Source of the DNA: Bryobacteraceae bacterium
Lineage (GTDB): Bacteria; Acidobacteriota; Terriglobia; Bryobacterales; Bryobacteraceae
Reading direction: 5' to 3'
DNA length: 36,028 bases
NCBI GenBank assembly: GCA_023511855.1
Contig: JAIMAR010000010.1
Location: forward strand, 1 to 36,028
In this document: positions 1 to 36,028 of the stretch, one piece after another
Position numbering within the stretch: position 1 is the stretch's first letter
Layout: the number at the start of each line of letters is the position of its first letter
Notes under the pieces: model-generated
Told to the model about the DNA's origin: nothing
What the model saw: only the letters and a program-made list of their open reading frames with translations
Databases searched by the model: none
Position numbers and translations under genes: made by a program

Positions 1-171
1 GGGAGGCCTCCCAACTTATACAAAACAAAGAGGCAACCGTTAACAGCAACCAGCTCAACAAGGAGTCAAAAAGCAGCGAAGACAGCCGAGAAAGGCCAAC
101 CACAAAGAAAGCCTAACCAAAAATCCCCACCAACCCGCACAGGTGGCTCCCACTCCACACTCCAACTTTGC

Positions 172-207
172 CTACCCGTGGCGCACGCGGCCGTGCTGCG
201 CGGGTAG
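172..207. repeat. intergenic hairpin, REP-like or structural
   Basis: CTACCCG at 172-178 pairs perfectly with CGGGTAG at 201-207. An inner CACG/CGTG pairing around the loop extends the structure. There is no T-run on either side, so it does not look like a classical terminator. It belongs with several GC-rich palindromes found between genes in this window. Confidence 0.4.
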
Positions 208-403
208 CTTGTGCCAACCCTAGCTCCGGTAGTTTAAGTTTCCAGGCTAGCGCTCAAACCTCGGCCCAACTCTGCCCGCCCATGACCCACACTGCCAACC
301 TGCGTTCCCGCACCAAACGCAATCCTTTTCGCGGCATCAGGAATTGAATGGTTGCGCCGGCCTGATGCTCCACGATGAAGCAGAGGTGCTGGTCCGCTTT
401 GGG

Positions 404-432
404 TTTTCAGCGGCACAGTCCTCTGATATGCT
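404..432 (+). promoter_or_regulatory. candidate sigma-70-like promoter of the first oxidoreductase gene
   Basis: TTTTCA at 404-409 and TATGCT at 427-432 are 17 bases apart, each matching four of six consensus positions. A start near 439 would give a leader of about 28 bases holding the AAGGAG ribosome binding site at 451-456. The call is based on pattern only. Confidence 0.35.
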
Positions 433-466
433 GAGTTTAGAATTGATCACAAGGAGCAAACCAGCG

Positions 467-1753
467 ATGCCCCAAGATCTGACCCGCAGGAGCTTTGTTT
501 GGACGGCGGCCGGAGCCGGATTCGTAGCCTCGCCCACAGCGCGCAGGGCTTTGGGCGCCAACGAAAAGATCACCATCGGATTCATCGGCGCCGGCGGCCG
601 CGGCTACTACCTAATGGAAAGGCTTTATAAGGGTGCCGGAGATCAAGTGCAGGTGCTGGCCGTCTGCGATACCTATGCCACGTGGCTGGCGCGCGGCGTG
701 GAACGAATCAAAACCATGGGCGGCAATACGCCCAAGGCGGTGGTGGACTATCGGGACATTTTGGCGGATCCCGCCATCGACGCGGTCTTCATTGCCACCC
801 CCGAGCACTTGCACCACATGCAGACCATGGATGCCATCAAGGCGCGCAAACACATCTACCTCGAAAAGCCAATCGCACACACCATCGAGGAAGGCGCCGA
901 GATCGTGAAGGCCGCCCAGAACTACGACCGCATCATCCAGGTGGGCACCCAGAACCGGAGCAACCCGCTCTACCAGAAGGCCAAGGAGATGGTGGACAGC
1001 GGCATGATCGGCGACGTCCACTACGTGCGCGCCTTCTGGTACCGGAATTTCCCAGACCGGTCCGGCAACCCCGCCGCCTGGCGCTATGTCATCCCCCCGG
1101 ACGCCAGCGAGCAGACCTGCGATTGGGCGCGCTTCCTTGGACCAGCGCCGAAGCGGCCCTTCGACAAGCGCCGCTACTTCCAGTGGAGGAACTACTGGGA
1201 CTATTCCGGCGGCATCTCCACCGATCTATTGGTGCACCAGACCGACATCGCCAACTACGTGCTCGGCAAAGCTGTCCCGATCGCCTGCATGGCCACCGGC
1301 GGCATTCTGGTATGGGGACCGCCCAACGACGACCGGGAGGTTCCCGACACCCTGAGCGCCATTTACAAGTACGCCGACGCCTTCCATCTCAACTACAGTT
1401 GCTTCTTCGGCAATGATCAGTACGGTTACGGCGAGCAGTTCCTGGGCTACGAGGGGACCATCGAGGTACTGAACCGCTCCGAGCTCCATTTCTATCCTCA
1501 GCAATTCGGCGGCAAACCGCCCGCGCGCGTGGCGGCGCGCAAGGAAATCCATGTCCGGGAGCCCATGGACAACACCAGCGTGGAGAACCACATCCGCAAC
1601 TGGCTGGATGCCATCCGCGGCAAGACCAAGCCGATCGCACCGGCCAGTGAAGGCCAGGTGGCCGCCATCCCCGGCCACATGGCGACCCTCTCCTACAAGC
1701 GCGGCCGGACCGTCCTTTGGGATGCGCGGACCCAGAAGTATCGCTTCGCGTAG
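467..1753 (+). CDS. Gfo/Idh/MocA family oxidoreductase, Tat-exported
   Basis: A 428-residue NAD(P)-dependent sugar or polyol oxidoreductase of the Gfo/Idh/MocA family, probably periplasmic. Residues 1-30 form a Tat signal with the twin arginine in TRRSFVW. A Rossmann fold follows, with the nucleotide loop GAGGRG at 41-46, the TPEHLHH stretch at 111-117 and the family hallmark EKP at 133-135. The C-terminal half is the substrate and oligomerisation domain. I chose the ATG at 467 because AAGGAG sits ten bases upstream and the Tat motif then falls at the N-terminus. The substrate cannot be read from sequence. A terminator hairpin separates it from the MFS gene, so co-transcription would need read-through. 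Confidence 0.93.
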   Translation: MPQDLTRRSFVWTAAGAGFVASPTARRALGANEKITIGFIGAGGRGYYLMERLYKGAGDQVQVLAVCDTYATWLARGVERIKTMGGNTPKAVVDYRDILADPAIDAVFIATPEHLHHMQTMDAIKARKHIYLEKPIAHTIEEGAEIVKAAQNYDRIIQVGTQNRSNPLYQKAKEMVDSGMIGDVHYVRAFWYRNFPDRSGNPAAWRYVIPPDASEQTCDWARFLGPAPKRPFDKRRYFQWRNYWDYSGGISTDLLVHQTDIANYVLGKAVPIACMATGGILVWGPPNDDREVPDTLSAIYKYADAFHLNYSCFFGNDQYGYGEQFLGYEGTIEVLNRSELHFYPQQFGGKPPARVAARKEIHVREPMDNTSVENHIRNWLDAIRGKTKPIAPASEGQVAAIPGHMATLSYKRGRTVLWDARTQKYRFA

Positions 1754-1772
1754 TGGGATTTGATAACATCAC

Positions 1773-1811
1773 AAGCCGTGGCCCCTCCCATGCGGCGGGG
1801 CCGCGGCTTTT
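1773..1811 (+). terminator. rho-independent terminator after the oxidoreductase
   Basis: AAGCCGTGGCCCC (1773-1785) pairs with GGGGCCGCGGCTT (1797-1809) along 13 positions with a single G-T wobble, and TTTT closes it at 1808-1811. It begins 20 bases after the stop codon. It ends 10 bases before the GGAGA ribosome binding site of the next gene. Confidence 0.75.
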
Positions 1812-1831
1812 GCATCTTCCGGAGAATCCAC

Positions 1832-3034
1832 ATGTCAACTGTGAAGTCAGGACGTCTGATCCTTGCCGCCATCCTGGCAATCCTTGTTTACGGGATGATT
1901 GCCGCGATGCTCGGAACCTTGTTGCCCAACCTCTCGGCCCGCTTCGGCCTCACGCCCGAACAGAGCGGCAATATCGCCTTCGCACAAGCCTTGGGACTGA
2001 TCATCGCCTCCGTGTCGATCGGCCCGCTCATCGATAACAAGGGCAAGAAGACCGGGCTGTTGCTCGGCCTCACATTGATCGCGGCGGCCCTCTTCCTCCT
2101 GCCAGCCTCGGGGGGCTACACGCACCTGATCGCCTGGATGTTCCTGCTGGGATTGGGCGGCGGCATGATCGTGACCGCGGCCAACGCTCTGGTCAGCGAT
2201 TTGAACGAAGCCCGGCGGGCCAGCACGCTGAACCTGTTGAACCTGTTCTTTGGCTTGGGCGGCTTGCTCACTCCGCTGGTGGCCGGCAACCTGCTGTCGG
2301 GCAACGTCATCGCCATGTGCTACGTCGTAGCCGTGCTCACGGCGGCCACCCTGCTGATCCACGCGCTGACCACAATGCCTAAGCCCACCGGCGAACGCGG
2401 TTTCAAACTCTCCGAAGTGGGCCTGGTGACGGGCAACCCGTCCCTGTATCTGTTATCGTTGATGTTGTTCCTATACGTCGCTTGCGAAGTAGGCGTCTGG
2501 AACTGGCTGGCCAAGCATCTGACGGCCCAAGGCATTCCCGAAAGCCAGGCGCTGACGATTCTGTCGCTGGGTTTTGCTCTGGGCATGCTCGTCGGGCGCG
2601 TGGCGGTGTCGCGGATCCTGATTCGAATCTCATCCCAGAACGTCACCTTGGGAGCCTCCGTGCTCATGGCCGCAACCACTTACCTGACGCTGCAAACCAA
2701 GGACCCCTCCGTGGCCTGGGTCACCGTGTTCTGCGCCGGCTTGGCGATGGCCCCAGTCTTCCCCACCACGCTGGCCATGGCCGGGGACGCCTTCCCCAAA
2801 GCTACGGCGACGGCCATGGGCATCGTAATCACCTTCGGTTGGGTCGGCCTGGCGGTCAGCTCCAAGATTATAGGCGGCATCGCCGGCGGCGACGACCAGC
2901 AGCTGGGAACGGCGCTGTTGGTGCTGCCCGGCTTTTCGGTCCTCATGATCCTGGTGAACCTGGCGCTGAGGCCGGTGCTCGCCGCCGCTAAGGCCCGCCG
3001 GCAAGGCCTGGAAGCTCAAAACCGCAGCAGATAG
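1832..3034 (+). CDS. MFS transporter, inner membrane
   Basis: A 400-residue major facilitator superfamily carrier, close to the usual length, with about twelve hydrophobic segments. Motif A is visible after the second segment (GPLIDNKGKKTG). The N-terminal segment with GxLLPNL and the overall pattern recall sugar or small-organic-acid MFS proteins, but the substrate is not readable. I chose the ATG at 1832, preceded by GGAGA at 1821. A longer frame starting at 1760 would begin upstream of the terminator hairpin with unusual sequence. The 3' end overlaps the convergent DUF5916 gene by 19 bases. Next to a sugar oxidoreductase, a carbohydrate-derived substrate is a reasonable guess. Confidence 0.9.
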   Translation: MSTVKSGRLILAAILAILVYGMIAAMLGTLLPNLSARFGLTPEQSGNIAFAQALGLIIASVSIGPLIDNKGKKTGLLLGLTLIAAALFLLPASGGYTHLIAWMFLLGLGGGMIVTAANALVSDLNEARRASTLNLLNLFFGLGGLLTPLVAGNLLSGNVIAMCYVVAVLTAATLLIHALTTMPKPTGERGFKLSEVGLVTGNPSLYLLSLMLFLYVACEVGVWNWLAKHLTAQGIPESQALTILSLGFALGMLVGRVAVSRILIRISSQNVTLGASVLMAATTYLTLQTKDPSVAWVTVFCAGLAMAPVFPTTLAMAGDAFPKATATAMGIVITFGWVGLAVSSKIIGGIAGGDDQQLGTALLVLPGFSVLMILVNLALRPVLAAAKARRQGLEAQNRSR

Positions 3035-5280
3035 CTGAGCTTGACGAAGAATTGGCGGCCCGTGCTCAGATCCAAGCTTGTCGTGCGGTACAGGGCCGGA
3101 GACCGGAGTGGATCGAGCCGGTAGTTTTCGCGCTGATCCGTAAAACCGATATATACAGCCGTGCCCGGGTTCAACATATAGGTGTACAAAACGTCCAACC
3201 CCAACCTCTTATCTTTGGAAAGGCTGGTCCATTTGGAGTTCGGAAGCACCGAGTCATAGTCCGCAATGAAGCGCAGCGAATGCCGGCGCGTGAACTGGTA
3301 GTTGAGTTTGGTGCGAAACAGATGGTTCTGGAAGATGACCTCCCCGGGCTCGGCCGCACCGAGTCCCGACTTCTCGCCGGTGCGGAGGCCGCTAAATAGG
3401 TAAGTTTCCTCGATTTGCAGCCGCCGGTCCGGCCGCAAGGTGAGGCTGCTTTCCAAGCGCTTCACCTGCCCGAGAAATGGCGGCAGCCCGGAGCTGGGAT
3501 TGTAGTTGATCGCCGCGCCCTGAAACCACTGCACCTGAATCCAAAGCCAGCTCAGCCATTCGGTCCGGAAACGGACCGCGGACAGCGGACGCCGGAAACC
3601 TCGGCCCTGGTATAGTTCGTAAGCCTGTTCGTGATAGATCGACAGATCCGTTCCACGGATCAGGCTCATGCGAAACTCGGGAACCAGGTTCCAATCCCGC
3701 AGCCGTCCCTGCCGGTCGTAATTGATGGAAGCAGTGAGCTCCGGACCCAGGCTCTGGAGCCAGCCCTGGTCGTAGCGCCACTGGTATCCCGACCTTTGGC
3801 GCAGTTCGCGGATGTCCAGCCGTGGAAAGAAACCCACCCAGGAACGGAAATTGGGACTTACGTCCAGATAGCGAGTCTCCGAGATAAAATGCCGGCCCCG
3901 ATGATAGAAGCCCGCACGGTACGACGGCCCGGTCAACCTCTGACCGTCAACCTCGCGGGTCTTGCTGCCCGCCGCTTGTCCTTGAAACAGCCAGTTGCCA
4001 AGGACCTGCCATTGAGCGTCCATGGCGTACACGTGGTTGAAGGAGCCGGCGAACTCCTGGCTGGTGGCCATAACGCCGAGGCTCGAGTTGCGGCCGTTGC
4101 GCGTGAACTCCCGCTGCAAGCGAAACACGCCCACCGGCGACGACCGGCCATGCCCGGCGGCGCCCGCCGGCGTGGTCTTGCCCGGTCCGCGGTCGTCGGC
4201 AAACATGGCGCCCAACGACCAGGTTCCCAGTTTTCCTGTCAGCCGCGCTCCCAAACGCGGGTCGGCAATGCGTCTTGAGAAGAATAGCGTTTGTGGGGTC
4301 GTGAAGAATCCAGCGTTTTCGAGAAAGAACGGACGCTTTTCTGGAAAGTAAACTTCATAACGCTGATTCACCGTAACCTGCGGCTCATCGGATTCCACCT
4401 GACTGAAATCCGGGTTTACAGCAACATCCAGCGTAAAAGCATCCTTTAATACGACCTTGGCATCGACGCCGCCCCGGGCTTCTGTATCCCACAGCAGCCT
4501 TGGCGTACCACTCGGCGGCGCATCCAAATACCTCGAACGGGAATACAACCCATAAGGAATGAATTGCAAGTTGCGCCCGGGGCTGATCTCGCGCAAACCG
4601 TCTAGATCTCCGCCTTGCTGAACCCACCCGGGCTTCCGGCTGCTCAAGTAAGGCCACAACGCAATCTCGTTATTGCGCTGAATATAGCGGCCCAAAATCA
4701 GCCCCCAGGTGTGCTCGCTTTTGGCCGGGAAGCGCAGGCTCTTGAACGGGATCGCCGCCAGCACGACGTAGCCGTCCTCCGTAACGCGGCCCTCGGCGTA
4801 CCATAGGGTGTCCCAACTCGGGCTGTCCTCCACGCCGTCCGTAATGTTTCCGTCCGCCTGCACGCCGTAAGGATTAATGTCGAACCAGTACATATGCCGG
4901 CGGTCCAGGAACGTATCGATGTTGATGATGACCCGGTCATCGGTCAGGATCTGGTCGTGCTTGGCCAGACGCGCGCGAATGAGCCTGGGGTCGTCCTTGC
5001 AGACAAAAGCTACGTAGAGATTCTTGCTGTCATACGAAAGATAAGCCGTGGTCGGCTGGGTGATGGGGATGCCGTCGCCGGGGGAGTACTGGCGAAAGTC
5101 GGAAACCGCCAGCTCGGCTTCGCGCGGGGTTCCGTTCAGGAAATCGGCCAGCCGCGGAGCGCGGTTGACCCGGGGGATGCTCAGCCGCCGCAACTGCTCT
5201 TGCGCGGGTTCTGGTTGCGCCATCGCCAGTGCGTTTCCCAAACACAAGAGTAAAAGCAACCGCTTTAGTTCTAATCCCAT
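3016..5280 (-). CDS. DUF5916 protein with CBM9-like domain, outer-membrane barrel type
   Basis: A 754-residue exported protein. A lipophilic signal peptide (about residues 1-21, ending near AMA-QPE) precedes a CBM9-like carbohydrate-binding fold that carries the YLSYDSKNLYVAFVCKD signature. A long region rich in alternating aromatic strands follows and ends in an aromatic residue (SYLLRF), as expected for an outer-membrane beta-barrel. Such proteins are known as DUF5916 in Acidobacteriota and Bacteroidota; their function is unproven. I chose the ATG at 5280 because the signal peptide then starts at the N-terminus and a good promoter lies just upstream. No clear Shine-Dalgarno is seen. It lies downstream of the S1 gene but appears separately transcribed. 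Confidence 0.85.
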   Translation of the reverse strand: MGLELKRLLLLLCLGNALAMAQPEPAQEQLRRLSIPRVNRAPRLADFLNGTPREAELAVSDFRQYSPGDGIPITQPTTAYLSYDSKNLYVAFVCKDDPRLIRARLAKHDQILTDDRVIINIDTFLDRRHMYWFDINPYGVQADGNITDGVEDSPSWDTLWYAEGRVTEDGYVVLAAIPFKSLRFPAKSEHTWGLILGRYIQRNNEIALWPYLSSRKPGWVQQGGDLDGLREISPGRNLQFIPYGLYSRSRYLDAPPSGTPRLLWDTEARGGVDAKVVLKDAFTLDVAVNPDFSQVESDEPQVTVNQRYEVYFPEKRPFFLENAGFFTTPQTLFFSRRIADPRLGARLTGKLGTWSLGAMFADDRGPGKTTPAGAAGHGRSSPVGVFRLQREFTRNGRNSSLGVMATSQEFAGSFNHVYAMDAQWQVLGNWLFQGQAAGSKTREVDGQRLTGPSYRAGFYHRGRHFISETRYLDVSPNFRSWVGFFPRLDIRELRQRSGYQWRYDQGWLQSLGPELTASINYDRQGRLRDWNLVPEFRMSLIRGTDLSIYHEQAYELYQGRGFRRPLSAVRFRTEWLSWLWIQVQWFQGAAINYNPSSGLPPFLGQVKRLESSLTLRPDRRLQIEETYLFSGLRTGEKSGLGAAEPGEVIFQNHLFRTKLNYQFTRRHSLRFIADYDSVLPNSKWTSLSKDKRLGLDVLYTYMLNPGTAVYIGFTDQRENYRLDPLRSPALYRTTSLDLSTGRQFFVKLSYLLRF

Positions 5281-5321
5281 CAATAAGTCCGGTACAGATG
5301 TGACCCCACTGGCAAAGCCCA

Positions 5322-5350
5322 ATTATAAGCGGTTTTCTTGTTTTTGGCTA
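5322..5350 (-). promoter_or_regulatory. promoter of the DUF5916 gene
   Basis: On the minus strand TAGCCA (5345-5350) is followed after 17 bases by a perfect TATAAT (5322-5327). The predicted start near 5315 leaves a leader of about 35 bases. This supports independent transcription from the S1 gene upstream. Confidence 0.55.
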
Positions 5351-5458
5351 TACCCCGCTGCGGAAAAAATCGTAGGATGCGGATTACAACTCCGGGCGGT
5401 CCGCCGGGTCAGTTTGCGAACTTGTTTGCACTGGAAACGCGGGAACGTTTCTCGATTT

Positions 5459-5501
5459 CCGGCTTGCTGGCCGGCGACGCGAGCGCTATTCGATCGCGCT
5501 C
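5459..5501 (-). other. two short hairpins after the S1 gene
   Basis: Directly after the S1 stop codon, GAGCGC and GCGCTC (5481-5486/5496-5501) can pair. A second stem, CCGGC/GCCGG, lies at 5459-5463/5470-5474. Neither is followed by a T-run on the minus strand, so terminator function is possible but not supported strongly. Confidence 0.25.
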
Positions 5502-7196
5502 TCAGTCCGCCAGTTCAACTTCGATGCGCTTGCTGGCAGGATCCAGAAGCGTGATCCGGAACGTGCGGACCTGACCACCCCGCAGCGCCTGCGCCGATGA
5601 AGCTGCCACTGTGCCTCCCTGCTTCCACTTCGCCGAGAGCATCGCAGTCAGCGAAGCCAAGTCCGCTTTCGGCGGCGGTGAGTCCTTCGCCGCGGGTGCT
5701 TGCCCTTGAAGAGGCAGTCGGCAAATCGCCACAACTCCATCGCCAAGCTCTACTTTGGCTTGCTTGGCGCCGCAGTCAAGCAAGCGCCCGCTCACGGTAT
5801 CGCCGGGTTTGTGCTCGGCGATGTAGTCATCTACGGAGGTCGGCTCCAGTTGCTTCATGCCGAGGCGGATGCGGCGCTTGGCGGCATCCATTTCGAGGAC
5901 CTGCGCGCGGACCCGCTGCCCGGCGGCGAGCACTTCTTTCGGGTGCTTGATGCGCTTTTCGCTGGTGATGTCGGAGATGTGGATCATGCCCTCGACGCCC
6001 TCGGCCAGCTCGACAAAGGCGCCGAAGTCGGCCAGGCTCACGACGGGACCTTCCACCACAGCGCCCACCGTCAGCCGGGCGGAAACTTCCTCCAAGGGAT
6101 CCCCCAGGGCGGCTTTCAGGCTGAGGCCCATGCGGCGTTCGGCGGGCTGAAGCGACGTCACCACGACTTCAACCATGTCGCCCGGTTTTAATACGTCGCT
6201 GGGTTTGCGTACCTTGCGGGACCAGGACATGTCCGCCATGCGGATGAGTCCTTCCAGGCCTGGCTCCAACTCGACGAACGCGCCGAAGTCGGCCAGACGT
6301 GTGACTTTGCCCCGCACGCGGCTGCCGATGGGATACTTCTCTGCGGCGAGGCTCCAGGGGTCCGGCGTTAGCTGTTTCAGACCGAGCGAGATGCGTCGCG
6401 CCGCCGGATCTATTTTGAGGACCTTGACTTGAACCGTGTCGCCCACTTTCAGGACGTCCGAGGGTTGATTCACGCGCCCCCAGGACAGGTCGCCCACGTG
6501 GAGCAAGCCTTCCACTCCGCCCAGATCGACGAACGCCCCGAAATTGGTGAGCGAGCGGACCGTTCCTTCCAGTACCGCGCCTTCTTGAATCTCGGCAAAC
6601 CGGCGCTCCCGCGCCTGGCGCTCTTCCTCTTCCAAAACGGCGCGGCGGTCCACCACGACGTCTTCTTCTTCGACGTTCAATTGGATGATCTTGCAGCGGA
6701 TCTCCTGCCCCACCAGTTGCTCCATCTCCGATGCTTCGCGCACCCCGCTGCGGGAAGCGGGCAGGAAGGCGCGCACGCCGATGTCCACGCTGAAGCCGCC
6801 TTTGATCTGACCGGTCACCACGCCGCCGATGATCCGGCCCTCCTCGAAGGCCGCCTGGAGGCCGGCCCAGTCCTTGGGCTTTTCGACCTTTAGCATGGAG
6901 AGCGTGTAATACCCTTCGGAATTGCGCCCGGTGATGGTCACGGTGACCAGATCGCCGGGCTCCACGCCGAGGCTGCCATCCGCTTTACGGAAGGCTTCGG
7001 CCGGGATCACCCCCTCCGTCTTCAAGCCGATATCCACGACGACGGAATCGTTCGAGACAGCCAGCACCGTGCCCTGGCGCGGGCCGGACTCGCTGCGGTG
7101 TGATTCCTCGAATTGGGCAAGGATTTCGGCAAAGGAAAGTTCTTCTTGAGACACGGTCAGATCCTCAAGGCTGGGCATATTGGGCTGCGGACTCAC
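5502..7196 (-). CDS. rpsA: 30S ribosomal protein S1 (multiple S1 RNA-binding domains)
   Basis: A 564-residue protein built of consecutive S1 OB-fold domains. They run at about 41-107, 125-190, 208-277, 295-364, 382-450 and a degenerate sixth at about 464-500. Domains 3, 4 and 5 are the most canonical, each with an FGAFV strand followed by GLxxxxD. Length and domain count match bacterial S1, which binds mRNA on the small ribosomal subunit. The frame opens with GTG at 7196; an ATG at 7178 is equally possible and has GGTGAG about 11 bases upstream. The C-terminal 60 residues after domain 6 look low-complexity and lineage-specific. The gene is divergent from the histidine kinase gene, with about 50 bases between them. 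Confidence 0.9.
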   Translation of the reverse strand: MSPQPNMPSLEDLTVSQEELSFAEILAQFEESHRSESGPRQGTVLAVSNDSVVVDIGLKTEGVIPAEAFRKADGSLGVEPGDLVTVTITGRNSEGYYTLSMLKVEKPKDWAGLQAAFEEGRIIGGVVTGQIKGGFSVDIGVRAFLPASRSGVREASEMEQLVGQEIRCKIIQLNVEEEDVVVDRRAVLEEEERQARERRFAEIQEGAVLEGTVRSLTNFGAFVDLGGVEGLLHVGDLSWGRVNQPSDVLKVGDTVQVKVLKIDPAARRISLGLKQLTPDPWSLAAEKYPIGSRVRGKVTRLADFGAFVELEPGLEGLIRMADMSWSRKVRKPSDVLKPGDMVEVVVTSLQPAERRMGLSLKAALGDPLEEVSARLTVGAVVEGPVVSLADFGAFVELAEGVEGMIHISDITSEKRIKHPKEVLAAGQRVRAQVLEMDAAKRRIRLGMKQLEPTSVDDYIAEHKPGDTVSGRLLDCGAKQAKVELGDGVVAICRLPLQGQAPAAKDSPPPKADLASLTAMLSAKWKQGGTVAASSAQALRGGQVRTFRITLLDPASKRIEVELAD

Positions 7197-7247
7197 CGGA
7201 AACAGTGTGGTTCTCTATTATGGCACAAAGGCGGCTAAGATGGTCGC

Positions 7248-8516
7248 GTGAGTGTCCTCGGCCGCCTCCGGAACATCCGCCTCCAGGACGCCGTCTGGCT
7301 CCTGCTGTTCGCGGCGCTGGGCTTCGCCAGCCCCACGCAGAGCGCCGGCGAGATTTTCTTGCTGTTGTGCCTGGCGGCTCTTCAAGTGGCCGAGCCTCGC
7401 CTAGAGGCCCTCAACAGCCCCCAGGGCAAGGTTGTTTCCGCTCTGATCAAGCTGGGGCTCGGATACATTCTGGTGGGACTGACCAATGGCGTCAGCAGCA
7501 GCTACTATCTGATCTTGCTGCTGCCTGTGGTCTCGGCGGCCACCACGCTGGGCGTGACGGGGACGATCGTGATCACGCTGCTGGCGTGCCTCTCCTACTT
7601 GTCGTTTCTCCTGCCGGTCTACGTGGACTGGTCGCAGGTGACCCTCACCGACGACGGAGTGCGGGAGCTCAGCCTGCGGCTCCTGTTCCTGGTCGTCACT
7701 GCTTTCCTGACCTACGAACTGGCTCAGGCCGGGAGGCGCCAAGAGCAACGGTACCGCGCCACGCTGGAGGAGCTGGCGGCGGCCAATCGCAGCCTGAAGG
7801 AAGCGGAGGCGACCATCCGGCGCTCCGAGCGGTTGGCGGCGCTGGGGCAGCTCTCGGCGGGCCTGGCGCACGAGCTGCGCAATCCGCTCGGTACGATCCG
7901 CGCCAGCGCCGAGATGCTGAAAAAGAACGTCGCGGGAAGAGGGGAGGTCGCCGCGGAGCTGGCCGGATTCATCGCCAGCGAGGTCGACCGGGTCAACTCG
8001 CTGGTGACGCGCTTCCTGGAGTTCGCGCGCCCGCTGGAGCTGCGTCTGGAGGTCTGCGAGTTGACCGAAGTGATCGACCGCGCCGTGGCCCGCGTGGAAC
8101 GCGACAGCGGCCCGGGCCGCGCAGCCATCTTCAAGAACTACTCTCCGGACATCCGGCCCTTTCCTATGGACGCCGAACTGCTCGAGCGCGTCTTCTACAA
8201 CCTCTTGCTGAACGCGGTGCAGGCATCTCCGCCCGGAGGCGCGGTTACGGTCAAGACCCGCCCGGCGGGCGAGGGCGTGGAGATCTCGGTCATCGACCGC
8301 GGCTCCGGCATCGAGCCGCGGCATCTGGAAAACATCTTCAACCCGTTCTTCACCACCAAGCCGGACGGCGTGGGGCTGGGGCTCTCCATCGTTTCCAAGA
8401 TCGTGGACCAGCACGGCGGTACAATGTCGGTCGAGAGCGAAGCGGGCAAAGGCAGCGTTTTCCGGGTGCATCTCCCCACCAAGCCCGCGGGCTCGGCATC
8501 TTCCAGCTCGGCATGA
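7248..8516 (+). CDS. membrane sensor histidine kinase
   Basis: A 422-residue kinase of a two-component pair. Residues 1 to about 155 hold four to six hydrophobic segments and no large periplasmic domain. A short coiled coil follows (about 160-195). The HisKA dimerisation domain has the phosphoacceptor His208 in the motif AHELRNPLG. The ATPase domain has an N-box near 315-325 (NLLLNAVQ), a G1 box near 350 (DRGSGI), the F box NPFFTT and the G2 box GLGLS near 376. The start is a GTG that gives the membrane segment at the N-terminus; the Shine-Dalgarno is weak. The stop overlaps the next gene as ATGA, so the two are translated together. The signal is probably sensed in or at the membrane. Confidence 0.92.
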   Translation: MSVLGRLRNIRLQDAVWLLLFAALGFASPTQSAGEIFLLLCLAALQVAEPRLEALNSPQGKVVSALIKLGLGYILVGLTNGVSSSYYLILLLPVVSAATTLGVTGTIVITLLACLSYLSFLLPVYVDWSQVTLTDDGVRELSLRLLFLVVTAFLTYELAQAGRRQEQRYRATLEELAAANRSLKEAEATIRRSERLAALGQLSAGLAHELRNPLGTIRASAEMLKKNVAGRGEVAAELAGFIASEVDRVNSLVTRFLEFARPLELRLEVCELTEVIDRAVARVERDSGPGRAAIFKNYSPDIRPFPMDAELLERVFYNLLLNAVQASPPGGAVTVKTRPAGEGVEISVIDRGSGIEPRHLENIFNPFFTTKPDGVGLGLSIVSKIVDQHGGTMSVESEAGKGSVFRVHLPTKPAGSASSSSA

Positions 8517-9871
8517 AGCACCGAATCCTGGTGGTTGAAGACGAAGCCAAACTGAGGCGCGTAATCGAGCTCCAGCTTCAGGCTGCCGGCTATGAGGTTG
8601 ATCTGGCCGGCACGGCCGAGGAAGCCCTGCGGCTGGCCGACCGCGCCAGTTTGGTTTTGACGGACCTGAGGCTGCCCGGCATGGACGGTTTGGAGCTGCT
8701 GCGGCTGCTGCGCAGGCAGGATGAGCTGCTCCCGGTGGTGGTGATGACCGCCTTTGGATCGGTCGAAATCGCGGTAGAGGCGATGAAGCTGGGCGCGACC
8801 GATTTCCTGCCCAAGCCATTCTCGCTGGACCACCTGCTGACCGTCATCCAGAAGGCGCTCGAAGTCCGCGCGCTGCGCGATGAGAACCGCAGCCTGCGCG
8901 AGGAGCTGGGCCGCCGCTACACCTTCGACAACATCGTGGGCCGCAGCCCCGCCATGCAGGAGATCTTCGCCACCATCCTGCGCGTGGCGCCGACGCGGGC
9001 CACCGTGCTGCTGGCGGGCGAAAGCGGCGTGGGCAAAGACCTGATCGCGCGCGCCATCCACTACCACTCGCCGCGCCGGGACCGCCCGTTCGTGAAGATC
9101 AACTGCACGGCGATCCCCGAGAATCTCATGGAAAGCGAGTTGTTCGGCTTCGAAAAGGGCGCCTTTACGGGCGCGGTGGCCAGCAAGCCCGGCAAGTTCG
9201 AGCTAGCCGATACGGGGACGGCTTTTCTCGACGAGATCGGCGATGTGCCCGGCCCCATTCAGGTCAAACTGCTGCGCGTGCTTCAGGAGCGCGAATTCGA
9301 GCGGCTGGGCAGCAACAAGACCCGCCAGATCGACGTGCGCATCATTGCCGCCACCAACCGCGACCTGCGTGCGGCGCTGGAAGAAGGCACCTTTCGCGAG
9401 GATCTCTATTACCGGCTGAATGTCGTCCCGATCAACATTCCGCCCCTGCGCGAGCGCAAAGAGGATATCCCCTTCCTGGCCGAGCATTTCGTTCGCAAGC
9501 TGGCCCCGGAGCTTGGATCGACGGCGACTTCCATCTCCGAGGCCGCCATCCAGAAATTGATGGAGTACCATTGGCCCGGCAACGTGCGGGAGCTCGAGAA
9601 CGTCATCGAGCGCAGTCTGGTGCTGTGCAGCGGAACCGTGCTGGAGCCTTCCGACATTAAGCTGGAGGCGAGTCCCCGCGCCGTCAAATCCTCGGCCGTT
9701 CCCTTCTTGCCGGAGGGATACACGCTGGAGGAGTACGAGCAGGCGTTGATCCGGGAGGCTCTGCGCCGGGCCGACGGAAACAAGAGCCAGGCGGCGCGCC
9801 TGTTGGGATTGACCCGCAACGCGCTGCGCTACCGGCTGTCGCAGATGGGCTTGGAGGACCGGGGCGCTTAA
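8513..9871 (+). CDS. sigma-54-dependent response regulator, NtrC family
   Basis: A 452-residue transcription activator and the partner of the kinase upstream. The receiver domain (about 1-120) has acidic residues E9 and D10, phosphoacceptor Asp51, Thr79 and Lys101. The AAA+ domain has Walker A GESGVGKD near 168, the intact sigma-54 loop GAFTGA at 216-221 and FLDEIGD for Walker B. The C-terminus is a Fis-type helix-turn-helix (NKSQAARLLGLTRNALRYRL). All catalytic motifs are present, so it should activate sigma-54 promoters. The start is the ATG at 8513 inside the ATGA overlap. Target genes are unknown; no convincing -24/-12 promoter was recognised beside it. Confidence 0.95.
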   Translation: MKHRILVVEDEAKLRRVIELQLQAAGYEVDLAGTAEEALRLADRASLVLTDLRLPGMDGLELLRLLRRQDELLPVVVMTAFGSVEIAVEAMKLGATDFLPKPFSLDHLLTVIQKALEVRALRDENRSLREELGRRYTFDNIVGRSPAMQEIFATILRVAPTRATVLLAGESGVGKDLIARAIHYHSPRRDRPFVKINCTAIPENLMESELFGFEKGAFTGAVASKPGKFELADTGTAFLDEIGDVPGPIQVKLLRVLQEREFERLGSNKTRQIDVRIIAATNRDLRAALEEGTFREDLYYRLNVVPINIPPLRERKEDIPFLAEHFVRKLAPELGSTATSISEAAIQKLMEYHWPGNVRELENVIERSLVLCSGTVLEPSDIKLEASPRAVKSSAVPFLPEGYTLEEYEQALIREALRRADGNKSQAARLLGLTRNALRYRLSQMGLEDRGA

Positions 9872-9898
9872 GCGCGCTTCGCCAGGGTCCGGTTTTTT
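9856..9898 (+). terminator. possible terminator of the two-component operon
   Basis: GGACC at 9856-9860 can pair with GGTCC at 9886-9890. The perfect palindrome GCGCTTAAGCGC (9864-9875) lies inside, and a TTTTTT run follows at 9893-9898. The stem is short and starts inside the coding end, hence modest confidence. Confidence 0.4.
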
Positions 9899-10017
9899 GC
9901 GGGGCGATGGCGGTCTGTTTTGCGCCGCCCCTGGGAGTGCATCATCATAGAAAAGCAGCCGGACGCGGCAACTCCGGATGCCATGATTTTGCCGCGCCGG
10001 TTGTGGGGAGGAGAATC

Positions 10018-11952
10018 ATGCATCGCGTGAAGACGTTCCGGCTGTGCGCGCTGGCGCTGCTTTTGCCGCTGCTGGCTCCGGCGCAGAACCTGCCCGTACC
10101 GCCGAATCTCACGGTGGAAGGCATTCCGCCGATTCCTTTGTCCCTGTATGAGCGGTTGGGACAATACAGTGAATTCCGCTCGGCCAGCCTGCTGGACTGG
10201 CATCCGGTCAGGCGGGAAATCCTGATCTCTACGCGCTTCGGAGATGTCCCACAGGTCCACCGCGTGGCCATGCCCGGGGGGGCGCGCACGCAGCTCACTT
10301 TCTTCTCCGACCGCGTCACCGGCGCGTCCTATCAGCCGGCCGACGGGTCGTTCCTTCTGTTCTCAAAAGACACCGGCGGAGGCGAATTCTATCAGCTTCA
10401 CCGGTTCGATCCGGCCAGCGGGCGCTACACGCTCTTGACGGACGGCAAGAGCCGCAACACCGCCGTGGCGTGGGCCCGCGACGGCAGCCGCATTGCGTGG
10501 GCCTCAACCCGCCGCAACGGGCGCGACACGGACATCTGGATCATGGATCCTCGTGACCCCGCCTCGGCGCGCCTGCTGGTGGAGGTCTCCGGCGGCGGGT
10601 GGGAGCCGGTGGAGTGGTCGCCCGATGGGAAGCGGCTTCTGATCGCCGAGACCAAATCGGTGAACGAAAGCTCGTTGTTTTTGGTGGACCCAGCCAGCGG
10701 GGCAAAAGAGGCAGTGACGCCGCCCGGGCCTCGGGCTTACTATGGGTCAGCGGTTTTCGGCGCGGATGGCAAGGGCGTCTACCTGATCACCGACCGGGAT
10801 TCCAACTTCCGCCGCCTGGCGTATCTGGATCTGGCCTCGCGCCGGCTCCGTTTCTTGCGGCCGGATCTGCGCCGCGACTTGAGCCGCCTGGCGATCACCA
10901 AAGACGGCCGCCGGCTGGCGTACGTCGTCAACGAGGACGGCGCGGAGGTGCTGCACGTGCTGGATACGGCTACAGAAAAGGAACTGAGCCTGCCCAAGCT
11001 GCCCTATGGCGTCATCGGCGGCTTGCGCTGGCACAACAACGGCCGCGATCTCGGCTTCACCTTCTCCTCTGCCCGAAGCCCCTCCGATGTCCACTCGATC
11101 GACGTAGAAGCAGGCACGCTCACCCGCTGGACCTTCAGCGAAACCGGAGGACTCAATGCCGCCGAGTTCAGCGAGCCGGAGCTGATCCGCTGGAAGTCCT
11201 TCGACGGCCTCCCCATCACCGGATTCCTCTACCTGCCGCCCAAACGTTTTCAGGGCCCGCGCCCGGTGATCATTAACATCCACGGCGGGCCGGAGGGCCA
11301 GTCCCAGCCCACGTTTCTGGGCCGAAACAACTACTACCTCAACGAGCTGGGCATCGCCTTGATCTTTCCCAACGTGCGGGGATCGACCGGTTTCGGCAAG
11401 GAGTTCGTCAATCTGGACAACGGCTACAAGCGCGAGGACTCGGTGCGGGACATCGGCGCGCTGCTCGACTGGATCGCGGCCGATCCGCGCCTGGACTCCA
11501 AGCGCATCCTTGTCACGGGCGGAAGCTACGGCGGCTACATGACCTTGGCGGTGATGACGCACTACAGCGATCGGCTGTGCTGCGGCGTGGACGTCGTCGG
11601 CATCTCCAACTTCGTGACGTTTTTGGAGCGGACCGAGGCCTACCGCCGCGATCTGCGGCGCGCCGAGTACGGCGACGAACGCGATCCGAAGATGAGGGAA
11701 TTCCTGCTGTCGATCTCACCGGCCAACAACGCCCGCAAGATCACCAAGCCGTTGTTCGTCGTTCAGGGCAAGAATGACCCGCGGGTGCCGGCATCCGAAA
11801 GCCAGCAGATGGTGGCGGCGATCCGCGCCAACGGCGGCACGGTGTGGTTTCTGATGGCGGACGACGAAGGCCACGGCTTCGCCAAGAAAAAGAATCAGGA
11901 TTTTCAGTTCGCCGCGACCGTGCTCTTCATCGAGCGATATCTGCTGAAGTAG
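10018..11952 (+). CDS. exported S9 family (prolyl oligopeptidase type) serine peptidase
   Basis: A 644-residue secreted peptidase. Residues 1-21 are a Sec signal peptide (ending near APAQ). A beta-propeller of TolB/WD40-like blades fills about 60-390 and gates the active site. The alpha/beta-hydrolase domain follows, with nucleophile Ser503 in GGSYGGY, Asp587 in NDPRVP and His619 in DEGHGF, giving a complete catalytic triad. Such enzymes cleave small peptides after proline or alanine, probably here in the periplasm for peptide scavenging. I chose the ATG at 10018 because GGGGAGGAG lies just upstream. An in-frame extension back to 9907 lacks these signs. It is transcribed apart from the two-component genes. 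Confidence 0.92.
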   Translation: MHRVKTFRLCALALLLPLLAPAQNLPVPPNLTVEGIPPIPLSLYERLGQYSEFRSASLLDWHPVRREILISTRFGDVPQVHRVAMPGGARTQLTFFSDRVTGASYQPADGSFLLFSKDTGGGEFYQLHRFDPASGRYTLLTDGKSRNTAVAWARDGSRIAWASTRRNGRDTDIWIMDPRDPASARLLVEVSGGGWEPVEWSPDGKRLLIAETKSVNESSLFLVDPASGAKEAVTPPGPRAYYGSAVFGADGKGVYLITDRDSNFRRLAYLDLASRRLRFLRPDLRRDLSRLAITKDGRRLAYVVNEDGAEVLHVLDTATEKELSLPKLPYGVIGGLRWHNNGRDLGFTFSSARSPSDVHSIDVEAGTLTRWTFSETGGLNAAEFSEPELIRWKSFDGLPITGFLYLPPKRFQGPRPVIINIHGGPEGQSQPTFLGRNNYYLNELGIALIFPNVRGSTGFGKEFVNLDNGYKREDSVRDIGALLDWIAADPRLDSKRILVTGGSYGGYMTLAVMTHYSDRLCCGVDVVGISNFVTFLERTEAYRRDLRRAEYGDERDPKMREFLLSISPANNARKITKPLFVVQGKNDPRVPASESQQMVAAIRANGGTVWFLMADDEGHGFAKKKNQDFQFAATVLFIERYLLK

Positions 11953-11985
11953 GCTGCGCCGCGCGCCCAGGCCGGTCCGGCAGGC

Positions 11986-12603
11986 CTAGACTCGCGCCAC
12001 CGGCGAAAGCTGCCGCGCGGTGATGACGCGGTCGATCATCCCGTATTCCAGCGCCTGCTGAGGATCCATGATGTAGTCGCGGTCCACGTCCCGCGCGATC
12101 CGCTCCACGGGCTGTCCGGTAGCCTCGGCTAGAATCTGGTTGAGATTTTCCCGCATGCGCAGGATCTCTTTGGCGTAGATGTCGATGTCCGCGGCTTGTC
12201 CCGCCAACCCGCTCATGGAGGGCTGGTGGATCAGGATGCGGGAGTGCGGCAGGCTGTAGCGCTTGCCCTTGGTCCCGGCAGCCAGCAGGATCGCCCCCAT
12301 CGAGGCCGCCTGTCCGACGCAGATGGTCACAATATCCGGCTCGACGAAGCGCATCGTGTCCAGGATCGCCAGCCCAGCCGTGATCGACCCGCCCGGAGTG
12401 TTGATGTACAGCGAGATGTCCTTCTCCGGATCTTCGGCGGCCAGGAACAGCATCTGGGCGATCACCAGATTGGCGACCGTGTCGTCGATCGGAGTCCCCA
12501 GGAAAATGATGTTCTCTTTGAGCAGCCGCGAATAGATGTCGTAGGCGCGTTCGCCCCGCGCGGTCTGCTCGACCACCATCGGCACCAGTACGGAGTTGTT
12601 CAT
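11986..12603 (-). CDS. clpP: ATP-dependent Clp protease proteolytic subunit ClpP
   Basis: A 205-residue serine protease subunit forming the barrel that degrades proteins fed by ClpX or ClpA/C. The triad is complete: Ser101 in GQAASMGA, His126 in LIHQPS and Asp175 in RDVDRDY. The conserved TPGGSITAG substrate-binding strand lies at 69-77. Length matches the family. I chose the ATG at 12603, with AAGGTG just upstream, over a GTG nine bases earlier. It is 36 bases downstream of the Rrf2 regulator gene on the same strand and may be co-transcribed with it. No clpX follows; the next gene downstream is convergent. Confidence 0.96.
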
Positions 12604-12639
12604 ATTCCTCACCTTGCCGCCCGGCGCCGGAGTCCTCTG

Positions 12640-13104
12640 CTAACGGGCCTTGACCGCCGTGCGGCTCTTCTTCGGTTTCTCGATCAACCGGCGCTTCTCC
12701 TCCAACGCCTCGGTAATGTCGGCGATCGAGGTCTTCTTTAAATAGCTTAAAATACGGGAGCGCAGTGCGTCCCAGGAGTCGTGCATGCCGCAAGGCTGCT
12801 TGTCGTTGCACTCGGCCAGGCCGCTAGCGCACTTTTCGTAGTCCCCGAGTCCGTCCAGCGCCTCCACGATGTCCATCAAGGTTACGTTCTTCGGATCCCG
12901 GCCCAACACAAAACCTCCCGTCGGCCCCTTGCTGGAGCGCAGCAGGCCCTTGCGCGCCAGTTGCTGGAGGATCTTCGCCAGAAAGTGAGAAGGGATCCCC
13001 TCTTCCTTGGCGATGTTCTTCACCATCACGTACTTGCCCTCGGGCGCTTGGGACAGATGCACGAAGGCCCGGATTGCATACTCTGCTGATCTCGAGTAAA
13101 TCAC
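12640..13104 (-). CDS. Rrf2 family regulator with IscR-like [2Fe-2S] ligands
   Basis: A 154-residue transcription factor. The N-terminal winged helix (about 1-70) carries the Rrf2 pattern, with EYAIRAFVHL at the start and GPTGGFVLGRDP in the wing. Cys92, Cys99, Cys105 and His108 reproduce the E. coli IscR cluster ligands (C92, C98, C104, H107) with one extra residue between the first two. It therefore probably binds a [2Fe-2S] cluster and senses iron-sulfur or redox status. The GTG start is preceded by GAGGGGAAG. The C-terminal 30 residues are very basic. A dyad just upstream may be its own operator. It is not next to isc or suf genes but before clpP, which is unusual. Confidence 0.9.
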   Translation of the reverse strand: MIYSRSAEYAIRAFVHLSQAPEGKYVMVKNIAKEEGIPSHFLAKILQQLARKGLLRSSKGPTGGFVLGRDPKNVTLMDIVEALDGLGDYEKCASGLAECNDKQPCGMHDSWDALRSRILSYLKKTSIADITEALEEKRRLIEKPKKSRTAVKAR

Positions 13105-13119
13105 AGCCGCTTCCCCTCA

Positions 13120-13145
13120 GATACGGATATCGTTACTCCCTTATC
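13120..13145. promoter_or_regulatory. candidate autoregulatory operator upstream of the Rrf2 gene
   Basis: A 26-base imperfect dyad with ends GATA-x-GG and CC-x-TATC matches its reverse complement at 14 positions. It lies 16-41 bases before the GTG start. That size and placement suit an Rrf2 dimer acting on its own gene, but the centre is not symmetric. The link is an inference. Confidence 0.3.
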
Positions 13146-13180
13146 CTATTCATTTCGGAGTCCAGCCCGCAAGGGGGATC

Positions 13181-14752
13181 TCAGTGCGGGGCTGGGCCGC
13201 CCGAGGAGGGCCCCGCCTGATGCCGGTCCCACAGGCTCTTTGCGGCGTAGCCCCGGATTTCCACGCCCGGGCGCAAAAACACCGGCTCGTGGAAGATTCG
13301 CATATACAGCTCGCGTTTGCCCGCAGGTCGCGACTCGTAGAGCCAGGCCGCCACCGCAGGTTCCAGCTCTGCCGTAGATAGCACAACCGGCGCAGGCTCA
13401 GCCTTTGCCGGCGCTCCGGTCCACCACTGGAGGTTGGGCCAACGCCGCAAGTACCACGGCAGCGGCCAGGGATTCGTGTTGCTGATGATCTGCACGGACA
13501 TGGCCCGCCCGTCCTCGTGCGCCGAAGCCAGCCCTTCCAGGCGATCCCGGATCCGGAAAACATCCGGCGTGGTATGGGCATAGACCCACGGATTGCGCGG
13601 ATCGGCGGCGTAGCGAAATGCGGCCAGTTGCGACTGCCAGGCCAAGTGCGCGGTGGCAGCGGCGAGCAACACCCAAACCAGGGATGCGCGCCTGCCGCTG
13701 GTAGCCTCCAGCAGCCGCGCCGCGCCGCCTCCAGCCAGCAGGATCAAGGCGTAGTGGAAGCTGAGCAGGCACCAGGGCGTCTTGTAGGGGATCAGAGAGT
13801 AGAGGGTGGCCAACAGCGCCGCATACAACAGCAAGAAGCGCAGGAATGGCCGGCCGCTGCGCCACGCCGTCCACGCGCCTGCGGCGGCCAGCGCCAGGAT
13901 GGCCGCTTCCATAAAGGTCGGCCCCGCCCCATTCCGGAACCATAGGAGGAGGCCGAAGTAGTAGTGCCAGGGATGGCTGTGAGGTCCGGGCTCCAGCCCG
14001 CGCCCGAGATAGGTCGCGAAGTAGCTCCGTAGATAGTCCCAGGGGCCGGCTGGATTCTGGCCGAAAGAGGAGAGAAAAACAGAGGCCACGGCCACCCCCG
14101 CCAGCACGGCAACTCCAAGCTGAGAGAGCTTGATTTCCTTCCACCGCCCCGCCCAGGGAGTGAGCGCCGCCAGGGCGGAGGCCAGAGCCAGTACGGCGGT
14201 TTCTTTCGTCGCCGTCATCAGCCCCGCCGATGCGCCCGCCGCTACGGCCCACCCCAGAGCGCCTGAGCCGAGCCACCGCCAACCCGCCGCCAGAAACAGA
14301 GCGGTGAACAGGGCCAGCAGCATCTCCGGGATGAAATAGCGCGAGTAGTAGACAAACGAAGTCGAGACGGCCAGCAGCAAGGCAGCCCAACCGGCCGCGA
14401 TCCAACCCACGGCGGGCGCAAGCAGCAACGGTGTGGCCGCTAGCAGGATCCCGCCAACCGCCGGTGTGAAGCGGAGCAGGCTTTCGTCCAGGTCGGCGTA
14501 GCGTTTAACGCCCGCCAGCCGCGCTGGGATGAGTCCAAGGTACAACAGCGCAGGGCCGTGATAACCCTCCGGATCGTAGCGGTACTCGCCCTTTTCGAGC
14601 AGCGTCCCGAGTTTGTCGGCCAGCACCGCTTCGTCGGCGTGCATCGGCCGCTCGGCCAGGCCAGGCAGGCGCAAGGCCGCTGCCGCCAGCGCCGCCAGGC
14701 ACAGGAGCAGGGCGGCCCGCCGGCCGGCGCCCAGGGTGCTCAGGGGGCTCAT
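13181..14752 (-). CDS. Agl23-like (TIGR03663 type) polytopic membrane protein
   Basis: A 523-residue inner-membrane protein with about ten or more hydrophobic segments. The first luminal loop carries HADEA (38-42), the place where GT-C glycosyltransferases keep their acidic catalytic residue. YHGPALLY and the SRYFIPE stretch follow. This pattern fits the family named flippase activity-associated protein Agl23, related to GT39/GT83 lipid-linked sugar transferases. Sugar donor and acceptor are unknown. Its ATG overlaps the stop of the F5/8C gene as ATGA, so it is translationally coupled. It is the last gene of a five-gene operon otherwise devoted to exported sugar-related proteins. Confidence 0.75.
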   Translation of the reverse strand: MSPLSTLGAGRRAALLLCLAALAAAALRLPGLAERPMHADEAVLADKLGTLLEKGEYRYDPEGYHGPALLYLGLIPARLAGVKRYADLDESLLRFTPAVGGILLAATPLLLAPAVGWIAAGWAALLLAVSTSFVYYSRYFIPEMLLALFTALFLAAGWRWLGSGALGWAVAAGASAGLMTATKETAVLALASALAALTPWAGRWKEIKLSQLGVAVLAGVAVASVFLSSFGQNPAGPWDYLRSYFATYLGRGLEPGPHSHPWHYYFGLLLWFRNGAGPTFMEAAILALAAAGAWTAWRSGRPFLRFLLLYAALLATLYSLIPYKTPWCLLSFHYALILLAGGGAARLLEATSGRRASLVWVLLAAATAHLAWQSQLAAFRYAADPRNPWVYAHTTPDVFRIRDRLEGLASAHEDGRAMSVQIISNTNPWPLPWYLRRWPNLQWWTGAPAKAEPAPVVLSTAELEPAVAAWLYESRPAGKRELYMRIFHEPVFLRPGVEIRGYAAKSLWDRHQAGPSSGGPAPH

Positions 14753-15429
14753 TTCACCGGCTTGCCGAAGACCTCTACCTCCACATAATGATTGAGCTGG
14801 TTCGCGTGGTTCCCATTGCTGTACAGGCGCACGTAGCGCGCCTCTACGCCTTTGGCGTCGATCAGCTTGCCTTCGGCGGTCTCCACGTAGTTCAGCTCCT
14901 TGCCCACGCCCAGACCCGAGGTGTTGTCGTGGTCGTTATTGAACAAGGTCACGACGTTTTCCAGGAAGTCCGGGTCGTCGGCCGTGCGCACAATGACGTC
15001 GTTGTAAACGCGCGCCTGCTTATGATAGTGCCAGACCACGATCGCGTAGATGGTGTGGCGCGCGCCCAGGTCGATGGTGCAGTACTGGAGCCCGGGCCCG
15101 AGCTCGACGTAGGTGCCGTCCGTGCCGGCCTTCTCTCCGTCGGTCAGCATGTCCACGTCTCCAAGGGTGGGCGGCGGGCCGCTGCACTCCACCGGTTTGT
15201 GCAAGGCGACATTCATCGTACCGGCGGGCGCCAAGAACGGATCCCGCGGCCGCCCAAGCGGCTTCTCCAGGTTAGGGACCTTGATATTGACGGGCGTGCC
15301 TTCGAACAGAGGCTTGGGCAACACAATCGGGATCGGCTCCAGCCCGGCCTGGGACTGGCCCCAAGCGCAGGCGGCCCATCCTGAAAGGAGCAACAGGGGG
15401 ATTGCCAGAATCTGGGCAGATGTTCTCAT
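14749..15429 (-). CDS. exported protein with F5/8 type C (discoidin-like) domain
   Basis: A 226-residue secreted protein. A signal peptide (about 1-24, ending near AWG-QSQ) is followed by a linker. A jelly-roll discoidin-like domain covers about 75-225; it begins MNVALHKPVECSG and contains YCTIDLG, IVVWHYH and ARYVRLYSNG, as in domains that bind carbohydrate or other surfaces. No catalytic domain is attached, so it may act as a carbohydrate-binding partner. The start is four bases after the HEAT gene stop, and the end overlaps the Agl23-like gene. Binding specificity cannot be read. Confidence 0.75.
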   Translation of the reverse strand: MRTSAQILAIPLLLLSGWAACAWGQSQAGLEPIPIVLPKPLFEGTPVNIKVPNLEKPLGRPRDPFLAPAGTMNVALHKPVECSGPPPTLGDVDMLTDGEKAGTDGTYVELGPGLQYCTIDLGARHTIYAIVVWHYHKQARVYNDVIVRTADDPDFLENVVTLFNNDHDNTSGLGVGKELNYVETAEGKLIDAKGVEARYVRLYSNGNHANQLNHYVEVEVFGKPVK

Positions 15430-15433
15430 CTCT

Positions 15434-17374
15434 CTATTCCAACTTTAAAGCTTTGCGGATCGCTTCCACGGCCGCCTTGGCTTCCGCCGCCAGAGCCGGA
15501 TCCGCGACCGCGGCTTGCGCCAGCTCCAGCGACTCGGCACAGGGGAAACGCGGAAGCAAGCCCAAGATGGACTTCTTCTCCTCGGCTTGCGCCGCCAGCT
15601 TCAGGGCTTCGGCCAGCAGAGTTGCGGATGCCTCCGGGGTGCGGTCCGAGGGGAGGCCCGCCAGGCGAATGTAGCTGCGGAGGGCCAAGGTTCGGAGCGC
15701 GGGGCTGGAGTCTTTCCGAGCGGTTTCCAACAGATCCGGCATGGGCTCCGGCGCCGGCCATTGCCCCAGCGCTACGATTGCGGCCCGGCGCGTGGGGGCG
15801 TCGCTGGAGCGCAGCTCGCGTCGCAGCAGAGGCAGAAACTCCGGGCGGCCCGATTGGGCCATGACGGTCAGCAATGCCGCGCGCGGGTCGGGTTCTTTTG
15901 CCTTTTCATAAGCGGCCAGGAGCGGATCGGCTGAGGCCTTCTCCAGGCGCGGAAAAACTGCGGCGAGAGTCCGCTGGGCTTCGCGCAGATCGGCGGCCGA
16001 GAGCGGTTGAGCCACAAGTTCCGCCAGAGCGGGCAACTCTCGTTCGGTTGCCGTGGCGGACAGCGCCCGCAGCGCCTCCCGGCGAAGGGCGGCGTCTGGG
16101 TCCCACGCGGCGCGCAGAAGCGCGGTATTGGCCGCCGAGGCGCCGCGTTCCCCAGCCGCGCGCACCAGCTCGATCCGCGCTTTAGGCTCAGCGTGTGCCA
16201 TCGCCGCCACGATGGCCTCATCCACGCCGGGGCCAGGCAGGCTCACCAACGCGCGCCGGGCAGCCGCCGCCAGCGGTTCTTGCCCGGAAGCTGCGAGGTT
16301 GGAGAGGAAGGGCACGGCCGATCCGTCCCCGTGGCGCGCCAAGCCGTCCAAGGCGGCGAGCTGGACCTCCTCCGGCGGACGGCTTGCGGCTTCCATGAAC
16401 AGAGGTTTCAAGGATGCGTCGCCGTGCTCGGTCAATGCAGCCAGCACCTGCGCCTGCGCGCGGGAGCGGAGCCTCGGGAACTCTTCGCGAAGAATGGGAA
16501 TGCCCCGGCCGCGCTCCATGGAGGCCAAGGCCCAGACAGCGGCGGCTTGCAGGGTGGGATCCGTGCTCCGTAGGGCCGCCAGCAAGTCCGCCTGAGATCG
16601 CGCGGGATCCAGCCGCGCCATTTGTTTGAGGGCCGCAGCGCGGACCAGGCTGGAAGAGGCCTTGCCGTGGATGCGAACGTAAGATTCATAAGCGGCAAGG
16701 CGGCCGCCGGAAGCGGCGAGCTGGGCCGCACAGCGCAGGCGGGCTTCCCAGAACGAGTTTTCGAGCGTGCCCGGCTTGGGCGCCATGCGGTCCAGGGCGC
16801 GGCAGGCAGCGGCAGTGCCGGTCTGGGCCAGGGCCAGGATGGCGGCTGCGGCCACGGTTCCGTCCGGGCTTTGCGCCAGCTGTTGCAGCGCGGGGACGGC
16901 GGCGGCGTCACGCCGTGCGCCGAGGCTGTTGATCAGGCTGATTTGCAGCCCGCCTTCCGCCTTGGCCAAGGCATTGCGCAAGGCTTGGGATGCCGCCCGG
17001 CCTGGAATGCGCTCGAGCGCGTAGCGGGCCATCTCGGCCGTGGCCGGCGCGGCCAGAAGGCGTTCCAGCGCCGGCACGGACGCTTCGGTTCCGATCAGGC
17101 TCAGGCGGCGGCACGCTTCTTCGATGCCCGCCGGAGTTGCCTTGCCGCGGATCAGGCGGATCAACCGCCTCTCGAGTTCGGAGCGGAGAGCTGGACCGGC
17201 GGTTGGCTGCCGGAGCCACTCATCCAGCTTCGCCAGCGCCGAGCGGTCCGCGCCCGCCTGATACGCCGCCACCTGATTGAAGACCGCGTCCAGCTCGGCG
17301 GCCGAGGGCGGCGGGGCTGCCGAAGCGGTCCAGGTCAAACTCAGCGCGGTCAGCAGCAGAAGGATGGTACGCAT
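15434..17374 (-). CDS. exported HEAT-repeat protein
   Basis: A 646-residue alpha-helical solenoid. After a signal peptide (about 1-18, ending TASA) the whole chain consists of 30-35-residue helical repeats of HEAT/PBS-lyase type, such as AVPALQQLAQSPDGTVAAAA. Alanine and leucine dominate. No CxxCH heme motif and no enzyme domain are visible, which separates it from the HEAT-cytochrome fusions of Planctomycetes. It probably is a scaffold or binding protein in the periplasm. I chose the ATG at 17374, eight bases after the oxidoreductase stop and with GAGGCGG upstream. An ATG at 17395 would overlap that gene. It is the third gene of the ThuA operon. Confidence 0.85.
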   Translation of the reverse strand: MRTILLLLTALSLTWTASAAPPPSAAELDAVFNQVAAYQAGADRSALAKLDEWLRQPTAGPALRSELERRLIRLIRGKATPAGIEEACRRLSLIGTEASVPALERLLAAPATAEMARYALERIPGRAASQALRNALAKAEGGLQISLINSLGARRDAAAVPALQQLAQSPDGTVAAAAILALAQTGTAAACRALDRMAPKPGTLENSFWEARLRCAAQLAASGGRLAAYESYVRIHGKASSSLVRAAALKQMARLDPARSQADLLAALRSTDPTLQAAAVWALASMERGRGIPILREEFPRLRSRAQAQVLAALTEHGDASLKPLFMEAASRPPEEVQLAALDGLARHGDGSAVPFLSNLAASGQEPLAAAARRALVSLPGPGVDEAIVAAMAHAEPKARIELVRAAGERGASAANTALLRAAWDPDAALRREALRALSATATERELPALAELVAQPLSAADLREAQRTLAAVFPRLEKASADPLLAAYEKAKEPDPRAALLTVMAQSGRPEFLPLLRRELRSSDAPTRRAAIVALGQWPAPEPMPDLLETARKDSSPALRTLALRSYIRLAGLPSDRTPEASATLLAEALKLAAQAEEKKSILGLLPRFPCAESLELAQAAVADPALAAEAKAAVEAIRKALKLE

Positions 17375-17382
17375 AGGCCGCC

Positions 17383-18690
17383 TCAAAGATGCCATGGGCC
17401 GCGCAACGGCCGCGCGAGCAGGCGCGCCGCCTCCGGGTCGCCGAGGATCTCTTGTTTCGCCGGATCCCAGCGAATCTTCCGGCCCACCAGGATCGAAATC
17501 AGCCCCAGGTAGCCTGGGGTGGCCGAGCGCAGGGCGACATCGGGAGGCGAAATCGTCCGGCGGCGGGTGCGCACGCACTCCAGAAACTGGCGATAGTGGC
17601 CGGGGGAGATCTCCAGCCGCACACCATTCGGGGGGATGCGCGTCGCCAGCAGGCTCTTGGGACTGGCCTCCATGCCTCCGCGATCTACCCATAGCCAGCC
17701 CTCCTCGCCGATAAACTTCACGCCGCGGGGCGTCTTCTCGTCCTCGTTGACGATCAGCATCTCCACGCCGTCGGGATACTTCGCTCTCACACGGAAGGCG
17801 GAGGGCGCGTCCCAGACGCGGTTTGGCGAGACGAACTCGCCCGTGCCTTCGACTTCAACCGGGCCGGTGTGATCCAAGCCCAGGCCCCAGTGGGCCGTGT
17901 CCACGTGATGTCCCACCCAATCGAGCAGCATGCCGCCGCCGTAGTCGAGATTCCAGCGCCAGGTCTTGTGCACGCGGGCCGGGCAGTACGGAGCGCGGGG
18001 CGCGGGCCCCAACCAGCGTTCGTAGTCGAGGTGCGGCGGCGGAGGTGCGGGCTGATCGAGGTGGCCCAGATTATCGAAATCGGGCAGACCGGCGGGCAGG
18101 ACGACTTCCGCGCGGCGCACTTTGCCCAGCAGGCCGTTGCGCACGATTTCGCACGCCTGGCGGAAGCGAGGTTCCGAGCGCTGCCAGCTTCCGGTCTGCC
18201 ACACCCGGCCGTAGCGCTCGACGGCTTCCACAATGGCCCGCCCTTCAGCGAAGAACCGCGCCAGGGGCTTCTCGCCGTAAATGTCTTTGCCGGCGCGAGC
18301 GGCCGCCACCGAGGCCGCCCCGTGCCAGTGATCCGGCAGAGCCAGCATCACAGCGTCGATGTCCGGCCGCGCCAGCACATCTTCGAAGTTGTGATACGCC
18401 GCGCAGTCATGGTTGCCGTACTTTGTGTCGACGGCGGCCTTGGCTTCCTCCAAGTGCTGCCGGTCGACGTCGCACACGGCCACGACCTGGGCGGAGGGCT
18501 CGTCGAGGAAGCTGTTGACGTTGTTCATGCCCATCCACCCCGTGCCGATGCAAGCGATCGTGATCCGGCTGCTGGGCGGCACGGCGCCGCCCAGCCCCAA
18601 GGCCGATGCGCGCACCACCATGGGGGCGGCGGCGCCCATCAGGGCTTGCTTCAGAATTCTCCTCCGGGAGAGTTGCCTGCCCGCCTGCAT
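17383..18690 (-). CDS. Gfo/Idh/MocA family oxidoreductase, Tat-exported
   Basis: A 435-residue NAD(P)-dependent oxidoreductase. The N-terminus is a Tat signal with SRRRILKQA at 8-16. The nucleotide-binding loop is GTGWMG (49-54), the LPDHWHG stretch is at 119-124 and the family EKP motif at 140-142. The C-terminal domain has YGGGMLLDWVGHH, conserved in exported acidobacterial and planctomycete members. It differs clearly from the homologue at 467-1753 and is not a recent duplicate. It starts seven bases after the ThuA stop. Pairing with ThuA suggests oxidation of a glucoside or related sugar in the periplasm; 3-keto-sugar chemistry is one candidate, but this is inference. Confidence 0.93.
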   Translation of the reverse strand: MQAGRQLSRRRILKQALMGAAAPMVVRASALGLGGAVPPSSRITIACIGTGWMGMNNVNSFLDEPSAQVVAVCDVDRQHLEEAKAAVDTKYGNHDCAAYHNFEDVLARPDIDAVMLALPDHWHGAASVAAARAGKDIYGEKPLARFFAEGRAIVEAVERYGRVWQTGSWQRSEPRFRQACEIVRNGLLGKVRRAEVVLPAGLPDFDNLGHLDQPAPPPPHLDYERWLGPAPRAPYCPARVHKTWRWNLDYGGGMLLDWVGHHVDTAHWGLGLDHTGPVEVEGTGEFVSPNRVWDAPSAFRVRAKYPDGVEMLIVNEDEKTPRGVKFIGEEGWLWVDRGGMEASPKSLLATRIPPNGVRLEISPGHYRQFLECVRTRRRTISPPDVALRSATPGYLGLISILVGRKIRWDPAKQEILGDPEAARLLARPLRGPWHL

Positions 18691-18697
18691 CGCCCGG

Positions 18698-19663
18698 CTA
18701 CCTTTTCTTCAGCTTTGCACTCGGGGTGTCGTCGGCTTTCAGATCCCCCAAAGCGTACTGAATTCCGGCCAGGAAGTGCCGGAGGAGCTTGGGATCTTGA
18801 AAGACTTCGGGAGTGTGTCCCAAAGCATTGTAGAAGACCCGGCCGCGGCCGTAGCGCTTGACCCAGGCAATGCCGAAATCCTTGTCGGCGGCGCGCTCGG
18901 GCAGGAAGCGGCGCTTGGGATCCATGTCCGTCTTGTCCGTATCGACGCTCAGAAGGATCCGCAGGCGCTCGCGGGAGTAGCCGTGGCGGAACTGGAAGAT
19001 CTGGTCCCGGATTTGAAAGCTCTTTCCGCCGAACGCGGCCACAACGGGATGGGACGGGTCCTCGACTTTGATGGTGACCAGGTCCTTCTCGCGCCAGGGG
19101 TGGCCGCCGTCTTCGTATGCGCCGAACATCTCGCCGAACTCGGGGAACTGATCATAGCGCGGATACTGCACGAAGCTAGCGCCGCCTCCGCCGTGGAAGC
19201 CGACGAAGCCTCGGCCGCTGCGGACAAAATCCTGTAGCGAGCGGCGCAGTTCCGGATCTTCGGTCGGCACGCCCTCGGCGTTATTAAAACAAATTGCGTC
19301 GAATTTGGTTAGGTTCTCCCACCGCCACAGGTTGAGATCGTTGCTAAAGACCGCCTCGTAAGCGCCCGTGCGCTTGCCCATCTGCTCCAGGGCGTAGTTG
19401 GCGACCGGGATCGTCTTGGGATGGTTGCCCGGATAAGGTTTGCCGTCGCGCACGTTGAGGGTGAACACCAGCATCCGGCGCGGCTGTTTGGGCTTGGACG
19501 GGGCTTTGGCGGGCACGGCAGCGTCGACCTTTAGCCGTGTTTCGGGATCGAGGGTTTGGGCGTAGACGGTGGCGCCGCAAAAGCTCAAGGTGAGTAGGGC
19601 GAGAAGTGAAATCGTTAATCGTTTGTGTTTTGAGGTACTGAATGAACCGCGGAAAAGAGTCAT
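18698..19663 (-). CDS. exported ThuA domain protein
   Basis: A 321-residue protein with a signal peptide (about 1-36, ending VYA-QTL). The ThuA domain, a class I glutamine-amidotransferase-like fold, covers about 60-305. Hallmarks are FNNAEG, the loop GFVGFHGGGGASF and GRGRVFYNALGHTPEV near the end. ThuA was named from trehalose utilisation in rhizobia; the chemistry of exported homologues is not settled. I chose the ATG at 19663, which has GGAG ten bases upstream; a frame extended to 19696 has no such site. It leads the operon ThuA, Gfo/Idh, HEAT, F5/8C, Agl23-like. Confidence 0.9.
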   Translation of the reverse strand: MTLFRGSFSTSKHKRLTISLLALLTLSFCGATVYAQTLDPETRLKVDAAVPAKAPSKPKQPRRMLVFTLNVRDGKPYPGNHPKTIPVANYALEQMGKRTGAYEAVFSNDLNLWRWENLTKFDAICFNNAEGVPTEDPELRRSLQDFVRSGRGFVGFHGGGGASFVQYPRYDQFPEFGEMFGAYEDGGHPWREKDLVTIKVEDPSHPVVAAFGGKSFQIRDQIFQFRHGYSRERLRILLSVDTDKTDMDPKRRFLPERAADKDFGIAWVKRYGRGRVFYNALGHTPEVFQDPKLLRHFLAGIQYALGDLKADDTPSAKLKKR

Positions 19664-19792
19664 TTGAATTTTTCTCCTCGGGAGGCGCGTAGGCACGCAG
19701 GAGCGCCTGCTAACAGGATACTTTACGGCGAGGGGCTGAGGGATCCGGCCTGCTGCGCCGCCTGCAACTGCGGCTGGCTCGGCGGGGCCGCC

Positions 19793-19833
19793 AAAAAACG
19801 GGCCCGCCGGTGATGAACCGGTGCGGGCCCGTT
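19793..19833 (-). terminator. strong terminator of the TonB receptor gene
   Basis: Read on the minus strand, AACGGGCCCG pairs with CGGGCCCGTT around an inner ACCGG/CCGG helix and a small loop, followed by TTTTTT (the A-run at 19793-19798 on the plus strand). It begins 25 bases after the receptor stop. It separates the receptor from the ThuA operon. Confidence 0.85.
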
Positions 19834-19857
19834 AGTTGGATCAAACCGAGGAGCCGG

Positions 19858-22800
19858 CTACCACTCGATGCGCAGGTGCAACTGCACATTACGAGGAGTG
19901 GCCGCGTCGAACTTCGAGTTCAAGTCCATCACGCTGAAAATTCCACCGACTCCGGCTTGAGTGATGTTGGTGGCCGGATCGCCCCAGTTGGGGTGGTTCA
20001 GCGTATTACGAGCCAGGACCATAAAGCGGACCGTAGCCCGCTCCTTCACCGGGAAGTCTTTCGCGACCGAGTTGTGCATGACGCGGGTGCCCGGTCCGAT
20101 CAGAATGCCGCGGCCGGCCGTGCCGTAGCGCCCGATCGGCGGAGCGGCGAAGGCCGTAGGATCGAACCACTTGTACTGGTTCGGGTTATCCACGGTGAAT
20201 TTGCGCAGCACGTCCGGCCGGAGGGTGACCTGAGGCCGGGTGGCGCTGGTGGTGAAGCGGGTGCCCGTAGGATCCGGCCCAGTCCAGGTAACGGTTAGGG
20301 GACGGCCGGATTCAAGCGCGACGATGGTGGACAAACGCCAGCCGCCCAGGATGCCGTTCACGAGCCAGTGTGCGTTGTTCATGTACTTGCGCCCTTTGCC
20401 GAAGGGGAACTCGTAGATGGCGTTGGCTGAGTAGCGCAGTTTGGCTTGCCGGTCATGACGGGCCCTCTCGCGGAGTCGATTGAATTCGTCCTCAGGCCAG
20501 GTCTCGTCGGTCATGTCGTTGGCCCAGACGAAGTAGGTCTGGTAGTAGAGTCCGCCCTTCATCTTGCGGATAGCCTGCAAGGTGAGGGCGTGGTACTGAT
20601 GGCCGGCGCCGTTCTCCGTGCGGCTGATATCCGGGTACCTCGGGAAGGGCCGGGGCTTGTTGATGTACAACTGACCGTCGGCCACGGGTCGGTTGATGGC
20701 GCGCGAATAGGTGTTGTTGCGGGTCCCGTTGGCGTTGTAGGCGATCATGAACCCGGTGTCCCACCGCTGGTGCTCGATGGTGAGCGAGTACTGGATCACG
20801 CGCGGGATCTGGATGTCGCGCACCAGGGTTCCGGGGATGCTGACCGTGGAGGGCCCGCCGCTTCCGGTGGCCGAAAACACGGTGGGCCAGACCAGCGGGT
20901 TGGAGGTTGGGTTGGTATAAGATGGTTCGCCGATCACATACGGCACGACCGGACCGGTGGAAACGCCGCTCGGGCCGGTGTTGTAGGCCAATCCGAAGCC
21001 GCCGCGGATCACCGTATTGTTGCCCCAGGGACGGTAGGCGAAGCCGAGCCGGGGCTGCCAGTTGTTCAGGTCTTTGGTGACCAGAGTTTTGGCTGGCCAG
21101 CCGGCAGCGCTCGCCGTGATGATGTCGATATAGCCGGTGGGCATCAGGGGGCTGACCAAGTTCTTGCTCTCATCGGGGATCACGATCTTGCCGGTCTTGT
21201 CGTCGAAGGCGGCAAGCCGGTTGTCGTTCTCCGTCCAGGGCAGCGCCGCATCCCAACGCAGCCCCAAGGTCAGAGTTAGCTTGGGAGTGGGGCGGAAGGT
21301 GTCCTGAACGAAGAAGCCATGGTTCCACCGCACCCGGTTGACTTGCACGGCCGGAAACGCGCGGGACATCGTCGTGGGGATGCCCAGCAGGAAGTCGGCA
21401 TAGTCCAGACCGGTGAAGTTGCCGCTATAGGAGAAGCTGCCGAACAGCGCTCCACTCTGCTGCAACTGGCGCTGGAGCGAGCGGACGCCGTTGTAGCCGA
21501 ACTTCCACTCGTGGCGGCCGCGGAACCAGCTCACGTTGTCGGTGAACGAATGGACCCAGTGCTCATCGCAGGGATTGCACTCAGCGGGGCTGCCGACGCC
21601 GGCCACGCCGCTGCGCTGGAAGGTGACGCTGGGCAGTCCGTTGACCTGCGGGAGGTCGGGCGCCAGCCCCACGAATCCCAGATCCTGGACGATCTTCCAG
21701 CCTTCCCAGGCCGAAGTCTGTGGCCAGCGCTGGGTGCTCAAGCCATAGCGGAACTCATTGAGCAGCGTGGGCCGGAAGGCGTAGGTGTGGGCGCCGGTGA
21801 GAGCATCCATTTTGCGGTAGTTTTGGCGCTTGGGGGTGAGCTCGCGGAAGATGGTTTCCGGCTGATTGAAGTTCCAGCGCACGGAAGTCAGCCGCCCGAA
21901 GATAAACTGCTTTTCGGAAAGCCGGTGATCGATGCGCTCCGAGATCGTTGGTTGCTTCACGAACGGATTGCCCGGGTAGGTGCGGATGTAGGTTGGGCTA
22001 CCCGCGATCAGCACATCCGGGTTACCGGTGTTCTGGTCGGGGATGAACATGTCCTGGAATTTCTTGGCCGCTTGGTTGATCCGTAGAGGGGGGATGATGT
22101 TGCCGGCGAATGGCGCATTGTTGTTGAGCGGGTCTACGAGCTGAGTGGGGTAGGTGGAGAAGTCGCCGTTGCGCCAGCGGTTGAGCGGGACGACGCGCTG
22201 CACGGTGAAGGGCGAAACCGGGCCGGTGGCGATCTCCAGGTTCCAGAAGAAGAAGGTCCGGTTTTTGCCGTTGTAGATCTTCGGGATGTAGACCGGACCG
22301 CCGGCGCCGAAAACCCACTGGTAGCCCCAGCCCTTATTCTTGGTCAAGCTGAACGGGTTGCGGCTGTTGAAGTGGTTGTTGCTGTAGTAGAGCGCGGCGT
22401 TGCCGTGGAAGTCATTGTTGCCGGAACGGCTGATCAGGGTGAGCTGGCCCATGGTGGCGGATTCGGCGTTGGCCTGGGCGATGTCCACCCGCATTTCTTG
22501 AACGAGCTCCGTGCGGTCCATGATTGGCCCGATCGGCGCGCCCCAAGCTTGCTGGATCGTGGTGCCGTCGATGGTAGCCGTCGCCTGGAGCTCGCCGGCG
22601 CCCGCCAGGCGGAGATTCCAGCCACCGGTGCGCTCGAACTGCGGCGTAAGCGTGAAGTAGTCCCAGGCGCGGCGCAGAGTCAGCGGCAGAGCCCGCATGA
22701 CTTCCCGGCTGCGAGTGTCGGCCAAACGCGCCGACTCGGTTTCAATCAACGTGGCGCCGCCGGAGACTTCCACGACTATGGCTCCGGTGGCCAGCGCCAG

Positions 22801-23124
22801 CTTGGCGTCGACGCGGCGGATATCACGAGCGGACAGGATGATGTTCTCCGCACGGAATTCCTGAAATCCGGCCGCTTTGATCACCACCGTGTAGGTTCCT
22901 TCGAGGATGTTGGCCAAAGTGTAGATGCCGGCCTCGTTGGTCTGGGTGGTGTACTTAAAGTTCCTTTGGATCTGGGTTGCCTCCACCTGCGCTCCCACCA
23001 CCACTGCTCCGGTGGGGTCGGTGACAACCCCGGTAATTGTAGCGAACGTGCTCTGACCCGACGCCATGCCGACCGGAACGGCGATCAGCAAGGCGAGAGT
23101 TGCCAGATGTTGAAGCACTCTCAT
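19858..23124 (-). CDS. Oar-like TonB-dependent receptor with carboxypeptidase-regulatory domain
   Basis: A 1088-residue outer-membrane protein. A signal peptide (about 1-23) precedes a carboxypeptidase-regulatory-like domain (about 28-110, with ITGVVTDPTGAVVVGA and TYTVVIKAAGF). A plug domain follows (about 115-240), then a long 22-strand barrel ending in RIEW. This is the expanded Oar/CarboxypepD_reg type abundant in Acidobacteriota, thought to import oligosaccharides or other large nutrients using TonB energy. The ATG has a near-ideal AGGGAGG five bases upstream. A promoter is visible at 23230-23257 and a strong terminator at 19793-19833, so it is probably monocistronic. The ThuA operon next door may process its cargo. 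Confidence 0.93.
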   Translation of the reverse strand: MRVLQHLATLALLIAVPVGMASGQSTFATITGVVTDPTGAVVVGAQVEATQIQRNFKYTTQTNEAGIYTLANILEGTYTVVIKAAGFQEFRAENIILSARDIRRVDAKLALATGAIVVEVSGGATLIETESARLADTRSREVMRALPLTLRRAWDYFTLTPQFERTGGWNLRLAGAGELQATATIDGTTIQQAWGAPIGPIMDRTELVQEMRVDIAQANAESATMGQLTLISRSGNNDFHGNAALYYSNNHFNSRNPFSLTKNKGWGYQWVFGAGGPVYIPKIYNGKNRTFFFWNLEIATGPVSPFTVQRVVPLNRWRNGDFSTYPTQLVDPLNNNAPFAGNIIPPLRINQAAKKFQDMFIPDQNTGNPDVLIAGSPTYIRTYPGNPFVKQPTISERIDHRLSEKQFIFGRLTSVRWNFNQPETIFRELTPKRQNYRKMDALTGAHTYAFRPTLLNEFRYGLSTQRWPQTSAWEGWKIVQDLGFVGLAPDLPQVNGLPSVTFQRSGVAGVGSPAECNPCDEHWVHSFTDNVSWFRGRHEWKFGYNGVRSLQRQLQQSGALFGSFSYSGNFTGLDYADFLLGIPTTMSRAFPAVQVNRVRWNHGFFVQDTFRPTPKLTLTLGLRWDAALPWTENDNRLAAFDDKTGKIVIPDESKNLVSPLMPTGYIDIITASAAGWPAKTLVTKDLNNWQPRLGFAYRPWGNNTVIRGGFGLAYNTGPSGVSTGPVVPYVIGEPSYTNPTSNPLVWPTVFSATGSGGPSTVSIPGTLVRDIQIPRVIQYSLTIEHQRWDTGFMIAYNANGTRNNTYSRAINRPVADGQLYINKPRPFPRYPDISRTENGAGHQYHALTLQAIRKMKGGLYYQTYFVWANDMTDETWPEDEFNRLRERARHDRQAKLRYSANAIYEFPFGKGRKYMNNAHWLVNGILGGWRLSTIVALESGRPLTVTWTGPDPTGTRFTTSATRPQVTLRPDVLRKFTVDNPNQYKWFDPTAFAAPPIGRYGTAGRGILIGPGTRVMHNSVAKDFPVKERATVRFMVLARNTLNHPNWGDPATNITQAGVGGIFSVMDLNSKFDAATPRNVQLHLRIEW

Positions 23125-23229
23125 GGATACCTCCCTTGTGGCAAATCGCTAATGAGCGTCTTGGCCGGGTTGAGGGGACGCGAGACTTCTTCCCCATGTT
23201 GCACCCCAGCGAACCTCGCTCGTCAATCG

Positions 23230-23257
23230 ATTGTATAGTTTTCTTAGGGACAGTCAA
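23230..23257 (-). promoter_or_regulatory. promoter of the TonB receptor gene
   Basis: On the minus strand TTGACT (23252-23257) is followed after 16 bases by TACAAT (23230-23235). The expected start near 23223 gives a leader of about 100 bases before the ATG. The -35 element matches five of six consensus bases and the -10 element also five. Confidence 0.5.
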
Positions 23258-23425
23258 GGGCTTGGCGCTGGGAATTCCCGTATTCTGGACGAAAAATCAA
23301 ATGGAGTGACTCATAGCCAGTGGCGCAGAACGGGCCGCGAAAGGCCGACAGGAATGTCAGCCGCAGGCCTGGAGACCTGCCCCACAGAGCAATGTCTGCC
23401 CCACAACGACAGCATGCAACTCAGT

Positions 23426-23574
23426 GCGGCAGGGCGGCAACCAAACAGGGGTGGCGGCGCTGGTCTCAGCGGCAAAAGGCAAACCACAGAGGACACGGAG
23501 AACACGGAGAAACACAGAAAGAACAAACCACAGCGCGGCAGGGCCGCAACCAAACAGGGGGGCCGTGCTGGTCT
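23426..23574. repeat. direct repeat pair enclosing ACACGGAGA tandem units
   Basis: Two copies of a roughly 40-base unit, at 23426-23466 and 23535-23574, share GCGGCAGGGC, GCAACCAAACAGGGG and GCTGGTCT. Between them lie tandem units of ACACGGAGA inside a CCACAGAGGACACGG context (about 23482-23518). I recall similar ACACGGAGA sequence as a dispersed element in many Planctomycetes, Verrucomicrobia and Acidobacteria genomes; this is memory, not a search. Confidence 0.6.
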
Positions 23575-23648
23575 GGCCGGCAACTCGCCCCCGTGGCGGC
23601 ATGAAAATCTTCGCGCGGCGAGAGGAATCTGTGGGTTAGTAGTACACG

Positions 23649-23691
23649 CTTTTTCTGAGACTGCGCTCAGAAAAAGAGGCCCCTTCGGGGC
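23649..23691. repeat. perfect 11-bp hairpin plus adjacent GCCCC hairpin
   Basis: CTTTTTCTGAG (23649-23659) and CTCAGAAAAAG (23666-23676) form a perfect stem with a six-base loop. GCCCC/GGGGC follows at 23679-23683/23687-23691. T-runs and A-runs at the stem ends allow a bidirectional terminator. The pair could equally mark the left end of the element that carries the next ORF, whose ATG is 43 bases downstream. Confidence 0.5.
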
Positions 23692-23733
23692 AGCACAGGT
23701 TGTGATGGAATGGATCGCCGGCGGCGATCTCTC

Positions 23734-25377
23734 ATGGATCAACTTTCCGAGCAATACCAGGATCTGATCGAAGGCAGCTACGACTGCGTGGACCGCATCG
23801 TTTTGAATGCGTATTTTCCGATGGCCCAGGATCCCGGAGGGATGCGTGTATGGTGGCGGGCGCTGTTCGGCTCCGAGGATGAGTTGGACACAGCGCATCT
23901 GATGCGGATGGCCGGACGTTTCGCCCGCCGAGTCCGAGCCTTTGCCAAAGCCAACGCCATACCGGTGGTGGACTGCGCGCCGAAGGAGAAGAAGTTCGAA
24001 ATTGCCCGGAGGTATCTGGCCAAACACGATGGGAAGCCGGGGCTGTTCCTGATCTTGGTCGCCAAAGCACGGGCGCCGGTGTGGGAAGTGCAGAAGACCA
24101 AATCCGGCAAGATCGGCGATATCCATCGCAAGCATCCGATGCCTTTCGTGAACCACTATTCGTTCCACATTTGGGACGCGGAGTGGGGGCACCTCACCAT
24201 CAAGATGAGCGGGCATCCTCCGTTTGGGGCGCAGATCATTCTGAACGGCCACGAGTATGTGGCCTGTGCGGCTCAGAAGGAGGGGATCCGGTATCAGAAA
24301 GAAGGGAACGGTTTTGTTCATACCACCAACGCACCCGGGCCGGCGCGGATCGCAGACACCTTGTCGGAAGCAGAGACAGAAGGGCGGCTGCGCCGGCTGT
24401 GCGACCGTTGGATTTATAGCGCCTGTTTGATCTTCGGTCTGGACCGGGAGGAACAAGAACGGAGCGGGTTCCAGTATCAGTACTGGATCTATCCACTGGA
24501 CTACAGCCGGAACCTGCGGTTTCACAGTGGGCAAAAGATGTGGCCAGTGCGGCAAGGGCTGATTGACCGCACCCGGGGGACCCTCAATCTGAAAGTCGTG
24601 AAGACCATCTTTGGGTTCAAGTACCGGCCCCGGGTGAAGCGTCTGAAAGAGAACCGATGGGGAGTCGACATCGAGACACCTGCCTATGATCTGACGGTGT
24701 TCAAGATCCATTACGGAAAACTGAGCCTGAAGATCTATAGCCAAGGCGAAGGCGTGCTCCGCATCGAGGTGATGGTCCATAATGCGGCAGAGGTCCCGTT
24801 TCGGCGCCGGCTGGATGGTTTTCCCAAGACGGTGGCCTGGATGAGGAAGGTGCGGGAGCGCTTCCTGAACACGCTGCCGTGCGTGGAGGCTTGTTTCCTC
24901 GCGGATCAAAGCCTGGAGAGACGACCGGAGGCCACCATGGTAGGGCAAAGCCGCATCGGGGGAGTCGATTTCAACCGACCGCGGACCCGTCCGGCCCTCC
25001 AAGCCGTTCCGGCGTTATCAACCTCCCCAAAAGGATTCACGGCAGGCGAGGTGGCCGCCAAGGTTCGCCAACTCGGCGGCTTGCCAGAGAGCGCCTACGG
25101 GAGCGGCCAAGCGGCATACGACATCAAGAAACTCAGGGGGAAGCAGATGGTGCAGAAATGCCCCCGCTCGCGGCGCTAGGAAGCCTTGCCCGAAGGTCTG
25201 CGCGCACTGGCTGCGCTGGTTGTTTTGCGCGACAAGGTCATCAAGCCTCTGCTGGCCGCGCAGCGTGATCTGCGGCGCAGGCCCAGGCTGAGGAATCCGA
25301 CGCCGATCGATCTGGGTTATGACGCCCCACAGCGACATATGCGTGACCTGCTGGAGGAACCGGGAATCGCGGCCTGA
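23734..25377 (+). pseudogene. uncharacterised ORF with C-terminal winged-helix-like region, interrupted by an in-frame TAG
   Basis: The frame runs 481 codons, meets TAG at 25177-25179, and continues without a shift for 65 more codons to TGA at 25375-25377. I do not recognise a named domain in the first 400 residues, which are soluble, basic and rich in Trp and Tyr (for example SYDCVDRIVLNAYF and VFKIHYGKLSLKIY). About residues 430-515 read like a winged helix: GFTAGEVAAKVRQL, then YDIKKLRGKQMV, then SRR-stop-EALPEGLRAL. In winged helices the position of the stop is usually Tyr, so a Tyr-to-amber change is likely. I recall multi-copy relatives in Acidobacteriota, which hints at a mobile or repeated gene. 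The start may also be the ATG at 23710. No inverted terminal repeats were found. Confidence 0.6.
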
Positions 25378-25504
25378 GCCATCGGCAAACGATTTTAAGT
25401 TCGTCCCCCATAGTGGGACAGGGGCATGAAGAAGATGGGCGGTGCGGCGCAGGTCAGGGGGGAGGACAACGCCGTGGAGCTGAGCGGGAGAGCGGGAGGC
25501 CCCC

Positions 25505-25534
25505 TTAACGGAGAAATAGATCCTGGTGTATTCT
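25505..25534 (+). promoter_or_regulatory. candidate promoter of the sdh operon
   Basis: TTAACG (25505-25510) and TATTCT (25529-25534) are 18 bases apart. A start near 25541 leaves a short leader containing GGGAGG at 25546-25551, which is the sdhA ribosome binding site. The rest of 25378-25504 holds only a small GTCCC/GGGAC hairpin (25403-25419) and no clear gene. Confidence 0.4.
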
Positions 25535-25558
25535 GTTTTGAGGCCGGGAGGGCATGGA

Positions 25559-27274
25559 ATGGAGCAGGCGAGTCATGACGTTTTGATCCTGGGTACCGGG
25601 CTGGCGGGCTTGCGGGCGGCGGTGGAGATCTGCATCCGCAGCCGCGGGCAAGCCGATGTGGCGCTCGTCTCCAAAGTGCAGGTGATGCGGTCGCATTCGG
25701 TGTGCGCCGAAGGCGGCACCGGGGCGGTGATGCGCCCGGAGGAAGGCGACAGCTTCGAGCTGCACGCCTGGGACACGGTGAAGGGATCCGACTTTCTGGC
25801 GGACCAGGATGTGGTGGACCGGTTTGTGGAGAAATCGCCGGATGAGATCCGGCTGCTGGAGCACTGGGGCGTGCCGTGGTCGCGGAGGGAAGACGGCAGG
25901 ATCATGCAGCGCCCGTTTGGCGGGCACTCGTTCCCGCGGGCGTGCATGGCGGCGGACAAGACCGGTTTTTTTGAGATGCAGGGGCTGTACGACAACTTGC
26001 AGCGGTACAGCAACGTGAAGTGCTATCAGGAGTGTTTTGCCACGAGCCTGATTCTGAACGGCGGGCGGTTCGCGGGGTTGGCGTTGTATGACGCTCCCAG
26101 CGGCGAGTTTGTGGTGCTGCGGGGTAGAGCGCTGCTGATCGCCTCCGGCGGATTGGGGAACCTTTACGGCTTCACGACCTATTCGCAGACGGTGACGGGC
26201 GACGGGCAGGCGATCGCGTTCCGGGCGGGGTTGCCGCTGGAGGATCTGGAGTTCTTGCAGTTCCATCCGACGGGGCTGGTGCCCTCGGGCATTCTGATGA
26301 CGGAGGGATGCCGGGGCGAGGGCGGCTATCTGCGCAACAACAAGGGCGAGCGGTTCATGGAGCGTTACGCGCCGAAGATGATGGAGCTGGCGCCTCGCGA
26401 CATCGTCTCGAGGGCGGAGATGACGGAGTTGCTTGAGGGGCGGGGTTTCCCGGGGCCGGACGGATTGGATTACATACATCTGGACCTGACCCACCTTGGA
26501 GCGGAAAGAATCAACAAACGCCTGCCACTGATCCGCGAGGTGTGCATGAAGTTCCTGGGGATCGATCCGATCACACAGCCGATTCCGATCCGGCCCGTGG
26601 CGCACTATTCGATGGGAGGCATCGAGGCGGACATCGACGGGCGGACGCGCATTGAGAACATCTGGGCGGCGGGGGAGGTGGCGTGCCATTCGCTGCACGG
26701 GGCCAACCGGCTGGGCTGCAACTCGACGGCGGAGTGCCTGGTTTGGGGCGGGATCACGGGGGCAGAAATTGCGAAGTATCTGGCGAACGGGGCCGGATTC
26801 AGCGAGGTCCCGGCGGCGTTGGCGCGCGATGAAGAGAGCCGCCTGTTCCATGATCTGCTGCAACAGAGCGGCGAGGAGAGTCCGGCACGGATCCGGCGGG
26901 AGTTGCGGACCCTGATGGACCGGCACGCCGGGATCTACCGCAACGGCGCCTCGATGCGGGAGGGCCTGGAGCGGATCGCGGAGTTGAAGCGGCGCTTCCG
27001 AAAGATCGGCATCCAGGACCGCAGCCGTGTGTACAACTCGAATCTGATGCAGGCGCTAGAGACAGAGAACATGCTGGATTTGGCCGAGGCGCTGCTGACG
27101 TCGGCGGTGGCCAGGGAGGAGTCGCGCGGGGCGCACGCGAGGACCGATTTTCCCAAGCGGGACGACGAAAAGTTCTTGGGCCATACAATGGCGTACTACA
27201 CGGGCGGGAAGCCGCGGCTGGAGTATAAACCGGTGACGATCACGAAGTGGAAACCGGTGGAGAGGAAATACTGA
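25559..27274 (+). CDS. sdhA: succinate dehydrogenase/fumarate reductase flavoprotein subunit
   Basis: A 571-residue catalytic subunit that interconverts succinate and fumarate with FAD. The dinucleotide fold [10 protein letters not shown] is at 12-21. His46 in [11 protein letters not shown] is the expected covalent FAD attachment site. The active-site loop QFHPTG places His236, and APRDIVSRA and [10 protein letters not shown] supply the substrate-binding arginines. I chose the ATG at 25559, with GGGAGG seven bases upstream. It heads the operon A-C-D-B, the reverse of the common CDAB arrangement. Sequence alone does not fix the working direction; membrane anchors with four candidate heme histidines are compatible with a menaquinone-linked enzyme. 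Confidence 0.95.
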
Positions 27275-27292
27275 GCAGGGAGAGGAGGCGGC

Positions 27293-27727
27293 ATGGCCGA
27301 GATGGTAAGACACGACAACCGGCTCGGGGTGTGGGGATGGCTGGGCGGCGGACGCTGGGGAGTGGAGCGTTACGCCTACATCCTGCACCGGCTGACCGGG
27401 CTTGGCATTCTTCTGTACTTTTTGATGCATATCGTAGTGACAAGCCTGCGGGCGCGTGGGATTTATCTTTGGACGGAAGGAGCGGCGCTGCACAAGCCCA
27501 TTTTCCGGGCGGGCGAGTTCCTGGTCTTTCTCGCGTTCGCCTACCACGCCTGCAACGGGATCCGCCTGGTTCTGGTGGAGCTGGGCTTTGCCGTGGGCAA
27601 GCCGATTGAGCCGGTTTACCCTTACCGGACCTCGCTGAACGTGCAGCGGCCGCTGTTGGTGCTGATGATGCTGGCGGCGCTGGCGCTGGTGGCGGCGGGC
27701 GGCTGGGAGCTGCTTCAGGCCAGCTAG
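27293..27727 (+). CDS. sdhC: succinate dehydrogenase cytochrome b subunit (membrane anchor C)
   Basis: A 144-residue membrane subunit with three hydrophobic segments. His32 in HRLTG belongs to the quinone-site signature. His46 at the end of the first segment and His85 in YHACNGIR are candidate heme ligands. GGAGAGGAGG precedes the ATG by a few bases, 18 bases after the sdhA stop. It anchors the flavoprotein and iron-sulfur subunits to the inner membrane and passes electrons to quinone. Confidence 0.88.
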   Translation: MAEMVRHDNRLGVWGWLGGGRWGVERYAYILHRLTGLGILLYFLMHIVVTSLRARGIYLWTEGAALHKPIFRAGEFLVFLAFAYHACNGIRLVLVELGFAVGKPIEPVYPYRTSLNVQRPLLVLMMLAALALVAAGGWELLQAS

Positions 27728-27737
27728 GAGGCGCAAA

Positions 27738-28118
27738 ATGCGGGAGACAAAATACTGGACGTGGCACATGGCGGCCGGGGTGGTGGTCGCGTTTCTCTTA
27801 GGCATGCACATGTTGATCATGCACACGGGCGTGCTGGCGCACATTTACGCGCCCATGGGCGGCGAGGCCGTGTCGCAGGCCAACAGCCAGTTCCGGGACT
27901 CCGACGTGAGGTTCACGGTGAGCTATATTCTGCTGCTGGGCTTTGCGTTGTACCACGGGTTGTACGGGCTTCGGACGATTCTGTTTGAGCTGACCCTGAA
28001 ACCGGCTGTGGAGCGGACCGTGACCGCGGTTCTACTGGTGGTGGGCTTGGGTTTGTTCGGGCTGGGCGTGTGGGGCGCGATCGGCGCGCACGCGCTGGCG
28101 GCGGCCGCGAGGGGGTGA
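27738..28118 (+). CDS. sdhD: succinate dehydrogenase membrane anchor subunit D
   Basis: A 126-residue protein with three hydrophobic segments. His24 or His29 in GMHMLIMH and His73 in LYHGLYG sit at positions suited to heme ligation, so together with the C subunit two hemes can be placed. The ribosome binding site TAGGAGG overlaps the stop of the preceding gene, so translation is closely linked. Low sequence conservation is normal for this subunit; the assignment rests on operon position, size and histidines. Confidence 0.82.
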   Translation: MRETKYWTWHMAAGVVVAFLLGMHMLIMHTGVLAHIYAPMGGEAVSQANSQFRDSDVRFTVSYILLLGFALYHGLYGLRTILFELTLKPAVERTVTAVLLVVGLGLFGLGVWGAIGAHALAAAARG

Positions 28119-28120
28119 GC

Positions 28121-28942
28121 ATGGCGGAGAATGGCAAAACCATCCAGTTTCATGTGACCCGTTACAATCCCGAGCGCGACGCCAAGCCCTATGTGCAGAC
28201 CTACGCGGTGCCGGTGCGGGAAGGCATGACGGTTCTGGAAGGCCTGCACTACATTAAGGAGAACCTGGACGCCTCTCTCACGTGGCGCTACTCGTGCCGG
28301 ATGGGCATTTGCGGCTCCTGCGGGATGTTGCTGAACGGCAAGCCGTCGCTGGCGTGCAATACCCAGATCCTTCACATCTGCAACGCGGAGCTGGCGGTGG
28401 GTCCGCTGCCGAATTTCCGGATCATCCGGGACCTGGTTCCGGACCTGACGCCGATGTTCGACAAGCACCGCGCGTTGAAGCCGTTCATTGTTCGGGAGGA
28501 AGCGGAGATCAACGATCCGGCGGGCGAGTACTTTCAGACGCCGGAACAACTAGAGAAGTACCTGCAATACGCCTACTGCATTAAGTGCGGGTGCTGCATG
28601 GGCGCCTGTCCGACGCTGGCGACCGATGAGCGATACCTGGGGCCGATGCCGCTGGCTTCCGCGCACCGCTACAACGAGGACACGCGAGATGACGGGCGGC
28701 GGCTCCGCAACCAAGTCACGGGGGATTCCCACGGAGCTTTTCGTTGCCACTATGCGGGGGAGTGCTCACGGGTGTGCCCTAAGGGCGTGGATCCGGCGAA
28801 GGCGATTCAGCACTTGAAGCGGCAACTGGTGCTGGATTACCTGCGGCTGGCGCGGCGGCGCAAGCCCTGCGAAAAGCTGCACGGGCCGGGCGAAGGGAAA
28901 CCCCTGCCGAACATCGCTGCTCCACCGCCGCGCACGGTTTGA
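28121..28942 (+). CDS. sdhB: succinate dehydrogenase/fumarate reductase iron-sulfur subunit
   Basis: A 273-residue electron-transfer subunit carrying three clusters. The [2Fe-2S] ligands are Cys59, Cys64, Cys67 and Cys79 (SCRMGICGSCG). The [4Fe-4S] and [3Fe-4S] ligands come from CIKCGCCMGACP (153-164) and CHYAGECSRVCP (209-220). All are present. It links FADH2 in SdhA to the membrane anchors. The start at 28121 has GGGGGTG upstream and follows the sdhD stop by two bases; an in-frame extension would run back into sdhD. The last 25 residues after LHGPGEG are proline-rich and family-variable. Confidence 0.95.
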   Translation: MAENGKTIQFHVTRYNPERDAKPYVQTYAVPVREGMTVLEGLHYIKENLDASLTWRYSCRMGICGSCGMLLNGKPSLACNTQILHICNAELAVGPLPNFRIIRDLVPDLTPMFDKHRALKPFIVREEAEINDPAGEYFQTPEQLEKYLQYAYCIKCGCCMGACPTLATDERYLGPMPLASAHRYNEDTRDDGRRLRNQVTGDSHGAFRCHYAGECSRVCPKGVDPAKAIQHLKRQLVLDYLRLARRRKPCEKLHGPGEGKPLPNIAAPPPRTV

Positions 28943-29016
28943 GGTTTCGGCGGGTCGCCAGCGAGGTCAGACCAGGCGTGCGGAAGGGGGATGAAAGAGG
29001 AGTGCAGCGGCCGACC

Positions 29017-29080
29017 GCCGGCATGAGTGCCGGCGTGGCACGCAAGACTGCGTGCTCGACGTGGACTGCCGGTGTGGCAA
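29017..29080. repeat. cluster of GC-rich hairpins in a convergent intergenic region (REP/BIME-like)
   Basis: GCCGGCA/TGCCGGC (29017-29023/29028-29034, loop TGAG) is followed after three bases by GCACGCA/TGCGTGC (29038-29044/29049-29055, loop AGAC). A GCCGG/CCGGC pairing follows near 29062-29080. The first two stems are perfect 7-mers with tetraloops. The cluster lies between the ends of sdhB and the permease gene and may also stop transcription from both sides. Confidence 0.6.
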
Positions 29081-29106
29081 GCCCGGCGGCATGGGCCACG
29101 TGGGAG

Positions 29107-30603
29107 TCAGTGGGAGGCGAGCTTGCTGTGGCGGCGACTGAAGCTGAAGTAGATGGCTAATCCAATCAGCAGCCAAACGAAGAACCGCAGCCAGGTCTCG
29201 AGCGGCAGGCCCAGCATCAACACCAGGCAGCAAGCGATCGACAAGCCCGGCAGCCAAGGGGAGAGAGGAACCCGGAATCCCCTGGGGCGTTCCGGTTGAG
29301 TGCGCCGCAGCACAATGACGCCCGCCGAAACCAGCATGAAGGCGAACAGGGTGCCGATGTTGGAAAGATCGGCGAAGGTGCCGATGTCCCAGATTCCCGC
29401 GGGCAAACCGACGGCCAGGCCGGCCACCCACGTGCTCACATGCGGGGTGCGGTGCACGGGATGAACTTTCGAGAAGGCGGCCGGCAGCAGTCCGTCGCGG
29501 GACATGGCGAACCAGACCCGCGCCTGGCCATACTGAAAAACCAGCAGCGAGGAGACCATGCCCACGACAGCGCCGATGCTGACCCAGCGGCGGATGCCGT
29601 CGTAGCCGAGCTCTTTGAGGGCGTTGGCGACGGGCGCGGCATTGCCGAGCGTGCGCCAGTCGGCGATGCCGGTCAGAACCAAAGCCACCGAGACGTATAG
29701 CACCGTGCAGATGACCAGCGTGGCCAGGATGCCGATGGGCAGATCGCGCTGGGGGTTGCGGCACTCTTCGGCGGCGGTCGAAACCGAATCGAAGCCGATG
29801 TAGGTGAAGAACACGATGGCCGCGCCGGTCAACACCCCGGGGAAACCGTTAGGCATGAAGGGCTGCCAGTGGGTCGTGTTCACCGCCCGGGCGGCGCCGA
29901 ACACGAACAGCAGAATGGCGCCCACCTTGATGAGCACCATGACGTTGTTGGTTTCGGCGCTTTCGCGCACGCCGTGGACAAGGATCACGGTCAGGATCAG
30001 CAGCACCACCAGGGCCGGCAGATTGAACCAGCTTCCGGTGAACTCGCCTCCGGCGATCATCGGGCCGGCCAATTGCTTCGGGAGCTGGATGCCGAAGACG
30101 TTGTCCAGGATGTCGTTCAAGTAGGCGGAGAAGCCCACGGCCACGGCCATGTTTGACACGGCGTACTCGAGGATGAGATCCCAGCCGATGATCCAGGCGA
30201 ACAGTTCCCCGAGGGTGGCGTAGGAATAGGTATAGGCGCTGCCGGCCACGGGGATCATGGAAGCCAGCTCGGCATAGCAGAGGGCGGCGAAGGCGCAGGC
30301 GACGGCCGTCAACAGAAACGACAGCGAGATGGCGGGGCCGGCCCCGGGCCTTCCGAGCGTGGCCACCGCGCCCGTGCCATGCATCAAGATGTCGAGCAGG
30401 GGCGCGTGCAGGAGCGAATCGTAGGAGAGGGTTTCGCCGGCGGCGGCGGTTCCGGTCAGGATGAAGATGCCGGAACCGATGACGGCGCCGATGCCGAGCG
30501 CGGTCAAGCTCCAAGGGCCGAGCGTGCGGCGCAGGCGGCGGGCCGGGTCTTCGGCCGCCGCCAGCAGCTCATCGATGCTCTTGGTGCGGAAGAGTCCGGA
30601 CAT
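29107..30603 (-). CDS. APC family amino acid permease
   Basis: A 498-residue inner-membrane carrier with about twelve hydrophobic segments. The first segment has the APC hallmark GIGAVIGSGIFILTG, and FAALCYAELASMIPVAGSAYTY marks the third. SFFTYIGFD-type sequence (FFTYIGFDSVSTAAEE) lies in the middle. This pattern fits cationic or general amino acid permeases, but the substrate is not fixed. I chose the ATG at 30603 with GGAG upstream; a longer frame begins at 30630. It is the last gene of the minus-strand series from DUF4159, separated from the small basic gene by a palindrome. Confidence 0.92.
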   Translation of the reverse strand: MSGLFRTKSIDELLAAAEDPARRLRRTLGPWSLTALGIGAVIGSGIFILTGTAAAGETLSYDSLLHAPLLDILMHGTGAVATLGRPGAGPAISLSFLLTAVACAFAALCYAELASMIPVAGSAYTYSYATLGELFAWIIGWDLILEYAVSNMAVAVGFSAYLNDILDNVFGIQLPKQLAGPMIAGGEFTGSWFNLPALVVLLILTVILVHGVRESAETNNVMVLIKVGAILLFVFGAARAVNTTHWQPFMPNGFPGVLTGAAIVFFTYIGFDSVSTAAEECRNPQRDLPIGILATLVICTVLYVSVALVLTGIADWRTLGNAAPVANALKELGYDGIRRWVSIGAVVGMVSSLLVFQYGQARVWFAMSRDGLLPAAFSKVHPVHRTPHVSTWVAGLAVGLPAGIWDIGTFADLSNIGTLFAFMLVSAGVIVLRRTQPERPRGFRVPLSPWLPGLSIACCLVLMLGLPLETWLRFFVWLLIGLAIYFSFSRRHSKLASH

Positions 30604-30629
30604 GCGCTCCAGGTCCGTTTGCCGCAGCA

Positions 30630-30656
30630 CGCAGCCCGCTTGCAGAGCGGGCTGCG
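30630..30656. repeat. perfect 11-bp palindrome upstream of the permease gene
   Basis: CGCAGCCCGCT (30630-30640) pairs without mismatch with AGCGGGCTGCG (30646-30656) around TGCAG. It has no T-run. The flanks GCACGCAG (30627-30634) and GCGCCTGCTAAC (30666-30677) also occur side by side at 19693-19714, so it may belong to a dispersed repeat family. Confidence 0.5.
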
Positions 30657-30672
30657 GTCCACGGCGCGCCTG

Positions 30673-30831
30673 CTAACGCTTCCTCTGGCCCTTGGCCATC
30701 TTCCGGACCTTCTTCTTGTTGGCGCCGCGCGGCGTGCCCGCCGGGCGCTTGGCCTTGGGCGGCGCCTTCTTGCGCGCCTCCCGCTTCAGCTTCTTGCGTT
30801 CCAGTTTGTCCTTTACGTTCTTGGTGTTCAT
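30673..30831 (-). CDS. 52-residue lysine/arginine-rich small protein, coupled to the helicase gene
   Basis: A short gene beginning MNTKNVKDKLERKKLKR and ending KGQRKR. It has 16 Lys and 8 Arg against 3 acidic residues. Fifteen of sixteen lysines use AAG, fitting the high-GC codon use of real genes here. Its ATG overlaps the helicase stop as ATGA (30828-30831), so it is translationally coupled. No separate ribosome binding site is needed or clear. No membrane segment or known domain is visible. The charge suggests binding to DNA, RNA or ribosomes, which is inference. It may be missed by length-filtered gene finders. Confidence 0.7.
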   Translation of the reverse strand: MNTKNVKDKLERKKLKREARKKAPPKAKRPAGTPRGANKKKVRKMAKGQRKR

Positions 30832-33140
30832 GCGTCTATCTTCAGATTGGCAAATCTCTTGATCAATTTGCGAAGTCCGTAGCCGGGGAAGCTCACCGTG
30901 AGCTTCGCCTCCTCACCTTCCCCCTCGTGCCTGAGCACGGTGCCGCGCCCGTAGCGAGGATGCTCCACCACCGCGCCGATGAGCGGATCTTTTTTGCGTT
31001 TCTGCGGCGGTGGGGCCGCGGGGGGCTTGGGCCGGGCCGAATCGATCGGGATCGGCTCGGCTCTTCTGTTGCGCTGCGAAAAAAACTCGCGCACCTGCTC
31101 GAGGGAGTCGTAAGTCTTTCCAGTGTAGGCCGTGCGCTGAACGGCCTGGCGGGCCATGGCGCGTTCCGCGAACAGGTCGACCTCTTCGGAGGCTGCTCCC
31201 GCAGAGAGCCTCACGGTCAGGCTTGGAGGAATCTCTCTGAGGAAGCGGGAGGGGCGGGTCTCGGAAGGGGCGCCGCCGCCGAACCGCCGGCGCTGCCGCG
31301 CCCAACTCAGAGTCAGGCGCTTTTGGGCGCGGGTCATGCCGACATAGCAGAGCCGCCGCTCCTCTTCGATCATGTCGTTCGACTCCAGCGAGCGGCTGTG
31401 CGGGCAGAGTCCCTCTTCCATGCCCACGATGAAGACGACCGGGAACTCCAGGCCCTTGGCGTTGTGGAGGGTGAGCAAAGAGACCGGCTCGTGCTCGTCG
31501 ACCTGGTCGGCGTCCGAGACCAGCGCCGCATGATCCAGAAACCCCGCCAGGTCCTCGCCTCGCACCGCCGCGTCCTCGGCCGCATTGAGCAACTCTTTGA
31601 GGTTCTCGACCCGGGCCTGGCTCTCGGGGGAATCGTCGGTCTCATAGACGGCCAAATAGCCGGTGCGCTCCAGCACGGCGCCGAGAATCACGCGCGGCGT
31701 CTTGCCCTCCATGTCCGCGCGGAGCTTCTCGACGAGCGCGCAGAAGCTCTCCAGGGCAGCGTGGGCGCGGTTGGGGAACATCCGGGCGGCCAGCATGGCC
31801 TGGATGGCGTCCCAGGTGGACATCTCCTTTTCCCGCGCGAAGCGCTCGATCTGCTCAAGGGTGGTTTTGCCGATGCCCCGGGCCGGGGTATTAATGATGC
31901 GCAGCAGGCTCACGCTGTCCTGAGGCGAGAGCAGGACGCGAAGGTAAGCCAAGGCATCGCGGATCTCGGCGCGCTGGTAGAAGCTGAAGCCGCCCACCAC
32001 TTTGTACGGCAGTTGGCAGCGCCGCAGAGCCTCTTCAAAAAGCCGCGACTGGGCGTTGGTCCGGTACAGAACCGCGACCCGGACGGAGGGGTCCTCCCAG
32101 CGCAGGCGCTGGATCTGATCGGCGACGAACAAGGCCTCCTGCTCGCCGTCTTCGGCCTCGAACATACCGACGGGCGCGCCGCCTTCCGCCTCGGTCCAGA
32201 GCCATTTGCCGAGCCGCTGCGTGTTGTGGGAGACCAGCTTGCTGGCGGCTTCCAGGATGGGGCGCGTGGAGCGGTAATTCTGTTCCAGGCGTATGATGCG
32301 CGCGTTGGGGAAATCGCGCTCGAAGTCGAGGATATTGCGGAGTTCGGCGCCGCGCCAGCCGTAGATGGACTGGTCCTCGTCCCCCACGGCGCAGACGTTT
32401 TGATGGCGCTGGGTCAGCAGGCGGACCAGCTCATATTGGGTGCGGTTGGTGTCCTGGTATTCGTCGATCAGCAGGTGGAGGAAGCGCTCGTTGTAGCGCC
32501 GGCGCAGCACCTCGTCGTGCTTGAGGAGCCGGACGGCCTCGAGCAGCAGGTCGTCGAAGTCGAGAGCGTTGGCCTGCCGCAGCGCCTTTTCGTACTCGTC
32601 GTAGAGGACCGCGAGGCGGGTGGCCTTGATTTCGGTGGCCTCGCGGTACAACTCCTCCGGCGTCTGGCCCGCGGACTTGGCGCGGCTGATGCGGCTCACG
32701 GCCTGGCGCAGCGGCAGATCCTCCTCGTCGAGTCCGAGCTTGCGGTAGACGGCTTTCAATACGGCCGCTTGGGCGTCTTCGTCGTAGATGGTGAAGCGGG
32801 TGGTGAAACCCGGGCGCAACTGGACCAGCGATGCGCCATCCTTGCGCAGCAAGCGCACGGCAAAAGAATGGAAGGTGGAGACCCAGGGATCCGCCTCCGA
32901 CCTGCCGCCGGCTGCGAGCAGCCTTTGGACCCTTTCCTTCATCTCGCCCGCCGCCTTGTTGGTGAAGGTGACGGCCAGAAGCTGATGAGGAGAAACTCCT
33001 TCCACGGCGATCAGGCGGGCGATGCGGTGAGTGACCACGCGGGTCTTGCCGCTGCCAGCGCCAGCGAGGATCAACAGCGGCCCTTCGCGATGGCGTACGG
33101 CCTCTTGCTGCTGGGGATTCAATCCCTCCAGAAAGGTCAT
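30828..33140 (-). CDS. pcrA: UvrD/PcrA-type superfamily 1 DNA helicase
   Basis: A 770-residue 3'-5' helicase used in repair and plasmid or replication-fork processing. Walker A is GAGSGKT (27-33). Further motifs in order are AVTFTNKAAGEM (Ia), DEYQDTNRTQYEL (II), GDEDQSIYGWRGA (III), LEQNYRST (IV), LTLHNAKGLEFPVVF (V) and YVGMTRAQKRL (VI). The C-terminal segment with HPRYGRGTVL and LIKRFANLK is the PcrA/UvrD tail that contacts RNA polymerase. I chose the ATG at 33140 because TAAAAT, a possible -10 element, sits between it and an alternative ATG at 33170; neither has a Shine-Dalgarno. Its stop overlaps the small basic gene. Confidence 0.94.
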   Translation of the reverse strand: MTFLEGLNPQQQEAVRHREGPLLILAGAGSGKTRVVTHRIARLIAVEGVSPHQLLAVTFTNKAAGEMKERVQRLLAAGGRSEADPWVSTFHSFAVRLLRKDGASLVQLRPGFTTRFTIYDEDAQAAVLKAVYRKLGLDEEDLPLRQAVSRISRAKSAGQTPEELYREATEIKATRLAVLYDEYEKALRQANALDFDDLLLEAVRLLKHDEVLRRRYNERFLHLLIDEYQDTNRTQYELVRLLTQRHQNVCAVGDEDQSIYGWRGAELRNILDFERDFPNARIIRLEQNYRSTRPILEAASKLVSHNTQRLGKWLWTEAEGGAPVGMFEAEDGEQEALFVADQIQRLRWEDPSVRVAVLYRTNAQSRLFEEALRRCQLPYKVVGGFSFYQRAEIRDALAYLRVLLSPQDSVSLLRIINTPARGIGKTTLEQIERFAREKEMSTWDAIQAMLAARMFPNRAHAALESFCALVEKLRADMEGKTPRVILGAVLERTGYLAVYETDDSPESQARVENLKELLNAAEDAAVRGEDLAGFLDHAALVSDADQVDEHEPVSLLTLHNAKGLEFPVVFIVGMEEGLCPHSRSLESNDMIEEERRLCYVGMTRAQKRLTLSWARQRRRFGGGAPSETRPSRFLREIPPSLTVRLSAGAASEEVDLFAERAMARQAVQRTAYTGKTYDSLEQVREFFSQRNRRAEPIPIDSARPKPPAAPPPQKRKKDPLIGAVVEHPRYGRGTVLRHEGEGEEAKLTVSFPGYGLRKLIKRFANLKIDA

Positions 33141-33219
33141 AAAGGGTGGGGCGATTTCTGATTTTAGCATGCAAGCCGCGGAGGGCCGGCGGCAAAGGCC
33201 ATGCCGGGGAGCGGGGGCG

Positions 33220-34842
33220 TCAGCGCGGATTGGACCTGGCAGCCTTGAGAGCCACAAGAGGCAGAGCAATAGTGGCGGCAGCGTGGAGGCACCACAGGGT
33301 CACGTTCAGCGGCAGAGGCAGGATGCCGCCGGCGCGGCCGAAAAACAGCGCAGCGCCGCCGCCGGCGAGTTGGGAGAGGTGGAACGAGGCCAGCCTGCCG
33401 GAGGGTTCGTGTGCGATGAGGCCGGTGTAGTAAGGGATGAGCAGGAAGTTCGTGGCGTACAGATCGAGCAGCGCAAATAGCGCGGCGGCGACGGCCAAAA
33501 ACCACAGTCTGCCGCGGACCAGGGCTGCCCAGCCCGCCGACAGCAGCACGGTTTCCGCGGAGATTACCGCTACGGCATACCAGCCCGCGCTCGAGGACAA
33601 GCCCAGCCGGGCGAAGGTGACCTCATGGTAGGCCAACCCTACCCAGAACCAGGCCCAAATCAGGGCTGCGGCTCCGAGGTCGCGCCACCCGGTTGTTTGG
33701 TGGAGCTTGCGGCGGCGCAGCCAGAGCAGCAGAAGCCCGGCCGCGGCCAGCAGGTAGAGAACTGCGAACACGCCGTACATCCAGGCGCGGAGTTGCAAGA
33801 AACTCCAGTGGCCGATCCAGAGGTGGGTGCGGAAGCTGATCTCGGCGAAGCGCGGCCAGTTGACGTGCAGCGCCTGCTGGAGAAGGTCCGCGATGGAGGA
33901 GGACTGCCCGGCGGTCTGCTGCAAGCCGGACCACGATCCGGTTAAGCGGAAGCTGCGCCAGTACCACCAGAAGGAGAGCAAGCCCGCGGTTCCGAACAGG
34001 ACGGCGGCTTGGGCGGCGGCAGCGGCGCGCCGCCCGGGCCGGCGAACCAGCCGCCACCCGTAAAGCGTTGCCAGGGCGGGGATGGCCGTCAAGAAATAGG
34101 CTTTGGTGAGCAGGCCAGCGCCGAGGAGGACCCCGGCGGCGAACGCGTGCCGAAAACCGGCCTGCGGTCCGGCGCGGGCCAGCACCCAGAGCAGGGCCGC
34201 GAACAAGACCATGGAGAGCGCATCGTTACCCACCCGGGAGGCGGTCATGGCGGGGAGCGGCATGGCGGCGACGAGAGCCGCTCCCGCAGCGGCGGGGACC
34301 GAGCCGGCGGGGGTGCGAATCGCGGCGCAGGTCAGCGGCACAACGAGCGACGCCAGCAGCACCCCGACGAGGCGCAACGCCAGCACGCGGTCTGGGAGAG
34401 GCAGGGGAGCGAATACCCGCTCGATGGGCGCAAGGATGAAGTAGTACAGAGGCGGCTGCTGGGCTTCGTAATTGAGCTCGCCCGCGGGGTCTTCCTGAAG
34501 CGCCCAGTTGCGCGGGATGGTCGTCAGGCGGCTGCGCATCTCAGCGCGCTCGGCGGGCGGCAATCGCCAGTATTCGCCGTGGGTGTGGTGGGGTGTGGAC
34601 AGAGGCACGGCGGGCATGGGGGTCACGCCGAGCGAGGCCCGTACTTCGCGGGAGATGCGTGTCTGGCCGGGCAGCGGCAGCCCCTGGCCGGCCGCAAGGC
34701 GCTGGATGTATGCCACGTGCGCCCATTCGTCGAAACCTTCCCACAGCGGGAGCAGCGCGGCATGCCACCCGGCCCGGCACAGGAAGCAGAACCAGGCGAG
34801 CAGGACTAGGCCGGAGGCGCGGCGCGGCATACCCGTTAGCAT
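33220..34842 (-). CDS. polytopic membrane protein, GT-C glycosyltransferase type (GT39/DUF2142-like)
   Basis: A 540-residue inner-membrane protein with about ten to twelve hydrophobic segments. A long first external loop carries FDEW (37-40), where GT-C enzymes have their catalytic acid, and later NYEAQQPPLYYF, typical of dolichyl- or polyprenyl-phosphate sugar transferases. Substrate unknown. The start may be the ATG at 34842 or 34830. It lies 36 bases downstream of the DUF4159 gene. It is a second GT-C-like protein beside the Agl23-like one, but their sequences are not close. Confidence 0.7.
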   Translation of the reverse strand: MLTGMPRRASGLVLLAWFCFLCRAGWHAALLPLWEGFDEWAHVAYIQRLAAGQGLPLPGQTRISREVRASLGVTPMPAVPLSTPHHTHGEYWRLPPAERAEMRSRLTTIPRNWALQEDPAGELNYEAQQPPLYYFILAPIERVFAPLPLPDRVLALRLVGVLLASLVVPLTCAAIRTPAGSVPAAAGAALVAAMPLPAMTASRVGNDALSMVLFAALLWVLARAGPQAGFRHAFAAGVLLGAGLLTKAYFLTAIPALATLYGWRLVRRPGRRAAAAAQAAVLFGTAGLLSFWWYWRSFRLTGSWSGLQQTAGQSSSIADLLQQALHVNWPRFAEISFRTHLWIGHWSFLQLRAWMYGVFAVLYLLAAAGLLLLWLRRRKLHQTTGWRDLGAAALIWAWFWVGLAYHEVTFARLGLSSSAGWYAVAVISAETVLLSAGWAALVRGRLWFLAVAAALFALLDLYATNFLLIPYYTGLIAHEPSGRLASFHLSQLAGGGAALFFGRAGGILPLPLNVTLWCLHAAATIALPLVALKAARSNPR

Positions 34843-34878
34843 ACTGGGTCGGCGGCGCAGCGCCCTAATGGAAGGGCT

Positions 34879-35691
34879 TCAGTGGGTCATCGCGTAGATG
34901 ATGGAGTTGATGGCAAAGCGATAGGCGAGCATGGTGGATTCGGCCGGGTATTCGGGGACATCGGCCTCCTCCCAAGCGTCGCCGATGTCCATGTTGTAGT
35001 TGATGGCAACCAGCATCCGACCGTGGTCATCATAGATGGCGCGCCAGTGGGGCGGGCGGTCTTGAAGATCGGTCACGATGGCGCCGCCGGGCCCGCGGCG
35101 GAGATGCCTCAGTCCTGGGATCTGGACGCACTCCTGGATGTCGTAAAGCACATGCATCATGGGGTCCGAGGAGGTGAGTTCGACGATGGGTTTGCCGGGT
35201 AAGGCGCGGTCCATGGCCTCGCGGAAGACCTCCCATTCTGCCGGGCCCCAGAAATCGTCCACCACGAGGAAGCCGCCGCGGGTGAGGTATTCTCTGAGGC
35301 GCGAGGTTTCGGCGTCACTGAGATTCCAGTAGCCTGCCTGCGTGACATAGGCCCAGGGGTATTCAAAGATGCGGTCGTCGGTGAGGGGCACGTGGCGGGG
35401 CTCCCCGATGTGGATGCGGGTAAGGCGCTGGACGCCTTCGGTGAAATGGAGCTCGGCGCGGGGCCAGTCCTGCATCCACCAGCCCCTTCCGAAACCTCTT
35501 CCGAAGCCGCGCGCGCTGCCTCCGGCCAAGTCCGTGTATTCGACGCGCAGGAAATAGAACTCGGCGGTTTTTGGGAATTGTGGAAAGTCGCGCTGGTCTT
35601 CCTCCTGACGCCACCACTGAGGCAGGGCGACCGAGGCTAGGCAGAGGGCCAGACCACCGGAAAGGCAATAGCGGCGGACCCCTTTCCCCAT
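34879..35691 (-). CDS. exported DUF4159 domain protein
   Basis: A 270-residue protein with a signal peptide (about 1-24). The DUF4159 domain, a class I glutamine-amidotransferase-like fold, covers about 40-265 and contains EYPWAYVTQAGYW, LREYLTRGGFLVVDDF and a C-terminal stretch with YNMDIGDAWE. The function is unknown. In Acidobacteriota such genes usually accompany BatA/MoxR clusters, but here a membrane transferase follows. The ATG at 35691 has no Shine-Dalgarno and sits seven bases after a perfect TATAAT, so the transcript may be leaderless. Confidence 0.85.
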   Translation of the reverse strand: MGKGVRRYCLSGGLALCLASVALPQWWRQEEDQRDFPQFPKTAEFYFLRVEYTDLAGGSARGFGRGFGRGWWMQDWPRAELHFTEGVQRLTRIHIGEPRHVPLTDDRIFEYPWAYVTQAGYWNLSDAETSRLREYLTRGGFLVVDDFWGPAEWEVFREAMDRALPGKPIVELTSSDPMMHVLYDIQECVQIPGLRHLRRGPGGAIVTDLQDRPPHWRAIYDDHGRMLVAINYNMDIGDAWEEADVPEYPAESTMLAYRFAINSIIYAMTH

Positions 35692-35696
35692 GGCCG

Positions 35697-35708
35697 CTAT
35701 TATAATAG
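35697..35708. promoter_or_regulatory. palindromic -10 element CTATTATAATAG
   Basis: The perfect 12-base palindrome presents TATAAT on both strands. For the minus strand the hexamer covers 35699-35704 and predicts a start at about 35692, one base before the DUF4159 ATG. No good -35 element is visible. No gene was found that would use the plus-strand copy. Confidence 0.45.
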
Positions 35709-36028
35709 GCGCTCAGGGCTGTGACGGATTAGGGGAAAACGGGCTCTCGCGGCTGCACGGTTGCCTGGGCAGAATCCGTCCGTGCTGTCGCACGGGCAGA
35801 CCCGGCGGATCTGAGCGGGCCTGCTGGTTTGTGGGCGCACGCTCGTTTGAGGCCTCATTCAGGAAGCCTTGGTGTTGTAGCTTCTTTTTTGTATTGGCAG
35901 TCACGAAGAAGCATTATACTGGCGGCTGCGGTCGGTTTTAACCTCATCCCAGATTTCCATTTTAAACATTTCGGTGCAACTTTGTTATATCCTCCAACGT
36001 CCTTATTCATGGGGGTTCCAGCGTGATC
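35709..36028. other. gene-free right edge of the window
   Basis: No credible gene. It contains a hairpin CCGTGC/GCACGG with loop TGTC (35780-35795) and a more AT-rich end. TTGGCA and TATACT, 15 bases apart, near 35896-35922 could be a promoter for a gene beyond the window, but the spacing is short. Confidence 0.4.

Follow-up and report, generated by a model that had tools for sequence, protein, structure and literature searches.

The GT-C superfamily of membrane glycosyltransferases includes ArnT as well as the archaeal Agl23 branch, to which the profile TIGR03663 belongs. The mycobacterial arabinosyltransferases AftD and EmbB are GT-C enzymes provided with carbohydrate-binding modules. The nearest named relative of the membrane protein considered here, Agl23 of the archaeon Haloarcula, was reported to be a flippase and moved a lipid-linked oligosaccharide in liposomes (PMC11182771). 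In Caulobacter, PF06439 (DUF1080) proteins were proposed to be periplasmic 3-keto-glycoside hydrolases (PMC9007349). The systems LacABC-DUF1080 of Caulobacter and BT2157-BT2159 of Bacteroides have an exported sugar dehydrogenase and a DUF1080-type partner, a combination likewise predicted for clusters related to the present locus.

The membrane protein of this locus shares with the ArnT/TIGR03663 proteins the full-length fold, the TIGR03663 score and an invariant Asp-Glu (DE) motif. Its type is nevertheless a high-scoring subfamily, separate from TIGR03663 relatives that lack F58, the small secreted protein which is its near-constant neighbour; its surroundings are exported oxidoreductases and not lipid A or N-glycan genes. 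As in AftD and EmbB, a GT-C core is combined with a carbohydrate-binding beta-sandwich, but here the binding module is a separate secreted protein and a role in arabinogalactan is not suggested. F58 has the fold of CBM32 modules; unlike them it stands alone, carries a conserved N-terminal extension of 35 residues and is not appended to a hydrolase. In contrast to LacABC-DUF1080 and BT2157-BT2159, the clusters containing the F58-GT-C pair use a Gfo/Idh oxidoreductase with a seven-heme cytochrome and b561 or with DoxX, and are linked to GT-C, a carbohydrate-binding module and ApbE. In the window, ThuA and HEAT-repeat proteins take the place of DUF1080 of the 3-keto-glycoside pathway. No description of the gene set or of the F58-GT-C/redox combination was found in the open papers covered by the search, in agreement with the preliminary description of this DNA, which knew of no system with this set.

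The window, i.e. the whole analysed stretch of 36,028 nucleotides, is contig C2 of the 4.1 Mb genome of a soil-type Bryobacteraceae bacterium, with 96.6% completeness. The preliminary description, made from the sequence alone, placed five same-strand genes (for ThuA, Gfo/Idh, HEAT-repeat, F5/8C-like and Agl23-like proteins) in one operon with gaps of 7, 8 and 4 bases and a final ATGA overlap. The coordinates (Table 1), the gaps and the overlap are all exact, and judged by this layout the five genes form an operon. Its start is located downstream of a terminator hairpin, since this strong terminator closes the upstream TonB-receptor gene; a promoter scan gave no signal above chance. A gene recognised by eye as that of an Rrf2-like regulator lies downstream of the operon. 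The family assignments for ThuA, Gfo/Idh, HEAT and Agl23 are matched by profiles, but F58 stays below the Pfam cut-offs for F5/8C domains (22.5 of 27.8 bits for PF22633 and 16.1 of 28.2 bits for PF00754) despite its CBM32-like fold, and for this reason it is treated here as a CBM32-fold protein and not as a Pfam member. Export of the first four proteins had also been proposed. By eye, the N-termini of ThuA, HEAT and F58 look like Sec signals and that of Gfo/Idh like a twin-arginine stretch, but the Pfam TAT model gave no score for this Gfo/Idh protein at E<=0.1.

Table 1. Positions of the operon genes and associated features in the window.
Feature	Position	Strand	Basis
ThuA-family protein, 321 aa, Sec-type signal	18698..19663	-	PF06283, 120 bits
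Gfo/Idh/MocA oxidoreductase, 435 aa, twin-arginine-like N-terminus SRRRILK	17383..18690	-	PF01408 and PF19051 above cut-off
HEAT-repeat protein, 646 aa, Sec-type signal	15434..17374	-	HEAT_2, 5 stretches, 125 bits
F58, predicted secreted CBM32/F5-8C-fold protein, 226 aa, GT-C partner	14749..15429	-	model pLDDT 89.7 and CBM32-type matches
Conserved N-terminal extension of F58, residues 37-70 (about 35 residues), outside the CBM32 fold	15220..15321	-	alignment of homologues
ATGA stop-start overlap of the F58 and GT-C genes	14749..14752	-	sequence
Agl23-like GT-C membrane glycosyltransferase (by fold and profile), 523 aa	13181..14752	-	TIGR03663, 150.4 bits; model pLDDT 93.9
Asp40-Glu41 (DE motif, first outer loop) of GT-C	14630..14635	-	invariant in 51 sequences
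Terminator hairpin of the upstream TonB-receptor gene	19797..19833	-	-27.4 kcal/mol, z -4.6, T-run after hairpin

The conserved core of the operon is formed by its last two genes, which in many phyla occur without ThuA or HEAT. An Agl23-like gene directly follows F58 in 61 of the 84 places with enough downstream DNA, in at least seven phyla, and the ATGA-type stop/start overlap of the window is repeated in many phyla (41 of 63 F58-GT-C pairs). Among 396 genomes of Acidobacteriota, 31 contain F58 and all 31 of them also contain GT-C, which in 29 lies immediately downstream of F58 on the same strand (Fisher p 1.2e-23). Of 294 genomes of Planctomycetota (the phylum of locus L049, Sedimentisphaerales), 20 have F58 and 19 of these also GT-C (p 1.1e-21), the remaining one possessing a fragment of F58 at a contig end. 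GT-C scores in this phylum are bimodal: every match with E<1e-140 comes from a genome with F58, and ten other matches, most of them near 1e-105, come from genomes without it. The Fisher values of this analysis (1e-21 to 1e-25) overstate the significance because the genomes are not independent samples; still, the pattern is repeated in two phyla. Nearly all F58-bearing records are metagenome-assembled, so that single contigs may be misbinned, but misbinning does not explain a pairing repeated over the records. The F58 and GT-C trees have correlated distances (r 0.73; permutation maximum 0.17). Correlations among the distance matrices for F58, GT-C, ApbE, the cytochrome and GT2 lie between 0.73 and 0.94, a result that includes shared species history and alone does not prove interaction. 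The pair is separated or reordered in some loci (L024, L027, L042). F58 with its usual GT-C neighbour appears to be a strongly selected but unnamed machine, and the pairing gives the bacterial TIGR03663 GT-C branch a partner and a testable role.

The model of F58 (pLDDT ~90) is a CBM32-type beta-sandwich with Z of about 13-18 to CBM32-type domains in the fold search, including a chitosan-binding module (15.5) and the RgGH98 domain (17.8). Residues before about 70 are outside most of these matches; the conserved extension located there has the consensus LPKPMFVGTPxNxxVPNLEKPLGKPRPPFLAPxG. Identity of F58 to its homologues is 47-73% across at least seven phyla, and 17 positions are invariant in an alignment of 68 sequences; His134, His136, Arg198 and Asn213 are among the residues that are invariant or nearly so. 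In a scan with one genome per species, at least 94 relatives proved to be encoded, and the 80 best of them are roughly 49-78% identical; in the window's own order F58 is present in only 7 of 200 genomes. Relatives adjoining GT-C are found (taxa as labelled in the records) in Acidobacteriota (including Aminicenantes and Vicinamibacteria), Planctomycetota, candidate division KSB1, Bacteroidetes, Ignavibacteriae, Calditrichia and Sumerlaeota, and relatives without an adjoining GT-C also in Hydrogenedentota, Kiritimatiellae and Verrucomicrobia. Some of the copies without GT-C have sulfatase and ECF sigma genes as neighbours. With its modelled carbohydrate-binding fold, F58 is most likely the binding module of GT-C in trans.

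The Agl23-like protein is the sole one in the genome above the TIGR03663 cut-off of 126.25 bits. By sequence it has no meaningful relatives among solved structures. The best full-length match of its model is ArnT in the undecaprenyl phosphate-bound form (5f15; Z 31.4, rmsd 3.8, 442 aligned residues), followed by OST, ALG12, PMT and AftD, and EmbB is matched too. Besides the DE motif, which we take to be catalytic, the 51 sequences all retain H65-G66 and a number of Arg, Lys and Trp residues. Most likely, the Agl23-like protein is an ArnT-like GT-C glycosyltransferase, its transfer activity being suggested by the fold, the conserved residues and the genomic coupling. Relatives of this protein in Planctomycetota genomes without F58 (L125-L127) have about 670 residues and a C-terminal PA14 domain, which scored 54-64 bits in the two proteins that were tested, and a GT2 gene is convergent at the end of their genes. 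Members of this GT2 family also come after the F58-GT-C pair, in 26 of the 64 loci that are complete. The family is DPM/ArnC-like, with dolichol-phosphate mannose synthase and ArnC as the nearest solved relatives by phmmer, and a candidate of the same kind (35% identity) is encoded on another contig of the window genome. The GT-C branch is thus accompanied by a domain of carbohydrate-binding type, either on the same polypeptide or as a separate protein, and by what is probably a donor synthase.

According to our main reading, which we consider about as likely as not (roughly 0.5), F58 and the Agl23-like protein would constitute an extracytoplasmic glycosyltransferase with its acceptor-binding module in trans, co-expressed with an exported set by which the same sugars are oxidised, 3-keto chemistry being the probable route. 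A GT2 encoded elsewhere would charge polyprenyl phosphate with a hexose, and GT-C would move this hexose, outside the membrane, onto an acceptor glycan held by secreted F58. Exported Gfo/Idh, aided by ThuA and HEAT, would oxidise or remodel the sugars of the same glycan; in most other phyla its electrons would leave via the seven-heme cytochrome and b561 or via DoxX. Computed evidence underlies this reading: the arrangement of the operon, the conservation of the pair and of its neighbourhood, the two modelled folds and the HEAT-hydrolase fusion described below. Fold, conserved residues and genomic coupling point to glycosyl transfer and to a physical complex; more tentatively, we propose oxidation at C3 and a connection between this oxidation and the transferred sugar. 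The substrate, the coupling and the direction (building versus breaking of the glycan) we infer as well. The preliminary description had suspected that the membrane protein is tied to glycan building, which agrees with its GT-C fold. The binding role given there to F5/8C fits the carbohydrate-binding fold of F58, but as a partner of GT-C and not as a free module of a catabolic complex. For the supposed periplasmic sugar-modifying complex, in which HEAT might be a scaffold, HEAT is indeed tied to keto-sugar chemistry, but the conserved unit comprises the last two genes and not all five.

The Gfo/Idh protein matches GFO_IDH_MocA_C2 with 108 bits, and the solved chains nearest to it (8tdf, 8tdh) are dehydrogenases. 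Its best partial NCBIfam match is the glycoside 3-dehydrogenase BT_2158 family (NF058561) with 136 bits against an equivalog cut-off of 750, and it is therefore said only to work like a glycoside 3-dehydrogenase. The closest paralogue of ThuA in the same genome, 59% identical, is found in L030. In L043 and L056 the HEAT relative continues at its C-terminus into a PF06439 3-keto-disaccharide hydrolase, and this fusion connects HEAT and the Gfo/Idh next to it with the chemistry of 3-keto sugars; in the window operon the Pfam search found no DUF1080/PF06439 hydrolase. In other genomes, DUF1080, ThuA and Gfo/Idh genes are found near the pair, and transporters are also present in the clusters. The pair also provides a starting point for assigning functions to the numerous HEAT and ThuA proteins that Acidobacteriota and Planctomycetota encode. 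The same fusions, DUF1080 genes and transporters, along with the hydrolase function proposed in Caulobacter (PMC9007349) and the sulfatases beside some F58 copies, are consistent also with a catabolic system, in which exported Gfo/Idh, ThuA, HEAT and DUF1080 would break glycosides via 3-keto intermediates outside the membrane, F58 would bind the substrate and GT-C would be an accessory that caps, traps or imports the sugar on lipid. It is the strongest rival, albeit an unlikely one: the most conserved partner of F58 is GT-C and not a hydrolase, and the neighbouring GT2 suggests supply of a lipid-linked donor.

Mapping of family profiles over all fetched loci revealed a recurring cluster composed of a Gfo/Idh of Tat type, a cytochrome bearing seven CxxCH motifs and a C-terminal anchor, a b561-type protein, F58, GT-C and ApbE, with GT2 on the opposite strand and sometimes with an NCS1 permease and extra Gfo/Idh genes. 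The seven-heme cytochrome is fused to the b561-type module in L027 and L113, and DoxX replaces the missing cytochrome in L038, L042, L051, L059, L062 and L094. In Planctomycetota, 18 of the 19 cytochrome-bearing genomes have F58 (p 1.4e-25). In the window genome a search for the seven-heme cytochrome gave only a fragment match of 21.8 bits; at its level of completeness a complete respiratory module is unlikely here. Since the cytochrome is absent and ApbE and GT2 are located on other contigs, the redox link rests on other genomes and not on this organism. The pair would bring together processes usually regarded as separate, namely lipid-dependent glycosylation, sugar oxidation by exported enzymes and electron transfer through multiheme proteins. 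It is conceivable, but doubtful, that a polyprenyl-derived glycan built by F58-GT-C is oxidised by exported Gfo/Idh and that the electrons reach the quinone pool via a flavinylated carrier and the seven-heme cytochrome/b561 (or DoxX), as a widespread, undescribed respiratory system; if true, glycan assembly and respiration would be joined outside the membrane. F58 was also considered as a target of ApbE, but the search for flavinylation motifs in the clustered proteins gave chance-level matches only, leaving this role unsupported and the presence of ApbE unexplained. Another possibility is that the acceptors glycosylated by GT-C are the exported redox proteins (Gfo/Idh or the cytochrome), with F58 aiding their presentation, so that oxidation and glycosylation concern different substrates. 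The resemblance of the GT-C fold to the protein glycosyltransferases OST and PMT and the covariation of the pair, cytochrome and ApbE trees speak for it; it is decidedly unlikely, as the cytochrome is missing from the DoxX-type clusters and the window genome, and no common acceptor protein stands out.

The name of TIGR03663 comes from flippase-associated Agl23, and in view of the liposome translocation by the archaeal protein (PMC11182771) the Agl23-like protein might itself be a flippase for a polyprenyl-linked sugar, which F58 would receive outside. This is improbable, because the whole model including the soluble domain superposes on a transferase, ArnT, and the DE motif is invariant.

The preliminary description took uniqueness of the set to this genome as an argument against its proposal. 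The HEAT-F58, Gfo-HEAT and F58-Agl23 pairs recur, and only the exact contiguous five-gene order was not found elsewhere among the fetched homologous loci. In the same-family relatives L024, L025, L026 and L035 the pair, or F58 alone, comes after Gfo/Idh and HEAT, and likewise in L036, whose contig begins in HEAT. A ThuA-domain protein lies between HEAT and F58 in L025 and L026 (the domain was tested in L026), and within the family L027 shows the version with cytochrome and ApbE. Accidental grouping of sugar genes, in a genome with abundant paralogues of ThuA and Gfo/Idh (ten ThuA matches, and a five-gene order seen only here), is very improbable: for the pair it is set aside by recurrence in two independently sampled phyla, and HEAT adjoins F58 or sits one gene away from it in 6 of 7 related genomes.

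In two of the homologous loci (L027 and L113) a single protein combines the seven-heme cytochrome with a b-type membrane module; these fusions support a cytochrome-b561 electron route for the remaining clusters. The place of the b561 gene beside the cytochrome is occupied in Aminicenantes (L071) by a protein of cluster c28, which has no Pfam match. The ApbE adjoining the pair of F58 (secreted, with a predicted CBM32/F5-8C-like fold) and GT-C (Agl23-like membrane protein) has, on visual inspection, no signal peptide, and none of the proteins in its cluster is an evident target for flavinylation (L049 is an example). The window has a further Gfo/Idh gene, a relative of the exported Gfo/Idh type that occurs in the wider clusters.

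Features of the window and of the homologous loci
Locus	Position	Strand	Feature	Remark
L027	4363-6729		Seven-heme cytochrome with b-type membrane module	single fused protein
L113	6119-8845		Seven-heme cytochrome with b-type membrane module	single fused protein
L071	8165-8869		Membrane-like protein, c28	235 residues; adjoins cytochrome gene
L049	12249-13226		ApbE	example adjoining the pair
Window	344-1753	+	Gfo/Idh	~11 kb from operon

GT-C is absent beside the F58 relatives of L053, L055, L058, L065 and L105 (Sedimentisphaerales and other Planctomycetota). Frequently these relatives stand in tandem (up to 3 copies) with an N-terminus that resembles a membrane anchor, and their neighbours encode sulfatases and an ECF sigma factor. 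It is possible that the F58 fold is used for sensing in these relatives. In L072, L075 and L081 (Thermoguttaceae/Planctomycetota) F58 is surrounded by a separate conserved set (clusters c29-c32), and the GT-C gene lies on the opposite strand several kb away.
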